DNA from: Alphaproteobacteria bacterium
GTDB lineage: Bacteria; Pseudomonadota; Alphaproteobacteria; M2410
Assembly: GCA_030614785.1 (NCBI GenBank)
Contig: JAUWTJ010000008.1
Span: 1-64,000 of the forward strand
Direction of reading: 5' to 3'
Length of the DNA: 64,000 nucleotides
The notes beneath the pieces are model-generated. The model was not told the origin of the DNA and ran no database searches. It was given only the letters and a program-made list of their open reading frames with translations. This document shows positions 1 to 64,000 of this stretch, in pieces. Position 1 is the first letter of the stretch, and each line of letters starts with the position of its first letter. The position numbers and the translations under genes are program-made.

Positions 1-253
1 AAGGAACCTGGCCTGAAATAACATTAGCCAGATCGACTTTCGGTGTGAGACCCAGTTGCACATCAATATTGGCCAGACCCAGATCACCATCAAACAGCAA
101 AACCCGTTTGCCCTTGAAGGCCATGGCATGGGCCAGCGTGGCCGAGAACCAGGTCTTGCCAACGCCGCCCTTGCCTGAGGCAACACTGATCATATTTGGG
201 ATGATTGGCCTCTGGTTTTTGACGATCTTCAGTCTTTTCGAGGTGATATTCAT
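1..253 (-). CDS. flhG: FlhG (FleN/MinD-like) ATPase, partial
   Basis: Only the N-terminal 84 codons are in the window; the gene runs off the left edge. The product is a ParA/MinD-type P-loop ATPase that works with FlhF to set flagellar number and position at the cell pole. The translation shows a deviant Walker A motif (SGKGGVGKTW, about residues 27-36) and the switch I/Walker B-like segment LLFDGDLGLANIDVQLG, both typical of the MinD/FlhG branch. The ATG at 251-253 overlaps the flhF stop codon (ATGA), so the two genes are probably translationally coupled. The position directly after flhF favours FlhG over MinD. Confidence in the family is high; the C-terminus is not visible. Confidence 0.9.
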   Translation of the reverse strand, partial: MNITSKRLKIVKNQRPIIPNMISVASGKGGVGKTWFSATLAHAMAFKGKRVLLFDGDLGLANIDVQLGLTPKVDLANVISGQVP

Positions 254-1575
254 CGCGTTGCCTTCCTGGGCTTTTTGCTTCGTCGAGACTTGAGATCCGG
301 TGTCAGATTTGCCTTTGCTGAGGGCACTTCAATGAGAAGGCGCGCCAGAGACAAAGGATTAATTGTGCTGAGGCCCTGGGCCACGTAGGGCGTGATGCTG
401 ACCTGGGCAAGGGCGAGGTCAGCCGCGTCCATGGCCGCCAAAATGCCGCCCAAGCGCCGGGTGGTGTCGATACGTGTGACGATCATCCTGCGAACACCGA
501 GCGATGCATAGATTTTTGCAAGGTCTACAAAATCATCCGCGTCGCCGCTGGCTGGGGCCACAAGTATTGGCTCGAGATTGCAGGTCTTGACAAAGTCATT
601 GAGATCACCGAGTTCGCCGCGCGAATAGGGATTGGTGGCCGGTGTATCGACAAAGACGGTGTGGTCCGGGTGGTCATCCAAAATGGTTTGCAAAGCCTCG
701 ACACTGTCAGCTGTATGCAGCCGGACTTTCAGGATTTCGGCAAACGCCTGCAATTGAGCAACGGCCCCGGCGCGCAGGCTGTCGGTCGTAACAAGGCAAA
801 CCTTTTTACCCGCCAGAACAGACTGAGCGGCAAGCTTCGCCGCCGTAACGGTTTTCCCGGACCCAGGGGCGCCCACGAGAGCAATTGGGCGGGCGGGGGC
901 AGAGGAAACCGGGTCGATGACGAGGCGGGCGTCGAGAGCGGCGCCAAGGGCCAGGGTTGCGTCTTCTGCATCCATTGCGGCGGCAGCGCAAATGAGGTTG
1001 GACTTCAGCGGGTCAGGAACATTGTGGAATGACAGGGGTCCATCAAGCTCACTATCTGCCCATGTTTTTTCGTCAAGCAGGCCGTGTTCGGCCTCGTTCG
1101 ATTTGTCGATGCCGGATGAATTTGGTGCTAACGGGTCTCCTGATCGGGGCAGGACTTTGCCAAGAGGCGTCTTGAGAAGTCCCCCAATGCCGGTCTTGAC
1201 CCACCCGTCCGGGCGCACTTCGTAGTCGAGGCGATCTGGTTGCGGGCCTGCCGGAGTACGATTTCCTGGAAGATTTTTCGGTAAGGGGTTGTCGACCACG
1301 TCAACCGACAGGGCTGATATTTGGGACTTCATCTCACCGAGTAGCTCTCGCCTGAGACGGCGCTCCAGATCATCATCAATCGGCAGGCTGCTGCTGGCAG
1401 GTCCGCCGGGCAGTTCAGGGCGGATGTTTGCGTCTTCAATGGCGGCACGGACTTCGACGCCGCGACCGCGAGGACTCTCCCAGGTGGAAATGATGATCGC
1501 ATCCGGACCCATGGTTTTGCGAATGTCGGCGATGGCCGCTCCCATTGTCTCTGCTATAAATGTTCTAATCCGCAT
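250..1575 (-). CDS. flhF: Flagellar biosynthesis GTPase FlhF
   Basis: FlhF is an SRP-family (SIMIBI) GTPase that marks the site of polar flagellum assembly. The 441-residue product begins with the FlhF N-terminal signature (MRIRTFIAETMGAAIADIRK). It then has a variable basic/proline-rich B region to about residue 190 and an NG domain with P-loop GAPGSGKT at 235-242, a DTPATNP segment resembling the G3 region, and VTRIDTTRRLGG near the C-terminus. It lies 11 bp downstream of flhA and overlaps flhG by ATGA, giving the usual flhA-flhF-flhG order. The long linker between the N-terminal region and the NG domain is normal for this family. Confidence 0.95.
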   Translation of the reverse strand: MRIRTFIAETMGAAIADIRKTMGPDAIIISTWESPRGRGVEVRAAIEDANIRPELPGGPASSSLPIDDDLERRLRRELLGEMKSQISALSVDVVDNPLPKNLPGNRTPAGPQPDRLDYEVRPDGWVKTGIGGLLKTPLGKVLPRSGDPLAPNSSGIDKSNEAEHGLLDEKTWADSELDGPLSFHNVPDPLKSNLICAAAAMDAEDATLALGAALDARLVIDPVSSAPARPIALVGAPGSGKTVTAAKLAAQSVLAGKKVCLVTTDSLRAGAVAQLQAFAEILKVRLHTADSVEALQTILDDHPDHTVFVDTPATNPYSRGELGDLNDFVKTCNLEPILVAPASGDADDFVDLAKIYASLGVRRMIVTRIDTTRRLGGILAAMDAADLALAQVSITPYVAQGLSTINPLSLARLLIEVPSAKANLTPDLKSRRSKKPRKATR

Positions 1576-1586
1576 ACATCAACTCT

Positions 1587-3713
1587 TTAAATCTGTGCCA
1601 TGGTCTTGAGCCGCGCTTGCGGATGAATTTCGTTTTGCGACATGACGACCGTCTGTGATCGGAACCTTTCGATGATCGAGCGAACGTAGGGTCTGATTGC
1701 AGGGCTCGTCAAGAGAATAGGACTTTCGCCCTGGGCTATAACTGCTTCGAATTGATCTCGCACGGCGGCAATGAATTCCTGCAACTGGCTGGGCGCCATT
1801 GAAAGCTGTCTTTCATCGCCCTGACCGATGATGCTTTCAGCGAATAGTTGCTCCCATTTGGGCGACAGAGCGACAATCGGCAGGTAGCCAGAGGGGCTTG
1901 AATTAGCGTTGGAAATCTGACGTGACAGACGCGAGCGGACGTGCTCGGCGATGAGCACTGCGTTCTTGGTATAGGATGTCGCTTCGGCAATGCCCTCGAG
2001 CACCGTTGGCAGATCGCGAATGGAAATGCGTTCGGTAAGGAGTGTCTGCAGAACACGCTGAATGCCACTGACCGAAATCTGTGTCGGCACGAAATCCTCG
2101 ACCAGTTTCTTGTGGTCCTCGGGCAGTTGATCGAGCAGTTTTCGGGTCTCGGAGTAAGACAGAAGCTCCGACATATTGTCCTTCAGGATCTCGGTAAGAT
2201 GTGTGGTCAGGACGGTTGCCGGATCGACCACTGTATAGCTGCGGAAGGAAGCCTCGTCCCGGAGACTTTCATCGATCCAGGTTGCCGGCAGTCCGAAGGT
2301 TGGTTCGAGGGTTTGGTCACCGGCGAGTTCTACATGACCGCCTTGCGGGTCCATGGCGAGAAGCTGGCCAACCCGAAGCTCGCCGCTGCCGACTTCGACC
2401 TCTTTGAGCCGGATGGAATAACCGTTCGCAGGGAGTTGCATGTTGTCGAGAATGCGGATGGACGGCATGACAAATCCCATATCCTGGGCGATTTGTTTGC
2501 GCAGCGCCTTGATCTGATCGGTCAGTCGATGACCCTGGGTGTCGTTGATGAGGGACAACAGGCCATAGCCCAGTTCAAGGCGAAGACTGTCAAGTGCCAG
2601 AAGTTGGCCAGCAGTTTCGTCGACAGGCTGGGCGGCCTCACTTTCTCGCGCGGTTTCCTCGGCGACAACGGCGGCCTCGGCTGCGTCGGTCTTGTTGCGC
2701 GCAAGATACCATGCCCACGTTCCGGTGCCCGCTGACACTGCAAAGAAGGGGAGGACAGGGATGCCGGGCAAGATGGCCATGAAGCCCATGACGAAGGAGG
2801 CCATGCCCAGAGTTTGCGGATAGTTGGTGAACTGCTTGAGAAGCGCCTTGTCGGCTGAGCCATCGACACCGGCTTTGGAAACCAGCAGACCGGCAGCCGT
2901 TGAAACGATGAGCGCGGGAATTTGTGAGACGAGACCGTCACCGACAGTTAGCAAGGTATAGGTGTTCGCTGCGTCGCCAAAAGACATTCCATTTTGCGCA
3001 ACGCCGATAATAATGCCGCCAACGGCATTGATTACCGTGATCAGCAGACCGGCAATGGCATCACCGCGAACGAATTTTGAGGCACCGTCCATGGCACCGA
3101 AAAAATTGGATTCGCTTTCAAGATCGGCTCGTTTGGTTCGCGCCGTTGTCTCGTCGATCAAACCAGCGGAGAGGTCTGCGTCAATTGCCATTTGCTTGCC
3201 AGGCATCGCATCAAGGGTGAAGCGAGCGGCAACTTCGGCAATTCGGCCGGAACCCTTGGTGATAACGATAAAGTTCACAAGGACCAGGATTGAAAAGACA
3301 ATAATCCCGATCACCACATTTCCTTGCATGACGAATTTGCCAAAGGCCTGAATGACTTGCCCGGCGGCGTCCGTTCCATTGTGGCCTTCTGACAGGATAA
3401 GGCGCGTCGAGGCCAGGTTGAGCGAAAGACGAACCATTGTTGTGATGAGGAGGACGGTGGGAAAAGCGCTGAATTCGAGCGGTCTTTCGATGAAGAGGGA
3501 GGTCATCAGGACCATGATTGCAATGGTGATGGATATTGCGAGTGCAAAATCGAGCAGTTGCTTGGGCATCGGTGCCAGCAGAACTGCCAGAATGGTGACA
3601 ATAAAAAATGCAAAGACCAGATCGCCGCGCAGAAGACGTTGCACGATGTTTCCCTGCGACGGTGCCGAGGCACCAGCGCCGCCGGAGCTCTGATTTGAAG
3701 ATACTTCGCTCAT
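1587..3713 (-). CDS. flhA: Flagellar type III export gate protein FlhA
   Basis: FlhA is the large inner-membrane component of the flagellar type III export gate; its cytoplasmic domain receives chaperone-substrate complexes. The 708-residue length is normal for the family. The N-terminal half has about eight hydrophobic segments (for example LVFAFFIVTILAVLLAP and LLDFALAISITIAIMVLM) and the conserved FHIPEP-family region (FPTVLLITTMVRLSLNLAST, then GNVVIGIIVFSILVLVNFIV and RFTLDAMPGKQMAIDADL). The C-terminal half is the soluble export-gate domain. It lies between flbD and flhF in the same orientation, with a 45 bp gap to flbD. Confidence 0.97.
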   Translation of the reverse strand: MSEVSSNQSSGGAGASAPSQGNIVQRLLRGDLVFAFFIVTILAVLLAPMPKQLLDFALAISITIAIMVLMTSLFIERPLEFSAFPTVLLITTMVRLSLNLASTRLILSEGHNGTDAAGQVIQAFGKFVMQGNVVIGIIVFSILVLVNFIVITKGSGRIAEVAARFTLDAMPGKQMAIDADLSAGLIDETTARTKRADLESESNFFGAMDGASKFVRGDAIAGLLITVINAVGGIIIGVAQNGMSFGDAANTYTLLTVGDGLVSQIPALIVSTAAGLLVSKAGVDGSADKALLKQFTNYPQTLGMASFVMGFMAILPGIPVLPFFAVSAGTGTWAWYLARNKTDAAEAAVVAEETARESEAAQPVDETAGQLLALDSLRLELGYGLLSLINDTQGHRLTDQIKALRKQIAQDMGFVMPSIRILDNMQLPANGYSIRLKEVEVGSGELRVGQLLAMDPQGGHVELAGDQTLEPTFGLPATWIDESLRDEASFRSYTVVDPATVLTTHLTEILKDNMSELLSYSETRKLLDQLPEDHKKLVEDFVPTQISVSGIQRVLQTLLTERISIRDLPTVLEGIAEATSYTKNAVLIAEHVRSRLSRQISNANSSPSGYLPIVALSPKWEQLFAESIIGQGDERQLSMAPSQLQEFIAAVRDQFEAVIAQGESPILLTSPAIRPYVRSIIERFRSQTVVMSQNEIHPQARLKTMAQI

Positions 3714-3758
3714 GTCATCCTGTCGGGTTCGAGTTCAAGTGGTTGGAGAGCAAAGTGA

Positions 3759-5129
3759 TTAAGCCGACCGTACGGCGCCGGGGACAGGGACTTCGACCCC
3801 GTCATCACCGTATTGATTGAGCTTGTTTCTCAGTGTGCGAATTGAAATTCCGAGAATTCTGGCTGCATGTGTCCGGTTGCCCAGGCAATGGCTGAGTGTA
3901 TCCAGGATCAGATCGCGCTCGACCTCTGCGACTGTCTGACCCACGAAGGTGCGTGCGGCGTTTTCGGCCGCGAAGGCGACTTGCGAAATAGCGCTATCTG
4001 CGGGAGAGATGGAAATTTCATCGACTCGCGAACCATCGGGAAGACGTATGGCCTCCTCTGTAATTTCGCCGCCGGTCGAAAGCAGGATGGCCCGGTGCAT
4101 GGTATTTTCCAGCTCTCGGACGTTGCCTCGCCAGGGATGACGGCCAAGGGCGGCGACAGCGCTCGGCGAAATCGGTTTGGGTTCAATACCATTGGCCTGG
4201 GAATACTTCTCGATGAAGTGTTCCGTAAGCGCGATGATATCTTCCTTGCGGTCGCGGAGCGGCGGCACTTTCAGGTTCACCACATTGAGACGGTAGAGAA
4301 GGTCTTCGCGGAAAACACCCTCATCGACAGCCTTGTGCAGGTCACGGTTGGAGGTTGCGATAATACGGATATCGACCTTGACCGGTTTGTTACCGCCCAC
4401 CCGGTCGAACACACGTTCCTGAATGGCGCGCAGCAGTTTGGCCTGAAGGCGCACGTCCATTTCGCTGACCTCGTCGAGCAGCAGCGTTCCACCGTTGGCC
4501 TCTTCGAATTTCCCCAGTCGCCGCGCGATGGCGCCGGTAAAGGCACCTTTTTCGTGACCGAAGAGTTCAGACTCCAGAAGATTTTCCGGGATTGCGGCGC
4601 AGTTTACGGAAATGAAGGGCTTGTCATGGCGGGCGGAGTGGCGATGCAGGTAATTGGCAATAACTTCCTTGCCGACGCCGCTTTCCCCGGTGATGAGGAT
4701 TGATGCATCAGACTTCGCCACTTGATCAGCAAGCTCAATCACCGACTTCATGGCGGGGTCACGGAAGATGACCTGGCTGGATTCGTCAGCAACGGCTTGC
4801 AAAACAGCAGCGATCAGCTCGGCATCAGGCGGGAGTGGAATGTACTCCTTGGCGCCCGCCTGTATAGCGGAAACGGCGGCGCCGGCGTCTGTTCCAATGC
4901 CGCATGCGACGACCGGCACAAAAATCCTTTCGGATTGCAGTTGGACCATGAGGCTCGAAATCTCGAGACCGACATCAATCATAATCAGGTCGGCACCACG
5001 TCCAGACCTCAGATGATCCAATCCAACAGCGATGTCCTCAACGTGAGAGACTTTGGCACCATTGGCGACGGCGATGCGCGTCGCAGCACCGATTTGTCCA
5101 TTTAGTGTACCAATTATGAGGAGGCGCAT
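3759..5129 (-). CDS. flbD: FlbD-type sigma-54 transcriptional activator
   Basis: This is a sigma-54-dependent activator of the Caulobacter FlbD type. It drives late flagellar genes and in Caulobacter also represses fliF; that role is carried over here by homology and context. The 456-residue protein has a degenerate receiver domain (residues 1-115, with GADLIMIDVGL and GAKEYIPLPPDAELI as in FlbD). A sigma-54 AAA+ domain follows, with Walker A GESGVGKE at 148-155, the sigma-54 contact loop GAFTGA at 195-200 and Walker B-like LLLDEVSEMD. A Fis-type HTH lies at the C-terminus (NRTHAARILGISIRTLRNKL). It lies 12 bp downstream of the motA-like gene. Two candidate target promoters are present upstream of fliK and flgK. 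Confidence 0.93.
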   Translation of the reverse strand: MRLLIIGTLNGQIGAATRIAVANGAKVSHVEDIAVGLDHLRSGRGADLIMIDVGLEISSLMVQLQSERIFVPVVACGIGTDAGAAVSAIQAGAKEYIPLPPDAELIAAVLQAVADESSQVIFRDPAMKSVIELADQVAKSDASILITGESGVGKEVIANYLHRHSARHDKPFISVNCAAIPENLLESELFGHEKGAFTGAIARRLGKFEEANGGTLLLDEVSEMDVRLQAKLLRAIQERVFDRVGGNKPVKVDIRIIATSNRDLHKAVDEGVFREDLLYRLNVVNLKVPPLRDRKEDIIALTEHFIEKYSQANGIEPKPISPSAVAALGRHPWRGNVRELENTMHRAILLSTGGEITEEAIRLPDGSRVDEISISPADSAISQVAFAAENAARTFVGQTVAEVERDLILDTLSHCLGNRTHAARILGISIRTLRNKLNQYGDDGVEVPVPGAVRSA

Positions 5130-5141
5130 GTACTTGTTTCC

Positions 5142-5975
5142 TTACTTAAAATATCGCACGCGTTCTGCAGGCGGCAGCATTGAGTTCAACAGTAGTTCGA
5201 GTTTGCGAGGGCTTTCTCTGGCATTGACAGAAAATACTCCCGCACGATACAGCGAGATCTTCGCCGCTTCGGTTTGCGCATCTCTTTCGATCTTTGCTGC
5301 AACAGGGGAAAAGACCATATTCGCAAGAATAGCTCCGTAAAGAGTTGTCAGCAGGGCAACGCCCATCGCTGGCCCGATGGCAGACGGGTTTTCCAGTGAG
5401 CCCAGCATTTGCACGAGGCCAACGAGTGTTCCAATCAATCCCATCGCCGGGGCGACTTCTGCGGCTCGGGAAAAAAAACGAGCGCTCATATGATGACGCT
5501 GGAGAGAGGAGTGCACTTCTTCCTCAAGCATTCGCTCGACCATGGGTTCGGCAATGCCGTCGCCGAGGAGCTGGATTGCGTGGGCAAATTGAGGGTGTGA
5601 TTTCACCAACATGCCCGAGCGGATGACGGCTTCGGTACTTGAGCGACGCGCTTTGTCGGCGAATTGAAGGAGCTGCATTGCGGTGGTCGAAAGACACGGG
5701 CGACCGCCAGCGAGGGCGGAGCCCATCGCTCTGCCAGCGTCGCGTGTTTCTTCCCAGGTAAAAGATACGAAGGTGACGGCGGTGGTGCCGCCCAAAACGA
5801 TAAGAGCCGCTCGCAGATTGAAAAATGCCAGACTGTTGCCGCCGAGGGCAATGGCCGTAGCGATCAAGGCAAAGGCAAGCCCCAGGCCAATGAGCGTCAT
5901 TGGATTGCGGGCCGGGCCTGTGTTGGTTATTTGCGGCGTGCTCTTTGTCACAGTACTATTCCTGTTATCAATCAT
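5142..5975 (-). CDS. motA: MotA/TolQ/ExbB-family flagellar motor stator protein
   Basis: This is the ion-channel subunit of a flagellar stator, a four-helix inner-membrane protein that should pair with a MotB subunit; no motB is in the window. The 277-residue protein has two N-terminal hydrophobic helices (about residues 28-70) and a cytoplasmic helical domain. Two C-terminal helices follow, with the family signature around APAMGLIGTLVGLVQMLGSL and GVALLTTLYGAILANMVFSPVA. It starts inside the end of fliN (8 bp overlap) and precedes flbD, a placement also known from other alphaproteobacterial fliF operons. Assignment to MotA rather than ExbB/TolQ rests on this context and on the domain arrangement. 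Confidence 0.88.
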   Translation of the reverse strand: MIDNRNSTVTKSTPQITNTGPARNPMTLIGLGLAFALIATAIALGGNSLAFFNLRAALIVLGGTTAVTFVSFTWEETRDAGRAMGSALAGGRPCLSTTAMQLLQFADKARRSSTEAVIRSGMLVKSHPQFAHAIQLLGDGIAEPMVERMLEEEVHSSLQRHHMSARFFSRAAEVAPAMGLIGTLVGLVQMLGSLENPSAIGPAMGVALLTTLYGAILANMVFSPVAAKIERDAQTEAAKISLYRAGVFSVNARESPRKLELLLNSMLPPAERVRYFK

Positions 5976-6318
5976 CCTTGATGATTTCTGTCATGGTGAT
6001 ACCCAGCCGCTCTTCAACGACCACAACTTCGCCGCGGGCGATCAGGCGATTGTTGATATAGATATCGACCGCCTCGCCAACCTTGCGATCGAGCTCCACA
6101 ACGGAACCCTTCTGAAGTTTCAGGAGATCGGAGACCTCCATTTTCGTTTTTCCGAGAATTGCGGATACCGCAACCGGGACTTCGAAGACCGCCTGTAGAT
6201 CAGTTGCGTTCCTATCGGTGCCTTCGTCGTCCGCCTCGATGGGCGCAGGGGGACCTGAATCCACATCTGCAGAAAGCTCTTCAAGTTCCATGCTTTCTTC
6301 CTGAGTTTCGTCCGACAT
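5968..6318 (-). CDS. fliN: Flagellar motor switch protein FliN
   Basis: FliN is a C-ring (switch complex) component below FliM, involved in torque, switching and export. The 116-residue product has an acidic, variable N-terminus (residues 1-40) followed by a SpoA/FliMN domain: VPVAVSAILGKTKMEVSDLL, LQKGSVVELDRKVGEAVDIYINNRLIARGEVVVVEERLGI. That spacing is typical of FliN. The start ATG has a GGGAG ribosome-binding site. The 3' end overlaps the motA start by 8 bp. No FliM gene is present in this window. Confidence 0.95.
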   Translation of the reverse strand: MSDETQEESMELEELSADVDSGPPAPIEADDEGTDRNATDLQAVFEVPVAVSAILGKTKMEVSDLLKLQKGSVVELDRKVGEAVDIYINNRLIARGEVVVVEERLGITMTEIIKDD

Positions 6319-6333
6319 TCGTGTTACTCCCGA

Positions 6334-7068
6334 TTATGAATTCTGTGTGGCGTTGGCCAGAGTTTCGGTGGATTCAGTGGTTTCCGGTGCCGGGTCGCCG
6401 ACGTTGTCATCAAGGTCGGCGAGGACTGCTGTATTCCATTTTTGATCAATGATTGCGGCAATTGCCTCGACGATCTGCTGATGAGACCTTTCAATGCCGC
6501 CGTTTGCCCATTCGATGCGTACGTCTGTCTCGCTCAGACCATCGGACGGGCTGATGTGAAGTTGACCACCAAAGGCCCGGCCGTTGATTGTATCCTGGAT
6601 GCGTGTCCCGATATCTTCAGCATTTTGGGGATGCACAAGAATATGCACGTGTGGTTCGGATCTCAGATTTCCAAGGCACTCGTCGATGAGGTCATCAATG
6701 CCCTTGGTGGGGGTGTCCTCGAGCAGCTTTCCTGCAATTTTTGATCCTACCAAAAAAGCCAATTGTGCCGCCTCGCGGCGAACGTTTTCGACCTCGTTGT
6801 CCATGACATTAAAAAGGCTTTCGACAACGGCTGACAATTGCTTGAGCGAAGAGGCGATGGCCTGGTCGGCCATAGCCTGAGCGCTGCGCGTACCTTCTGC
6901 ATAGGCCTCCGTACGGATTTCCTCGACGTCCTTCGCCAGATAGGACCTCTTTTGAGGTTTTGGCGGTTCATCCAGAATTTCGCCCGATTTGTCGAAAATC
7001 GTGTCGAAGGTGAATTTGGTAGCGTTCGTCATTCCCGGTCGTTTCCTGTTTATCTCTGCTTCATCCAT
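6334..7068 (-). CDS. fliH: FliH-like flagellar export ATPase regulator
   Basis: The position between fliG and fliN, the 244-residue length and the amphipathic coiled-coil character point to FliH (called FlbE in Caulobacter), the stator-like partner of the FliI ATPase. Visible features are an N-terminal conserved patch (RSYLAKDVEEIRTEAYAEG), a long alanine/glutamate-rich helix (about residues 55-110) and a C-terminal FliH/HrpE-like domain with HVHILVHPQNAEDI and VRIEWANGGIERS. The ATG at 7066-7068 lies just after fliG; a second in-frame ATG (residue 13) is a possible alternative start. FliH sequences are poorly conserved, so the name depends partly on context. Confidence 0.85.
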   Translation of the reverse strand: MDEAEINRKRPGMTNATKFTFDTIFDKSGEILDEPPKPQKRSYLAKDVEEIRTEAYAEGTRSAQAMADQAIASSLKQLSAVVESLFNVMDNEVENVRREAAQLAFLVGSKIAGKLLEDTPTKGIDDLIDECLGNLRSEPHVHILVHPQNAEDIGTRIQDTINGRAFGGQLHISPSDGLSETDVRIEWANGGIERSHQQIVEAIAAIIDQKWNTAVLADLDDNVGDPAPETTESTETLANATQNS

Positions 7069-7074
7069 TTGGTC

Positions 7075-8103
7075 CTAGTAGATCAACTCGTCTTCGCCAT
7101 TGCTATCTGCCAGCATGATTTCTCCTGCGGCAGCCAGTTCCTTGGCAGTGTTGACCATCAGCATTTGAGCTTCATCTACATCCTTGAGACGCACAGGCCC
7201 CATGGATTCCATATCTTCCCTGAGCAATTTTCCCGCGCGCTCGGACATGTTGGAAAAGAACTTGTCGCGCAATGTGTCGGAGGCGCCCTTCAGGGCGAGG
7301 CCGAGCTTGTCCTTGTCAAACTTGCGTAAAAGGGTCTGGACGCTGGCCGGATCGAGTTGATTGAGATCTTCGAAGGTGAACATCAGGGCCCGGATGCGTT
7401 CGGCAGAGTCACGGTTGCGCTCCTCGAGTGTGGACAGGAACCGCCCTTCGGTATTGCGATCGAAGTTATTGAAAATTTCTGCCATTAATTCGTGAGAGTC
7501 GCGCCGTGTTGTTCGGGCAAGATTGGACATGAATTCTGTCCGCAGGGTTTGCTCGATCTTGTCGAGAATATCCCGGTTGACCGTTTCCATGCGCAGCATA
7601 CGGGCGACCACTTCCAGAGAAAAGTCTTCGGGAAGGGATGAAAGAACGCGCGCGGCATGTTCCGGACGGATCTTTGACATGATCACGGCCACTGTCTGTG
7701 GATATTCGTTCTTCAAATAATTGGCCAAAACGGTTTCGTTCACGTTGGCCAATTTGTCCCACATCGTGCGCCCGGCCGGTCCGCGAATTTCTTCCATGAC
7801 CGTCCCGACGCGGTCACCGTCAAGGAATTTGACCAACAGGCGTTCGGTTGCATCGAAAGAGCCCATGAGTGATCCGGTGCCGGACATATTCGAGACGAAG
7901 TCAATCAGCAGTTTCTCGGTCAGATTTGGATTGACGGATCCCAGACTTGACATGACCTGAGAAACTTCCTTGATTTCTTCATCATCGAGTTTCTCCCAGA
8001 CAGCCGGTCCATGCTCTTCTCCCAAAGCCAGAAGAAGAATGGCGGCTTTTTCCGGACCCGAGACGGATCGAAGGTCATCTGTTGTCGCTGCTGTAGCAGT
8101 CAC
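7075..8103 (-). CDS. fliG: Flagellar motor switch protein FliG
   Basis: FliG is the rotor protein that links the MS ring (FliF) to the C ring and interacts with the stator. The 342-residue length is normal. The N-terminal FliF-binding domain ([32 protein letters not shown]), the middle EHPQ-like segment (here [22 protein letters not shown]) and the C-terminal torque domain with charged residues ([62 protein letters not shown]) are all present. Translation starts at a GTG, 12 bp after the fliF stop. Confidence 0.97.
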
Positions 8104-8114
8104 GCGTCGTTACC

Positions 8115-9806
8115 TCACTCTTCGTTGTGGAGCCAGTTGCGAATAATGGCAACGGTCTCGTCAGGATGATTTTCTACAAGTTCGCCAACCTTTTTGAGTG
8201 ATGAGGCTTGAACTTCACCTTCAATCTGGGCGACATCGATATGGCCCTGGATGCCTCTGTTTCTCGGGGTCAATATTTCCGGGGCGGCGGCGTCGCCGAC
8301 GACGGCACCAGCGTCACCAGGTGCAATCAAATGACCGGCAACCTGCTGTTGGCCAATGGCACCACCACCGCCGGCGAGTGCCAACTGTCCACCGCCTGTG
8401 GGTGTCAAAACGGCTTTCATCAAGGGGCGAATGACCAGAATGGTCAGCAGGAGAACAATCACACCAATGATCAGAGTTTTGAGAACTTCAACCATCTGAG
8501 CGCTTGAGAACCCCATTATGCCGCCGTCATCGGCAACACTGTCGAGGATCTCGACAGGGGTGAACTCCATGCTTTGAACCACGATGGTGTCGCCGCGTTC
8601 TTCATTGTATCCAACAGCACCTTCGATGAGCCGCGTCAATTGCTGAAGCTCCTCGTCGGACCGGCGTGAGTATACCTGAGTGCCATCGGCATTTTGGGTG
8701 TAATTGCCATCAACAATCACCGCAATTGACAGTCTCTTGATCTCACCGGGTTGAATTGTCGTTGTTCGGCTGGTTACTGAATTGAGATAGGAAATTTCTT
8801 CTCTTACGACTTTGGATTTGTCGGTTTTTTGAGGCCCATTTGCTGCGGGCTCATCGGCCAGCTCTGCGCCGGGCAAACTGTTGGCGACTGAGATGGGCTG
8901 ATCTGTGCCTTGGCTGTTGATATTTTCTTTTGTTTCTTCACTGTTGGTTGAAACCTTGATCACCTGATTGTCCGGATCAAAGATCTCGGACTGTTCTATG
9001 ATCGAGTTGCGTTCGACAACGGCCTGAACCTGAACTCGCGCCTTGCCCATGGGGATAACGCCAGACAGGATTTCGTAAACCTTTTGGCGCGTGCGTTCCT
9101 CTGTGGAAAGGACTTTTTCCTCAATAGACGAAGCGCTGCCGGAACCATGGCCTGTATCGCTGTTGCCGCTGGCAAGCAGGCCGCCGGTTTCATCAGCGAT
9201 GGTGACATTGGACGGCGAAAGCCCCGCGACGGAATTGGCTACAATGTGCTGGATAGCGCGTACTGTGTTGAGATCCAGCGCACCACCCCGGCTGCGGATC
9301 ACGACCGTGGCTTTGGCTGTTTCCTTGTTGCGCTGGAAGAGTTCGCGTTTTGCGATGGACAGATGGACGCGGGCACTGTCAATTGAGTTGATTGATGAAA
9401 TTGTGCGCGTCAGCTCACCTTCAAGGGCACGGACACGATTGATGTTCTGAACAAAGCTGGTCGACCCGAGAGTTTCGCTCTTGTCGAAGATTTCATATCC
9501 AACAATGGAACCGGTGCCGATGCCTTCGCCGGCGAACTGGACACGAAGCCTGTTCGCCTGACTTTCCTCGACCATAATGGTCGCGCCGCCACTGAGCGTT
9601 TTGTATTCAACGCCCTGTTGATCCAGCGATATTTGGATCTTCAGAGAGTCGTCTTCACTCAGGCCGTGCAGAAGGGGGCTCATCGGGGTGCCGCCCATCT
9701 GCGCCATGAGAAAGTAGACCAGCGCAAAACTGACGAAGCCGCCAACGGCGATACCGATCAGGCGACCCATTCCCAGTGTTTTGATGAAACCTTGAAAGCC
9801 GTTCAC
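8115..9806 (-). CDS. fliF: Flagellar MS-ring protein FliF
   Basis: FliF builds the membrane-embedded MS ring on which the basal body assembles. The 563-residue protein has an N-terminal transmembrane segment (about residues 14-32), YscJ-type ring-building domains (including YKTLSGGATIMVEESQANRLR and RALEGELTRTISSINSIDSARVHL), a second transmembrane helix around residues 445-465 (VLKTLIIGVIVLLLTILVI) and a C-terminal FliG-binding tail (DETVAIIRNWLHNEE). It starts at GTG 9804-9806 with AAGGG upstream. It is the first gene of the fliF-fliG-fliH-fliN-motA-flbD-flhA-flhF-flhG series. A CtrA-like motif lies about 105 bp upstream. Confidence 0.97.
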   Translation of the reverse strand: MNGFQGFIKTLGMGRLIGIAVGGFVSFALVYFLMAQMGGTPMSPLLHGLSEDDSLKIQISLDQQGVEYKTLSGGATIMVEESQANRLRVQFAGEGIGTGSIVGYEIFDKSETLGSTSFVQNINRVRALEGELTRTISSINSIDSARVHLSIAKRELFQRNKETAKATVVIRSRGGALDLNTVRAIQHIVANSVAGLSPSNVTIADETGGLLASGNSDTGHGSGSASSIEEKVLSTEERTRQKVYEILSGVIPMGKARVQVQAVVERNSIIEQSEIFDPDNQVIKVSTNSEETKENINSQGTDQPISVANSLPGAELADEPAANGPQKTDKSKVVREEISYLNSVTSRTTTIQPGEIKRLSIAVIVDGNYTQNADGTQVYSRRSDEELQQLTRLIEGAVGYNEERGDTIVVQSMEFTPVEILDSVADDGGIMGFSSAQMVEVLKTLIIGVIVLLLTILVIRPLMKAVLTPTGGGQLALAGGGGAIGQQQVAGHLIAPGDAGAVVGDAAAPEILTPRNRGIQGHIDVAQIEGEVQASSLKKVGELVENHPDETVAIIRNWLHNEE

Positions 9807-10105
9807 AACTAACCCTTTATCTCACAGACACGATTGACGAGCTGATCGGTGCGGGACGCGTTCTGACGACTGCTCCGATCAAGCCAGGCAAAATTTACCG
9901 GGTTCCGTGTAAATAAGTATTTAACAGAACCGAGAAACCTTGAGTTAATCTTCGGATGGCCGTGATTTGGGTGTTAGTTAGTAAACAGAGTGTGAACCAG
10001 GTGAGGGTGAGGGGACGTATCAGGGGTTAAGCATGCGTGACCTCGGGCGCTTGTGAATCATTAGCATCGTCCTTCCCCTGATCCGGGGACGAAAATGCCA
10101 AATGG
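9807..10105. other. Intergenic region between sciP and fliF
   Basis: This 299 bp gap carries no convincing ORF. It should contain the fliF operon promoter. A CtrA-like box is annotated separately at 9910-9924. The remainder holds short AT-rich stretches and GC-rich inverted segments near 10064-10090 that do not form a clean intrinsic terminator. No sigma-54 -24/-12 element (GG-N10-GC) is seen on the fliF strand here, unlike upstream of fliK and flgK, which fits an early-class promoter for fliF. Confidence 0.6.
9910..9924 (-). promoter_or_regulatory. CtrA-like box upstream of fliF
   Basis: On the minus strand the sequence reads TTAA-ATACTTA-TTTA, which matches the alphaproteobacterial CtrA consensus TTAA-N7-TTAA with one mismatch. 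It lies about 105 bp upstream of the fliF GTG. In Caulobacter the fliF operon is CtrA-activated; applying that here is inference. Confidence 0.45.
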
Positions 10106-10387
10106 CTATTGCCGATACTTTTGTATACGCGTGGCCCTGAGGCCCGGCAAGCCGTGGCGATCAATTGCGCGCTGCCAGGTAAGGAATTCCTCAATGGACA
10201 GCTTGTAGCGATCGCACGCGTCTTCAAGCGTAATCAAACCGCCTCTTACGGCAGCGACAACTTCGGCCTTGCGACGAATGACCCATCGCTTGGTGTTCTG
10301 TGGAGGCAGGTCCGCTATTGTAAGCGGGCTACCATCGGGTCCGATAACATAATTGATCCGAACCGGTTGTTGATCAACCATACTCAT
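10106..10387 (-). CDS. sciP: SciP-like CtrA inhibitor (DUF1153)
   Basis: This 93-residue protein belongs to the DUF1153/SciP family. SciP in Caulobacter is a small helix-turn-helix protein that binds CtrA and blocks its transcriptional activation in the swarmer phase. Family hallmarks visible here are YVIGPDGSPLTIADLPPQNT, KRWVIRRKAEVVAAVRGGLI and the HTH region LEDACDRYKLSIEEFLTWQ. The start ATG has GGGAG upstream. The gene sits between flgE and the fliF operon, as near the Caulobacter flagellar genes. Two CtrA-like motifs lie in its upstream region, suggesting CtrA feedback control. Confidence 0.92.
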   Translation of the reverse strand: MSMVDQQPVRINYVIGPDGSPLTIADLPPQNTKRWVIRRKAEVVAAVRGGLITLEDACDRYKLSIEEFLTWQRAIDRHGLPGLRATRIQKYRQ

Positions 10388-10431
10388 AAAACTCCCTACT
10401 CGTTACTGTGGCTCAGCTTAGAGGAGGGGCT

Positions 10432-10470
10432 TTAAAAATTGGCTAAGTGACAGGGTAAAAAATTGGCTAA
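10432..10470 (-). promoter_or_regulatory. Tandem CtrA-like boxes upstream of sciP
   Basis: A 13 bp unit (AAAAATTGGCTAA on the plus strand) occurs twice, 24 bp apart. On the minus strand the two units read TTAG-CCAATTT-TTAA (10432-10446) and TTAG-CCAATTT-TTTA (10456-10470). Each matches TTAA-N7-TTAA with one or two mismatches. They lie 45 to 83 bp upstream of the sciP start. The duplicated spacing suggests cooperative binding, probably by CtrA, which is inference. Confidence 0.5.
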
Positions 10471-10500
10471 AATCAAGGGTATAGTGTGCCAAAACATATC

Positions 10501-10540
10501 AAAAAAGGGCGGGATTCGACTTCTGATCGAATCCCGCCCT
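10501..10540 (-). terminator. Intrinsic terminator after flgE
   Basis: A perfect 14 bp inverted repeat (arms 10506-10519 and 10527-10540, 7 nt loop) lies just after the flgE stop. It is followed on the minus strand by a run of six T (plus-strand A at 10501-10506). It should end the fliK-flgD-flgE transcript before sciP. Confidence 0.9.
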
Positions 10541-10557
10541 CAAAGTCCTAATTTATC

Positions 10558-11892
10558 TTAACGTTTGATACGGATCATTTCGTCCAGCATCTGGTCTGCT
10601 GTGGTGATAATCTTGGTTGATGCTGAATAGGCTCTCTGGACAGTAATCAGGTCGGTGAATTCCTTGGCGAGGTTCACCGTCGAGGCTTCCAGTGCCGAGG
10701 CAGAGAATGTTCCTGCGCCGCCGATCGAGGCTTCCAGCAGGGTCACATCACCTGACAGGTCAGTGGAGATGAACGCATTACCGTTGACTGCTGACAGACC
10801 ATTCGGGTTCTGGAAAAAAGCCACAGGTAACTGGAACACATCGCGCTGCACGCCATTGTCAAAGATCGCTTGCAGGATGCCGTTCTCATCGACCTTGACA
10901 CTCTCCAGTCCACCGAACAGAGCGCCGTTGGCACCACTTGAAAGCAGGGTCGACGCGCCTTTGAACTGGGTCAGTCCGGACGCTTCGCCGACCATGCCGA
11001 AACTGAGGTCAATCGGCTGTGCGGCCAGGCCCGAGGCCGCCGACCAGGGAATGTTAATAGATGCGAGTGCTTCGGCAGGGGTGCCAACAGCCGGCGTCAG
11101 AATGGTGCCGTCGATGTCAAAGGTGAGCGTTCCATTGGCGAAGGGCAGGCCAGCTGCAGTTGTTACATTTGCGGCAGGACCTTCGTAGCTGATTTCATAT
11201 TGCCAGGTGTTGGCAGCGGTCTTCAGGAATGACAGACGGACAGGCTGCGCGCCGCCCTGGGTGTCGAAAATTTCCAAAGTTCTTTCAAAATGCGGCGTAA
11301 TTGCACCACTGGTCATGTTTGTTGCCGCGACACCGGGGACATAGGCGCCGACGTGATCCGTTTGGCTTGCCTGAAGGTTGGCTCGCAGATTTATCTCTGT
11401 GGTTTCAGACGCTGTACCGGTCAACTGATTGAGGTTGATGGGTTCAATATCATTGCGGTTGCCGGGAAGGTCACCGACTGAGTCCAGTCGCCAGCCTTGC
11501 AGGTAGTAGCCGCCAGCGTTTCTGAGGTAGCCGTCAGCATCCTGGGTGAAGGATCCGGACCGGGTGTACATCAGCTCTGTCCGGCTGGGGGCCAGATTGA
11601 GGTTGTCAGTCACAGCAAAGAAGCCTGCACCGTTAAGGGCAAGGTCTGTGTCTGACTGGGTTGTCGTGATCAAACCCTGACGCTGGATCAAGGCTTGCGC
11701 TGTTGCCTTGACACCGCCCGATGCCACACTGCCTGCTTCCGTCTTGGATGGCAGGAGAGTGGAGAACTGGGTCAGACTTGCTTTGTAGCCATTGGTGTTG
11801 ACGTTGGCGATGTTGTTCGAGGCAATACCCAGTGCCTGACTTTGTGCTGCGAGACCGGAAACCCCGGTGAAAAGTGCACCGTAAAGACTCAT
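10558..11892 (-). CDS. flgE: Flagellar hook protein FlgE
   Basis: FlgE forms the extracellular flagellar hook. The 444-residue protein has the rod/hook N-terminal motif (MSLYGALFTGVSGLAAQSQALGI, then SNNIANVNTNGYKA) and the flagellar basal-body C-terminal motif (ASALEASTVNLAKEFTDLITVQRAYSASTKIITTADQMLDEMI). The central D1/D2 domains are glycine- and asparagine-rich (GFFAVTDN, YTRSGSFTQDADGYLRNAGG). It is last in the fliK-flgD-flgE series, 116 bp after flgD, with a strong terminator behind it. No sigma-54 promoter is evident in the 116 bp gap, so it may be read from the fliK promoter. Confidence 0.96.
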   Translation of the reverse strand: MSLYGALFTGVSGLAAQSQALGIASNNIANVNTNGYKASLTQFSTLLPSKTEAGSVASGGVKATAQALIQRQGLITTTQSDTDLALNGAGFFAVTDNLNLAPSRTELMYTRSGSFTQDADGYLRNAGGYYLQGWRLDSVGDLPGNRNDIEPINLNQLTGTASETTEINLRANLQASQTDHVGAYVPGVAATNMTSGAITPHFERTLEIFDTQGGAQPVRLSFLKTAANTWQYEISYEGPAANVTTAAGLPFANGTLTFDIDGTILTPAVGTPAEALASINIPWSAASGLAAQPIDLSFGMVGEASGLTQFKGASTLLSSGANGALFGGLESVKVDENGILQAIFDNGVQRDVFQLPVAFFQNPNGLSAVNGNAFISTDLSGDVTLLEASIGGAGTFSASALEASTVNLAKEFTDLITVQRAYSASTKIITTADQMLDEMIRIKR

Positions 11893-12008
11893 TTTATTAC
11901 TCCATTTGGCATCGATGTCTTTTGCATCTTGGCCTTTTTGTTGGAAGCGTACTTTCTGATACGCGAAATTAAATACAGGTTATTCAGATTATGACTGTGA
12001 TGGATGCG

Positions 12009-12677
12009 CTACACGCCCGGTCCACTCAGGTCGACGATTGACAGGATATCCTGAAGTCGGACTTTCGTCCCGCTTACTTCCAGAACGGGCTGCCCGTTTT
12101 CAAATGTGACGGCCCGGACCGTTCCTGTAACCTCAGCATTCCTGGCGTCCAGTCCTCCAGCTGCATTTCTGGTCCGGATGACGAGATTGTAGTCTCCGTC
12201 AGGTTGCGCGGCACCATTGGTGTCCTTGCCATCCCACATGTAAGTGTGTGTACCCTTTGTGAGTGGCTGAGTTTTGCTGAGAACAACGTCGCCGTTTTTG
12301 TCCGTTATAGTAAGTATCGTTTCAGTACTGTCTTCCGGCAAGGTAAAGGACCAGCCAGTGGAGCCATTTGAAAGATGACTGGTAAAGCTGTCGGCTGTCA
12401 CTTCCTTGCCAAGATAGCTGACCGCTGCATTTGCAGAACTTGCGGAGGACAGGGAGACCAGGCTTTCCAGGTGTTTGTTGGTTGCAATGGACTGCTCGAC
12501 ACTGGTGAATTGGACCAGTTGTGATGTAAATTCACTTGAATCGAGTGGTTCCAGCGGATCCTGGTTTTTCAGCTGTGCCGTCAAAAGCAGCAAAAAGGTT
12601 TCGAAATTATCCGCCAGACCATTGGCTGCTTTCGTCGACTGTGCTTGTCCGGTTGCTGCTGCATTGATTTCCATCAT
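12009..12677 (-). CDS. flgD: Hook-capping scaffold protein FlgD
   Basis: FlgD caps the growing hook and is needed for FlgE polymerisation. The 222-residue product shows the conserved N-terminal FlgD motif (FLLLLTAQLKNQDPLEPLDSSEFTSQLVQFTSVEQ) and a C-terminal Ig/tudor-like region (GWSFTLPEDSTETILTITD, TYMWDGKDTNGAAQPDGDY). It lies 39 bp downstream of fliK, upstream of flgE and in the same orientation, which is the expected hook-operon arrangement. Confidence 0.95.
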   Translation of the reverse strand: MMEINAAATGQAQSTKAANGLADNFETFLLLLTAQLKNQDPLEPLDSSEFTSQLVQFTSVEQSIATNKHLESLVSLSSASSANAAVSYLGKEVTADSFTSHLSNGSTGWSFTLPEDSTETILTITDKNGDVVLSKTQPLTKGTHTYMWDGKDTNGAAQPDGDYNLVIRTRNAAGGLDARNAEVTGTVRAVTFENGQPVLEVSGTKVRLQDILSIVDLSGPGV

Positions 12678-12716
12678 TTTCTCCTGATCGTCTTCTGCGA
12701 CGTGAATTGGTATTCT

Positions 12717-14990
12717 CTAGATTGAAATATCGAGACGTTTCATTCGTACAATGTCGAACCCGTATGCGGAAACTTCCAGTTCGGCCAAGTTCTCAATATG
12801 GATAGCGCTTTGTCCGTCAGAGGCTTTGTCGGCTACCTCCATTCCCAAGGACTTGAAGTCCGGGTTCTTGTCGCCTTTGCCTTCTCGCATTGAGAACTCC
12901 AGAGAGCTCTCGTCAGCATCAAGACCGGCTTCAGCCAGAGCTTTTTCCAGCGTCGCACGATCTTTCTGTAAGAGATCGAGTGTTTCTGGTTTGTCGGCGA
13001 CCAAATGGGCCGAGATCCTGCCGCTTTCAGCGATTTCGAGTTTCACTTCAATCCGGCCAAGTTCCGGCGGCGTGATGCGGATCTCAAACCGGTTGACGCC
13101 GCCTGAAAGATGCTTGGCGATCTGGACGGCAATGTCCTTGGCCGGTGTTTGAACCATGCGAGCACGGCTAAACTGCATGGTGACTTCTGACAGGTTCGGC
13201 GCGGATATCCGCGCGCTGCCTGTTCCGGAAAGATGCAGTGCCCCTGTCACCGGATCAACTTCCATTGTTGCGTTGCCGCGTGACAGGCTCATGTCGACGT
13301 TGTTCATAGGGGCAGCAGGATCGGGCATCGCTGGTGCCGGGAACACTGTGCCCTGAGTTGACTGTGATGCTGCCTGGGCATTGGCTGCCGTGGTGGATCC
13401 CTGAGGCTGCGCCGACTGATGTGCCGAATTGGCGTTTGATTTGTGCTGTCCCGGATCGAAAGGTGATTGCGGATTTCCCTCTGCCTTTGCTTTGCCGGCT
13501 TTGGCTGTGCCACCGGCATTTCCAGGGGTTTCGGCGTCTTTTGAACCAGTCCTCGTGCCGCGTTTGTCGGTGCCTGCCTGTGCCAGCCCAACTGCCTCGG
13601 CTGCAGGTGCGCCAGTCATTGGCATTTTGCCCTGGCCTGACGCGAGTGCCTGTGCAACTGCGGTGGGTGATGCATTGGGGACTGCATTTGCATTGGCGGT
13701 CGTTCCGGCCTGTGGATCGGCAGGAGCTGCAGGGTTTGCGCTTTTGTTTTCGGCCTGTTGAGAAGCTGCGGATTTATCCGAGCTACCCGGTGCGATGGCT
13801 GCGGTCGCCGATTTGTCAGAAGCTGCTGAACTATCTTTAGTATCTTGGGTAGTATCCCGGGTTTCACTTTTGACAGGGGAACCGTCGCCAAACGCTGTTG
13901 CCGCAACGATGGTCGGGGCTTCCAAATTTGGTTTTGCTTCTGCGGCATCAATAATATGAGCGGGCGCAATAGCCTCGACGACGTTTGTCTCATCATCAGA
14001 TGCTGCTGCTGAATCAGGCGTGGCTGCGGATGTCGGCGTTTCAGCAGCATCGCCTTTGATGTCGGTTGGAGATGTCGTGTCGGACGCTACCTTTGCCCCC
14101 GCATCGGACTCGGTTGAGGATGCCATGTTGGCATTTTCTGACTTGAGTTCGCGGGCCAGAGTGCCACGGTCACTGCGTGGCGCATGTTCGGCGCCCCAGC
14201 CAGGGCGTTCGGAGGCTTCGACTTTCTGAGCATTTTCGTTGAAGTGTGGTGTTGGTGTTTCCGATGAAGCACCTGATGCGCCATCCACAGGACCTTCATC
14301 GTCTTGCGCTGTTGTCTCAGAGGTGGAAGGCTGTGATGGTGTGGACGTTGGCCCGACTGGTGCCCCGACCGGCGCAAGGGTTGCGGCGGCTTCGCTCTGA
14401 CCGGACACGGCGGGTTGGTCGTCATTCGGATTACCTTGAGCCGAGATCGAATCGGGAGACGACGGCGAAGCAATAGTTTCCATGTCCGCTGGTTTGACCT
14501 GACCGGATATCGCTTCAACGGCCTCAACGACAGGTTCTGACTTGTTGCCAGCAGCGGCCTTGACGATCATGCCCTTGTTGGCGTGTCCCATTGTGTCGGC
14601 GTGTGCCCTTGTTGTCACATCTGTAGGCTCTGTCTCATTGGGCCCTTTGGCCGTCATGGCTACTTGTGAGACCGTGTTGCCGTGAGTGTCTTGTGGTCTC
14701 TTTGATGCAGTGTCCGAGTCGTTAAGGGACTCTGCGTGATGTGCTGCGCGATCATCCTGCGTCGGGCGATTATCGACCTCATCGTCGAGATGTCTTTGGA
14801 AATTCGAATGATCGTTGTCTATAGAGGTAGTGGTACGATCCTCATATGTGCGCCTGCTCGCAATATCACGATCCTGGTAGTCGTCCCTTCCGGAGGCTTC
14901 GTCCCGTCTGGATGTGTTGTCGACTTGTGGACGAGACGATGGATTGGCCGCTGGTGGCAATGATGCGAACTGATCAATTGAAAAAGTCAT
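12717..14990 (-). CDS. fliK: Flagellar hook-length control protein FliK
   Basis: FliK measures hook length and triggers the export specificity switch. The 757-residue protein has a very long, low-complexity Ala/Thr/Pro/Ser/Asp-rich N-terminal and central region (about residues 1-590), as expected for a secreted ruler. Its compact C-terminal Flg_hook domain is marked by RFEIRITPPELGRIEVKLE and ISAHLVADKPETLDLLQKDRATLEKAL near residues 625-690. A sigma-54 promoter (15064-15079) stands about 75 bp upstream of the start. It is the first gene of the hook operon, divergent from flgK. Confidence 0.92.
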   Translation of the reverse strand: MTFSIDQFASLPPAANPSSRPQVDNTSRRDEASGRDDYQDRDIASRRTYEDRTTTSIDNDHSNFQRHLDDEVDNRPTQDDRAAHHAESLNDSDTASKRPQDTHGNTVSQVAMTAKGPNETEPTDVTTRAHADTMGHANKGMIVKAAAGNKSEPVVEAVEAISGQVKPADMETIASPSSPDSISAQGNPNDDQPAVSGQSEAAATLAPVGAPVGPTSTPSQPSTSETTAQDDEGPVDGASGASSETPTPHFNENAQKVEASERPGWGAEHAPRSDRGTLARELKSENANMASSTESDAGAKVASDTTSPTDIKGDAAETPTSAATPDSAAASDDETNVVEAIAPAHIIDAAEAKPNLEAPTIVAATAFGDGSPVKSETRDTTQDTKDSSAASDKSATAAIAPGSSDKSAASQQAENKSANPAAPADPQAGTTANANAVPNASPTAVAQALASGQGKMPMTGAPAAEAVGLAQAGTDKRGTRTGSKDAETPGNAGGTAKAGKAKAEGNPQSPFDPGQHKSNANSAHQSAQPQGSTTAANAQAASQSTQGTVFPAPAMPDPAAPMNNVDMSLSRGNATMEVDPVTGALHLSGTGSARISAPNLSEVTMQFSRARMVQTPAKDIAVQIAKHLSGGVNRFEIRITPPELGRIEVKLEIAESGRISAHLVADKPETLDLLQKDRATLEKALAEAGLDADESSLEFSMREGKGDKNPDFKSLGMEVADKASDGQSAIHIENLAELEVSAYGFDIVRMKRLDISI

Positions 14991-15063
14991 TAGTACTCGT
15001 TTCTACTCTTGTTGGTCTGCTCTTGGTGAGGACCGACGCACAGGTTCCATTCGCGGTATGAAA

Positions 15064-15079
15064 AGCAATGATCGGGCCA
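15064..15079 (-). promoter_or_regulatory. Sigma-54 promoter for fliK-flgD-flgE
   Basis: The minus strand reads TGGCCCG-ATCA-TTGCT, which fits the -24/-12 consensus TGGCACG-N4-TTGCW with the required GG-N10-GC spacing. It lies about 75 bp upstream of the fliK start codon. Its activator is probably FlbD, encoded at 3759-5129. Confidence 0.8.
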
Positions 15080-15312
15080 GTTTCCAAAGCCCCGGAGAAC
15101 TACCGATTTTTCGGGTCTACCTGTATTTAGTTTGGATAGTGAGATCGAAAATACTGCCGATGGGGAAAATTGTTCTATGCAGATCCGGCGTTTTTTTCCG
15201 CTTCGAAGGTTCGCGTCTCTATTAAAACGTATACTGAGTAATTAACTATTTGAAGGGTAAAATCGTTCATGATCGGTTAACCAGGCTGCATCATCCCGGT
15301 TGGATTTCGAAC

Positions 15313-15328
15313 TGGCATTGGCGTTGCA
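15313..15328 (+). promoter_or_regulatory. Sigma-54 promoter for flgK-flgL
   Basis: The plus strand reads TGGCATT-GGCG-TTGCA, an excellent -24/-12 element with GG-N10-GC spacing. It points toward flgK but lies about 250 bp before its ATG, so a transcript from here would have an unusually long 5' leader of roughly 235-240 nt. Confidence 0.8.
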
Positions 15329-15577
15329 ATGCTTCCTGCGCAATGAAGGGCCACCATAAGGGTAGCTCGGAAAAACAGAAACAGTGATTGGTCCGTTGAA
15401 ACAGAGAAAACTCTATAAAGTCAGTAGGTTGGGCAGTGTTTTACAGTACGCCCCTGGTGCGCGCTGTAAAAGCCAGCCCGGCGTCTTGTGCCGTGCGTCG
15501 GCAGCTTTTGCCGGGCAGAAATCGCGCCGGCCCCTCTCTCCCGAAGCCAGAATTTTCGTTGAACAGGAATAGCCACG

Positions 15578-17734
15578 ATGTCCATCAGTCTTATGCTCAA
15601 CAATGCAGTCAGCGCCCTCCAGACCAATCAATCTGCGCTCAGCGTTACAGCGAACAACATCGCCAACCTCAACACACCGGACTACGCCCGACGGGAAGTG
15701 CATCTTGGCGCGAAAGCTGCCGGGGATCTGCTTGCCGGTGTGGAGGTGGCCGAAGTGCGCCGTATTGTGAATGAGTTTCTGTCAAAGGAAGTTTTGACGG
15801 CATCGGCGGGTACGAATTTTTACGAAACCAAACAATCCTATCATGATCGACTGCAATCCATGATCGGGAGTCCGGATGATGAACGATCTCTCGCGGGACG
15901 GCTGACGAGCCTGATAGCTCAATTTAATGAAGCATCCGTCGACCCGACCAGTCTGCCTCGCCGTGCGGATCTGTTGTCTGATCTGCAACAGTTGGCAGAG
16001 ACTATTAATGGGCTTGCTTCGGATATTCAGCAGCTGCGTACTGACGCGGATCAACAATTCCGGGAAAAGGTAGCAAGCGTCAACAGTTTGACTACAGAAA
16101 TATTTGATCTCAATTCCAAAATTTCAACTTCGGTTCTCAAGGGTTCGGACCCTTCTGCTCTGTTCGATCGCCGTGACAGTGCGCTGAAAGAACTCGGTGG
16201 CCTGTTGGATATCACGATTTCCAAAGAGGCGAGCGGGCGTGTGAATGTGAGTACGACCAGCGGCATCTCGCTTGTCGGTGCCATTCGGTATGAACTCAAA
16301 TACGAGTCAGCTGGCCTTGCAACGCCGCAGACGGTCTTTCCGCGCATTACGCTCCACCGGGTGGATGCAGCGGACGGTGCGGTGGATCCGAACGGGCTTG
16401 AGTTCAATCACCATCTTCGGGGTGGTGCGCTTTCGGCTCTCGTTCAGTTGCGCGACTTTGACATGGTTGAAATTGCCAAATCCCTTGGTGCTCTATCGTC
16501 GACTGTGGTGGATGCACTCAATACTGTTCACAACGATAATGTTTCGTTGCCTCCGCCGAACGCCCTGACGGGCATCAATACGGGTCTTCTGACGACCGAT
16601 AATCACGAGTTCACCGGGAAAACCAGTCTGGCTGTTGTCAGCGATGCAGGTGTTCTGGTCAAACGCATCGATATTGACTTTAACGCCGGTACCTATTCGA
16701 TCAATGGTGCAGCTCCTGCTGCGTTTAGCGGTACAACGATCGGCGCTATAACAGGTGATTTGAATACGGCTTTGGGGGCAGACGGGGCTGTGAGTTTTGC
16801 TGCGGGTGTTATGTCGGTTTCTGCAACGGCGGGGACCAATGGCATCGGCTTCCTTCAGGATGCTGTTGATCCCAGCTCACGGGGCGGGCGAGGATTTTCT
16901 CACTTCTTCGGTCTTAACAACCTGATGGGTGCGGATTCGCCGGCGCATTATGAAACCGGTTTGACAACGGCTTCTGCTCACGGGTTTACTGGCGGCCCGG
17001 CTGTTATCCAGCTCAAATCCCCTTCGGGGCAAATTTTGAAGGAAGTTTCCATCACGCCAGCCGGGGCTACCGTCGCTGACCTGCTGACGCAGCTTAATGA
17101 CGTGACCACTGGGCTTGGGGCCTATGGTACTTTTGGGCTCAGCACGGATGGTCAAATGAGTTTCACGCCAACCGGCAGCTATGCCGGCTCTGTCCTTGTA
17201 TCAAATGGTGATGGGACGGTGCGAGGCACAACGGGCCTGTCCATGTCGGAATTTTTTGGTCTTGGCGAGCGGTACCAAATGGAGCAGGCAACCGGGACCT
17301 TTCTGGCTCCCCGAATTAATTCAGATAATCGCTATCTGGGTCTCGCAAAACTCGACCTTTCGATGGCCTCGGTTGTGGGCGATGTTGTTATAACGCCCGG
17401 TGACGCGCGCGGCGCGATCGCCTTCAATGACATCCAGGGGCAGACCTTTGCGATACCTGCTGCCGGGAGTATCGTCGCCATGAACGCTACGCTTGGAGAA
17501 TATATCTCCACCTTTTTGGCTGATACCGGTCAACGCGCAGCGCTGGCTTCAGTTTTTGCATCCAACAACAAGGCGCTTTTTCAAGAGGTGGAGGGACGTC
17601 TTGCCAATGAGCGCGGCGTTAGCCTTGATGAAGAACTGTCCAATATGATGGTCTTTCAACAATCCTACAACGCTGCGGCCAGGATGGTCACGACAGCTAA
17701 AGAATTATACGACGCACTTTTGTCAATTGCCTGA
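15578..17734 (+). CDS. flgK: Flagellar hook-associated protein 1, FlgK
   Basis: FlgK (HAP1) joins hook to filament. The 718-residue protein has the N-terminal rod/hook motif (LMLNNAVSALQTNQSALSVTANNIANLNTPDYARREVHL), the FlgK helical domain (residues 60-260, with TSLPRRADLLSDLQQLAETINGL) and the C-terminal basal-body motif (GVSLDEELSNMMVFQQSYNAAARMVTTAKELYDALL). The central region is longer than in enterobacterial FlgK (about 550 residues), with extra beta-rich repeats around residues 330-560. ATG 15578 has AGGA upstream. It precedes flgL by 18 bp. Confidence 0.95.
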   Translation: MSISLMLNNAVSALQTNQSALSVTANNIANLNTPDYARREVHLGAKAAGDLLAGVEVAEVRRIVNEFLSKEVLTASAGTNFYETKQSYHDRLQSMIGSPDDERSLAGRLTSLIAQFNEASVDPTSLPRRADLLSDLQQLAETINGLASDIQQLRTDADQQFREKVASVNSLTTEIFDLNSKISTSVLKGSDPSALFDRRDSALKELGGLLDITISKEASGRVNVSTTSGISLVGAIRYELKYESAGLATPQTVFPRITLHRVDAADGAVDPNGLEFNHHLRGGALSALVQLRDFDMVEIAKSLGALSSTVVDALNTVHNDNVSLPPPNALTGINTGLLTTDNHEFTGKTSLAVVSDAGVLVKRIDIDFNAGTYSINGAAPAAFSGTTIGAITGDLNTALGADGAVSFAAGVMSVSATAGTNGIGFLQDAVDPSSRGGRGFSHFFGLNNLMGADSPAHYETGLTTASAHGFTGGPAVIQLKSPSGQILKEVSITPAGATVADLLTQLNDVTTGLGAYGTFGLSTDGQMSFTPTGSYAGSVLVSNGDGTVRGTTGLSMSEFFGLGERYQMEQATGTFLAPRINSDNRYLGLAKLDLSMASVVGDVVITPGDARGAIAFNDIQGQTFAIPAAGSIVAMNATLGEYISTFLADTGQRAALASVFASNNKALFQEVEGRLANERGVSLDEELSNMMVFQQSYNAAARMVTTAKELYDALLSIA

Positions 17735-17752
17735 GGACGAGAAGGATAACGC

Positions 17753-18676
17753 ATGACCCGGATTACGGACTACAGTCAGCACAATACCATGGTTTCATAT
17801 CTTATGCGCTCGGCTGAAAGTCAGGCCAAGACTGAAGAGATGATTGCTTCTGGCAAGAAGATCAACAGCTTTGCTGACATTCCTGGTGATACCGGCGTGC
17901 TCCTGTCTGCCAAGCGCGTCGAAGCGAACTTGCAACAGTACACCCGTACATCCAATGAAATTATGAACCGCATTGGTTTGCAGGACATTCAGTTGATTGA
18001 AATGGAAGCGCTGGGCGATGATGTCCGACAGCTTGTTACGCAGACCGTTGCGACAGGATCATCGCTCAATTTTCATGAGGAACTTGATGGTATTTTCCAA
18101 CGTCTTACATCATTGCTGAATTCATCTGTTGACGGCAAGTATATCTATTCCGGCACAAGGTCCGATATCCCGCCGGTTAATATCAGTACACTCGATGAGC
18201 TGGCAGCGCTAGCCACCGTCGATCTTGCCTTTGACAATAACACGTTGAAACAGGCGGTGAATATCGACGACAATGAGAGGGTTGAGTTCGGCATTCTTGC
18301 CAGTGATATTGCGACAGATCTTTTCCAGAAGATCAAGGACATCAAGGCTTATCATGATGGAACCGGCGGTCCTTTTCTGGGATCTCTCACGGAGACACAA
18401 AGTGACTATTTGAGTTCAACAGTTCAGGATTTGATCGACGCCGACAATATTATCACCGGGTTCACGGCCTCAAATGGCCGGGCCGCCCGCCAGGTGGAAC
18501 AAGCTGTGGCTCGGCATGAGAAATCGGAAACCTTTGTGAAGACCTTTATCGGCAACATTGAGGATGCGGATCTTGCTGAAGCGGTGTCCAAGCTGTCCAT
18601 GAACCAGCTCCAGTCAGAGGCGACCGCCAAGGTTATTGGCCAACTCAACCGCATTTCTCTGCTCGACTATATCTGA
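17753..18676 (+). CDS. flgL: Flagellar hook-associated protein 3, FlgL
   Basis: FlgL (HAP3) is the second hook-filament junction protein and is related to flagellin. The 307-residue protein shows the flagellin-like N-terminal helix (MTRITDYSQHNTMVSYLMRSAESQAKTEEMIASGKKINSFAD) with heptad character and a C-terminal helix (KTFIGNIEDADLAEAVSKLSMNQLQSEATAKVIGQLNRISLLDYI). It directly follows flgK, so both are likely read from the sigma-54 promoter at 15313. A terminator-like hairpin follows at 18700. Confidence 0.93.
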   Translation: MTRITDYSQHNTMVSYLMRSAESQAKTEEMIASGKKINSFADIPGDTGVLLSAKRVEANLQQYTRTSNEIMNRIGLQDIQLIEMEALGDDVRQLVTQTVATGSSLNFHEELDGIFQRLTSLLNSSVDGKYIYSGTRSDIPPVNISTLDELAALATVDLAFDNNTLKQAVNIDDNERVEFGILASDIATDLFQKIKDIKAYHDGTGGPFLGSLTETQSDYLSSTVQDLIDADNIITGFTASNGRAARQVEQAVARHEKSETFVKTFIGNIEDADLAEAVSKLSMNQLQSEATAKVIGQLNRISLLDYI

Positions 18677-18699
18677 TATCCCCGTCCGACTTCGTTTGG

Positions 18700-18744
18700 A
18701 AACGGGCACTAAACCGGCGATCTGCGTCGCAGGTGCCCGGTTTT
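18700..18744 (+). terminator. Terminator-like hairpin after flgL
   Basis: The sequence AACGGGCAC pairs with GTGCCCGGTT about 22 nt later and is followed by TTTT. It lies 24 bp after the flgL stop and fits an intrinsic terminator with a fairly large loop. The upstream extension of the mnmA reading frame begins at a TTG inside this T-run, which argues against that codon as a start. Confidence 0.55.
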
Positions 18745-18820
18745 GCTTGTCTGGCTGAGGTTTCTTGCTCTATATGCGGGCAGTGAAAAACCCGTATCCA
18801 GCAATGACCCAGGTGCCTCG

Positions 18821-20005
18821 GTGAAACAGGCCGACAAAACAGCGACAAAACTGAATTCCCTCGGGTTCGCCAAGGCGCCTGAGGAGACGCGTGTTGTCGT
18901 CGCCATGTCGGGCGGGGTGGATTCCTCTGTGGTTGCCGGTCTGCTGGCGCGGGAAGGCTATGAGGTTATCGGCATCACGCTGCAGCTTTATGATCACGGC
19001 GCGGCAATCCAGAAAAAAGGCGCGTGCTGTGCGGGCCAGGATATTCATGATGCCCGCCGCGTCGCGGCTGCGCTCGATATCCCGCATTATGTCCTCGACT
19101 ATGAGGATATTTTCTCCGATGCCGTGATTAGTGAATTCGCCGATGCCTACCTGGCTGGCGAGACGCCGATCCCGTGCATCCGCTGCAATGAGCGGGTCAA
19201 GTTCAAGGACATGCTTGAGATGGCGAAGGACCTGGGTGCCGACTGTATGGCGACCGGCCATTATGTGCAGCACGTTATGGGGCCGGATGGCTCGCAGCTC
19301 CACCGCGGCGTCGATCCGGTGCGCGACCAAAGTTACTTTCTCTTCACCACGACGCGGGAACAGCTCGACTATCTGCGCTTTCCGCTCGGCGGCCTCGGCA
19401 AGGATGAAACGCGCCAGCTGGCCGAAGAGTTCGGCCTTGCGGTGGCCTCCAAGCCTGACAGTCAGGATATTTGCTTCGTGCCGGAAGGCCGGTATACGGA
19501 CGTTATCATGAAGCTGCGCCCCGAGGCGGGTGAGCCCGGCGCAATCGTTCATATGGACGGCCGCGTGCTCGGACAGCACACCGGTATTTTGAATTTTACC
19601 ATTGGCCAGCGCAAAGGTCTGGGCGTGGCCACCGGCGATCCGATTTATGTCGTCAGGATCAATGCGGAGACGCGCGAGGTCATTGTTGGTCCGCGAGAGG
19701 CATTGTTGTCAAAGCGCATTCATTTGCGCGAGGTCAACTGGCTTGGTGATATGAGCTTTGAAGCGATCGGACCGGAGGGCCTGACCATTGGCGCCAAGGT
19801 GCGCTCCACGCGCCCGCCGATGGCCGCGAAACTTTATCCGCAGTCAGGCGGCGCCCTGGTCGTGCTTGATGATGGCGATGAAGGGGTCTCGCCGGGTCAG
19901 GCTTGCGTCTTTTATGCGCCCGACGGCGGCGAGATGCGCGTTCTGGGCGGTGGCTGGATTGAAAAGGTCGACCAGGAGAACCCCCGTGGACATTCGCCTG
20001 ATTGA
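18821..20005 (+). CDS. mnmA: tRNA-specific 2-thiouridylase MnmA
   Basis: MnmA installs sulfur at C2 of wobble U34 in tRNA-Glu, -Gln and -Lys using ATP and a persulfide relay. The protein has the PP-loop motif ([12 protein letters not shown], about residues 25-36 from the GTG start). The two catalytic cysteines lie in [10 protein letters not shown] (about C122) and [10 protein letters not shown] (about C218). The beta-barrel C-terminal domain starts around [12 protein letters not shown]. The frame is open back to a TTG at 18743, but that lies in the flgL terminator; GTG 18821 gives a 394-residue protein. The 3' end overlaps the next gene by 20 bp. Confidence 0.93.
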
Positions 20006-20450
20006 AAAATCTGATGCCGAGCTTCTGGTGCCCGTCTTCGATGCTTATCGGCAGTTCTATGAACAGGCCAGCGATGAAGCCGGCGCGCTGCATTATCTTG
20101 AGGCGCGCCTTGCGGCGGGTGACTGTTTCGGCGTTGTTGCGGTCGATGATACGGATCAGGCCCCAGGCCAGGCTGCAGCGAAAGCCGGGGGCTTTGGCCT
20201 GGTCTATCCGACCTTCTCTTCGGTCCGCATGAAGCCCGTATGGGTGCTCAACGATTTCTTCGTCGTGCCGGATGAGCGCAGTTCCGGCCTTGCCGCAAGG
20301 CTGATGGTGCGGCTTTTCGCGCTGGCCGAAGAGCGCGGCATCGGCCAGATTTCCCTGATTACCCATGAGACCAACACCCGGGCCCAGGCGCATTACCGCA
20401 AAATGGGCTGGAAACAGTCAGAGTTTCTGCGCTTTGAGCGGGAAATCTGA
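19986..20450 (+). CDS. GNAT family N-acetyltransferase
   Basis: A 154-residue GNAT acetyltransferase, likely using acetyl-CoA; the substrate cannot be told. The start is a GTG with an ideal AGGAG seven bases upstream (19974-19978), overlapping the end of mnmA. Core motifs are [20 protein letters not shown] (beta4 and the acetyl-CoA pyrophosphate loop, a variant of Q/RxxGxG/A) and [22 protein letters not shown] (motif B). The overlap implies co-transcription with mnmA. A longer upstream extension in the same frame is within mnmA and has no support. Confidence 0.85.
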
Positions 20451-20578
20451 GGCCGGGCCCGCCCGACTAAAAAGCCCGGTCGAAATGCCCGTCATGGGGC
20501 TTGCAAGGGCGCGGCGCTATCGTATATAAGCCGGGTCTCGCATGGTACTTGCCCTTCCCGGGCAAGGCGGCCCCCTGG

Positions 20579-20655
20579 GGCGAAGTAGCTCAGCTGGTTA
20601 GAGCACCGGAATCATAATCCGTAGGTCGGCGGTTCGAGTCCGCCCTTCGCTACCA
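20579..20655 (+). tRNA. tRNA-Met (CAT anticodon)
   Basis: A complete 77 nt tRNA with encoded CCA. The acceptor stem is GGCGAAG/CTTCGCT with one G-U pair, the D arm is GCTC-AGCTGGTTA-GAGC, the anticodon loop is ATCATAA (anticodon CAT), and the T arm is GGCGG-TTCGAGT-CCGCC. The first pair is not the C-A mismatch of initiator tRNA, so it is an elongator-type tRNA-Met. A tRNA-Ile2 with lysidine at CAU is the alternative. Its 3' end is duplicated at 22990-23011. Confidence 0.95.
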
Positions 20656-20658
20656 ATC
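20637..20658 (+). repeat. Putative attL: 3' end of tRNA-Met
   Basis: AGTCCGCCCTTCGCTACCAATC matches the copy at 22990-23011 at 21 of 22 positions, covering the T-arm 3' strand, the acceptor 3' strand, CCA and three flanking bases. This is the usual form of an integrase target in a tRNA gene. Confidence 0.65.
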
Positions 20659-20690
20659 TTTCTCGACGACATCTCTTAACATACCAAAAC

Positions 20691-20763
20691 GCCCACAGGC
20701 GCGCTGCCCGCGGTGCTGGCAGGCGTAATTGCAGCGCCAGAAGGCGATGCCCTGAAGGGTGCC
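20691..20763 (-). repeat. Degenerate copy of the 5' end of the nuclease-like gene
   Basis: This 73 bp stretch is about 80% identical to 22084-22155, inside the 5' part of the neighbouring gene. On the minus strand it encodes GTLQGIAFWRCNYACQH, compared with GTVEGIAFWCSNHACQH in the intact gene. It starts ten bases after the stop of that gene. It is probably a remnant of a tandem paralogue or a duplication scar at the island end. Confidence 0.75.
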
Positions 20764-20772
20764 GAGAAAAGC

Positions 20773-22197
20773 TCACCTGCCGCATGCATCGGGACTGCCG
20801 CGATCTTCCCATGGCATCCTGAATGAACCTGCCCAGGCGCCTTGTTTGCCGTCGCTCGCCTCAGTCTCTTCCCGCACGAACTTCCCCCCGCTGAATTTCG
20901 GACAGTCAAACGCAAATCCTCGCGCGACCATTTCTGATTGAAGGTCAAACGGGCTCGTCGAACATCGAGCCATCACTTTTTCAAAGAATGGCTTTACCTT
21001 CATGCAGGTAAGGTCCTTGCCCATGACTAGTCGGGCGAGTTCCGCCCGTGCCGTTTCCCCGCAGGGCACTGGCACGCCCTCAACAAGGCAGTTCTGCTTT
21101 AGCTCCAGGGCATCAATCCCCCATAACCGGGTGACAAGCAGGAAAGGCACCTTGTCTTTCGAGACATTGATAACAAGTGTATCCCCATCGGTAATCTCTG
21201 TGGCCCGGCCGTGAAAAACCTCTCCGTTCTGGAAGTGATCGGGTCCAAGGCGAACCGGTCGGATAGACATGTCTGACGCTTCAACCCTGCTTGCAAAGAA
21301 ATCTGCGACCAGAATGCCGGTGATGAGCGAGAAGATGGTCGCCATGGTCGTCAATCGAAAGGAAATTCTGATACCGAAATCCGGGTGATTCCATAGCCCG
21401 GCAAGCGGGTACTTAGAAATTTTGTAAAGGCGTGCTCTTCGGGTCGCTTCGGTCGATCCCTCATCGCCTCCCAATGTGTCAAATAACGAAGAAGGCAGAT
21501 AAATCTGATCCTTCCCGACATTTCGATGGTGATTGTGCGCGGCGGCCCCGAACGTCGTCGGCGAGATCTGGTACCACTTCGGCTTCAAAGTAATTCGGAT
21601 GTAGTCGCCCTTTTTTGCTCCGGCGGCAGTCATATCAGAAGTGCGGAGATGCAGGTAATCGTCATCGAATTTTTCTTCGTCCAGAGAGAAAGTGATTGTT
21701 TTCCATACTGGCTGCCCCCGGCGTATCTTAGTCAGGAGATTGACAAGAGTGAAAAGAAGGAAGATGCCAGCGGTTAAGAGAGCGGCAACGGAAAGAAGCA
21801 CATAAAGACCAGACCAGGACAGCGTGCAAAGTTCGCCGACGCCATCCTCCCAGGAAAGCTCAACAACGCCTTGGCAAAGATGATTATAGATCCCCACGTC
21901 CCATTCCCCCGAATGCCCTCGTTCGGTAGTGTGCCTTGAAACATGCAAGCAGTCAAATTGCAAGACACAGTCGACGATTTCCACGCGGGCCGGACCTGCA
22001 CCCGGCCATAGCGCCTGAGGCAATAGCTGAGGCGCTCCATGTCCGGCAGCGTCGTCCGTGACCCCGTAATCAATTTCCAGGACGCCCACAGGGGCGCTGT
22101 CGTGGTGCTGACAGGCGTGGTTTGAGCACCAGAAGGCGATGCCCTCGACGGTGCCGCAGGCGTACAGGTCGTGAAGGTTCGGGGGTGATGTTTCCAC
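20773..22197 (-). CDS. Membrane protein with C-terminal thermonuclease (SNase)-like domain
   Basis: A 474-residue protein of unusual architecture. It has a short Cys/His-rich N-terminal motif (residues 11-40, including FWCSNHACQHH), a transmembrane helix at about 131-152, a soluble middle region with IRITLKPKWY and KDQIYLPSSLF, a second helix at about 284-302, then a staphylococcal-nuclease-like domain (about 327-455). The SNase signature is visible as ITDGDTLVINV and RLWGIDALELKQNC, where the usual GIDAPE has Leu for Pro, so activity is uncertain. Translation probably begins at GTG 22197. It lies between tRNA-derived repeats and has no obvious operon partner. No known function is assigned. 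Confidence 0.7.
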   Translation of the reverse strand: METSPPNLHDLYACGTVEGIAFWCSNHACQHHDSAPVGVLEIDYGVTDDAAGHGAPQLLPQALWPGAGPARVEIVDCVLQFDCLHVSRHTTERGHSGEWDVGIYNHLCQGVVELSWEDGVGELCTLSWSGLYVLLSVAALLTAGIFLLFTLVNLLTKIRRGQPVWKTITFSLDEEKFDDDYLHLRTSDMTAAGAKKGDYIRITLKPKWYQISPTTFGAAAHNHHRNVGKDQIYLPSSLFDTLGGDEGSTEATRRARLYKISKYPLAGLWNHPDFGIRISFRLTTMATIFSLITGILVADFFASRVEASDMSIRPVRLGPDHFQNGEVFHGRATEITDGDTLVINVSKDKVPFLLVTRLWGIDALELKQNCLVEGVPVPCGETARAELARLVMGKDLTCMKVKPFFEKVMARCSTSPFDLQSEMVARGFAFDCPKFSGGKFVREETEASDGKQGAWAGSFRMPWEDRGSPDACGR

Positions 22198-22322
22198 GCG
22201 GGGTGCGTAGCATGGCGGCAGAGCCGGGTGTCAAGGGTTCAGGCTTCCCCGGTTGTATTGGCTGTGTTACGCTGTGCCGGGGCGAGTGCTGTTTTAGTGC
22301 TCAAGGCGGGGGCTAAACAAAC

Positions 22323-22877
22323 ATGCGGCTAATTTTTTCGGCAATCCTAGCGGCGGCGCTGGTTTTCGGCGGGACGTTGCTCTTTGCACGCTATTTTGGG
22401 TCGATTGAAACCGGACCGAGGGACCCTCTGGATGCACAGGAAGTACCGGGCGTTAAACCTGAATTGGAAAGCCCCCGACCGGATACTGAGACGCGAACCG
22501 AAGGAGCAAGCCGAAGTGAAACACTGGGAACCAATGATTACGATGATTTTCCCGTGCTTTCGGCTTATTCGGAAGTAAGCTGCATGAAAGTGCCGATGGG
22601 CGAATACGTGCCGCCAAAGCTGACCGTCCGAATACTGCCACGCTTTTCAGAAGGTCACACACCGACATTAGTCTACACTGTCGATGCACGGTTTTGCGTT
22701 ACAGTCGAGGGGGGCGCCTCCGACATTGAGGTAGTGCGCAGTGATCCGCCGAAATTTTTCGATAGAGCGGTAACGAGAGCTGTGTCGAAGTGGAAATTTA
22801 CGCCTGCAACAGTGGATGGGGAGGAAACCGAAGTCTGTGACTGTGGTGCGCGCATTTCTAACGAGACCAGAGAGTAG
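22323..22877 (+). CDS. TonB C-terminal-like small membrane protein
   Basis: A 184-residue protein with an N-terminal membrane anchor (about residues 4-24), a charged, proline-containing linker, and a C-terminal domain resembling the TonB C-terminal fold: LVYTVDARFCVTVEG, then PPKFFDRAVTRAVSKWKFTPATVDGE. Such proteins may energise receptors or act as periplasmic binding modules. It lacks the long Pro-Lys spacer of true TonB and has no exbB/exbD nearby. It lies inside the segment bounded by the tRNA repeats, divergent from the nuclease-like gene. Confidence 0.65.
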   Translation: MRLIFSAILAAALVFGGTLLFARYFGSIETGPRDPLDAQEVPGVKPELESPRPDTETRTEGASRSETLGTNDYDDFPVLSAYSEVSCMKVPMGEYVPPKLTVRILPRFSEGHTPTLVYTVDARFCVTVEGGASDIEVVRSDPPKFFDRAVTRAVSKWKFTPATVDGEETEVCDCGARISNETRE

Positions 22878-22989
22878 ACCCTCGGCGCACAGTTTTCCAA
22901 AAGCTGACAATCTCAGGGGATATATCGGCATACTGACGGAAAGTTTGCCAAAAGGAACCGCAGCATTTTGCCATTGACTTCGTTATCAT

Positions 22990-23011
22990 AGTCCGCCGTT
23001 CGCTACCAATC
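22990..23011 (+). repeat. Putative attR: duplicate of the tRNA-Met 3' end
   Basis: AGTCCGCCGTTCGCTACCAATC differs from the tRNA end (20637-20658) at one base. No full tRNA structure precedes it, so it is a partial duplicate of the kind left by site-specific integration. It ends the 2.35 kb segment that starts at the tRNA. Confidence 0.65.
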
Positions 23012-23064
23012 GTTTCAAAGACTTGCTGACTCGGATTGCGCGCCCGCGTGGCGCCCTGTGCCTG

Positions 23065-23379
23065 TCAGGCGCAGTTGCGGCATCTGGGGGTGTGGGGGAT
23101 GAGTTCGAGGCGTTTGTCGGAAATGTCCTCGCCGCACACCACGCAGATGCCGTAGGATTTGTCCTCGATACGGGTCAGGGCGTGTTTGATGGCAGCGATT
23201 TCTGCCAGGCCGGCATTGCCCAGCTGCTCGAGGACTTCATCGCCCTCGCGCTCGGTTGCCCGCTCCTCGTCGTCGGCGGGGCTCGGCTCGATGAGCTCTC
23301 CCTCGATGCCGTGCAGGCGCGAATCGAGCTCTTGCAGACGATCAAGCAAGCGTTTTTTGTAGTGCTGCCGGTTGGGCAT
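23065..23379 (-). CDS. DksA/TraR-type zinc finger protein
   Basis: A 104-residue protein of the DksA/TraR C4 zinc-finger superfamily. Members bind the secondary channel of RNA polymerase and can modulate stringent-response transcription. Visible are an N-terminal coiled coil (residues 1-70) with an acidic tip (ADDEERATEREGDEV) and the C-terminal zinc finger CVVC-N17-CRNC in YGICVVCGEDISDKRLELIPHTPRC. It is shorter than DksA (about 150 residues), so it is a paralogue rather than the main DksA. The start ATG has a GGAGG site seven bases upstream. Confidence 0.88.
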   Translation of the reverse strand: MPNRQHYKKRLLDRLQELDSRLHGIEGELIEPSPADDEERATEREGDEVLEQLGNAGLAEIAAIKHALTRIEDKSYGICVVCGEDISDKRLELIPHTPRCRNCA

Positions 23380-23501
23380 GATTGTCCTCCATCAGGTCCT
23401 GGAATTTGCGGGGAAACCTTGAATTAGACGCATTGTTACAAATTCGGCCGAGTTTTGCACTGGAGCAAATTGACGCTGCCCTATCGCTGACTTGACGCTA
23501 C

Positions 23502-24944
23502 TCAGGGCTGTTTTACCCACACAGCAATGGGGTCGTCGCGGCCGCGCAGGGGCATGGGATCCCGGGCTGCGAGGGGGCCAAGCAGCGCCTCGCGGTCGGC
23601 GTCGCCGGAGGTCTCGATGGCCTTGATCAGGGCCTCACTGACGACGAGGGCGGTGCCCAGCTCCCGGGTGAGCTCTTCGAGCCGACTGGCGACATTGACC
23701 GCGTCCCCGATAACGGCAAATTCAAGCAGGCGTTCGGAGCCGATATCGCCGAGGATAACGTTGCCATAGTGGAGACCAATGGAGAGGGTGACGGGCTCCT
23801 TGCCTTCGGCGCAGCGCGTCTCATTCCAGAGCGCCATGCGGGCGAGCATATCATGGGCACAGGCGAGGGCATTGCGCGCGTCATCGGGGCTGGGCTCCGG
23901 CGTGCCGAAGGTCGCCATGATACCGTCACCAAGAAACTTGTGCAGGGTGCCCTGATGATCAAAGACCGCGCCTTCCATGTGGGCGTGAAAGTCTCGCAGC
24001 AGAGCCATAATGGCCTCAGGGGACTGACGTTCTGCAAGTCCTGTGAAGCCAACGATATCGGCGAACATCACGGCGACAGTTTGTGAGCGGACGGCGGCGA
24101 GCGGTTTGTCTTGCGCGGCCATTTCATCGACGATGTTGGGCGGGAAGTGCCTCGCCAGATTGGCGCGTTCGCGAGCGACTTCGGCCTGCCTTACCAGCAG
24201 GCGATTGGTTCGCCAGCCATTGAGGGCCAGGATCGAGCAAACAATAATGAAAACGACGATTTCCTGCAGACGGTCTCCGATGTCCACGCGGTTCGGGTCG
24301 ATAAACTCGAGGATGCGTTGGTCGCGTCCTACGGCCTCAAAGACACGTTCTGTCATGCCTGGCGCGTGGTACCCGAGAAACAGGATGAGGACAGCGGCTG
24401 TCATCCACAGGCCGGCGACCCAGATTCCGTAGGTGACCAGTGTACGCCAGGAGTAAGCCATGGTCGCCGCGGCGAGCAGGACATAGAAATAGGAAAAATT
24501 GCCGATGTGATACTGCATGGCGGTCGGCCAGCTGTCTCCCATGAAGGGATTGGGGACTGTGAACGTGAAGGTCATCAGGGTGAGGTCGGCAAATATCAGC
24601 AGGACCTCCGGCCTTGAGCGACCGACCCGGCCAACGCGCAGCTGTGCCCAGCCGATCAGGGCGAAGCCGGCAATCAGGGCCTCGTAGTAGAACACGGATA
24701 TGTCGAAATTGATTATTGGCAGGAGACAGGCAATGACGGCAAGGGCAATCCAGCGCGCGCGCACCGCAAGCACCAGCCCTTCTTCCTTATGTTGCGTCAG
24801 AGCATCGTGCAAATACTCGCCGGACGCCGCCAACTCGTCTTCGTTGCTGCGCATGTCACGCAGACGCATGCCCCCGACAGACAGCCCGCGTTTTGGCAAA
24901 ACCGGGTCGTCTGATTTCGGCACTTTCCTCGATCCGTCTGCCAT
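23502..24944 (-). CDS. Membrane-bound class III adenylate/guanylate cyclase
   Basis: A 480-residue protein with about six N-terminal transmembrane segments (residues 60-255) and a C-terminal class III nucleotidyl cyclase domain. Both metal-binding aspartates are present in MFADIVGFTGL and HKFLGDGIMATFG. The Lys in HKFLGD and the FAVIGDAVNVASRLEEL motif favour ATP as substrate, so adenylate cyclase and cAMP production in the cytoplasm are likely. The six-helix sensor region has no recognisable ligand-binding motif. It stands alone, without a cAMP-binding regulator nearby. Confidence 0.88.
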   Translation of the reverse strand: MADGSRKVPKSDDPVLPKRGLSVGGMRLRDMRSNEDELAASGEYLHDALTQHKEEGLVLAVRARWIALAVIACLLPIINFDISVFYYEALIAGFALIGWAQLRVGRVGRSRPEVLLIFADLTLMTFTFTVPNPFMGDSWPTAMQYHIGNFSYFYVLLAAATMAYSWRTLVTYGIWVAGLWMTAAVLILFLGYHAPGMTERVFEAVGRDQRILEFIDPNRVDIGDRLQEIVVFIIVCSILALNGWRTNRLLVRQAEVARERANLARHFPPNIVDEMAAQDKPLAAVRSQTVAVMFADIVGFTGLAERQSPEAIMALLRDFHAHMEGAVFDHQGTLHKFLGDGIMATFGTPEPSPDDARNALACAHDMLARMALWNETRCAEGKEPVTLSIGLHYGNVILGDIGSERLLEFAVIGDAVNVASRLEELTRELGTALVVSEALIKAIETSGDADREALLGPLAARDPMPLRGRDDPIAVWVKQP

Positions 24945-25082
24945 AGGCCTTGCTCAGCTCCAGTTTAACTCATCCGGTCCCGATGCAAACCAGCAGCGTT
25001 CGCGCGTGATTGAAATCTTCGTTGTCGGCGCGTCTTGTCTTCAGGTCGTGTCCTGAGGCTGCGACCTCTGCGGCGGCGAGGT

Positions 25083-25352
25083 TCAACGCATATCCAGCGG
25101 ATCGCTTTGCGGAGAAACAGAAGCAGCACATTGTTGCTCAATGACTTCCCAGGCGATGGCAGCCGCCATATTGTCGCGAAGACATTGCTCCCAGGCGGCT
25201 TGCTCCTCATCGGTTCGGCCTGTGCCAGTGTCAGTGTCAGTCATAGTGTTTGGGTCAGGGTCGGACGTAGAGCCCGACCCGGTTATTTGAGCACACCCGA
25301 CAAGGAGCGACACCATTATTATCACAAGAGATTTTGTCAAATTCTCGTTCAC
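25083..25352 (-). CDS. Small putative lipoprotein
   Basis: An 89-residue protein with a lipoprotein signal peptide: hydrophobic segment SLVIIMVSLLVGC with a lipobox ending in Cys20, followed by a Ser/Thr/Asp-rich linker (GSGSTSDPDPN). The C-terminal helix region has two further cysteines (EQCLRDNMAA and EQQCAAS). No family is recognised. Its ATG overlaps the stop of the upstream methyltransferase-like gene (ATGA), so the two are probably co-translated and may act together in the envelope. Confidence 0.65.
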   Translation of the reverse strand: MNENLTKSLVIIMVSLLVGCAQITGSGSTSDPDPNTMTDTDTGTGRTDEEQAAWEQCLRDNMAAAIAWEVIEQQCAASVSPQSDPLDMR

Positions 25353-26128
25353 TCGGGTTTCCTGAGACGGAGCAGAAAGCGATCGGTCTTGCCTCTTATG
25401 CTCGGGTCAAAGGGAGTTTTGGTATGATCATCGTCCGGATTGGACAGGAGATCGGATTGCCCGGCGATTTCAAAACCGGCCTGCTTTGCCGCTGCAATCA
25501 CAAGATCTATGTGGATACGGTGGAGGGCGGCATTGTCGGCACCCGCGTCGCCGTGGTGATCAATGAGACCGAGCGTGCCGCCCGGCTCGAGGATCGCAAA
25601 AACATCCTTCAGCGCCTTGATGCCATCCTCTGCCTTGTCGTTGTAGAGATCGTGGAAGTTGAGGGCGGTAATCGCGGCGTCGACGGAGCTTTCAACGATG
25701 CCAGAGTCCGGGACATCGGTGTTAATGCGCTTTACATTGGGCAGACGGTTTCCCGCGAGGCGTTCTGAAAGTGCTTTTTCGTAGTAACCGTCGTTCCATT
25801 GGAGAAAACCGGGAGGGTTTTGTGCGTAGACTGTTCCGGTCTTTCCAACCGTCAGGGACAGGACTTCCGTGTAGTACCCACCGGACGCCATGACATCCAT
25901 CACCGTCATGCCCGGGCCAATACCGAGAAAATGCATCACGTCTGCAGGTTTACGCCCTGCGTCTCTGGCCTTGTCGGCGTCGGGCCGCGAGGCACCATCC
26001 AGCGCGTCGCGAAGGGCGGCTGTATTATCGCTTGCCAGTGAAGGGCCGGCCAGTGAGAGGGTTGCCGGACCAAGGAGACCCAGAGCGAGAGTGAAAGTGG
26101 CCCCAAAGGACATAAGTGTTGATTTCAC
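25349..26128 (-). CDS. Exported SAM-dependent methyltransferase-like protein
   Basis: The GTG at 26126-26128 has a perfect AGGAGG seven bases upstream and yields a 259-residue protein with a signal peptide (KSTLMSFGATFTLALGLLGPATLSLAG). The body is a class I methyltransferase-like fold: VMHFLGIGPGMTVMDVMASGGYYTEVLS (motif I region), AAITALNFHDLYN, and LEPGGTLGLIDHHG (motif IV-V region). Homologues annotated as predicted methyltransferases (COG4798) often carry signal peptides, which is odd for a SAM-dependent enzyme and leaves the function open. It overlaps the lipoprotein gene by 4 bp. Confidence 0.78.
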   Translation of the reverse strand: MKSTLMSFGATFTLALGLLGPATLSLAGPSLASDNTAALRDALDGASRPDADKARDAGRKPADVMHFLGIGPGMTVMDVMASGGYYTEVLSLTVGKTGTVYAQNPPGFLQWNDGYYEKALSERLAGNRLPNVKRINTDVPDSGIVESSVDAAITALNFHDLYNDKAEDGIKALKDVFAILEPGGTLGLIDHHGDAGADNAALHRIHIDLVIAAAKQAGFEIAGQSDLLSNPDDDHTKTPFDPSIRGKTDRFLLRLRKPE

Positions 26129-26291
26129 AAGAAATCCTCCTGCTGTTGAAGCCCCCCGCGCGCACTCTACAGCCAGATCCGGCAAAAGGCCAGCCTTGCA
26201 GGCAACGCCTTGATGGCTTTACCGGCGGTTCAAAAGCAACTAACCTGCGCCGCCTTGACTAGCCAAATGACCCTGGGGAGGGGACTAACGC

Positions 26292-27626
26292 GTGACCAGT
26301 TCTGACGCTGTACTATCCGAAAAACCGACCGCCGCCGACAATAACGATTTTTCCACAGGGTATCGTTATTATGTGCTCGGGCTTTTGTTGGCCATCTATA
26401 CAGCCAATTATATGGACCGCATGATCCTCGGGATCCTGCTACAGCCGATCAAGGCGGATCTGGGTGCCTCGGATACGATGATGGGGTTGCTGACGGGACT
26501 GATGTTTGCCGTCTTCTACGCAACGATGGGCATGCCGATTGCCTATTGGGCTGATCGGGGCAGTCGCAAGACTATCATAACGCTGGCGCTGACGATCTGG
26601 TCGGGCATGACCGTTGTGTGCGGACTGGCGGCAAATTACTGGCAGCTTGCGGTCGCGCGAATGTTTGTGGGTGTCGGCGAGGCTGGCGGCAGCCCGCCTT
26701 CACATTCGATCATTGCTGATTTGTTTGAGATGAACAAAAGGTCGACAGCGCTTGCTATTTTTGCGTTGGGTGTGCCGTTGGGTTTGCTTTTTGGCTTTCC
26801 TCTTGCTGGCCGAATATATGAGGCATGGGGCTGGCGCATGGCCTTCATGTCGCTTGGCGCGCCCGGTTTGCTGCTTGCGGTCCTTGCCTTCTTTACACTG
26901 AGGGAACCGCCGCGCGGCATGTCTGAACATGTCCAGCAAGATGATACAGGAGATACACCCGCATTCCTCGATGTCTGGGCTTTCATGTGGAGCCAGAAGT
27001 CGCTTCGCCATCTCATTGCAGGAACAACGCTCGCTGCACTGGTGGGTTATGCCGGGGTCAACTGGTTGCCCTCTTTTCTTGGTCTCAGTCACGGCATGTC
27101 GACCAAGCAGATTGGAGACTCGCTCGCCCTGTTGATCGGGATCGGCGGGCTGATCGGAACCTTCGGCGGTGGTTACTTCGCCGATTATCTTGGCAGGAAG
27201 GATGTGAAGTGGAAGTCCAGAGTCGTGGGCGCAACAATTCTGGGAATTTTTCCGATCGGCATTCTGGTCTATATGACGGACAATACCTCGATTGCGCTCG
27301 GCGGTATTTTGTTCACCTCTATTGCAGGGACCGTATACCTCGGTCCGACTTTTGCCCTGGTTCAGTCGTTGGTGGCCGTGCGCATGAGGGCGATGGGGGC
27401 GGCTATCATGCTTTTTATCCTGAATTTATTCGGCATGTCGATCGGACCGACCATGACGGGGGTACTCAGTGATTTCTATCGCCCGATCTATGGCGATCAT
27501 TCGGTCCGCTGGGCGCTTTTCACGGTTGGCTTTGTAAGCCTGTGGGCGGGGTTTCATTTTTTCCGAGCGGCGATTTATCTGAAAGCCGATTTGGAACGTG
27601 TCGAGGAAATGAATGCCGAGGGATGA
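26292..27626 (+). CDS. MFS transporter, spinster-like family
   Basis: A 444-residue, 12-helix major facilitator of the inner membrane. It begins LGLLLAIYTANYMDRMILGILLQPIK, a typical spinster-like/sphingolipid-transporter-family start. The loop 2-3 motif is YWADRGSRKTI, and the helix 4-5 region is RMFVGVGEAGGSPPSHSIIADLF. The start is a GTG with a GGGGAGGGG site upstream. The substrate cannot be inferred. It is followed 30 bp later by an isoaspartyl peptidase gene in the same orientation, which hints at peptide or amino-acid derivative transport. Confidence 0.88.
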   Translation: MTSSDAVLSEKPTAADNNDFSTGYRYYVLGLLLAIYTANYMDRMILGILLQPIKADLGASDTMMGLLTGLMFAVFYATMGMPIAYWADRGSRKTIITLALTIWSGMTVVCGLAANYWQLAVARMFVGVGEAGGSPPSHSIIADLFEMNKRSTALAIFALGVPLGLLFGFPLAGRIYEAWGWRMAFMSLGAPGLLLAVLAFFTLREPPRGMSEHVQQDDTGDTPAFLDVWAFMWSQKSLRHLIAGTTLAALVGYAGVNWLPSFLGLSHGMSTKQIGDSLALLIGIGGLIGTFGGGYFADYLGRKDVKWKSRVVGATILGIFPIGILVYMTDNTSIALGGILFTSIAGTVYLGPTFALVQSLVAVRMRAMGAAIMLFILNLFGMSIGPTMTGVLSDFYRPIYGDHSVRWALFTVGFVSLWAGFHFFRAAIYLKADLERVEEMNAEG

Positions 27627-27656
27627 TGTGATCGCCTGGCAGTAGAGGGAATTTTC

Positions 27657-28586
27657 ATGAGTGAACAGACCTATGCGCTTGCTATTCACGGCGGGGCCGG
27701 AGTGATCTTGCGTGAACGCCTGTCAGAGGACATGGAAGCGGAGTACCGCGCCAAACTTCTGGACGCCGTCGAAGCCGGCGAGGCCGTTCTTAAAGCTGGC
27801 GGGACTTCCATTGATGCCACAATTGCAGCGGTCCGGGTCATGGAAGATTCCGAGCTGTTCAATGCCGGGAAGGGCGCTGTCTTCACGCACGAGGGCCGCA
27901 ATGAAATGGACGCCGCTGTGATGGATGGCAAGACCATGGATGCGGGCGCCGTCGCGGGCGTGACACGTATTCGCAATCCCATAGAGGCGGCAAAGCGGGT
28001 TATGACCCATACAGGCCATGTCCTGTTGATGGGCGAGGGTGCCGAGGAATTCGCCGAGGAACAGGGTATTGCGCTGGTTGATCCTTCTTATTTTCATACG
28101 CAAAAGCGCTGGGATCAATTGCAAAAGGCGATTGCAATGGGCGCGGAAACCTCGCTTGATCATTCTGATAATAAATTTGGTACTGTCGGCGCTGTGGCGC
28201 TTGACAGTCACGGCAATCTGGCCGCTGCGACCTCAACCGGGGGCATGACCAACAAACGCTGGCGCCGTATTGGCGATACACCGGTAATCGGTGCCGGGAC
28301 CTATGCACAGAATGCTACGGCAGCGATTTCAACTACTGGCCATGGCGAGTATATGATGCGCTATACGGTTGCTCGTGATGTTTGTGCCCTGATGGAATTC
28401 AAGGGACTGGATTTGCAAGCTGCCGCGAGGGAGGTCATTCACGAGCGCTTCGGCAAGGCCGGCGGGGATGGCGGTCTCATTGCAGTGGATGCGCACGGTA
28501 ACATTGCTCTGGAGCTCAACACACCGGGGATGTATCGCGGCTCGGTCAAGGCAGGCGGGGCGATCAAGATAGAGATTTTCAGGTAG
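27657..28586 (+). CDS. iaaA: Isoaspartyl peptidase / L-asparaginase (Ntn hydrolase)
   Basis: A 309-residue Ntn-hydrolase of the plant-type asparaginase family, which hydrolyses isoaspartyl dipeptides and asparagine. The precursor should self-cleave between Gly175 and Thr176 in DNKFGTVGAVALD, giving Thr176 as the nucleophile. The downstream motif TSTGGMTNKRWRRIGDTPVIGAGTYA and the GHGEYMMR segment fit the substrate-binding region of IaaA. N-terminal IHGGAG and the NAGKGAVFT loop are conserved. It follows the MFS gene by 30 bp and is probably co-transcribed with it. Confidence 0.93.
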   Translation: MSEQTYALAIHGGAGVILRERLSEDMEAEYRAKLLDAVEAGEAVLKAGGTSIDATIAAVRVMEDSELFNAGKGAVFTHEGRNEMDAAVMDGKTMDAGAVAGVTRIRNPIEAAKRVMTHTGHVLLMGEGAEEFAEEQGIALVDPSYFHTQKRWDQLQKAIAMGAETSLDHSDNKFGTVGAVALDSHGNLAAATSTGGMTNKRWRRIGDTPVIGAGTYAQNATAAISTTGHGEYMMRYTVARDVCALMEFKGLDLQAAAREVIHERFGKAGGDGGLIAVDAHGNIALELNTPGMYRGSVKAGGAIKIEIFR

Positions 28587-28767
28587 ATTTACGTTTTGCC
28601 GCGCGCCGGATCAAACGTCTTTGGCGAGCGCGCCTGATCCTGTTTCGGATCCGTTGCAGGATTCGCAGCGTAAAAACAATAGCGAAGAGAATACCCCAGA
28701 GCTCAAGGAAATCCACGATCTCCTCGTTAGACGCAATAATACTCAAGTCGAAGACGCCTTCGAACAT
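28579..28767 (-). CDS. Possible small basic single-pass membrane protein
   Basis: A 62-residue candidate starting at ATG 28765-28767, with a GGGGGA stretch about seven bases upstream. It has one hydrophobic helix (FLELWGILFAIVFTLRI) and a very basic C-terminal tail (RIRNRIRRARQRRLIRRAAKRK). The frame is open further upstream to 28953, but that extension crosses a terminator hairpin. Its 3' end overlaps the isoaspartyl peptidase gene by 8 bp. No homology is recognised; it may be a chance ORF. Confidence 0.4.
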   Translation of the reverse strand: MFEGVFDLSIIASNEEIVDFLELWGILFAIVFTLRILQRIRNRIRRARQRRLIRRAAKRKST

Positions 28768-29171
28768 TGAAAATCCCCCGGGCCGCAGAAGAACCATTCC
28801 CCGCACGTTGTAATCACGATATCCGGCACGAGATGTCTTGGCAAGATTGCAGAGCGCCGGGGCAGGGGCGCTGGTAACAATGGCGTGTGAAACCCGGGGC
28901 AGCAGACAAAAACAGAGGCACCGAAACATTCCGGCGCCTCTGGTCAATATCACTTGCGATATAAAATGCAGCCAGCCTGTGACGAATTGTTTTTATGACT
29001 GGTCGCGCGGGTCGAGATTGCCCAGGGGAGGTGCTTTTTTTCGACCCGGGACAATTTGAACGGATTTCGATCGCTATGTCCAGTGGCCGCCGCAGCGCGA
29101 ATTGTCGCATCCCGATGTCGCAGTTTCAGGCTCGGGGCAAGGGACTTGATCAGATGTTTATTATTATCAGT
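28768..29171. other. Intergenic region without supported gene
   Basis: About 400 bp between the small ORF and the DUF454 gene. It contains the terminator at 28908-28942 and a second inverted repeat (CGGGTCGA near 29017 paired with TCGACCCG near 29040, with a large loop). Several short ORFs exist on both strands, but none has a convincing start, composition or family. Confidence 0.5.
28908..28942 (-). terminator. Intrinsic terminator on the minus strand
   Basis: The arms CAGAGGCACCG (28913-28923) and CGGCGCCTCTG (28932-28942) form a hairpin followed on the minus strand by five T (plus-strand A 28908-28912). It probably ends the transcript of the DUF454 gene, whose stop lies 230 bp upstream on that strand. 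Confidence 0.7.
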
Positions 29172-29792
29172 TCAAAGATCCGTGTTGGCAGGAAGCGTCC
29201 ACAGGAAGCTGGCAACCGGTGCGCAGACAAACAGAATGAAAGCCAGACAGGCCAGACTGCTGAACAGGTATCCGATGACGAGTGCACTGAACAAAAGCGA
29301 AGCCAGAGCAATCTGTCTGGCAGCTGTGGGGATTGAGCGATGCTTCACCCAGTTTTGCAGCGCCGGACCAAAATGCCTGTGGTTATAGAGCCAATCGCGC
29401 ATCCGGGCGGACGACCTTGTAAAGGCCCAAAGGGCAATGATCATGAAGACGGTAGTTGGCAGGCCGGGAACGAAAACACCAATGGTTCCGAGCGCCACGC
29501 AAAAGCAGCCCAAGCCCAGGTACAATATTTTACCGATGCGGGAGACATCTGCATGTTCGGATGACGTGGCGTCTGGATGCAGGTGTCTGGAGGCCGCTTC
29601 CAGTTCCTTGCGGAGGTCGTCGACGTCAACGGCTTCAGGTGCCAGGCTGGTCTGTGAGGCCGGGCGGCTTTTGGTCGCGGCAACAGGCGGCTCCTGCTCA
29701 GGCGCCTCCTCAGGCGCCTCCTCATAACCGAACTCTTTTGCTGCTCCAGCCATTGTTGAAACCTGACCCATTCCTTGTCGCGATAAGATCAT
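29172..29792 (-). CDS. DUF454 (YbaN-like) inner-membrane protein
   Basis: A 206-residue protein whose C-terminal half is a DUF454/YbaN domain: LGLGCFCVALGTIGVFVPGLPTTVFMIIALWAFTRSS, then RDWLYNHRHFGPALQNW and two more hydrophobic helices (IALASLLFSALVIGYLF, LAFILFVCAPVASFLW). The N-terminal 80 residues are acidic and proline-rich (EEAPEEAPEQEPP) and probably disordered. The true start may be the ATG at residue 8 or 14. Function of the family is unknown. Confidence 0.85.
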   Translation of the reverse strand: MILSRQGMGQVSTMAGAAKEFGYEEAPEEAPEQEPPVAATKSRPASQTSLAPEAVDVDDLRKELEAASRHLHPDATSSEHADVSRIGKILYLGLGCFCVALGTIGVFVPGLPTTVFMIIALWAFTRSSARMRDWLYNHRHFGPALQNWVKHRSIPTAARQIALASLLFSALVIGYLFSSLACLAFILFVCAPVASFLWTLPANTDL

Positions 29793-29987
29793 TTTGATTC
29801 AAAAGTACCTAACAAAGGGTCAATTTGGCCGGATGGCAGGGGAAATTGCGGATAAAGGGTCGAGAAGATACAGTAATGCTGGAATTCTCGCAGGAGTGCC
29901 ACGCATTCAAACTCGCATGATTCGGAAAATCTTGTTATCTACCAAAAAAACCAGGGCAATCCGGGGCGGCGAAAGCTTCCCCTGATC

Positions 29988-30782
29988 ATGCCATCGGACT
30001 ATAAGCAACATTCACACACCCCAAATCAAGGGATCGGGACGACGCTCATGGATGGCGAATTCAGCAAGGACAAGGCCCTGGTGCTCTTTTCCGGCGGGCA
30101 GGATTCCGCGGTATGCCTTGCCTGGGCCCTGGACAGGTTTGATCACGTCGAGACGGTTGGGTTTGATTACCGGCAAAGGCACCGTGTTGAACTGATTTGC
30201 CGCCAGACCTTTTTGTTGCGAATGGGCGTGCGTTTTGCCAACTGGTCACCGAAACTGAAGGCCGATCATGTGCTGGACCTGGGTATTATGTCCGAGATTG
30301 GCAGTACAGCCATGACCCACGATCTGGACATCAAGATGGAGGACAATGGCCTGCCGAATACTTTTGTGCCGGGCCGTAATCTGATGTTCCTGACGGCTGC
30401 CGCGGCGCTTGCCTATCGTCGCGGGATTGCCAATGTGGTCGGCGGGATGTGTGAGACCGATTATTCCGGTTATCCCGATTGCCGCCTCGATACGATCAAG
30501 GCGCTGGAGACGGCGGTCAATTTGGGCATGGCTACCGATATCGAACTGCTGACGCCTTTGATGCACATCGACAAGCAGGCAACGTGGGAGATGGCGCAGG
30601 AGCTAGGTGGTGACCGTCTTGTTGATCTCCTCATCGAGGAAACCCACACATGCTATGTCGGTGACCGCGAAAATCGCCATGCCTGGGGCTATGGCTGCGG
30701 CACATGTCCGGCCTGCGAGCTTCGCGCCGCCGGGTATGAAGGATTTGCCGCGATGCGAGAGACTGTGCAGCCCGCTCTATGA
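29988..30782 (+). CDS. queC: 7-cyano-7-deazaguanine synthase QueC
   Basis: QueC makes preQ0 from 7-carboxy-7-deazaguanine with ATP and ammonia in queuosine biosynthesis. The 264-residue protein has the PP-loop [19 protein letters not shown] and the conserved [21 protein letters not shown]. The zinc site is [25 protein letters not shown] with four cysteines. The N-terminal 20 residues before [10 protein letters not shown] are extra, so the true start may be ATG 30048. It overlaps queE by 4 bp (ATGA). No preQ1 riboswitch is evident upstream. Confidence 0.95.
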
Positions 30783-31414
30783 CTTATTCAGTCAAGGAAA
30801 TGTTTGCCACCTTGCAGGGCGAAGGTGCGCAAGCCGGACGAGCCGCGATCTTCATTCGTTTCGCCGGATGTAATCTCTGGTCAGGCCGCGAGAAGGATCG
30901 TGCGAGCGCAGTTTGTCAATTCTGCGATACGGATTTTGTCGGCACAAACGGTGTTGGTGGTGGCAAATTCACATCCGCTGCAGCGCTGGCTGAAGCAGCG
31001 GTTGCGCTCTGGCCCGACTCAGATGCGAAACGTCGTTATGCGGTTCTGACTGGCGGCGAGCCAATGATGCAAATTGACGATGATCTGGTCGATGCCCTGC
31101 ACGACCAGGGCTTTGAGATCGCGGTTGAGACGAATGGAACGCTTGAGGCTCATGATGGCATTGACTGGATCTGTGTGAGCCCCAAGGCAGATGCGGATCT
31201 GGTGCAAAGGCGGGGCGATGAGCTCAAAGTGGTTTTCCCTCAGGAGGGGCAGGATCCGTCTGAATTTGAAGCCCTTGAATTCCGACACTTTTTTTTGCAG
31301 CCTATGGATGGACCGGATATCGAGAACAATACCCGGGCGGCGACAACCTATTGTCTTGAACATCCGCTATGGAAGCTCAGTCTGCAAACACACAAACTGA
31401 TTGGCATTGCCTGA
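30779..31414 (+). CDS. queE: 7-carboxy-7-deazaguanine synthase QueE
   Basis: QueE is a radical-SAM enzyme that converts 6-carboxytetrahydropterin to 7-carboxy-7-deazaguanine, the step before QueC. The 211-residue protein has the atypical cluster motif C31-N14-C46-N2-C49 ([19 protein letters not shown]), known in some proteobacterial QueE. The N-terminal [22 protein letters not shown], the SAM-binding LTGGEPMMQ and VETNGT, and the C-terminal FFLQPMDG are also present. Its start overlaps the queC stop. Confidence 0.95.
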
Positions 31415-31452
31415 GAGAAAGTGCTGACAAGAAAATGATGGGAATAAAACAC

Positions 31453-34155
31453 ATGTCAATCCGACCTGTAACAAGGGCGCTCGCAGGAGCGCTTTTTCTT
31501 CTTGGCGTAGCCATATCAGGGGCGGCGGCACAGGATGCCCGCGAGTTTGTGCCAGGCACGAGCTATGACGAAGCCGTGCCGACACTTGAAAAGGTCGTCG
31601 GGCACAGATTTGGCGAACGAATCACATCTCCCGAGGATGTAATTTCCTATATGGAAGCCCTTGCAAGGGCTAACCCGGAACGCATGAAACTTGTGACCTA
31701 TGCGCAAAGCTGGGAGGGTCGCCCGCTCGTCTATGCTATTGTTTCGTCGCCGGAGAATATCTCCCGACTTGATGACATCCAGGCGGGCATGCAAAGCCTT
31801 GCCGACCCCCGCGTGACGAACCGTGTTGCGGCCACGGCCCTGATTGCAAATCTGCCCGGCGTTGCGTGGATGACCTATGGTGTCCACGGCAATGAAATAT
31901 CCTCAACTGATGCAGCGCTCTTTCTGACCTGGCATCTTCTAGCCGCCCGCAGAGACGCGCTGGTTGACGAAATTCTTGAAAAAACGGTGGTGCTTATCGA
32001 TCCGATGCAAAATCCGGATGGACGTGCCAGGTTCGTGCACAATTTTGAAATCGCCGAGGGCCTTGAACCGGATGCGGACAGGCTAGCGGCAGAGCACAGA
32101 GAGCCATGGCCCGGCGGACGTACCAACCACTATTTTTTTGATATGAACCGGGACTGGTTCGCTCTGACCCAGCCGGAAACGAAGGGTCGCATCCGCACGT
32201 ATCTGGACTGGTACCCCGTAGCGGTAATTGACGCTCATGAAATGAACGGGGATTCGAGCTATTACTTTGCTCCTCCGGCGGAGCCCTTCAACCCGAATAT
32301 AACCAAAACCCAACGCGATGGCCTGGAACTCATTGGTCGAAACAATGCCAAGTGGTTCGACAAGTACGGATTTGACTATTTCACCCGCGAGGTTTTCGAT
32401 GCGTTTTATCCAGGCTATGGGGACATGTGGCCGACGCTTCACGGCGCTATTGCGACAACATATGAGCAGGCATCGTCGCGCGGGCTATTGTGGCGAAAGG
32501 ACGATGGCAGGGTGCTGACTTACAGTGATACCGTCCGCCGCCATGTGACGAGTTCCATCGCTACGCTCGAGACGGTCGCAACTCATAGAGCGAAGCTTCT
32601 GTCTGACTTCCATGACTATCGGCGAACCGCGATTGAAGAGGGGCGAGCGGAGCGAAATCGCGTCTATTTGCTGGACCACATTGAAGACCCGGCGGGCGCT
32701 GAAAAGCTGGCTCATATTCTGGAGGCGCAGGGAATTGACGTTCACACCGCTGCCACCGGCTTCAAGTCCTGCGGGAAGGCTTTTGAGCAGGGTACGTTTG
32801 TCATCAATGCGGCGCAGCCTTCCAAGAGACTGATCCGCAGCTTGCTTGAAGTGGACGTTCCAATTAGCAAGACCTTTATGGCGGAGCAGGAACGTCGACG
32901 CGCCAAGCAGCTCCCGGATGAGCTCTACGATGTAACCGCCTGGTCCCTTCCTCTGATGTATGGCGTGAAGATGACGACCTGTAAAGCCATGCCTGATGTC
33001 TCGCTTGTCGTGTCGGGCGACCGCCAGACAGCTGCTTCGACGACAGGGGCGAGTGAAATTGCCGTTGCCTGGATTGCGAGCTGGCGCGACGCGTCTTCTG
33101 TCCGCCTTTTGACCGGTGCGCTGAGGGCGGGATTGACTGTAAAAAGCGCGGATCGCTCGTTCGAGATCGGCGGTACGGAGTATCCTGCCGGATCACTTAT
33201 CTTCCCGGCTGCGGAGAACGATGATGATCTTGCAGTTGAGCTTGAAGCCCTGTCCCGAACAAGTGGCGCTCCCGTTACCGGTGTGACGTCAAGCTGGATT
33301 GACAGCGGTCCCAATTTCGGTAGTGATAATGTTCATCCGGTACCGGAGTTGAAAGTGGCGCTTGCGTGGGACACAGGCGTCAGTCCCAACAGCGCTGGTA
33401 ATACACGCTTTGTTATCGAGCGACAGTTTGGTTACCCGGTGTCAGTCATTCGTACTCTGACACTCTCAACTGCAGATCTTTCAAGATATGATGTGTTGAT
33501 TTTGCCGGAGCAGGATTTCGTCGGATATAATCGAACATTGGGTGAAACGGGTTCCAAAAATCTTGCGGAATGGGTGGAAGAAGGCGGTGTTCTCATTGGT
33601 CTGGGGTCGGCCATGCAATATATGAGCGATCCGGCTGTCAATCTCGTCTCGGTGCGCCGGGAGTTTGCGGTTCGCGATGAAGAGAGTGTGAAAGAGGCCG
33701 GGGACGGTGAAGATAAATCTCATGTTGCAGGGCAGGTCATAAAAGACCTTGCGACCTATAAGGCACTTGTCACTCCGGAGGAGATGCGCCCTGACGCGGT
33801 ACCTGGCGTTCTTGTTCGCGCCGAGGCCGATCCAGATCACTGGATTTCTTCGGGACTTCGAACGATGAATGTTCTCCTGTCCGGCCGAGACGTCTACACA
33901 CCGCTGACACGGGATAAGGGCGTCAACGCAGTTCGTTTTGCCTCGGCAGATAATCTGCTTGTGAGCGGCTACCTGTGGGAGGAAAGTCGGACCCAGATTG
34001 CCTTTAAACCATTTGTCGTCGTTGAGCCGAGGGGGCAAGGCATGGTGATTGGTTTTACTTCCAGTCCGACGACACGCGCCTATCTGGATGGTCTCAACAT
34101 GATCTTCATGAATGCCGTTTTGCGCGCACCGGCGCATTCCAGAAAGCTCCGATAA
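31453..34155 (+). CDS. Exported M14-family zinc carboxypeptidase-like protein
   Basis: A roughly 900-residue secreted protein. ATG 31453 gives a clear signal peptide (TRALAGALFLLGVAISGAAAQ); ATG 31435 or 31438 are alternatives. The N-terminal half is an M14 peptidase domain: zinc ligands H145 and E148 in YGVHGNEISSTDAAL, second His in VIDAHEMNGDSSYYF (H262), with GRARFVHNF and a FFDMNRDWFALTQPET segment. The C-terminal half (from about residue 560) has a glutamine-amidotransferase-like region (VLILPEQDFVGY, GGVLIGLGSAM), as in large M14 proteins of aquatic bacteria. The frame opens inside the queE 3' end. A strong terminator follows. Confidence 0.88.
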   Translation: MSIRPVTRALAGALFLLGVAISGAAAQDAREFVPGTSYDEAVPTLEKVVGHRFGERITSPEDVISYMEALARANPERMKLVTYAQSWEGRPLVYAIVSSPENISRLDDIQAGMQSLADPRVTNRVAATALIANLPGVAWMTYGVHGNEISSTDAALFLTWHLLAARRDALVDEILEKTVVLIDPMQNPDGRARFVHNFEIAEGLEPDADRLAAEHREPWPGGRTNHYFFDMNRDWFALTQPETKGRIRTYLDWYPVAVIDAHEMNGDSSYYFAPPAEPFNPNITKTQRDGLELIGRNNAKWFDKYGFDYFTREVFDAFYPGYGDMWPTLHGAIATTYEQASSRGLLWRKDDGRVLTYSDTVRRHVTSSIATLETVATHRAKLLSDFHDYRRTAIEEGRAERNRVYLLDHIEDPAGAEKLAHILEAQGIDVHTAATGFKSCGKAFEQGTFVINAAQPSKRLIRSLLEVDVPISKTFMAEQERRRAKQLPDELYDVTAWSLPLMYGVKMTTCKAMPDVSLVVSGDRQTAASTTGASEIAVAWIASWRDASSVRLLTGALRAGLTVKSADRSFEIGGTEYPAGSLIFPAAENDDDLAVELEALSRTSGAPVTGVTSSWIDSGPNFGSDNVHPVPELKVALAWDTGVSPNSAGNTRFVIERQFGYPVSVIRTLTLSTADLSRYDVLILPEQDFVGYNRTLGETGSKNLAEWVEEGGVLIGLGSAMQYMSDPAVNLVSVRREFAVRDEESVKEAGDGEDKSHVAGQVIKDLATYKALVTPEEMRPDAVPGVLVRAEADPDHWISSGLRTMNVLLSGRDVYTPLTRDKGVNAVRFASADNLLVSGYLWEESRTQIAFKPFVVVEPRGQGMVIGFTSSPTTRAYLDGLNMIFMNAVLRAPAHSRKLR

Positions 34156-34159
34156 ATAC

Positions 34160-34200
34160 AAAAAGCCCGCCGCTGAAGCATTCAGCGGCGGGCAGTTTTG
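34160..34200. terminator. Bidirectional intrinsic terminator
   Basis: A perfect 13 bp stem (GCCCGCCGCTGAA, 34165-34177; reverse complement 34181-34193) with a three-base loop. It is flanked by five A upstream and TTTT downstream, so it can stop transcription from both strands. It lies between the convergent M14 peptidase and ferritin-like genes. Confidence 0.93.
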
Positions 34201-34217
34201 TTCCGGTTGGTTGGCGC

Positions 34218-35357
34218 CTATTCTGCAGCAACCGGTTTTGGTGACCAGATGGCATTACCATTCTGGTTCAACTCTTTGAGATAGAGGATTCCGTCGTCGG
34301 CAATGTCATCGCCGATCATGCGGTCGCCTTCCTTGTGCAGCTCTGTCATATCGATGTAGGCCGCATAGTTGGCGCTGGTCCGGTCTGTAATAATACCGGC
34401 CTTCAGCAAGGTCTTGATCAGAACGCGGACGATGTTTGTCGATTCCTGCATGGATTCGCGAATGTGCTCATCTGTCATGGCTTCCATATAGGCCGACTGG
34501 ACCCATTCCCAATCAAGGCCGACAGCGGCATAGACATGCTTCTTCTGCTCCGGACTTGCCAGGTTAAAGAGCAGGACCTGGAACACTTCCCAGGCCCAGT
34601 CCTCGATCTGAGCGCGTTCGCCTTCCGGCAGGTGCGGAACCGTGCGGTCAGCCCAGATTTTACCGAATTTGTGATGGAAGGCTTCATCGGTCATGACGAG
34701 CTGCATCAGCTTGACCATGACCGGATCGCGGCCATGCTTGAAGAATGTCGCAAAGGCGCCCATGGCGAGGCCCTCAACCATCATCTGCATGCCCACCAGT
34801 TTCTTCCAGACCAGCTTGGAGGTGACCATATCATTGAGAAGACCACCGAGCGCCGGACCAACAGGGGCGGGCGCGCCCCAGCGGGCGGCGGTGTAATTGG
34901 TGAAAGCCGTGACGTGACGGGCTTCCTCACGGGTCTGGTTCGCAGCATATTCCTGCGCACCCGGGTCTGACAGAATGTTGCACAGGCTTGCTGAAAGAGA
35001 GAGGGCTCCCTGTTCGCCATGCATAATGGACGACAGCGACCAGTGGACGTTCATGTTGACCAGTTTGATTTTTTGCGCTTCATCCAGCTTGTCACCGACC
35101 GCAGTTTTCAGATCCATTTCCTGGTCTGGATCCATGAGATATTCGTTCTTAAGGTCGAAGGGCTGTGAGAAATCGATGTATTTGCTGTCCAGCGGATCCC
35201 AGAAGTGGTCGTGGGTGGCTGAAATGATCTTGTCAAAAGCAGACGAGCGATTGCCATAGCGCTCGACTTCCAGCAAAGACATAAAGTCTGATGGATCAAC
35301 CGCCTGATAGGCCGGGTCGATGGTCAATTTGTTTAATTCTGCATTCTTGCCACTCAT
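34218..35357 (-). CDS. Ferritin-like diiron protein
   Basis: A 379-residue protein with a ferritin-like/diiron oxygenase character. Candidate iron ligands lie in helices MHGEQGALSLSASLC, TREEARHVTAFTNYTAARWG (ExxRH) and TDEAFHHKFGKIWAD (ExxHH). Related proteins include R2-like oxidases and N-oxygenases; the exact reaction is not known. Start at ATG 35355-35357 is chosen for its GGAG six bases upstream; the frame is open 30 codons further. C-terminal residues around IIDRTSANYAAYIDMTELHKEGDRM are not recognised. It is monocistronic, with its own terminator and a 110 bp upstream gap. Confidence 0.75.
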   Translation of the reverse strand: MSGKNAELNKLTIDPAYQAVDPSDFMSLLEVERYGNRSSAFDKIISATHDHFWDPLDSKYIDFSQPFDLKNEYLMDPDQEMDLKTAVGDKLDEAQKIKLVNMNVHWSLSSIMHGEQGALSLSASLCNILSDPGAQEYAANQTREEARHVTAFTNYTAARWGAPAPVGPALGGLLNDMVTSKLVWKKLVGMQMMVEGLAMGAFATFFKHGRDPVMVKLMQLVMTDEAFHHKFGKIWADRTVPHLPEGERAQIEDWAWEVFQVLLFNLASPEQKKHVYAAVGLDWEWVQSAYMEAMTDEHIRESMQESTNIVRVLIKTLLKAGIITDRTSANYAAYIDMTELHKEGDRMIGDDIADDGILYLKELNQNGNAIWSPKPVAAE

Positions 35358-35467
35358 GGGAGTCTCCGCTGGTTGATCACACTGGAACGATAACAAGAGA
35401 GAATAAAAAAAGGGAGCCTGAGTCAACAAAAATGAGACAGGCGTCACTTTTTAATTTCCTAGCTGAT

Positions 35468-36343
35468 TCAAGGGTTTCGAGCAGAAACCAGCCATGTTCT
35501 GGTGCCAAGATGGACCTTTCCTCCCTTGCAGTGGGCGCCAAGGGCCTCAATGACGGCATCAGTGACCCTTTCGCGTAGCTCATCAGTCAGATCAGCCACC
35601 ATGCGGCCAAGCGGGCCGGAGCGGGTCAACTCCTTACCAGCTTCCTCAATGCCCCTGCCTTTGCCGATTTCCATGTCCAGCTCGAGACCGTCGATGGAAA
35701 TATCTGCGAAACCGGCATCCTTGAGAATGGTATTCAGCCTGTCTGCGTCACCAAAGGCAAAGGGACCTGGCGCATGGAGTGGCGGCGCCTCGGGTGTTGG
35801 CAGGACCGTCAGGGCTGCTGCGGTCGGAACCAGAAAAAAGTCATTCATGGCCATAGGCTGCCAGCAGACAAAGGCTGTTCGACCGCCTGAACGCAGAGCG
35901 CTGCGCATATTGGCAAAAGCCGATGTTGGATCGACAAAGAACATGACGCCAAACCGGGAAAACAGCAGATCAAAACGGGCTGATTTGAACGCGTAACTGC
36001 TGGCATCGCCGATCACGAAGCGAGGGCAGGGCAGGCCCATGGTCTCGACAGCTGCGGCTCTTGCTTTTGCCCTGGCAATCATGGGTTCGGAGATATCGAG
36101 CCCAACCGCATGGCCATCAAGGCCAACCTTATCCGCCAGTATTAGTGTGGTGTCGCCGCAGCCACAGCCGATGTCCAGCACCTGCTCGCCGGATTTGGCC
36201 GATGCGAGCTGCACAGCCGCATCGGCAAAGGGTTTCAAATTCTCGTCCATGGCCTCCTGGTTTTTTGCCCATTGCTCACCACCAGGACCGTTCCAGAATT
36301 TGATTTGATCGGCGTTGGGGCTCACGATTGCAGGTTCTGCCAT
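35468..36343 (-). CDS. Class I SAM-dependent methyltransferase
   Basis: A 291-residue small-molecule-type methyltransferase. Motif I VLDIGCGCGDTTLILADKVG, the acidic loop VGLDISEPMIARAK, motif II FVIGDASSYAF and FDLLFSRFGVMFFVDP are clear. The C-terminal region (PFAFGDADRLNTILKDAGFADISIDGLELDMEIG) resembles UbiE/COQ5-like and other unassigned family members. ATG 36341-36343 (MAEPAIVSPNADQIKFWNG) matches the family start; the open frame upstream is probably non-coding. The substrate is unknown. Confidence 0.88.
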   Translation of the reverse strand: MAEPAIVSPNADQIKFWNGPGGEQWAKNQEAMDENLKPFADAAVQLASAKSGEQVLDIGCGCGDTTLILADKVGLDGHAVGLDISEPMIARAKARAAAVETMGLPCPRFVIGDASSYAFKSARFDLLFSRFGVMFFVDPTSAFANMRSALRSGGRTAFVCWQPMAMNDFFLVPTAAALTVLPTPEAPPLHAPGPFAFGDADRLNTILKDAGFADISIDGLELDMEIGKGRGIEEAGKELTRSGPLGRMVADLTDELRERVTDAVIEALGAHCKGGKVHLGTRTWLVSARNP

Positions 36344-36478
36344 GTCGGCTATCTTTCTGTTTGTTGTCAGGATTTGCTGTTCTATGTGCAAGTCAATCAC
36401 ACGGCAGCGACGAACGCCACTGCTAGATGTGGCGAGGCTCGAAGGAGGGAAACTGGAGGGGTGCCTGATTGGCAGCAA

Positions 36479-37102
36479 CTAGAGCCGGTCGTAATGCTCG
36501 GCTAAAATCGTAGCGTTGGCGCAAAAGGTCTCGTTTTGCGTCGAAACGTAATCGATAGCGCGTTCGACAAGGATCAGTCCGTTCTTGATTGCCTGGACGG
36601 TTTCAAAACCCTCGTCGAGATTGGCCAGTCCCATGCCCTGAGGGGTGAGATTGACACGGCGAATAACCAACTGGCCGCTGGTCGCCTCTGACAGAGAAAT
36701 TACGACGTGTGAGCCATGACCGTCGATGAGATTGAGACCGTTAACAGTGGCAGCATTGATGTAGGAGACAAGTTTTTCCTGCATGTTTGCGACCTGGGCC
36801 GTGATCACACTTTGTTTGGCATCATCTATACCATCCTGGTTTTCAAGAGCGGTCAGGAAGAGGCTGCGCGTTTCGCGGAGCATTGTGTGAGCCGCGTCAA
36901 TACTCAAAACGGCGCGTTCAAGGGACTCCAGAGCCGCCTGGACAGCTTCCTTCTTGGAATGGGCATATTTGGGGCGCGGCTGTTTTGCAAAGCGCAAAGC
37001 TCGCTCCATGCCGACAGATCTGGATTGGCTCACATCCAGATCCATGTGAGCGCCGGCATCTGCCGAATTTCCACGACCAAAAAGTTTAGACCCAAGACTC
37101 AT
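36479..37102 (-). CDS. Flagellin-like helical protein
   Basis: A 207-residue protein with flagellin-like features. Its helical middle contains AAHTMLRETRSLFLTALENQDGIDD and MQEKLVSYINAATVNGLNLIDG, where NGLNLIDG resembles the NGxxLL(D)G motif of flagellins. The C-terminal helix LILVERAIDYVSTQNETFCANATILAEHYDRL resembles the flagellin D0 end. The usual N-terminal flagellin sequence (NTN...RLSSG) is not present; instead it begins MSLGSKLFGRGNSADAG and is basic. It is isolated from the flagellar locus. It may be a divergent flagellin-related protein or a regulator of filament assembly. Confidence 0.6.
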   Translation of the reverse strand: MSLGSKLFGRGNSADAGAHMDLDVSQSRSVGMERALRFAKQPRPKYAHSKKEAVQAALESLERAVLSIDAAHTMLRETRSLFLTALENQDGIDDAKQSVITAQVANMQEKLVSYINAATVNGLNLIDGHGSHVVISLSEATSGQLVIRRVNLTPQGMGLANLDEGFETVQAIKNGLILVERAIDYVSTQNETFCANATILAEHYDRL

Positions 37103-37218
37103 TGCTTATCACATCACTTGAACCAGCCAAAACAGGCGGTGTTTTCCGGTGTCCCATTGTTGACCAATTTTGGTTAGAAAAGTGTGTACAAATGAGGGGA
37201 GGAAGGAGAATTCATCCA

Positions 37219-37704
37219 ATGTTGCAGAGATTCCAGCGCAGACTGGTTGCGACCGGTTACCAAGTCCTTAATCCACTGCGTCTTGCGGTTCGCAAATTGT
37301 GGTATCCGATCACCGTTGGTGTGCGGGCCATCGTGGAAAATGAGGACGGCCACATTCTGTTTGTTCGCCACACCTATATAGATGGCTGGTATTTTCCGGG
37401 TGGCGGGGTTAAACGGCGAGAGACGGTTCGCACGGGGCTCCACAGAGAGCTTTGCGAGGAGGTCGGCGTGACTGTCACCGGGCCGATTGAACTCTTCGGT
37501 GTCTACTCAAATTTCTATGGCTACAAGTCAGACCATATCGCGCTTTTCGTCGTGCGAAACTATGACATGAATTTTCGAGCCAATCAGGAAATCGCTGAAT
37601 ACAGGTTTTTTCATCCCGCCCAATTGCCGGACGGGATCCGCCCGGGAACCCTCGCACGGCTTGAAGAATATCGAGGGCTCCGGGAGAAAGCCTTTGAATG
37701 GTGA
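37219..37704 (+). CDS. Nudix hydrolase
   Basis: A 161-residue Nudix hydrolase with the box GGGVKRRETVRTGLHRELCEEVGV (GX5EX7REUXEEXGU). The N-terminal RKLWYPITVGVRAIVENEDGHILFVRHTY and the C-terminal IAEYRFFHPAQLPDGIRPGTLARLEEY match the family that hydrolyses nucleoside diphosphates linked to other moieties; the substrate is unknown. Start at ATG 37219 with AGGAG about 10 bases upstream; ATG 37192 is possible. The stop abuts the convergent amidase gene. Confidence 0.9.
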   Translation: MLQRFQRRLVATGYQVLNPLRLAVRKLWYPITVGVRAIVENEDGHILFVRHTYIDGWYFPGGGVKRRETVRTGLHRELCEEVGVTVTGPIELFGVYSNFYGYKSDHIALFVVRNYDMNFRANQEIAEYRFFHPAQLPDGIRPGTLARLEEYRGLREKAFEW

Positions 37705-39138
37705 TCAGACGACAAGAGGCGGCTTCGTGTCAATCCAGGGTGAGGCTTTTTCAAGCTGACCGGCAAGTCGGAAGAGCGTGGCTTCATCTCCGAACGCACC
37801 GGTGATCATCGTCCCGACCGGCAGACCACTATCGCTCCAGTGCAACGGAAGCGACATCGATGGATTTCCGGTGATGTTATAGACAGATGTAAACGGGCAA
37901 TAGGTGCTGATCCGCTCGACGTAAGTGTCCATATCATCCGTGTTCATATCAATCCAGCCAAGCGGGGCGGGTGGCATGGCCAGGGTCGGCTGAATAAAGG
38001 CATCGTATTTGCTGAAGAATGCGCCGATCTTGCGGGATTCGGTTTGTTGCATGATCTGCGCTCTTGCGTAGTCGGTCGCCGTGATGGTCTTCGCCATTTC
38101 GGCAAACGCCCAGGTTTGCGTTTCAACATCATCTGATGTGAGTTCTCGGCCAAGGGCTTCGGCTCGAAGGAGTAGTCCTGTGGTGCAATGGGCGGCGATA
38201 AACGTGACCAGCGCCATCCCTATAGCGCCGGCATCATAGTCCGGCCAGGTTTCCTCAACATCGTGGCCCATGTCTTCCAGCAGCTTTGCAGTTTTTTCGA
38301 CCGCTCGGGCGCACTCCGGATCAAGCGCTGATCCAAGAGGTGTGCGGGTTGAAAACCCGATCCTGAGGCAACCAGGATCGGTTGTCACTTCGTCGAGGAA
38401 GGGCCTCGCCTTGTGGGGGGCTGCGTAGATGTCGCCGGGTGCTGCGCCCTCGGTCGCATCGAGAAGGGCGGCACTGTCTCTTACGGTCAAGGAAACTGCG
38501 TGGGAGATGGAACAGCCGTTCCAGCCTTCGCCGCGGTCCGGGCCGGACGGGTTTCTGGCTCTCGTCGGTTTCATGCCAAAGACGCCGCAGGCAGCGGCAG
38601 GAACGCGGATCGAACCGCCGCCGTCAGAAGCATTGGCGATCGGGTTGATACGCGCGGCAACGATGGCGCCCGCGCCGCCGCTGGAGCCGCCTGTGGAATG
38701 ATCAAGATTCCAGGGATTGTGACACTGGCCATACATGGCCGGCTCTGTCGTGGTTGTGAGGCCAAACTCCGGTGTGTTGGTCTTGCCATAAAGCACCAAG
38801 CCTGCTGCCTTGTAACGTTCGACCAGCGTTGAATCATGGTTGGCAACATTGTCAGCGAAAAGCTTTGAACTTGATGTGGTGGCGGTTCCGGCCAGAAGAA
38901 GATGGAGATCTTTCAGGAGATAGGGAACGCCCTTGAACGGACCGTCAGGCAGGCCGTCTGCGATCTGTTTTCTGGCTTCGTCATAGTGCGTGTGAGTAAC
39001 CGCATTGAGCTGCGGGTTGAGGCGTTCGACCCGGTCGATGGATTCGTCCAGAAGTTCCTCGGGTGTCACATCCTTGTTGCGAACAAGTTCTGCAAGACCC
39101 ATGGCGTCATATTTGTCGAAATCTGAAAATCCACCCAT
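37705..39138 (-). CDS. Amidase-signature family amidase
   Basis: A 477-residue amidase-signature enzyme, probably cytoplasmic, hydrolysing an amide such as an aryl- or alkylamide. The Ser-cisSer-Lys triad fits K76 (GVPYLLKD), S152 in the glycine-rich loop TGGSSGGAG and S176 in SDGGGSIRVPA. The closest-looking subfamily is 6-aminohexanoate-cyclic-dimer hydrolase-like enzymes, from the pattern around KTNTPEFGLTTTTEP, but the substrate is not known. It stands alone, convergent with the Nudix gene. Confidence 0.9.
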   Translation of the reverse strand: MGGFSDFDKYDAMGLAELVRNKDVTPEELLDESIDRVERLNPQLNAVTHTHYDEARKQIADGLPDGPFKGVPYLLKDLHLLLAGTATTSSSKLFADNVANHDSTLVERYKAAGLVLYGKTNTPEFGLTTTTEPAMYGQCHNPWNLDHSTGGSSGGAGAIVAARINPIANASDGGGSIRVPAAACGVFGMKPTRARNPSGPDRGEGWNGCSISHAVSLTVRDSAALLDATEGAAPGDIYAAPHKARPFLDEVTTDPGCLRIGFSTRTPLGSALDPECARAVEKTAKLLEDMGHDVEETWPDYDAGAIGMALVTFIAAHCTTGLLLRAEALGRELTSDDVETQTWAFAEMAKTITATDYARAQIMQQTESRKIGAFFSKYDAFIQPTLAMPPAPLGWIDMNTDDMDTYVERISTYCPFTSVYNITGNPSMSLPLHWSDSGLPVGTMITGAFGDEATLFRLAGQLEKASPWIDTKPPLVV

Positions 39139-39149
39139 TGTTCTCTCCC

Positions 39150-39635
39150 TTATGACTTTTTGCTGGCGAGGACCTCCGCCATCAGCTGAATGCGATTGCC
39201 GAGATTGGCAAGACGTCGCTCCATCGCCTCAACTGTTACAGTATCGACCGTCCGCGATGTATCTTCAAGGGGTTCATCCCGAACAGGTGCCCATGTCGCA
39301 GCAAGATTGAGGATTGTTTGATCTCCGGAAGGCACGATTTGATGAATGAGCGAGAGATGTGGTTCTGCGCTCCCCCCCGGATCACCCGATGGCACCGTTA
39401 GTTCAATCATCAACGCATTGCGGTGGATCTCAAGGGTTTCCTCGACACGCTGGCCGTCGCGAGAGACGGTCCGACGAACGGGAGTTTCCTGTCGTTCGAG
39501 CTTCGTCAGGACCACATCCGGCTCGTAGCGCTCCGGGTGGGCAATCATGTCATTGAGCAGAACCCAAAGCTGATCCGGATCAGCCTTGATGACAATGGTC
39601 CGGGATGTTTGCAGGGTCAGGGAGGTTGGTAACAT
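39150..39635 (-). CDS. SRPBCC/START-like domain protein
   Basis: A 161-residue protein of the SRPBCC (START/Bet v 1-like) superfamily, probably a small-ligand binding protein of the DUF1857/AtaL-like kind. It begins SLTLQTSRTIVIKADPDQLWVLLNDMIAHPERYEP and continues with beta strands to the C-terminal helix VEAMERRLANLGNRIQLMAEVL. ATG 39635 is chosen because the longer frame runs back into the terminator at 39656-39681. It lies downstream of the chemotaxis gene and ends 12 bp before the amidase start. Confidence 0.7.
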   Translation of the reverse strand: MLPTSLTLQTSRTIVIKADPDQLWVLLNDMIAHPERYEPDVVLTKLERQETPVRRTVSRDGQRVEETLEIHRNALMIELTVPSGDPGGSAEPHLSLIHQIVPSGDQTILNLAATWAPVRDEPLEDTSRTVDTVTVEAMERRLANLGNRIQLMAEVLASKKS

Positions 39636-39655
39636 CGGGTCATCCAAACAAGAAA

Positions 39656-39681
39656 GGGTGGCCGACACTAGTCGACCACCC
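39656..39681 (-). terminator. Intrinsic terminator after the chemotaxis gene
   Basis: On the minus strand GGGTGG-T-CGAC and GTCG-G-CCACCC form a 10 bp stem with one bulge mismatch and loop TAGT, followed by TTTCTTGTTT. It lies 26 bp beyond the stop of the chemotaxis transducer gene and separates it from the SRPBCC gene. Confidence 0.75.
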
Positions 39682-39706
39682 ATCACAATTCCAGAGCGTA
39701 TTTGGT

Positions 39707-41002
39707 TTATGCAGCTTGGTTCATCACCTTGATGAGGTCGTCAACAGAGGTGCGCATTTTCTCGGACTGCCTGGCAATGTCACCGCAGGCGGCGCGAACT
39801 TCCGCGGCTCCTGCTCCTGTCTCCTGGGCGATCGACGACATATCCGAAATTTCTGCATTCGCCAGATTGGTTTGTTCGACGGCGGTATGAGCGCTGCCTG
39901 CGATTTCGGCCGTGGCGGCTGTCTGCTCCTCGATGGCAGCTGCAATGCTGCCGGCGATTTCCTGGACTTCCTCGATGGCTCCAGCGATTTTCTCTGCGTT
40001 ACCAACTGCAGACTTGGTGGCGTCCTGCATTTCGGATACCTTGCGTGTGATATCTTCTGTTGCCTGGGCCGTCTGGGTCGCGAGATTTTTAACTTCGCTG
40101 GCAACCACTGCAAATCCCTTGCCTGCTTCACCGGCCCGCGCCGCTTCGATGGTTGCATTGAGGGCGAGGAGATTGGTTTGTGCCGCGATATCGGAGATGA
40201 GGTCAATAACCTCGCCGATTTGCAATGCAACACCGGCCAGTTCAGAGAAATTATCCTTGGCCTGGTTGGTAATATTGACGGCAGACGTTGAAACATCGTT
40301 TGAGCGTGTGGTGGCGCGTGAGATTTCCTCGATCGAAGAAGACATTTGTTCTGCTGCCGCTGCAACTGATTCAATTTGCGAGACCGTTGTGCGCGACATG
40401 CCCTCTGCTGCTTCGGTCTTGCCGGCCATGGAGGATGCGGAACCTTCCATGGTTTCTGCGGTGGCTTCCATTTCGGTTGTTGCTGCGGCCATAATCGTGA
40501 TGACTTCTTCAACCTGGGCAGTCGTGGACTGGATCTGGGCGTCGCGTGCTCCCATATAGTCCACCGCCTCGTTCATGACGCGGGCGGCATGTTTGAAGCG
40601 GCCTGGCAGACCATCTTCAAGGATCTTCCTGAAGAAGCGCCCCTGAGCAACAAACTTGAGGGCTGCTTCAGATTCCCGCACATAGGCGTCGGTAACATCG
40701 AGAACCCGGTTGAAGGAATTCTGCGCCTGACCGAGGATTCCGTCGTCTTTAATCCCGAGGACGCGCGCCTCAAGATTGCCATCGGCGACCTGTTTTGCAG
40801 TGTCGGCAATTTTGGTTACTTCGGCTTCCACCGAAGCCACAGATTGCCGGACCAGGTACAATCCGGCGCCGGTAGCGATGAATGCCAGGCCTCCGTACCA
40901 GGCCATGCCCGTGAACAAGGCCGCGCAAAGTGCGACAGCCATAAGTGCAAAATTTGCAAGCACTACTGCGCGTGTTTTTTCAAATATTGAATTGGGCTTC
41001 AT
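39707..41002 (-). CDS. Methyl-accepting chemotaxis protein without periplasmic domain
   Basis: A 431-residue transducer with two close N-terminal helices (about residues 12-52, no periplasmic sensor), a HAMP-like linker and a full MCP signalling domain. The hairpin tip carries [49 protein letters not shown], the strongly conserved CheA/CheW contact. The PAS protein gene directly upstream (17 bp) would supply the sensing domain, as in Aer. Adjacent heptads ([26 protein letters not shown]) complete the four-helix bundle. Confidence 0.93.
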
Positions 41003-41019
41003 TTTACTCTCCTGCGAAA

Positions 41020-41544
41020 TCAGATATTGAAGATCAGCTCTTCGTATTTGCCGCCATTGTCGTTGACGAATGACATCAGCTGATCATAGCTGGCTTGCAG
41101 TCCTTCCTTGGCGTTGGTGTGCTTTTGCTCTGTTGCAACAAGATCAGCGTAGAGTTTTTCGATTTTGGCAACGGCCTCGCGCCCGGGAACCCGGCGATTG
41201 GAATGGAAACCGATCACATTACCACTATCGTCGAGAGACGGTGTGACGTGGGCAAACACCCAGTAGTGGTCACCGTTCCTGGTCATATTGACGACATAGG
41301 CGAAGATTTCTTCCTTGCGCTCAATGGTCTCCCACAACAGCTTGAAAACCGCGCGCGGCATTTTTGGATGACGGATTATCGAGTGCGGTTCGCCCAGACA
41401 CTCTTCCTCCGTATACCCGGCAATGCTGAGAAAAACGTCGTTGGTGTACTCGAGACGCCCCTTCATGTCCGTTTTTGAAACGATGATTTCGCTGGCATCG
41501 AAAAACGCTTCCTTGCCGGACGGCTGAACCTGATATTTTGACAT
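41020..41544 (-). CDS. Aer-type PAS domain protein
   Basis: A 174-residue single-PAS protein. The core matches the energy-taxis receptor Aer: [68 protein letters not shown] and [10 protein letters not shown]. In Aer this domain binds FAD and senses redox state. ATG 41542-41544 starts at [11 protein letters not shown]; the open frame upstream is AT-rich and unlikely to code. It is followed 17 bp later by the transducer gene. Confidence 0.88.
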
Positions 41545-41803
41545 ATGTGACCCCGTCAACAGTTGTGGGAAAATCCCCAAGTGTGTCGAAGACGTATAAT
41601 GAGACTTATTATCTAAATATTGGTAAATGGAGTGCGCAAATTGTCTCCATGTGTGAAAGGCGTGTAATATCAATCGGTTATCAGTAGGGTTAGTTGAGAG
41701 CGCGTCGTACTATGAATATTGTTCAGGTGGTGGTGTTGCACCTGCAGATTGTGAGGTGGCAGAATTAATCTGTGTGGGGGCGAAATGTCCGACTTGTCGA
41801 TGA

Positions 41804-42465
41804 TCAACCCTGGATGAGCTCGTGGACATCACTCCAGACCTTCGTCGCAATTTGGGCGCCTGCGTCCCTGAGACGATCCGCGTGCCCGTCGGTGCAGTGG
41901 CTTCCGCCGATGTAACCGGCAACGACCATGCCGGCGGCTCGTCCCCCTTTGACGCCGGACGGGCTGTCCTCGATGACGAGGCAGCGAGCCGGGTCAACGT
42001 CAAAGACCTTGGCGGCATGCAGGAAAACGTCCGGAGCGGGCTTCCAGCGCCGTGATCCTTTGCGGCGAAGAGGTGGGCGGAATCGAAATTTCGTAGTCCC
42101 GTAATTTCGAGGCATCGATGAATGTGATGGTAGGAGCTGTTTGAGCACACACATTTTCGATGGGCGAATGACCCGATAAAATCCGAGACTCCTGCGATTG
42201 CCGTGAGTTCGGATTCAGCCAAAGGCCAAAATTTGGCATCAAAGGCTGATCTGATTTCAGTGCGGTCAATGGCGATCCCAAAACGATCTTCGACATCCCC
42301 ATACATAAACGCTTCCGAGGTTCCCACGTACCTGCGAATAACCTCTTCCGGTGAGATGTCGGCACCCCTCTCGCGGAAGAGTGCCGACTCAACATGGACG
42401 GCGATAATTTCGCTTTCGATCAGGACGCCGTCGCAGTCGAAGATGATGAGATCGAACGCACTCAT
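41804..42465 (-). pseudogene. HAD-family phosphatase, frameshifted
   Basis: A HAD hydrolase of the beta-phosphoglucomutase/phosphatase type split by one frameshift. The first frame (from ATG 42465) gives FDLIIFDCDGVLIESE (motif I) through HLFAAKDHGAG. The remainder continues in another frame as KPAPDVFLHAAKVFDVDPARCLVIEDSPSGVKGGRAAGMVVAGY, containing the C-terminal motif IV with EDSPSG. The break lies near 42042-42046, where one base is missing in GCTGG-AAGCCC. Joined, the protein would be about 220 residues with all motifs. A sequencing or assembly error is the alternative to a real pseudogene. Confidence 0.82.
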
Positions 42466-42473
42466 TGAGCCGC

Positions 42474-43391
42474 CTAAATTGGCTCATACGGGAAGACCGA
42501 GGCCGAGGCACCGGCATCGTACATGTCGGCGCTCATCGACGGGAAGGCCTGATCGATAATTGTTGCCGGCGACCAACCTTCCATGCGGGCGACGGAGCGA
42601 ACCGGGCGCGGCTGGGACATCAGGACGACTTCATTGCCGCGGCTGACAAAGACCTGACCGGTCACGTCTTTCGCGCGCGGTGCTGCCAGAGCAACGGCGA
42701 GCTGTGCAATCTGATCGGCGCGCATGGCGTTTTTCATACGGTCAACGCGCTGGGCGGAGGCTTCGTCCTTGACCGGGATCGAGGCGATCATCCGGGTCCA
42801 GGCAAAAGGTGCGATGATGTTGGAGCGCACGTTCTTGCGGATGCCTTCCATGGCAATGATGCGTGACAGACCCATGATGCCCATTTTGGCTGCGGCGTAG
42901 TTGGCCTGGCCAATGTTGCCGATAAGGCCGGAAGTGGATGTGAAGAGGACAAAGGAGCCATCTTCCTGATCGCGGAAATGATTAATGGCGGCGCGGGTGA
43001 CGTTATAGGACCCGTTGAGGTGGACATCGATTACTGCGGCCCAGTCATCGTCGGACATCTTGTGGAACATCTTGTCGCGCAGAATGCCGGCGGGTGAGAT
43101 AATCGAGTGGAGGCCACCGAAGGTATCCACGGCCTGTTCGATCATGTTCTTCGCGCCGGAGGCTTCTGAAACACTGTCGGAGTTGGCCACGGCTTCACCG
43201 CCGGCTGCCTTGATCTCGTCGACAACCTCCTGAGCGGGGGCAGCTGCGCCCTCGTCGCCGCCACCGAGACCGCCGCCGAGATCGTTGACCACAACCTTGG
43301 CGCCTTCAGCTGCTGCCAAAAGTGCACATTCCTTGCCAATACCGCGCGCCGCGCCGGTGACGAGGACAACTTTTCCTTCCAATTCAGCCAT
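42474..43391 (-). CDS. SDR family dehydrogenase (hydroxysteroid/hydroxyacyl-CoA-like)
   Basis: A 305-residue short-chain dehydrogenase. The NAD-binding motif is VTGAARGIG (TGxxxGIG), with the SDR stretch INHFRDQEDGSFVLFTSTSGLIG supplying Ser, and the catalytic NYAAAKMG (YxxxK) motif. The long acidic insert after the first beta strands (NDLGGGLGGGDEGAAAPAQEVVDEIKA) resembles the multifunctional-enzyme/HSD17B4 type SDR, which fits beta-oxidation-type 3-hydroxyacyl substrates. That assignment is inference. It ends 8 bp before the HAD gene start. Confidence 0.9.
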   Translation of the reverse strand: MAELEGKVVLVTGAARGIGKECALLAAAEGAKVVVNDLGGGLGGGDEGAAAPAQEVVDEIKAAGGEAVANSDSVSEASGAKNMIEQAVDTFGGLHSIISPAGILRDKMFHKMSDDDWAAVIDVHLNGSYNVTRAAINHFRDQEDGSFVLFTSTSGLIGNIGQANYAAAKMGIMGLSRIIAMEGIRKNVRSNIIAPFAWTRMIASIPVKDEASAQRVDRMKNAMRADQIAQLAVALAAPRAKDVTGQVFVSRGNEVVLMSQPRPVRSVARMEGWSPATIIDQAFPSMSADMYDAGASASVFPYEPI

Positions 43392-43662
43392 TTTTCTTCT
43401 TTCCTTGTGTCTGGGTTGGCTTATTTGGGGCCACGCTAGTTGAGACAGGAACGGGGGTCAATGGGCCGAAAAGGTGTAATTGACGCATGCGATAAAACCG
43501 TGCTACATCCGCGCACCCGATGATGGAAGAAGAAGCTTGATGACGCGCTTTTCGAAAGAACGACGACGATAGATCTCCAGCATGCCAGCGCCCTTTTACG
43601 ATTTGGGCGTGTGGCCGGATTTGTCGTGTTTTTTCGTGATTTCTTCTGAAGGGATTTCCCCG

Positions 43663-44166
43663 ATGTTTTCTATCTGCCCCGAGCGGTCTTGTGATGTCGC
43701 CGCTATTGATGCCTTACTTGACGAAGTCTTTGGACCGGGCCGGTTTGCCCGTACCGCCTATCACTTGCGAGAAGGCGTGACACCAATCTCCGAACTCTCC
43801 TTTGTGGCAATTGCCGAAGGCAAGTTGCGTGGGTCTATCCGTTTTTCGCCGGTCAGCGTGGGTGGTCGCGAGGTTCTCTTTCTGGGGCCGCTTGTTGTGA
43901 AGCAGGAAGATCGCGGCAAGGGTGTTGGTGTGGATCTGATGAAGCGCGGTCTGAAGGCAGCTAAAGCGACCGGCGCGGCGAGTGTCCTGCTGGTGGGCGA
44001 CGCGCCCTATTATGCGCGGGTCGGGTTCAAGCCGCTCGGGCGGGGGCGGATTATCCCGTCTGGACCGATTGACCCTGACCGGCTGCTGGCGCTTGAATTT
44101 CAGCCCGGCGGGCTTGATGACCTGCGAGGACCGTTTACGTCCCTTCTCGCCGCCAGCCCAGTATGA
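43663..44166 (+). CDS. GNAT family N-acetyltransferase
   Basis: A 167-residue GNAT enzyme. Hallmarks are SFVAIAEGKLRGSIRFSPVSV, LGPLVVKQEDRGKGVGVDLMKRGLKAAKATGAASVLLVGDAPYY (acetyl-CoA binding Q/RxxGxG/A as EDRGKGVG) and the helix ending ARVGFKPLG. It resembles YhbS-like acetyltransferases. The ATG at 43663 has AAGGG upstream; the frame is open 27 codons earlier. It overlaps the convergent membrane protein gene by 32 bp at its 3' end. Confidence 0.85.
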   Translation: MFSICPERSCDVAAIDALLDEVFGPGRFARTAYHLREGVTPISELSFVAIAEGKLRGSIRFSPVSVGGREVLFLGPLVVKQEDRGKGVGVDLMKRGLKAAKATGAASVLLVGDAPYYARVGFKPLGRGRIIPSGPIDPDRLLALEFQPGGLDDLRGPFTSLLAASPV

Positions 44167-46246
44167 AAAGCCCGAGGGCGAGGATGAGCGCCAGAAGCGG
44201 CGGCAGGAGGCTGGTGGTCCTTGTGTCTGTAACAATTGTTGCGCGGTTGCGTTCAAGGCCAAGCCAGCCGCGGCCGTGAGCGCGGCGCCCTTCCTCGATG
44301 AGCCGAAGGTCCGGCACGCCGCCATCCTTCAACCAGTGGGTCTTGCCGCCTGTTTCGCGGGCAACGGGCGCCATGAGCTCTTTGGTGGCCCGTACGTCCT
44401 TGTATTCTTTCGGATTGACCGGGCCGGCAATTGCCAGAGCCGTCCTGTCGCCGTCGGTGATGCGGTAGAGACCGAGCTCTCCGACAGGGTGGCGCGCGGA
44501 CCAGAGCCCTGGATTATCCTTATCGAGGCTCAGGAACTCTTCGGCGCCAGAGGGTGTTGTGACGGAAATGAGCGGGACTGAATTTGCCATCGTTCTTCTG
44601 GTGATTGTCATTTCCTCGCCGGTGATGATAGCGCGAAGAACTTCTTCTTCAAGCTCGGGCTCCTTCATCAGCCAATGGGCGAGGCGGCGTAGAAGCTCTG
44701 CCTGCGGACCACCACCTTCATAGCCGCGGGTCCATAGCCAGGCGTGGTCCGACATGAGCTGGGCCACACGGCCATCACCAAAGTGATCAAGAATGAGGAG
44801 AGGTTTGCCATCGGGACCTTCCATCACCGTGTCGCCGCTCAATTTTTCGACCCCGACGAGGCGGAACCAGCGTCCCCACTCAGCCTCGAGGTCCTGTTCG
44901 AGATTGTTGGCGCCGGGGAGGTTGGTGGTCACCGGATGACGCGAACCATCAACCGAGATCGAAGGCTTGAAACCCGCTTCAATGACCTGGCCCGAAGGGC
45001 GCGCGGGCAAGACCTCGGCAAGCGGCGTCCGGAAAAGGGAGTAAGGCGAGGCAAAGCTTGGTCCTGCGGCGGTCAGGAGGGCGCCGCCTTCGGCAACATA
45101 GCGGGCAATGTTGCTCAGGTAGATAATCGGCAGGACGCCGCGACGCCGATAGCGATCAAATATAACAAGGTCAAACTCATCCAGTTTCTGGGCAAACAGC
45201 TGCCGGGTCGGGAAGGAAATCAGCGACAGCTCGTTGGTTGGCGTGCCGTCCTGTTTCTCCGGTGGCCTCAAAATGGTGAAATGAACCAGATCGACGGCAG
45301 GATCCGCTTTCAGCAGATTGCGCCAGGTGCGCTCGCCTGCATGAGGCTCTCCGGAGACGAGCAGAACCCGCAAACGATCTCGAATGCCGTTGATCAGAAT
45401 GACGGCGGTGTTGTTGAGATCCGTTAGCTCGCCATCAAGGGGCTCGACGCGGAATTCGACGATGCTTTCGCCGCCGTGGGTAAGATCCATGGTCAGTTGA
45501 TGCTCGGCACCGGTCGCCAGATAAAAGTCCTGGGCTCTTTCGCCGTCGCGTGAGGCAGTAACGCGGACAATGTCGACCGCCGTGATGTCATCGGGATCGG
45601 CAACCCCATAGTCATCGACACGAAGCGAGAATTCGATCTGCTGACCGACAATGCCAAAGCGCGGCGCTTTGACCAGAGAGAGCTTGCGATCCACCTCGTC
45701 GGGACGCCCGGTCAAAAGCGTATGCAACGGTCCTGCAATAGCGAGATCGATTTTTTCGCCTGCTTCGTCGGTTAGCTCAGGGACATCGTGAATGCGGCCA
45801 TCTGTGATGGCGAAGACGGCGGCAAGGCGGTCCGGATCGATGGAGGCAAGTTCATTGCCAAGCGCCTTGAAGGCTCGCGTGCCCGCATTGTTGTCCGGTC
45901 CGTCGCTGCCGACCTTGATGATGCGGGTCTCCAGGTTGTCAAAGGCAAGGAGTTTGGCTTCCAGTTCCGCAAGCGCCTGGTCTGTGGCTCTGGTTCTGTC
46001 GCCTATGGTCTGGCTTTCGGAGCGATCTACGAGGACAAGGGCAATATCTGTGAGAGGCTCGGTAATGTCCTCTCGCAGGGCAGGGTTAGCCAGGATGGCA
46101 ACCAGGAAGCCCAGGCCCATGAGTCGCAGAACCGCGCCACGACGACGCTCATAAATATGCAGCGCCGCGACAAGGAGCGCACAAAGGCCGAGGATCGCCA
46201 GAGCTGTCAGCGGTATCATGGGGGCAAAGTCGATGTGCATGGTCAT
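44135..46246 (-). CDS. Large membrane protein of the MoxR/DUF58 cluster (glutamine amidotransferase-like)
   Basis: A 703-residue protein with two N-terminal helices (about residues 10-30 and 40-58) and a C-terminal helix (LLPPLLALILALGLFILGW). The region after residue 60 has a degenerate vWA-like pattern (IALVLVDRSESQTIGDRTRA). The region from about residue 320 (LRVLLVSGEPHAGERTWRNLL, FDLVIFDRYRRRGVLPIIYL, GGALLTAAGPSF) resembles a class I glutamine amidotransferase-like fold. It is the last gene of the moxR-DUF58-DUF4159 series, 6 bp after the DUF4159 gene, and would be membrane anchored. Function unknown. Confidence 0.72.
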   Translation of the reverse strand: MTMHIDFAPMIPLTALAILGLCALLVAALHIYERRRGAVLRLMGLGFLVAILANPALREDITEPLTDIALVLVDRSESQTIGDRTRATDQALAELEAKLLAFDNLETRIIKVGSDGPDNNAGTRAFKALGNELASIDPDRLAAVFAITDGRIHDVPELTDEAGEKIDLAIAGPLHTLLTGRPDEVDRKLSLVKAPRFGIVGQQIEFSLRVDDYGVADPDDITAVDIVRVTASRDGERAQDFYLATGAEHQLTMDLTHGGESIVEFRVEPLDGELTDLNNTAVILINGIRDRLRVLLVSGEPHAGERTWRNLLKADPAVDLVHFTILRPPEKQDGTPTNELSLISFPTRQLFAQKLDEFDLVIFDRYRRRGVLPIIYLSNIARYVAEGGALLTAAGPSFASPYSLFRTPLAEVLPARPSGQVIEAGFKPSISVDGSRHPVTTNLPGANNLEQDLEAEWGRWFRLVGVEKLSGDTVMEGPDGKPLLILDHFGDGRVAQLMSDHAWLWTRGYEGGGPQAELLRRLAHWLMKEPELEEEVLRAIITGEEMTITRRTMANSVPLISVTTPSGAEEFLSLDKDNPGLWSARHPVGELGLYRITDGDRTALAIAGPVNPKEYKDVRATKELMAPVARETGGKTHWLKDGGVPDLRLIEEGRRAHGRGWLGLERNRATIVTDTRTTSLLPPLLALILALGLFILGWRREGT

Positions 46247-46252
46247 GTCCCC

Positions 46253-49066
46253 CTATTGCCCCAGTCGTTCAAGAAGGGCAGGAACATGCACCTGATCGGC
46301 TTTGTAATTTCCGGTCAGCGTGTACATGACGATATTGACGCCGAAGCGATAAGCCAGTTCTCTCTGGCGCATGCCACCGGGGACCGTTACGGCGAGTGGT
46401 CTGCCGAAATCATCGACCGCCCAGGCTGCGGCCCAGTCGTTGGCTCCGATAATGACGGATGAGACGCCGTCGTTAAGGCTGCCGCCCGCATTCGTGTCAC
46501 CGTCACTTGAAATCGCCTCAACCCAGACCTTGCCGCCTTGCCAACGTCCGGGAAACTCGCGCAGAAGATAGAAGGATTTTGTCAAAACGTGATCATCGGG
46601 TATTGTTGTGAGCGGCGGGATGTCGAGACTTGTCAGAATTTCACGCAGCCGCCTGGCGTTTGCTGTTTCCGCGCCGGTCCCGCTGAGACCTGTGAATTGG
46701 ACCTGTTGATCCTGCGTGTCGAAAATAACCGTACCGCCGGTGCGCATATAGCGGTTGAGCCTGTCCATTGCTGCAACGCTGAACATCTTGTGATCAGCAG
46801 ATATCGGCCAATAGATCAGCGGGAAGAAGGCCAATTCATCCGTTTCCAGATTAATACCAATAGGATCACCTGGTTCAACGGCTGTTCGTGCGCCGATGAC
46901 GTTGGAAAGACCAATGAGACCGCGTTCGCTCAGACGGTCAGTTTCCCGAACATCGGTAATGACGAAAGCCAGATGTGTTTTCAGCGTGGCGCGCAGCGCT
47001 TCTTTCTCGGAAGCATCCGAGGCGTCTGAGGGTTGTGTCAGATTGAAAACCAGAACAAGCGCAAACGCCCCTGTTATACTATTCTTGAGGGCAGTCTTGC
47101 CGCTCAGGAGTCGCGACAGTTCGCCGGTCCGCCCCATGAGGAGCATGAGGATGCCGTCGAGCAATGCAAGGAGCAGCGCCAGAGTGATGGCGGGTGGTCT
47201 GAGGTCAACAGCAAGCTCGCTGCCCAGCGTCATGACCTCGACATGAGAGGGAAGCGCTGGCAGGGGGGCGAGCCGGGTGGACCGGTTGGTCAAATTGAGA
47301 GCGCGAACCATGGCGGGGCGCTGGTAGATGCCCGGCGGTGTGGCAGCACCGGGGATCCAGTTCGCAAGGCTCTCAAAAGCTATCGGGTCGAAAGTCCCTT
47401 TGGCGGCTTCTAGCTCGCCAAAGCCGTTTATGACTTTTTCGATGTAGAGGTATGTGTCACCTGTGTCAGCGTGATCCGGTAAGGTCGCCGCTTCGGCGCG
47501 TGAATATGAAATGGTGCGCTCCAGCATTTCCACAAAGAGGCCGGACATGGGAAGCGTCGACCAATCCGGATTTGCTGTTACATGAAAGAGAACGGTCCAG
47601 CCTTCGCCGCGCCGGTCAGCTGTGACAAGCGGCGTGCCGTCTGACAGGCGTGCCCAGGTGTGGCTCGCAAGGTCGATAGAGGGTTCGGCCAGAACCTGTT
47701 TTGAAATCGTGACATCTGCCGGGATTGTCAGTCCGAAGAAGGGGCTCTTGTCATCAAAAGGCGCGAGGTGCTGCGGCTCTTCCCAGGACAGGGCGCCGCC
47801 CAGCGCCCGCCCGCCCTGCCTCAGCGGTACCGGCACTAAAGGATCATGGTGGAGAGCGAGGCGCGGACCGGCAAAGCGAAAAAGGAGCCCGCCAGCGCGC
47901 ACCCATTTTTCGATGGCGTCACCTTGCGCCTTCGGGATCTGGCCAAAATCCGGCAAGATCAGCACAGACGGCGGCCGCACAAAGAGGCTTTCGATATCGC
48001 CGCGGCGGACCTCGGCAAAAGGCGCAAGCGCGCGGTCGAGATAGAAGATGTCGGAAAGCAGGGGTTTGTCGATGTCGCCTGTACCCGCCGTTGCAATGGC
48101 AACAGTGCGTCGCTGCCAGCGTTCATCCACCAGACTAACCGCACCGGCCGAGCGTTCGCCGCCGATCTCGACCCGGGCGATGGTATTTTGCAACTCGAGG
48201 GGTAACTCGAAGCTGATCCTGGCCTCCTGGGCACTGTCACCAAAAGTGAAGTCACCAGTGGCCAGGGTGCGGCCCTGGTTGTCGATCGCGCGGATCTGAC
48301 CCGAGCGTTCGTCCTGACTGTCAGGGCGCAGGACTTTCACCTCGAGAGCGTTGCCGCTGCGTGAGGGCTGGGTGAGGGCGAGCGGCGACCTCAAAGCCCG
48401 TGTTTCCAAAACAAGCACGCGGCCATGGTGGTTCAAAACGTCGGCAAGTTCAGTGCTGCCACCGGGCACATCGTCCGCCAGACCGTCAGGCAGCCAGATG
48501 AAGTCTGGTTTTGTAGCTGCAAGGGCGGAAGGCCATGCGATGCCAAGTTTTTGCGCCGTGATCTGCCTTGACGTCGGCCAGGCGCGGGGGGCCAGTTTTT
48601 CAAGTTCGCTGCGGGCATCGTGGGCACTGAAGAGTGTTGAGCCCAGATGTTGTCCGGGGCCAACTGCGGTTGTTATCAGCGCGAGCGGCCTGCCGTCGCG
48701 GCTTGCCTGGTCGATGGTTTGGCCAAGGATATCGAGCCGCCTTGCCCACGTTGCCGCTGACCCCCAGCCATCATCGATGACCAGGACAAGTGGTCCGTCG
48801 CCGGTCAATTTTGGCGGCGGGTTCAGGATCGGACCCGCCAGCCCGATAATGATGAGGGCAGCGAGGACAAGACGCAGGACAAGAAGCCAGAGCGGCGTGT
48901 GGTGCGGTGTTTCCTCCGTGTCTCTCAGGTTCAGAAGAAAGGCAATGGGCGGGAAGGTGACATGATTGGGCCGGGGCGGCATGATGCGCAGCAGCCACCA
49001 CAAGACCGGCAAGCCGGCGAGGGCTGCCAGCAGGAGAGGGCTTGTAAAGCTGAGGCTTGAAATCAT
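46253..49066 (-). CDS. BatA/DUF4159 domain membrane protein
   Basis: A 937-residue protein with an N-terminal BatA (aerotolerance regulator) module: helix SFTSPLLLAALAGLPVLWWLL, PPRPNHVTFPPIAFLLNL, second helix LRLVLAALIIIGLAGPIL, then a degenerate vWA-like domain starting LVLVIDDGWGSAATW. A transmembrane segment (ITLALLLALLDGILMLL) and the C-terminal DUF4159 domain follow (LKTHLAFVITDVRETDRLSERGLIGLSNVI to FGVNIVMYTLTGNYKADQVHVPALLERL). It is co-linear with moxR and DUF58, 9 bp after the latter. The pathway is unknown. Confidence 0.85.
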   Translation of the reverse strand: MISSLSFTSPLLLAALAGLPVLWWLLRIMPPRPNHVTFPPIAFLLNLRDTEETPHHTPLWLLVLRLVLAALIIIGLAGPILNPPPKLTGDGPLVLVIDDGWGSAATWARRLDILGQTIDQASRDGRPLALITTAVGPGQHLGSTLFSAHDARSELEKLAPRAWPTSRQITAQKLGIAWPSALAATKPDFIWLPDGLADDVPGGSTELADVLNHHGRVLVLETRALRSPLALTQPSRSGNALEVKVLRPDSQDERSGQIRAIDNQGRTLATGDFTFGDSAQEARISFELPLELQNTIARVEIGGERSAGAVSLVDERWQRRTVAIATAGTGDIDKPLLSDIFYLDRALAPFAEVRRGDIESLFVRPPSVLILPDFGQIPKAQGDAIEKWVRAGGLLFRFAGPRLALHHDPLVPVPLRQGGRALGGALSWEEPQHLAPFDDKSPFFGLTIPADVTISKQVLAEPSIDLASHTWARLSDGTPLVTADRRGEGWTVLFHVTANPDWSTLPMSGLFVEMLERTISYSRAEAATLPDHADTGDTYLYIEKVINGFGELEAAKGTFDPIAFESLANWIPGAATPPGIYQRPAMVRALNLTNRSTRLAPLPALPSHVEVMTLGSELAVDLRPPAITLALLLALLDGILMLLMGRTGELSRLLSGKTALKNSITGAFALVLVFNLTQPSDASDASEKEALRATLKTHLAFVITDVRETDRLSERGLIGLSNVIGARTAVEPGDPIGINLETDELAFFPLIYWPISADHKMFSVAAMDRLNRYMRTGGTVIFDTQDQQVQFTGLSGTGAETANARRLREILTSLDIPPLTTIPDDHVLTKSFYLLREFPGRWQGGKVWVEAISSDGDTNAGGSLNDGVSSVIIGANDWAAAWAVDDFGRPLAVTVPGGMRQRELAYRFGVNIVMYTLTGNYKADQVHVPALLERLGQ

Positions 49067-49075
49067 ACCTCTACC

Positions 49076-50044
49076 TCATACCAGAGCGCGCCGGACAACA
49101 CTGCCTGCAAGGTCGAGATAAAGCGACAGCAGAGTACTTTCCGGCGGTTTGTCGGTGCGGTGAGAAACGAAGGTCCAGCCGGTTTTGGATGCCCTGTCGG
49201 CAAGGCTGCGGCGATGGGCGAAATACAGGCGGCGATATTCGTCCTTCAGGGTTTCGGCGCGGCCAAAGGTGACGTGGCGCGCATCTCCGGGGGCATCAAA
49301 CTGGAGGCGACCGGAAAAAGGAAAGGTTTCCTCTGCCGGGTCGGCGATCTGAACCAGGTGGCCGGTAACGCCCTGGGCCGTGAACGCATCCATTTTCTCG
49401 CGGATCGCCTCGAAGGGTTCAAGAAAGTCGCTGACGAGAACGACCCGGGCATGAGCGGGCAGTTTTCGCCCCAAAGGCAGGCCTTGCGGGTTCTCATCGC
49501 CGCTGTTTCCAGTTCCGGAGTTTTGGGCACCAAGGATTTCCATGGCAAATCTGTTGTAGGTTGCTCTGCCGGTCGCAGGTGGCATGTTGCCTGCCAGGTT
49601 GGCAATGCGTTCACCGGCGCGGACAAGAAGAAGGGCCAGAGCCAGTGTCATGACCGCTGATGCGTCAGCTTTTTCAGGATGACTCCCTTGTGATTGATAC
49701 TGCATGGAATGCGAGCGGTCGGCGAAGAGATAGACAGACTGGGCTGCTTCCCATTCGTTGTCCCGTACAAAGAGTGTTTCGTTGGTTGGTGCCTTGGCAG
49801 ATTTACGCCAATCAATGGCATTGCGTGGGTCGCCCTCTGCGTAGTGGCGGTATTGCCAGAAGGTTTCACCCTGTCCGACACGGCGCCGGCCATGAATACC
49901 GAAGGCAACCGTATTGGCGACACGCTCCGCCTCGACCAGAAGAGCAGGCAGGGGGCTTGCCAGCCTTTCGGCCTGGTGACGCAGGGTATGATGCGCAGGT
50001 GCGCCGCGTCTGTCTGTTGTATTCAGGCGAGCCATAGGGCTCAA
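49076..50044 (-). CDS. DUF58 domain protein
   Basis: A 322-residue DUF58 protein, the usual partner of MoxR ATPases and a possible target or cofactor for it. Conserved segments are GRRRVGQGETFWQYRHYAEGDPRNAIDWRKSAKAP (DUF58 core), VYLFADRSHSMQYQS (vWA/MIDAS-like DRSxSM) and VVLVSDFLEPFEAI. It lies 7 bp downstream of moxR and 9 bp upstream of the DUF4159 gene, forming a tight operon. Confidence 0.9.
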   Translation of the reverse strand: MSPMARLNTTDRRGAPAHHTLRHQAERLASPLPALLVEAERVANTVAFGIHGRRRVGQGETFWQYRHYAEGDPRNAIDWRKSAKAPTNETLFVRDNEWEAAQSVYLFADRSHSMQYQSQGSHPEKADASAVMTLALALLLVRAGERIANLAGNMPPATGRATYNRFAMEILGAQNSGTGNSGDENPQGLPLGRKLPAHARVVLVSDFLEPFEAIREKMDAFTAQGVTGHLVQIADPAEETFPFSGRLQFDAPGDARHVTFGRAETLKDEYRRLYFAHRRSLADRASKTGWTFVSHRTDKPPESTLLSLYLDLAGSVVRRALV

Positions 50045-50051
50045 ATCTCCT

Positions 50052-51065
50052 CTAGCCTATCGGTGCGCATAGATCGCTGATGATGCCTTCAAGCGTGGTG
50101 CCTTCTGCGCGAGCTGTGAATGTGAGTGCCATACGGTGACCCAGAACCGGCTGGGCCAATGCGATAACATCGTCCAGTGATGGCGCAAGACGGCCCTGGA
50201 GAAGAGCGCGAGCGCGAACGGCGAGCATCAGGGCCTGGCTGGCCCTTGGTCCGGGTCCCCAGGCTATCGTTTCGCGGATAGTCTCTGCCGCCGCTTCATC
50301 CGGTCTTGCAGAGCGCACCAGTTCGAGAATGCCGTCGACGACCTGGTCACCGATGGGCATGCGGCGCACAAGATTTGCTGCGGCCTTGACGTCGAGCGCG
50401 GTCAGAACGGGCTTTGCCTTGCCTTCTTGTGGTCCGGTTGTGTCAATCAACATCCGCCGCTCGGCCTCGGCGTCCGGGTAGTCAACATCGATCTGCATGA
50501 GGAACCGGTCGAGCTGCGCTTCTGGCAATGGATAGGTGCCTTCGTGCTCCAACGGGTTTTGCGTTGCAAGGACGTGGAAAGGGTCCGGCAAGTCATGGCG
50601 TTCACCGGCGACGGTTACATGTTTTTCCTGCATGGCCTGCAACAGTGCAGATTGGGTGCGCGGGCTGGCGCGGTTGATTTCATCGGCCATGAGGAGCTGC
50701 GAGAAAATCGGTCCCTCAATAAATCGAAAGGACCGCCGTCCGTCAGCGCCTTCTTCGAGGACTTCCGAGCCAATGATATCTGCAGGCATCAGGTCGGGGG
50801 TGAACTGCACACGTTTGTCGCTGAGCCCGAGGACCGTGCCCATGGTCTCGACGAGGAGTGTCTTGGCAAGGCCCGGAACGCCGACCAGAAGCCCGTGGCC
50901 ACCGGACAGGATCGTGATCAGGGTTTGTTCGATAACCGCGTCCTGGCCAAAAATGCGCTCGGATATGGCTGCTTTTGCGAGGGTGAGGCGGCGCCCGATG
51001 GTTTCGATTTCATCCAGTATGGCCTCGCTATTGTCGCCGGCATTTTCGGCTGCATCTTCAGTCAT
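50052..51065 (-). CDS. moxR: MoxR-family AAA+ ATPase
   Basis: MoxR AAA+ ATPases act as chaperones that assemble or activate partners such as vWA-domain proteins. The protein has the MoxR pattern: FGQDAVIEQTLITILSGGHGLLVGVPGLAKT (Walker A GVPGLAKT), FTPDLMPADIIGSEVLE, MADEINRASPRTQSALLQAMQEKHVTVAGE (Walker B MADEINR and sensor region) and ATQNPLEHEGTYPLPEAQLDRFLM. Start at ATG 51063-51065 has AAAGGAG six bases upstream; a GTG two codons earlier has no spacing. It is the first gene of the DUF58/DUF4159 cluster. Confidence 0.93.
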   Translation of the reverse strand: MTEDAAENAGDNSEAILDEIETIGRRLTLAKAAISERIFGQDAVIEQTLITILSGGHGLLVGVPGLAKTLLVETMGTVLGLSDKRVQFTPDLMPADIIGSEVLEEGADGRRSFRFIEGPIFSQLLMADEINRASPRTQSALLQAMQEKHVTVAGERHDLPDPFHVLATQNPLEHEGTYPLPEAQLDRFLMQIDVDYPDAEAERRMLIDTTGPQEGKAKPVLTALDVKAAANLVRRMPIGDQVVDGILELVRSARPDEAAAETIRETIAWGPGPRASQALMLAVRARALLQGRLAPSLDDVIALAQPVLGHRMALTFTARAEGTTLEGIISDLCAPIG

Positions 51066-51238
51066 GGACACTCCTTTGACTCTTCGAGAACTGTTTCGTA
51101 GTTAAACCGGGGCATTGGGGCGATTTTGAGGAATTCTCTCAAAGGGTTGATAGAGCCTGGCGTGGCGCATAAGTATAGACTATCCCTTTGATAATCTAAC
51201 ATGAAGTTAGAGGAAATCAGCCGATTTGAAAGGTTGAA

Positions 51239-51862
51239 ATGGACAAAAACAGAAATAGCGACCTCGGTGCCGCCCTGCGCGGCCTCGACGAGGTGAAAGC
51301 TGCACAGGACAAGGCTCCGCTGGATAAATCCGGGAAAAAGGGGCTGCCGCCGGTTCACCTGTGGGAACCGGAATACTGCGGCGAGCTGGATATTCGTATC
51401 GCCCGCGATGGCACCTGGTATTATCTGGGGACACCGTTCAAGCGCGAGCGGCTGGTGCGCCTGTTTTCGACGGTCCTGCGGTATGACGACGATGGCAAAT
51501 ATTATCTGGTCACCCCTGTCGAGAAGATCGGTATCACGGTTGATGATGTGCCGTTCTCAATTGTCGATATGGATGTCGAGGGAGAGGGCAAGTCCCAGGA
51601 GATAACGTTTACCACTGGCGTTGGCGATGAGGTAACCGTTGATGCGGAGCATCCGCTTCGTATCTCTTTTGATGCGCAGACCAAAGAACCCTCGCCCTAT
51701 GTTCTGGTGCGCGCGCGCCTCGAAGGGCTGATCAACCGCGCTGTCTACTACAAGATGGTGGATATCGCGGAGGACTTCGAGGTTGATGGTGTGCCGATGT
51801 TCGGGGTCTGGAGCTGCGGGCAGTTTTTTGCTTTTGCACCGGTGTCTGAACTTGAAGTTTGA
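51239..51862 (+). CDS. DUF1285 domain protein
   Basis: A 207-residue cytoplasmic protein of the DUF1285 family, mostly found in proteobacteria. Recognisable segments are LPPVHLWEPEYCGELDIRIARDGTWYYLGTPFKRERLVRLFSTVLRYDDDG and LEGLINRAVYYKMVD. The function is unknown. It lies divergent from moxR, with 173 bp between them, and is followed 21 bp later by the Nudix gene. Confidence 0.9.
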   Translation: MDKNRNSDLGAALRGLDEVKAAQDKAPLDKSGKKGLPPVHLWEPEYCGELDIRIARDGTWYYLGTPFKRERLVRLFSTVLRYDDDGKYYLVTPVEKIGITVDDVPFSIVDMDVEGEGKSQEITFTTGVGDEVTVDAEHPLRISFDAQTKEPSPYVLVRARLEGLINRAVYYKMVDIAEDFEVDGVPMFGVWSCGQFFAFAPVSELEV

Positions 51863-51883
51863 TAGCAACCTGTTGGGACCTGA

Positions 51884-52504
51884 ATGCCGAACCGCCTGAA
51901 ACTGGAAGAGATCGAACGCAAGCTGATCGAGGTACCCTCTTCAGATGCCGGTTTGATCGCGGGCGATCACGCTTTTCAGGCCGATTGGGTTGACGCGGAT
52001 CCTGAACTGGTTCTGCGCGATGCGGCGGTGCTGGTTCCCATCGTCAATCGCCCTGACGGGCTCACGGTCGTTCTGACCAAACGGGCGGACCATCTGAACT
52101 CTCATGCGGGCCAGGTGAGTTTTCCCGGTGGCCGCGTCGAGGAGAGCGATGGCTCGGCTGCCGCCGCAGCGCTGCGCGAAACCGAGGAGGAGATCGGTCT
52201 TTCGCGCCGGTTTATCACGATCAAGGGTGAACTCGAGCGCTATCGGACGGGGACCGGGTTTTCGATCCAGCCGGTTGTCGGGTTTGTTGAGCCGGGGTTC
52301 ACACTTGATGTGCATGCAGGCGAAGTCGCAGCGGTTTTTGAAGTGCCACTCGACTTTTTGATGGATCCGAAAAATCATCTCAGGCACAGCGCAGTATGGA
52401 AGGGGCGCCGCCGGGAATATTATGCTATGCCTTATGGCGAGTATTACATCTGGGGCGCGACGGCGGGCATGTTGGTGAACTTTTACAAACGGATATACGG
52501 ATAA
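51884..52504 (+). CDS. CoA pyrophosphatase-type Nudix hydrolase
   Basis: A 206-residue Nudix protein. The Nudix box FPGGRVEESDGSAAAAALRETEEEIGLS is preceded by the CoA-specific UPF0035-like stretch TKRADHLNSHAGQVSFPGG, which supports hydrolysis of CoA or oxidised CoA. The C-terminal YYIWGATAGMLVNF agrees with this family. Its stop TAA overlaps the start of the next gene (TAATG). Confidence 0.9.
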   Translation: MPNRLKLEEIERKLIEVPSSDAGLIAGDHAFQADWVDADPELVLRDAAVLVPIVNRPDGLTVVLTKRADHLNSHAGQVSFPGGRVEESDGSAAAAALRETEEEIGLSRRFITIKGELERYRTGTGFSIQPVVGFVEPGFTLDVHAGEVAAVFEVPLDFLMDPKNHLRHSAVWKGRRREYYAMPYGEYYIWGATAGMLVNFYKRIYG

Positions 52505-52770
52505 TGCGCTTTTTTTGGCTCCAGATTGTTTTGATCTTCACACCGTTTTTGCTTTATCGGCTTTACGTGGCTTTTGTCATAAAGCGGAAGATGGAAACGG
52601 GCGGCTCGTATAATGAGGTGCCACTTGCGATCCTGTTTATTGTCGGTCTGGTGCTCTCAATCATCAGTTTCGTCGTCATCGGCCTGACGGGAGACCATGT
52701 GACCGGGGGGGACTATTCGCCCGCCACCCTTGAGGACGGGGAGATTGTTCCCCCGCATATTGATGAGTGA
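52504..52770 (+). CDS. DUF6111-like small membrane protein
   Basis: An 88-residue protein beginning at ATG 52504, overlapping the Nudix stop. Two hydrophobic helices (FFWLQIVLIFTPFLLYRLYV and VPLAILFIVGLVLSIISFVV) are followed by a polar tail (GDHVTGGDYSPATLEDGEIVPPHIDE). It resembles the DUF6111 family that often stands beside the CoA-Nudix and CCA transferase genes in alphaproteobacteria. The stop overlaps the following gene start. Confidence 0.75.
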   Translation: MRFFWLQIVLIFTPFLLYRLYVAFVIKRKMETGGSYNEVPLAILFIVGLVLSIISFVVIGLTGDHVTGGDYSPATLEDGEIVPPHIDE

Positions 52771-54034
52771 TCAATCTATGAGTGATGTGAAGTCTGTCGG
52801 ACTGCAAACCTGGATACGCGCCGAGGAAACGCAGGCTGTGTTTGATGCTCTGGCAGATGCGGACGGCTCCTCCGATCATTTGCGCTTTGTTGGTGGCTGC
52901 ATTCGCAACGCCCTTTTGGGTGCGGAGGTTAACGACATTGATTTGGCGACGACGCTGGTGCCGGACGAAGTGGTGCGGCGGCTGGAGGCGGCGGGGCTGA
53001 AGGCGGTGCCGACCGGTATCGATCACGGAACCATCACGGCGATCTGCGGCGGTAAACCCTTTGAGATCACCACGCTCAGGAAGGACGTTGAGACCCATGG
53101 TCGGCACGCGACCGTTGCCTATAGTACGGACTGGGCCGAGGATGCGGCGCGGCGAGACTTCACGATGAACGCGCTTTATGCGGACCGCGCCGGAGAGATT
53201 TTTGACCCGCTCGGCGGGTTTGATGATTTGAAGGCGAAGCGTGTTCGTTTTATCGGAGATGCGGCAACCCGGATTGCAGAAGACTATTTGCGCATACTTC
53301 GTTTCTTTCGCATTCATGCCTGGTATGGCGAGGGTGATCTTGATGCAGAAGGGCTCAAAGCCTGCGCCGATGCTGTGGACGGCCTTGCGTCACTTTCCAT
53401 TGAGAGGGTGCGTGATGAAATCCTGAAGCTGCTTTGTGCGCCTGATCCTCTGCCGGTTATGCGGCAGATGGCGGCGACAGGAATTCTGGCTGCGGTGCTG
53501 CCGGAACCGCTCAATATGGAGCGGCTTCAGAAACTTGCATATATCGACAGGATTTCGCTGTTCGAGCCAGATGCGATCTTGCGCCTTGGCGCGCTTGCTC
53601 TGGGTGGCCCGGATGAGGCCGATGCGCTGGGCAAACGCCTCAGGCTTTCCAATGCAGAAACCGCACGGCTCCGGGCGATGAAGACCGAGACCCACCGGAT
53701 TTTCAGTTACATGTCGGTGCGCGAAATGCGCCAGTGTCTCTATCGGACCGGGCTCGAGGCGTTTCAGGATCGTCTGCGGATTTACTGGGCCGAAGATCCG
53801 AAAGAAAACAACGGTGTAGGCTGGCGCGCACTGATGGCGATGGCCTCGACATGGGAGCGACCCGAGCTGCCGCTGACCGGTGAGAGCGTTATGGCGGCGG
53901 GTGTTGCCGCAGGGCCCGAGATTGGCCGCATCCTTGGAGAGGTTGAGGACTGGTGGGTCGCCTCTGATTTTATCACTGACGAATTTTCGTTGATTGAACG
54001 GTTGAAAGCGATTGTTCAGGCTACGGTGTTTTGA
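52763..54034 (+). CDS. cca: CCA tRNA nucleotidyltransferase
   Basis: A class II CCA-adding enzyme or poly(A) polymerase-like nucleotidyltransferase that completes or repairs tRNA 3' ends. Motifs are LRFVGGCIRNALLG, VNDIDLATTL (metal-binding DxD) and GIDHGTITAICGGKPFEITTLRKDVETHGR, RRDFTMNALY and RFIGDAATRIAEDYLRILRFFRIHA. The start codon ATG 52763 overlaps the DUF6111 stop; ATG 52778 is another candidate. Its length (about 420 residues) matches the alphaproteobacterial form. A palindromic repeat follows. Confidence 0.93.
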   Translation: MSDQSMSDVKSVGLQTWIRAEETQAVFDALADADGSSDHLRFVGGCIRNALLGAEVNDIDLATTLVPDEVVRRLEAAGLKAVPTGIDHGTITAICGGKPFEITTLRKDVETHGRHATVAYSTDWAEDAARRDFTMNALYADRAGEIFDPLGGFDDLKAKRVRFIGDAATRIAEDYLRILRFFRIHAWYGEGDLDAEGLKACADAVDGLASLSIERVRDEILKLLCAPDPLPVMRQMAATGILAAVLPEPLNMERLQKLAYIDRISLFEPDAILRLGALALGGPDEADALGKRLRLSNAETARLRAMKTETHRIFSYMSVREMRQCLYRTGLEAFQDRLRIYWAEDPKENNGVGWRALMAMASTWERPELPLTGESVMAAGVAAGPEIGRILGEVEDWWVASDFITDEFSLIERLKAIVQATVF

Positions 54035-54047
54035 TGTGAGTAGGTAT

Positions 54048-54178
54048 CCTTCTCCCTCCGGGAGAAGGTGTCGCGGAGCGACGGATGAGGGGCGATGTTG
54101 CCAACAGGTGAGTGTGTCGAGAGGTCAGTCCCTCACCCGTCATACTCCGTATGCCACCCTCTCCCGGAGGGAGAGGGA
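54048..54178. repeat. Palindromic intergenic repeat element
   Basis: Two related GC-rich arms in inverse orientation, at about 54048-54092 and 54130-54178, each with an internal mini-hairpin (CCTTCTCCC-TCCG-GGAGAAGG and CCCTCTCCCGGAGGGAGAGGG). The arrangement and motif resemble dispersed intergenic palindromes common in alphaproteobacteria. It lies between cca and the alpha/beta hydrolase gene and could also act as a terminator. Confidence 0.75.
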
Positions 54179-54195
54179 CAAGGGAAGAAAGTGCC

Positions 54196-54957
54196 ATGAG
54201 AGTTATCTGGATTGAAACCGAAGACACAAAGGGCAATCCCTCCCGCGAGTTTGTCGTTGAGCGCGGTGATATTCGTGCTCTGACCGGCTCGGTGTGGCTA
54301 CCGGAAAACATGACTTCGGACACGCTCATGCTGTTTGGGCACGGCGCGTCGGGTGATCGTTATCAGGAGCCGATTGCTCACCTTGCAGGACGTTTTCAGA
54401 GCGCTGGCATCGCATCGCTGTCAATCGATGGGCCGATCCACGGGGCCAGAAAGGTCGGCGACGGAGCGCGCGGCGCCTTCGCTGAGGAATTCGCCCGCGA
54501 GACGACCATCGAGGATATGCTGACCGACTGGAATGAGGCGATTGATCTGACGCAAGGTCTCGCAGAGGTGAGTGCCACGAAGCTCGCCTATATGGGCCTT
54601 TCCATGGGCTCGATCTACGGCATTCCGCTTGTCGCGTCGCGCCCGGATATGAGCGTCGCAACTCTTGGCCTCATCGGGATCAATCCGGATTTCCCGCATG
54701 GTGACAAGCTGCTCGATTACGCGCGGCAGATCGACATCCCGTTGTTCTTTATCATGCAGCTCGAAGACGAGCTTTTTCCGCGCAAAGGCTGCATCGAAGT
54801 TTTCGATGCTTTTGCCTCCATCGACAAACGGATGCATTCAAACCCTGGCCTCCATCCGGAAATCCCGGGTGAGGAAATTGATTTTGCCTTCGAATTTCTT
54901 CGCGGCCATATCGAGGGCAAGCGCAAGCGGCGGATTGTGAACCCGTTGGCGCAATAG
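54196..54957 (+). CDS. Alpha/beta hydrolase
   Basis: A 253-residue alpha/beta hydrolase, probably cytoplasmic and esterase-like. The oxyanion-hole region is LFGHGASGDRYQEPI, the nucleophile Ser136 lies in AYMGLSMGSIYGIP (GxSxG), and the acid and histidine lie toward the C-terminus (MQLEDELFPRKG and GLHPEIPGEE). The start ATG 54196 follows the repeat; the open frame before it lies inside the repeat. It converges with the permease gene, 3 bp apart. Confidence 0.82.
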   Translation: MRVIWIETEDTKGNPSREFVVERGDIRALTGSVWLPENMTSDTLMLFGHGASGDRYQEPIAHLAGRFQSAGIASLSIDGPIHGARKVGDGARGAFAEEFARETTIEDMLTDWNEAIDLTQGLAEVSATKLAYMGLSMGSIYGIPLVASRPDMSVATLGLIGINPDFPHGDKLLDYARQIDIPLFFIMQLEDELFPRKGCIEVFDAFASIDKRMHSNPGLHPEIPGEEIDFAFEFLRGHIEGKRKRRIVNPLAQ

Positions 54958-54960
54958 GTA

Positions 54961-55686
54961 TCAGGTTCGGGAAATGTCGCCCATCCGGGATTTTAGCAGG
55001 TAGAGATAACACCCCGCCGTTAAACCGGACGAGCCGAACAGCATGCACATCACCATGATTTGATAGCGCACGGCGGTCAGCGGCGATGTGCCGGAGAGGA
55101 TTTGCCCGGTCATCATGCCGGGCAGCGATACCAGCCCGACGGCGAAGAGAGAATTGGTGATCGGGATGAGGGCGGTCTTGAGGGCGGTGTTGCGTGCCTC
55201 CTCGTATTCCGCGCCGTGCTTGATTTCAGTTTCAAAACGCTCCGCCGCAAGAGAGACGGCGTTCATCGCGCCGCCGAAGATCATGCCCGCGAGCGGTACG
55301 ACATAGCGCGGCGTATACCAGGGGTCGAGCCGCAGCACGCCCTGGGTGATGATCACGAATGTGACGCCGCCGCCAAGGACAATGGACACAAGGGCTATGC
55401 CGTAGAGCTTCAGTCTTTTACCTTTGGTGGTTCGCAGCGCAATCCAGCTTGAGGCCAGTACCATCACCGAAAGCACAGCCAGAATGATCCAGCCACTTTC
55501 AGCGCCAAACAGGAAGACGAGGAAGTAACCGATGATCAAAAGCTGCAGGAGCATGCGGGACAAGCCGTAAAGCGATTCCCTGATGCCCAGTGACCAGCGA
55601 TAGAACAGGGCCAGAACAGCGGCTGCCGGAATGAAGGCGAGCGCGAGACTTTGCAGGGGGATGGCCTGGATTGTTATTTGCGGCAT
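54961..55686 (-). CDS. fetB: FetB-like (UPF0014) ABC permease
   Basis: A 241-residue inner-membrane protein of the UPF0014/FetB family, the permease of a putative iron-export ABC transporter. Typical segments are SRMLLQLLIIGYFLVFLF, GKRLKLYGIALVSIVLGGGV, YVVPLAGMIFGGAMNAVSLAAERF, and ITNSLFAVGLVSLPGMMTGQILSGTSPLTAVRYQIM. FetB normally works with the ATPase FetA, which is not encoded beside it here. It is divergent from the FMN-riboswitch operon, with 558 bp between starts. Confidence 0.88.
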   Translation of the reverse strand: MPQITIQAIPLQSLALAFIPAAAVLALFYRWSLGIRESLYGLSRMLLQLLIIGYFLVFLFGAESGWIILAVLSVMVLASSWIALRTTKGKRLKLYGIALVSIVLGGGVTFVIITQGVLRLDPWYTPRYVVPLAGMIFGGAMNAVSLAAERFETEIKHGAEYEEARNTALKTALIPITNSLFAVGLVSLPGMMTGQILSGTSPLTAVRYQIMVMCMLFGSSGLTAGCYLYLLKSRMGDISRT

Positions 55687-55790
55687 TTCGATATGGCTCC
55701 CGGTTGGTGTCGCTTCGCGCGGTCAAATTCGAACCCGGCCTGGACCGTGCCATTGTCACACCTTTGATACAATCGGCTTCAATCGATCCG

Positions 55791-55807
55791 ACAAATTGTC
55801 AATTTGT
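55791..55807. repeat. 17 bp perfect palindrome upstream of the flavin operon
   Basis: ACAAATTG-T-CAATTTGT, a perfect inverted repeat with a one-base centre. It lies 65 bp before the riboswitch and about 105 bp upstream of the fetB start. It has the form of a homodimer operator, but no matching regulator is in the window. Confidence 0.6.
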
Positions 55808-55871
55808 GTTGCGCGGCCAGGGTTTTTGCGTAACCTTGGGCTCAGGTTTCGCGTTTGAAGCCTGACATATA

Positions 55872-56027
55872 GAATCTTCGGGGTAGGGTGAAAGTCCCAA
55901 CCGGCGGTATTTCGGGGTTTTGCATTGCAGAATTTTCCGAAGAGCCCGCGACTCCCTCGTTACTTTTCGAGGGACTGAACCGGTGAGACGCCGGTGCCGA
56001 CGGTACAGTCCGGATGGGAGAAGGTTC
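55872..56027 (+). promoter_or_regulatory. FMN riboswitch (RFN element)
   Basis: The strand matches the conserved RFN core: GGGTGAAAGTCCCAACCGG, AGCCCGCGA, CCGGTGAGACGCCGGTG, and CGACGGTACAGTCCGGATGG. P1 is a clean 8 bp helix, GAATCTTC (55872-55879) with GAAGGTTC (56020-56027), with one G-U pair. A variable arm with hairpin CTCCCTCG-TTACTTTT-CGAGGGA lies between the conserved blocks. Such RNAs bind FMN and usually turn off riboflavin synthesis or transport genes. Here it precedes a TonB-dependent receptor. Confidence 0.95.
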
Positions 56028-56135
56028 AGGCGATCTCGACTTCTTTTAAAGAAGAGGGCGAGGGTTCGCGGCGATTTTGGCGTGCCTGGCACTCCGAATT
56101 CGTCTGCGTTGATGCGCCTTTTCTCCCACCGACAG

Positions 56136-56160
56136 CCCCGATTTTGATCGGGGTTTTTTT
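56136..56160 (+). terminator. Riboswitch-associated intrinsic terminator
   Basis: CCCCGAT (56136-56142) pairs with ATCGGGG (56147-56153), followed by seven T. It lies 109 nt after P1 and 85 nt before the receptor start, so it is a plausible off-state expression platform. The 3' part of the aptamer (TGGGAGAA, 56015-56022) is complementary to TTCTCCCA (56121-56128) just before the hairpin, an alternative pairing that would compete with P1. Confidence 0.88.
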
Positions 56161-56244
56161 GTGCTTGTAACACTGCGTTGCACATCAATCCCGAAAACGA
56201 GAACTGCCCGACAAAGGGCGGCGGACTAGAAGGATATCGGGATT

Positions 56245-58665
56245 GTGTTGAAGAGATTATTGTTATCAGTGTCGGCGCTTGTTGCGCTTGGGATTTCGGC
56301 GGGCTTTGCTACTGACGCCCTGGCGCAAGATGAGGCAGTCAAAAGTATCGACGAGATTATCGTGACGGGTGATCCGCTGAAGCTGATCGAAAAACAGTCG
56401 AGCGATACGGTCTTCGGGCTGGCCAAGCCCTATCTGGAGACGCCGCGTTCGGTCAGCGTTGTGTCCGATGCGACCATTGATCGCTACTCCATCGAGACGG
56501 TCAACGATCTCATCACCACAACGCCGGGGACGTTCACCGGCAGTTTCTTTGGCGTGCCGGGCAGTCCGACCATCCGTGGCGGGCGGGCCGATACGTTCTT
56601 TAAAGGTTTCAAGCGGGTTGAAAATCCCGGCACCTTCCCGATGCCGATTGGTGCGTCGGAGCGGATCGAAGTGGTGCGCGGGCCAACGCCTGTCAACTAT
56701 GGCGCAGGTCGGATCGGCGGACTGCTCAACTTTGTGCCCCATACGGAGAAAACCGCGCGGCGCTCGCAAGGGGAGGGCGTGAACGGGTCTCTCACCGCGA
56801 CCTACGGATCCTACGACAAGCGCATTGTCTCAGGCGACTTCGGCGCACCTTTTGAGCTCAGTGGCCGCGACGCGGGGATTTATGTCTACGCGGAATATGA
56901 AAACTCCGGGAGCTTTTACCGCGGCATTGAGCCGGAACGCACGCTGGTTCAGGCGACATGGGAGCAGGAACTTGGCGACAATACGCGCCTTGAAGCCGGC
57001 GGTATGAGTTATTCCTCCAGCGGCTATCTCCAGACCCTGGGATGGAACCGCGTGACGCAGGATCTCATTGACACAGGCACCTATATCACCGGACAGGATA
57101 CCGATCTGGTGGACACCAACGGTGACGGGCGGCTGCAGCCGGGCGAAGTGGATGCGGTTGTCGGTACCACCTGGGGCGCGACTAACATTCGTCAGTTCAT
57201 CGACTTTGGTGTTTCTCTCAACCCGGCGTTTCAGCTCGATACCGGGGTCGGCACGACGCAGCTTGACCGGCGCACGGTCTTTGTCTCAAGCCGCGATATT
57301 GCCGATGCGGAGACGCAGACCGCATGGGCCGATCTTGAACATGACCTTTCGTTTGGCACGCTGCGCCTCGAGGGCTTTTATGATGGGATGGATGCGCAGC
57401 TCTATCAAAGCTATGGCTATGCGGCCGAATATATCGCCGATGTCTATGAGCTTCGGGCCAGCCTGACGGGGGAGGGGGATTTCGGCTCGGACCTGAGCGT
57501 TAACGCAATCGCGGGGGTGAGTTACCGAAACTATGACAACGAGACGCGCCAGACGTTCCTGTCGGGCTATCTTGTTACTGACCGGCGCGATCTTTCGGTC
57601 GGGTCGACGGCGAACGATATTTTTGATGATCCGTTCTCACAGGAAGCCGGAACAATTGGTTGGGACACGGATCTTACATCCAGCTGGACCGACACTGCGC
57701 TCTTTCTGATTTCAGACTGGTCGTTCCGTGATCAATTCGATCTCCTGGTTGGTCTGCGCTATGATCTTTATGATGTCGAGACAGTGGATACAGGCGCAAC
57801 GATCTTTGGTGCGGCGCGAGGCTCCGGCGATACGGATGACTTTTCCTTTGAGACGGCACTGACGTGGCGAACCGGCAAAGGCATCGCGCCTTATGTCATG
57901 TATGCGGAAAACTCCACGCTGGAAACCAATGATGCGGGCGGCATTGCGGTTGCCCGGATCGTGCAGGGAAATTTTCTGGCGGAATCCTCGCTGCAGGAAG
58001 TCGGGCTCAAGTTCGACGCTCTCTCGGGTAGATTGATCGGGTCCGGCGCGCTGTTCCGGCAGGAGCGCACGCGGGCCGATCCCTTTGGCCATCTGGACGC
58101 CGAAGAGGCCGAGGGTTTTGAGCTTGAAGTCAAGGCGCTGCTCTCCGACGACTGGTCCTTTACCGGCGCCGCCACCATCCAGCAGACCCGCATCGGTGCG
58201 CCGGGTGACTGTGGCAGCAACAACGGCGAATATGTCGTTATTACACCGGCGCGAGCCGGGTTCTCCGAGGTTGATGCCTACGGCGGGATCATATCGGCGT
58301 TGAATGCAAGCTGTCTGACGGAACTGCAAAAGGGTTATGAACGCAACACCTTGCCGGAACAGGTCTATTCGGGCTTCTTTACCTATACGTCGCAGGAAAC
58401 CGGTTACGGCGCCTTCGGCTATACGTTTGGCGGGACCTGGGTTTCGGAAACCGGCGGCAAGACGGCGGGGTCGCACCGCCTGCCGAGCTATTTCATGGGC
58501 CGGCTGGCCTTCTTCTGGGAGCGGGGCACTCTGGCGGTCAATGCCACGGTGACCAATGTTCTTGATGAAGAGTATTTTGTCCCGGTCCAGAATGTCTTTG
58601 AAGAGGTAGGCGTTCTACCCGCCAAAGGCCGTGAGTTCAAATTATCCGTGACGCAGCGGTTTTAG
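56245..58665 (+). CDS. TonB-dependent outer-membrane receptor under FMN riboswitch control
   Basis: An 806-residue TonB-dependent receptor. It has a signal peptide (KRLLLSVSALVALGISAGFATDALA) and a TonB-box-like start (DEIIVTGDPL). The plug (about residues 60-165) carries YSIETVNDLITTTPGTF, GVPGSPTIRGGRADTFFKGFKR and GASERIEVVRGPTPVNYGAGRIGGLLNFVPHT. The long beta-barrel ends in the aromatic terminus VTQRF. The plug is siderophore-receptor-like, but the gene lies directly behind an FMN riboswitch and before an MFS gene, which suggests flavins as the substrate. The GTG start 56245 has AAGGA about 11 bases upstream. Confidence 0.92.
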   Translation: MLKRLLLSVSALVALGISAGFATDALAQDEAVKSIDEIIVTGDPLKLIEKQSSDTVFGLAKPYLETPRSVSVVSDATIDRYSIETVNDLITTTPGTFTGSFFGVPGSPTIRGGRADTFFKGFKRVENPGTFPMPIGASERIEVVRGPTPVNYGAGRIGGLLNFVPHTEKTARRSQGEGVNGSLTATYGSYDKRIVSGDFGAPFELSGRDAGIYVYAEYENSGSFYRGIEPERTLVQATWEQELGDNTRLEAGGMSYSSSGYLQTLGWNRVTQDLIDTGTYITGQDTDLVDTNGDGRLQPGEVDAVVGTTWGATNIRQFIDFGVSLNPAFQLDTGVGTTQLDRRTVFVSSRDIADAETQTAWADLEHDLSFGTLRLEGFYDGMDAQLYQSYGYAAEYIADVYELRASLTGEGDFGSDLSVNAIAGVSYRNYDNETRQTFLSGYLVTDRRDLSVGSTANDIFDDPFSQEAGTIGWDTDLTSSWTDTALFLISDWSFRDQFDLLVGLRYDLYDVETVDTGATIFGAARGSGDTDDFSFETALTWRTGKGIAPYVMYAENSTLETNDAGGIAVARIVQGNFLAESSLQEVGLKFDALSGRLIGSGALFRQERTRADPFGHLDAEEAEGFELEVKALLSDDWSFTGAATIQQTRIGAPGDCGSNNGEYVVITPARAGFSEVDAYGGIISALNASCLTELQKGYERNTLPEQVYSGFFTYTSQETGYGAFGYTFGGTWVSETGGKTAGSHRLPSYFMGRLAFFWERGTLAVNATVTNVLDEEYFVPVQNVFEEVGVLPAKGREFKLSVTQRF

Positions 58666-58674
58666 GGAGCCTGA

Positions 58675-59922
58675 ATGTCAGTCGTCTCATCACCTTTGAG
58701 ATTTTATCTCATCTTTGCAGCGGTTGCCGCGAGCTTTTTCTTTGTCGTGGCCATGACCTTTGCTTCGCTCGGGGTGGTGTTGCCGCATATGATCGGCGAG
58801 TTCGGCTGGACCTGGGCCGAGGCGGGGCTCGGCTTTACCCTGCTGGCGCTTTCGACCGGCGTCTCGTCGATTCTGCCGGCGCTGACGATCAAGCTGATCG
58901 GGCCGCGGGGCACCTATGCCCTCGGAGCCATCGTCATGTCGCTGGGTTTCGGTCTTCTGGCCATGACCTGGGGGCTGACCTCGTTTCTCGCCGCGACAGT
59001 CATTTTGGGCGCGGGCTTTGCGCTGCTTGCCAATGTCCCGGGGGTGACGGTGCTCAGCGAATGGGCTGAGGAGGACAAAAGATCCATGGCCATTGGTGCC
59101 TATCTGACCATCGGCGGTCTGGGCGGTGTTGCCGGGCCTCTCCTGGCGGTGTATTTCCTGGGCGATGATGGCGACTGGCGCAGCTTCTGGAAATTTGGCG
59201 TTCTGGCCATGGCGGCACTTGGCATTTTTGCGGCGAGTGTCGTGGCACACCGGGCGGATCGCTATCAAGCGTTTGATCACGACAAAGGCGCTGGCGAGGG
59301 CAGCCCAAAATCGCCCTCGACACTGAAGACCCTGCGTGAGGCAATGCTGACACCGCAGTTCGCCGTGATTATACTGGCCCTGACACTGATCTATTTCTGT
59401 GGTCTGACGGTAAGTTCCTTCCTGCCGATCCATCTCACCGGCGAGGGCCATACGGCCAGCTTCGCAGCGGCGACGCTGAGCATTCTTGCTGCAGCCAATG
59501 CAGCGTCGCGGGCGCTCGGCGGGATCGTCGCGCGGAAAATAAGAACGCGCTATTTGCTCATATCCGGTCTGCTGGCTGAAGCCCTCGCCATGGTGCTGCT
59601 GGCAACCGTCCAGAGCGAGGGGATGGTCATCGTCTTTGCCATTCTGCACGGCTATGCCTACGGCATGGTGCTGTTTGCCTCGACCCTCGTGCAGCTTGAA
59701 TATTTCGGCCACGAGAAAAGCGCCGCCATGCTTGGCCTGATGAACCTTGCGGCAACCTCGGCCATGATCGGGCCGGTCGTCACCGGCGCGGTCGGCGACC
59801 GCTTCGGCAGCTTTGCGCCGGTCTTTTGGGTATACGGGATCGCTGCGCTGCTTTGCGCAGTACTCGCCATGATGATGCATAATCCGGAAAAGGTCGTACA
59901 GAAACAGGTTGCCAGCGAGTAG
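58675..59922 (+). CDS. MFS transporter downstream of the FMN-controlled receptor
   Basis: A 415-residue, 12-helix major facilitator. Helices include FYLIFAAVAASFFFVVAMTFASLGVVLPHMIG, the loop after helix 2 carries LIGPRGTYALGAIV, and the final part is typical (LGLMNLAATSAMIGPVVTGAVGDRFGSFAPVFWVYGIAALLCAVLAMMM). The start has GGGAG nine bases upstream and only 9 bp separate it from the receptor stop, so they share one transcript. If the operon imports flavins, this would be the inner-membrane step; RfnT, an MFS protein predicted from FMN riboswitches in alphaproteobacteria, is a possible relative, but this is not shown. Confidence 0.88.
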   Translation: MSVVSSPLRFYLIFAAVAASFFFVVAMTFASLGVVLPHMIGEFGWTWAEAGLGFTLLALSTGVSSILPALTIKLIGPRGTYALGAIVMSLGFGLLAMTWGLTSFLAATVILGAGFALLANVPGVTVLSEWAEEDKRSMAIGAYLTIGGLGGVAGPLLAVYFLGDDGDWRSFWKFGVLAMAALGIFAASVVAHRADRYQAFDHDKGAGEGSPKSPSTLKTLREAMLTPQFAVIILALTLIYFCGLTVSSFLPIHLTGEGHTASFAAATLSILAAANAASRALGGIVARKIRTRYLLISGLLAEALAMVLLATVQSEGMVIVFAILHGYAYGMVLFASTLVQLEYFGHEKSAAMLGLMNLAATSAMIGPVVTGAVGDRFGSFAPVFWVYGIAALLCAVLAMMMHNPEKVVQKQVASE

Positions 59923-60077
59923 TTCGCACGCGTCATTTTTTTCATAACTGGCAAGTTAGGCCCGCAAAAGGCGGATTTACGCAATCGCCTTGCAATTACA
60001 TCTTGAGATACGTGCAGCGTAGCGGCAGAATCAACGCACACGTTGGTGTTATTCAAACAATTCTCAAGGAGGCTGAA

Positions 60078-60812
60078 ATGGCCCGTATCTTCTACCTGCT
60101 CTATGGTCTGGTTGGCTACATGGCTGCCGTTGGTGCTCTTGTTTATCTCATACTCTTTATCGCCGGTTTTTATGTTCCCAAGACAATCAATTCTCCGGCG
60201 CTGGTGGACCTCGGTCCGGCCTGGCTCATCAATACTCTTTTGATCGTGATCTGGAGTCTGCAACATTCTGTGATGGCCAGGCCAGGTTTCAAGGCGACCT
60301 GGACGAAGTTTGTTCCTGAACCCGTTGAGCGGGCGACCTATTGCGTCGCTACTGCGCTGGTGACCTGGATTCTGGTCTACTATTGGCAACCGATGCCGAA
60401 TGTCATCTGGGATGTCAGTGGATCAACGTTGGGAACGCTCCTGCTGGCTGTCTATCTCCTCGGCTGGGTCGTGGTGTTGGCTTCGTCCTTCATGATCAAC
60501 CACTTCCATCTCTTCGGATTGCAGCAGGCGTTTTCCGGGGCCCGCGATGGAACGGCAGGGGAGCACAAGTTTGTAACACCGCTGCTCTACAAGATCGTCA
60601 GGCACCCCATTCAGCTCGGCGTGCTGATTTCCCTGTGGGCTGCACCAACACTGACGGAGGGACGCCTGCTCCTGGCGGTCGTCTTCACGATCTATATCTA
60701 TGTTGGCCTGCGCTATGAGGAAAAAGACCTGATCGAATACTTTGGCGATGAATATCGCGCCTACAAGACGAAGGTGTCAAAGATCATTCCGTTTGGCCCA
60801 AAGGGCAAGTGA
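60078..60812 (+). CDS. mddA: Methanethiol S-methyltransferase (MddA)-like protein
   Basis: A 244-residue membrane methyltransferase of the NnrU/isoprenylcysteine methyltransferase-related family. The segment SLQHSVMARPGFKATWTKFVPEPVERATYC, the helix LVTWILVYYWQPMPNVIWDV, INHFHLFGLQQAFS, the C-terminal VRHPIQLGVLISLWAAPTLTEG, and YVGLRYEEKDLIEYFGDEYRAYKTKV match the MddA type, which methylates methanethiol with SAM to dimethyl sulfide. The start ATG 60078 has AAGGAGG six bases upstream. The name rests on these motifs, not on any test. Confidence 0.85.
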   Translation: MARIFYLLYGLVGYMAAVGALVYLILFIAGFYVPKTINSPALVDLGPAWLINTLLIVIWSLQHSVMARPGFKATWTKFVPEPVERATYCVATALVTWILVYYWQPMPNVIWDVSGSTLGTLLLAVYLLGWVVVLASSFMINHFHLFGLQQAFSGARDGTAGEHKFVTPLLYKIVRHPIQLGVLISLWAAPTLTEGRLLLAVVFTIYIYVGLRYEEKDLIEYFGDEYRAYKTKVSKIIPFGPKGK

Positions 60813-60891
60813 CACGATCCAAAAGCCTCGACAGAGTCATTGTAAGCCGCCTCTTCTGCTCCTATAGTTTGGAAAAAGCAGGGAGGCGGCG

Positions 60892-62087
60892 ATGGATCTT
60901 GCTCTTACACCAGATGATCTTGCGTTTCGGGATGAAATCCGTTCATTTCTGAAGGATTATTTGCCCCGGAACACACAGGACCTGGTGCGGCTTGGCGTCC
61001 CGGTTCCGCGTGATGGCATGCGTGCCTGGTGGTCGATCCTGCATGAGCATGGCAAGGCAGCTCCCGCCTGGCCCACGGAAAATGGCGGTATGGGCCTTAG
61101 CCTGACCCGGCGGCACATCTTTGATATGGAGTGTCGCCGCGCGCATTGCCCGCCACTGCCGGCGTTTAACATGAACATGATCGGTCCGGCGCTGATCAAG
61201 TTTGGCAATGATGAACAAAGGCGCGGTTTTTGCCGCGCACGCTTTCCGGAGAAATCCAGTGGTGCCAGGGATATTCAGAGCCCGGCGCGGGATCCGATCT
61301 TGCCAATGTCTCGACACGGGCGGAGCGCGATGGCGACGACTATATTGTCAATGGCAGCAAGATCTGGACGACCGCAGCGGAGGAAGCGCACTGGATCTTC
61401 TGTCTGACGCGCTCCGACCCGGATGTGCAGGCCCAGCGCGGCATTACTTTTTTGCTGATCGATATGGATGATCCTGGCATCACCGTTAATCCAATCATCG
61501 CGCTCAACGGCGCGCGCCTGTGGAACGAGGTGGTTTTCGAAAATGTGCGTGTGCCGACCCAAAATCGTCTCGGTGAGGAAAATCGCGGCTGGACGGTCGC
61601 CAAGGCTTTGCTTGGCGATGAGCGTATCTTTGTCTCGCGAATTTCAGAGAGCACGCGGATGCTTGCTTGTGTGAAGGACGTGGCCAGGACGGAGCGCGCC
61701 GACGGAGCTCGTCTCATGGATGATACGAGCTTTGCCAAAAGGATTGCGGAGCTCGACATGCGCCTTCAGGCGCTCGACATGATGGGGCTTCGTCTGCTGG
61801 CGAAGGCGGAAGAAACCGGCCAAATCGGCGCCGAACCCTCTGCCCTTAAGGCGCTCGGCAGTCCCCTGGTGCAGGCAATGGACGAGGCGATGACCGAGGC
61901 TATCGGGTACTACGGCCTGCCCGACAATCGCGAGAGCTGGAGCGAGGGCTCAAATGTCGAGACCGCTGGCCCGCCTCACGCCTCCGCGCCGATGTCAAAC
62001 TATCTGCATCACCGCGGCTATTCGATCGCCGGCGGCACAACAGAAGTGCAGAAGAACATCCTGGCGAAAGCTGTGCTGGGACTTTGA
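60892..62087 (+). pseudogene. Acyl-CoA dehydrogenase, frameshifted
   Basis: A complete acyl-CoA dehydrogenase is encoded in two frames. The first (ATG 60892, GGGAGG upstream) gives the N-terminal helical domain (MDLALTPDDLAFRDEIRSFL to MIGPALIKFGNDEQRRG). The rest continues in another frame as FLPRTLSGEIQWCQGYSEPGAGSDLA, DDYIVNGSKIWTT, WNEVVFENVRVP, and the C-terminal YSIAGGTTEVQKNILA. The shift lies in a run of five T at 61227-61231; one extra T restores a continuous 398-residue reading. Either the gene is dead or the T-run was miscounted. Confidence 0.88.
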
Positions 62088-62090
62088 GGT

Positions 62091-62669
62091 TTACTCAAAC
62101 GTCTTGCGCCAGCGTACGCCCCAGTCTGCGGTGACATTGGCGTCCTGATTTTCCTTGATCGTCTCCGTGTTCCAGAATTCGGAGAACAGGAAGGAGCGGG
62201 GGCAGTGGATGTAGGTTTGGTCGACTTCGACGAGGGTGCCTTGCAGGATTTTTGTGTAATCGTCGGAGAAGAAGGCCTCGACGTCCCAGTCTTTTCCATC
62301 AGGGCCTTTTAGTCCGTCGTCAGACTTTGTGATGCGGGTGGCGCGGCCGTTGACGCGGAAGGTGACGTCGCAGCCGGGGATCATGAAGATGAGACCGGCT
62401 TTGGGGTTGGTCTCGAGGTTTTCAAAACCGTGGAACAGTCTGTTGCCGGCGATATCAGGAATGAGCAGGCGTTTTTCATCGAGCACCTTGACGAAGCCGG
62501 GCTTGCCGCCCTTGGGCGAGGCGTCGCAATTGCCGTCGCTGTCGGCGGTTGCCAGGATCATGAAGGGCGCGGCGCGAATAAAGTCCTGCGTCGCCTCGCA
62601 CATAAAGTCGCGGACCTTTCCCTTGACGAATTCATTCGGCCCGCCGAACTCCTGTTGTGCGATGTTCAT
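62091..62669 (-). CDS. PPOX-class FMN-binding split-barrel protein
   Basis: A 192-residue pyridoxamine-phosphate-oxidase-like split-barrel protein, probably binding FMN or F420. The core is AAPFMILATADSDGNCDASPKGGKPGFVKVLDEKRLLIPDIAGNRLFHGFENLETNPKAGLIFMIPG, followed by FRVNGRATRI and the CPRSF motif common in this group. It is read in the same direction as the OxyR-like gene 49 bp upstream and converges with the acyl-CoA dehydrogenase. The precise substrate is unknown. Confidence 0.88.
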   Translation of the reverse strand: MNIAQQEFGGPNEFVKGKVRDFMCEATQDFIRAAPFMILATADSDGNCDASPKGGKPGFVKVLDEKRLLIPDIAGNRLFHGFENLETNPKAGLIFMIPGCDVTFRVNGRATRITKSDDGLKGPDGKDWDVEAFFSDDYTKILQGTLVEVDQTYIHCPRSFLFSEFWNTETIKENQDANVTADWGVRWRKTFE

Positions 62670-62718
62670 GTCACTTCACCTTATTTCATTCGGCCCTGAT
62701 TTGATGAGTGCCCTTATA

Positions 62719-63645
62719 TCACTTACGGCGTCGTTTGGGCAGGGGGGTAGCCAGCTCATCTCTGAAGAAATCGGACAGCAGCGTGAAGTCTGCGGCGCGC
62801 GGCGAGGATTTGCGCCACGCAAAGCCAATGGTTCGCGAGGCGTGTCTGCCATCAAGAGGGCGAACTTCAAGTCTGGTGCCTCTGACGAGGCCCGCGTCGA
62901 TGGCCATTTTTGGCAGGATCGTCAGGCCAAGTCCGTTGTCGGCCATCTGGATTATGGTGTGGAGGCTGCTTGCCTCGTAGTCGCCTGCTGAAACGGACGC
63001 GCCAGCCGCCAGGATATGATCGCGCAGGCAATTGCCCTCTTCAAGGAGGAGGAGGTTTGCTTTTTTGAGATCACGGGCCGAGATGCGCTCCTTTTGGCCA
63101 AGCGGGTGGCCTCTGGGGAAGGCGAGCCAGAATGGATCTTCGGCAAAGATGTGGGTTTCGAGCTGAGACGTCGGGAAGGGGAAGGCGAGCACCAGCAGAT
63201 CGAGATCGCCGCCGGTCAGGCTTTCGACGAGGTTGGCCGACTTGTCTTCGCGCAGATAGAGTTTGAGTTCGGGAAACGCCAGGCGCACTGCTGGTAAAAC
63301 ACGCGGCAATAAAAAGGGTGAGATCGTGGGGATGACACCGAGGCGCAGCGCCCCGGTGAGCGGCTGGCCTGCGGCTTCGGCCAGGTCAACCAAATCGCCT
63401 GCGTCACGCAGGATGGTGCGCGCTCGGGAGGTGAATTCTTCTCCAAGGGCGGTGAGGCGGACGGTGCGCTTGGTGCGCTCAAGCAGCACGGCGCCGAGGA
63501 GGGCTTCAAGTTCCTTGATGCTGGCGCTGACCGTGGACTGGGTGACCAGGGTTGCCTCGGCGGCGGCGTTGAAATGGCCGTGATCGGCGATCGCCACAAG
63601 GTGGCGCAGTTGAATGAGCGTGGGCAGGCGTTTGAGGATGGTCAT
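62719..63645 (-). CDS. oxyR: OxyR-like LysR regulator with one cysteine
   Basis: A 308-residue LysR-type regulator with an N-terminal wHTH (LRHLVAIADHGHFNAAAEATLVTQSTVSASIKELEALLGAVLLER) and an OxyR-like effector domain (LRLGVIPTISPFLLPRVLP, FAEDPFWLAFPRGHPLGQKE). The peroxidatic cysteine corresponds to C206 in LLEEGNCLRDH. The usual resolving cysteine nine residues on is Gly215, and no other cysteine exists in the protein. It is divergent from a peroxiredoxin gene, which fits an oxidative-stress regulator. The symbol is used for the family only. Confidence 0.85.
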   Translation of the reverse strand: MTILKRLPTLIQLRHLVAIADHGHFNAAAEATLVTQSTVSASIKELEALLGAVLLERTKRTVRLTALGEEFTSRARTILRDAGDLVDLAEAAGQPLTGALRLGVIPTISPFLLPRVLPAVRLAFPELKLYLREDKSANLVESLTGGDLDLLVLAFPFPTSQLETHIFAEDPFWLAFPRGHPLGQKERISARDLKKANLLLLEEGNCLRDHILAAGASVSAGDYEASSLHTIIQMADNGLGLTILPKMAIDAGLVRGTRLEVRPLDGRHASRTIGFAWRKSSPRAADFTLLSDFFRDELATPLPKRRRK

Positions 63646-63660
63646 CGGATTAATCCATTA

Positions 63661-63675
63661 ATCGTTATAATCGAT
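63661..63675. promoter_or_regulatory. LysR/OxyR-type operator candidate
   Basis: ATCG-TTATAAT-CGAT, an inverted repeat with a 7 bp spacer (T-N11-A geometry), lies between the divergent oxyR-like and peroxiredoxin genes, 16 bp from the former. Nearby, ATTAATCCATTAATC is a further repeated element. Binding by the adjacent regulator is inferred. Confidence 0.5.
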
Positions 63676-63760
63676 ATATTATAGGAAAATAACTCGTTTT
63701 GCAAATAACAAGGGAAGCCCTATCTTCAGGGTCAGGAATTCATGCAAAGGAGAAACACCA

Positions 63761-64000
63761 ATGAACCAGACCCCGCACACGATTTTCAAAACCCGCGTTC
63801 GCAACGATGCGCTGGAAGGGCCAAACCCCTTCGAGTGGAAAGATCGACCCTCGGAAGACATATTCAAGGGCAGGAATGTTGTTCTGTTCGCACTTCCGGG
63901 TGCGTTCACGCCGACCTGCTCGACGACACATCTGCCGCGCTATGAAGAGCTTTATGAAGAGCTGAAGGCGCAGGGCGTTGATGAAGTTGTTTGCCTGTCG
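63761..64000 (+). CDS. Peroxiredoxin (Prx5-like), partial
   Basis: The first 80 codons of a peroxiredoxin cut by the right edge. ATG 63761 has AAGGAG nine bases upstream. The peroxidatic motif is PGAFTPTCSTTHLPRY (PxxxTxxC), typical of the Prx5/type II group that reduces hydroperoxides with glutaredoxin or glutathione. The gene is divergent from the OxyR-like regulator across 115 bp. The C-terminus and any fused domain are not visible. Confidence 0.92.
   Translation, partial: MNQTPHTIFKTRVRNDALEGPNPFEWKDRPSEDIFKGRNVVLFALPGAFTPTCSTTHLPRYEELYEELKAQGVDEVVCLS

Follow-up and report, generated by a model that had tools for sequence, protein, structure and literature searches.

The passage of flavins across the Gram-negative outer membrane is usually ascribed to porins. 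For vitamin B12 a dedicated outer-membrane receptor is known: BtuB is TonB-dependent, stands under a cobalamin riboswitch and has an ABC transporter as its inner partner. The TonB-dependent transporter (TBDT) PqqU, for which we know of no FMN riboswitch, imports the free aromatic redox cofactor PQQ; this cargo is comparable in type, but is not a flavin. In Bacteroides, a thiamin (TPP) riboswitch precedes the TBDT OMthi (BT2390) together with the inner-membrane transporter PnuT (PMC5613172). A survey of 842 FMN riboswitches placed them before biosynthesis genes, inner-membrane importers and only a few oddities, and found them almost exclusively with riboflavin synthesis and transport (PMC4418817); an earlier note on the DNA analysed here likewise held that synthesis and inner-membrane import of flavins are what they normally control. 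The transport genes under FMN riboswitches encode RibN, RibU, RibM, ImpX, RibXY and RibZ; RibZ is an MFS protein and none of them is an outer-membrane receptor (PMC4418817). Neither TonB nor the outer membrane is mentioned in that survey, and its table of genes preceded by FMN riboswitches (RFN elements) contains no TBDT. No TonB-dependent flavin receptor was found in the open-access full-text literature (subscription papers lay mostly outside the search), in agreement with the earlier note, which knew of none that had been characterised.

The window, by which we mean the whole 64,000-nucleotide stretch that was analysed (positions 1 to 64,000 of contig JAUWTJ010000008.1, from an alphaproteobacterium), carries a full FMN aptamer followed by a terminator, a TBDT gene and an MFS gene (Table 1). 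Its components are ordinary, and riboswitch-controlled vitamin TBDTs are already known for B12 and thiamin; the combination is unreported and is evolutionarily conserved. It differs from the OMthi system in its riboswitch (FMN), its lineage (Alphaproteobacteria) and its inner-membrane partner (MFS). The same order of elements had been read by eye in the earlier note, and each of them was recovered here with coordinates at most 2 bases away.

Table 1. Features of the FMN riboswitch, receptor and transporter locus in the window
Feature	Positions	Strand	Basis
FMN riboswitch aptamer (RFN element, RF00050), full length	55870-56029	+	cmscan, 110 bits
Expression-platform region	56030-56133	+	ViennaRNA folding, prediction
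Intrinsic terminator (9-pair stem, 4-base loop, T-run)	56134-56160	+	Sequence, shuffle test
TonB-dependent outer-membrane receptor, 806 aa, GTG start; candidate flavin receptor	56245-58665	+	Pfam, trees, fold
MFS inner-membrane transporter, 415 aa; candidate flavin permease	58675-59922	+	Pfam MFS_1, 145.7 bits

The Infernal search with the Rfam model that the earlier note had proposed was run on the window with cmscan. The RF00050 match was full length and scored 110 bits against a gathering cut-off of 66.2 bits (E 1e-24), and the nucleotides conserved in the core of this family were retained. No other FMN riboswitch was found in the assembly (3.86 Mb). When nine aptamers (that of the window and eight others) were aligned, compensatory changes were seen at 10 of the 31 predicted pairs. 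The terminator consists of AGCCCCGATTTTGATCGGGGTT followed by the T-run. With a loose scan the terminator does not stand out (1 hit, against 1.1 by chance). Under a strict definition (7 or more perfect pairs, 5 of them G-C, then T6) it does, as none of 5000 dinucleotide shuffles contained such a structure. Between aptamer and terminator, CCTTTTCTCCCACC (about 56117-56131) is predicted to be able to pair with GGATGGGAGAAGG in the 3' strand of the aptamer (about 56012-56024) as an alternative to helix P1, as judged from the MFE fold of the leader and a fold with P1 forced (ViennaRNA). A role of this helix as antiterminator was rejected, because it does not overlap the terminator, which is kept in both folds. 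In several relatives (see below), the start region is predicted to be covered by a hairpin, which replaces a terminator or occurs in addition to one; when relatives were compared, the accessibility of this region changed in inconsistent directions. We infer that binding of FMN to the leader switches expression off.

The receptor contains the Pfam domains Plug and TonB_dep_Rec_b-barrel, and a signal peptide followed by a TonB-box-like motif (IDEIIVTG, near residue 36) was read by eye. Its predicted fold is a plug-barrel (pTM 0.84), and the protein has the features by which TBDTs are defined (Plug and 22-strand barrel, signal peptide, TonB box). Its sequence matches that of BtuB weakly (TIGR01779, 25.5 bits against a cut-off of 599.7), and it is 14% identical to PqqU (PDB 9c4o). 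The MFS gene begins 9 bp after the receptor gene. Its product is closest in sequence to an L-lactate transporter. Membership of the RfnT/CalT group, defined by MxxxM in TM7 and HxxxM in TM8 (PMC6362234), was considered and rejected: HxxxM was found in none of seven MFS proteins (that of the window and those of the six related loci described below), and the sole MxxxM of the window protein is at residue 352. RfnT itself, an MFS protein, was initially put forward as an importer of riboflavin and was later reported to import copper (PMC6362234).

Homologues of the receptor were searched in 385 alphaproteobacterial genomes (9 carriers at E 1e-60) and, with a profile, in about 85,000 GTDB species genomes, from which 80 loci were kept. 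A search for the triplet in other genomes, also suggested in the earlier note, yielded six more cases: the six closest receptor homologues (L057-L061 and L073, 55-57% identity), from Parvularculaceae and relatives, all have the order aptamer, TBDT, MFS. In five of the six the aptamer lies directly upstream of the receptor gene (88.6-105.7 bits) and is the sole RFN of its genome; in L057 only its 3' end is on the contig. An MFS homologue (43-47% identity) lies directly downstream on the same strand in all six. No aptamer was found at any examined receptor 51% or less identical to that of the window (regular expression at all loci, Infernal at a subset), and no receptor homologue was found in the window's own family at E 1e-60. 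The placement of a cofactor riboswitch immediately before a TBDT gene is thus conserved across seven genomes. The seven receptors are monophyletic in a tree of 85 (SH-aLRT 99), with a single change in RFN control along the tree, a number as low as this in none of 500 shuffles. The seven MFS proteins likewise form one clade in their own tree. Since these were quick trees and the window sequences sit on long branches (0.58 and 1.13), their exact position is less sure than the grouping.

The triplet appears to travel or persist as a unit, because its flanks differ: most relatives have an agmatine-deiminase-like gene upstream and argS downstream, and the window has a FetB-like gene (UPF0014) upstream and mddA downstream. 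The latter (60003-60812, same strand, directly after the MFS gene; 273.5 bits against a cut-off of 270) encodes MddA, a methanethiol S-methyltransferase that makes dimethyl sulfide, and is not part of the triplet at other loci.

The genomes of the six relatives were searched for riboflavin biosynthesis. Neither lumazine synthase (RibH, PF00885) nor riboflavin synthase (PF00677) was found in any of them, and flavokinase (PF01687) was found in all, so that the genomes are readable and their hosts should still be able to convert riboflavin to FMN. With these two genes missing and flavokinase kept, the six hosts look like riboflavin auxotrophs; one of them (L058) is a named isolate, Marinicaulis flavus SY-3-19. 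RibH was absent from 80 of 378 alphaproteobacterial genomes overall, but the 20 of these that were listed are all of 2.4 Mb or less, unlike the six triplet hosts (3.2-4.9 Mb). The seventh host, the window organism, carries ribD, ribE, ribH and nusB on a different contig, and no riboswitch accompanies them. It is probably a prototroph that adds flavin uptake, which would then be a supplement, given that ribD, ribE and ribH are present. Three other genomes of its family have one RFN each, located before a gene for an EamA/DMT transporter (two genomes) or for RibH (one), and RFN in this family appears to mark flavin-supply genes elsewhere and the TBDT-MFS pair in the window.

The association extends beyond the riboswitch. 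We refer to the RFN receptor clade and its sister as clade I. RibH was missing in 17 of 23 hosts of clade I receptors and in 0 of 21 hosts tested outside it (Fisher p 1.6e-7), counts that are not phylogenetically independent (6 state changes on the receptor tree). The association spans Parvularculaceae, Erythrobacter and gammaproteobacterial MAGs. Where an MFS gene lies within 350 bp of a clade I receptor, 11 of 12 hosts lack RibH, the exception being the window organism. Some absences may be assembly gaps, because several RibH-less hosts of receptors without RFN are MAGs, one of which (L062) also lacks flavokinase, and because the host of L067 retains riboflavin synthase. At five loci (L062, L064, L068, L076 and L084) a clade I receptor gene adjoins an MFS gene, no FMN riboswitch was detected and the host lacks RibH; these are perhaps constitutive or otherwise regulated. 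The only two cysteines of the window receptor (residues 656 and 690) are shared by nearly all clade I receptors and are lacking in those of a further group, clade II; they possibly form a disulfide in an outer loop.

Taken as one FMN-regulated transport operon, the locus would work as follows. The receptor would bind scarce external flavin and pass it to the periplasm, energised by TonB; the MFS protein would then take it through the inner membrane into the cytoplasm, where flavokinase/FAD synthetase would trap it as FMN or FAD. Plentiful FMN would bind the leader RNA and stop expression, through the terminator in the window or the start-region hairpin in several relatives. FMN-repressed, TonB-dependent uptake of riboflavin or another flavin across two membranes is the reading that we prefer; that the cargo is a flavin and that it is imported we regard as very likely. 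The two-membrane flavin route predicted in the earlier note thus gains support, short of proof, from the strong aptamer, the recurring triplets and the loss of riboflavin biosynthesis in six of the seven hosts. The apparent auxotrophy is the strongest new evidence, since it would support a flavin substrate independently. Riboflavin is most likely the flavin carried, and the window triplet is probably the first case of flavin import driven by TonB.

It is unlikely that the receptor imports instead a flavin-like compound, such as lumichrome or a deazaflavin (e.g. FO), and is regulated by FMN because this compound spares or competes with flavins. Two observations on related receptors point in that direction. 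A paralogue that is 46% identical to the window TBDT (L051, 1-5934, in genome G204) adjoins cofC, cofD, a fused npdG-cofE gene and a gene for an F420-type oxidoreductase, and may mark a locus for uptake of a deazaflavin (FO). Clade II receptors are encoded in operons together with RutA-like and RutB-like enzymes, for which a pyrimidinedione ring would be a possible target. Lumichrome and FO are, however, no substitute for the riboflavin, FMN or FAD that auxotrophs require, and no RutA- or RutB-like gene lies beside the RFN-controlled receptors. The species that carries L051 also lacks RibH (tested as L078).

The RutA/RutB-like genes belong to an uncharacterised conserved operon of Caulobacter, Phenylobacterium and Parvibaculum (L085, L088, L098, L100, L110, L112, L118-L124, L129, L131, L132 and L135). 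It comprises genes for a TBDT, an MFS protein, a RutA-like monooxygenase, a RutB-like hydrolase, an M20-like hydrolase and a flavin reductase, mostly with a TauD dioxygenase, and looks like a pathway that breaks down a pyrimidine-ring compound after TonB-dependent import. A link to riboflavin lyase was tried and rejected: the clade II LLM monooxygenases are nearest to RutA (205-211 bits, under the RutA cut-off), not to the riboflavin lyase 5w48 (59-64 bits). Riboflavin catabolism was dropped as a reading of the window because no LLM monooxygenase lies beside the RFN receptors.

Still less probable is a siderophore receptor whose FMN riboswitch ties iron uptake to flavin status, flavins being reductants of iron and the two metabolisms being linked. 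The closest solved folds are those of siderophore-type TBDTs (TM-scores of 0.6-0.7 to FoxA, FptA and FhuA, in a comparison that included BtuB, 1nqe), but the receptor scored 99.4 bits against the 223.5-bit cut-off of the siderophore-receptor model TIGR01783. The FetB-like gene upstream in the window would fit a role in iron uptake and was not seen at other RFN loci. In Vibrio cholerae, riboflavin lowers tonB1 and iron-uptake transcripts (PMC5816637); the loss of riboflavin genes in the hosts would nevertheless be left unexplained. The earlier note had looked to homologues consistently beside siderophore genes as a sign against a flavin cargo; no conspicuous siderophore genes were seen near about 85 homologues, and those without RFN adjoin an MFS gene, RutA/RutB-like genes and genes for other N-heterocycle enzymes. 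That the MFS protein exports a flavin or a toxic flavin analogue, with the receptor unrelated or a recycling component, is hardly credible: the direction of an MFS protein cannot be read from sequence and the window protein has distant similarity to efflux proteins, but it would be physiologically odd to shut off an exporter when FMN is plentiful, and flavin export is unexpected in riboflavin auxotrophs.

The preferred reading, flavin import, may reach beyond the seven triplets. Clade I as a whole might consist of general TonB-dependent flavin receptors that feed auxotrophic Alphaproteobacteria and some Gammaproteobacteria on the vitamin B2 of others, with sister branches importing related compounds of the isoalloxazine or deazaflavin type (lumichrome, or FO for F420) for use or degradation; we put this forward tentatively, as somewhat less than an even chance. 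For the flavin route itself, the window locus offers a concrete candidate pair of receptor and permease. If true, a dedicated TonB route would add flavins to B12 and thiamin as the missing member of the set. It would also account for the survival of auxotrophs where riboflavin is scarce, and would allow cross-feeding of vitamin B2 to be predicted more readily from genomes.
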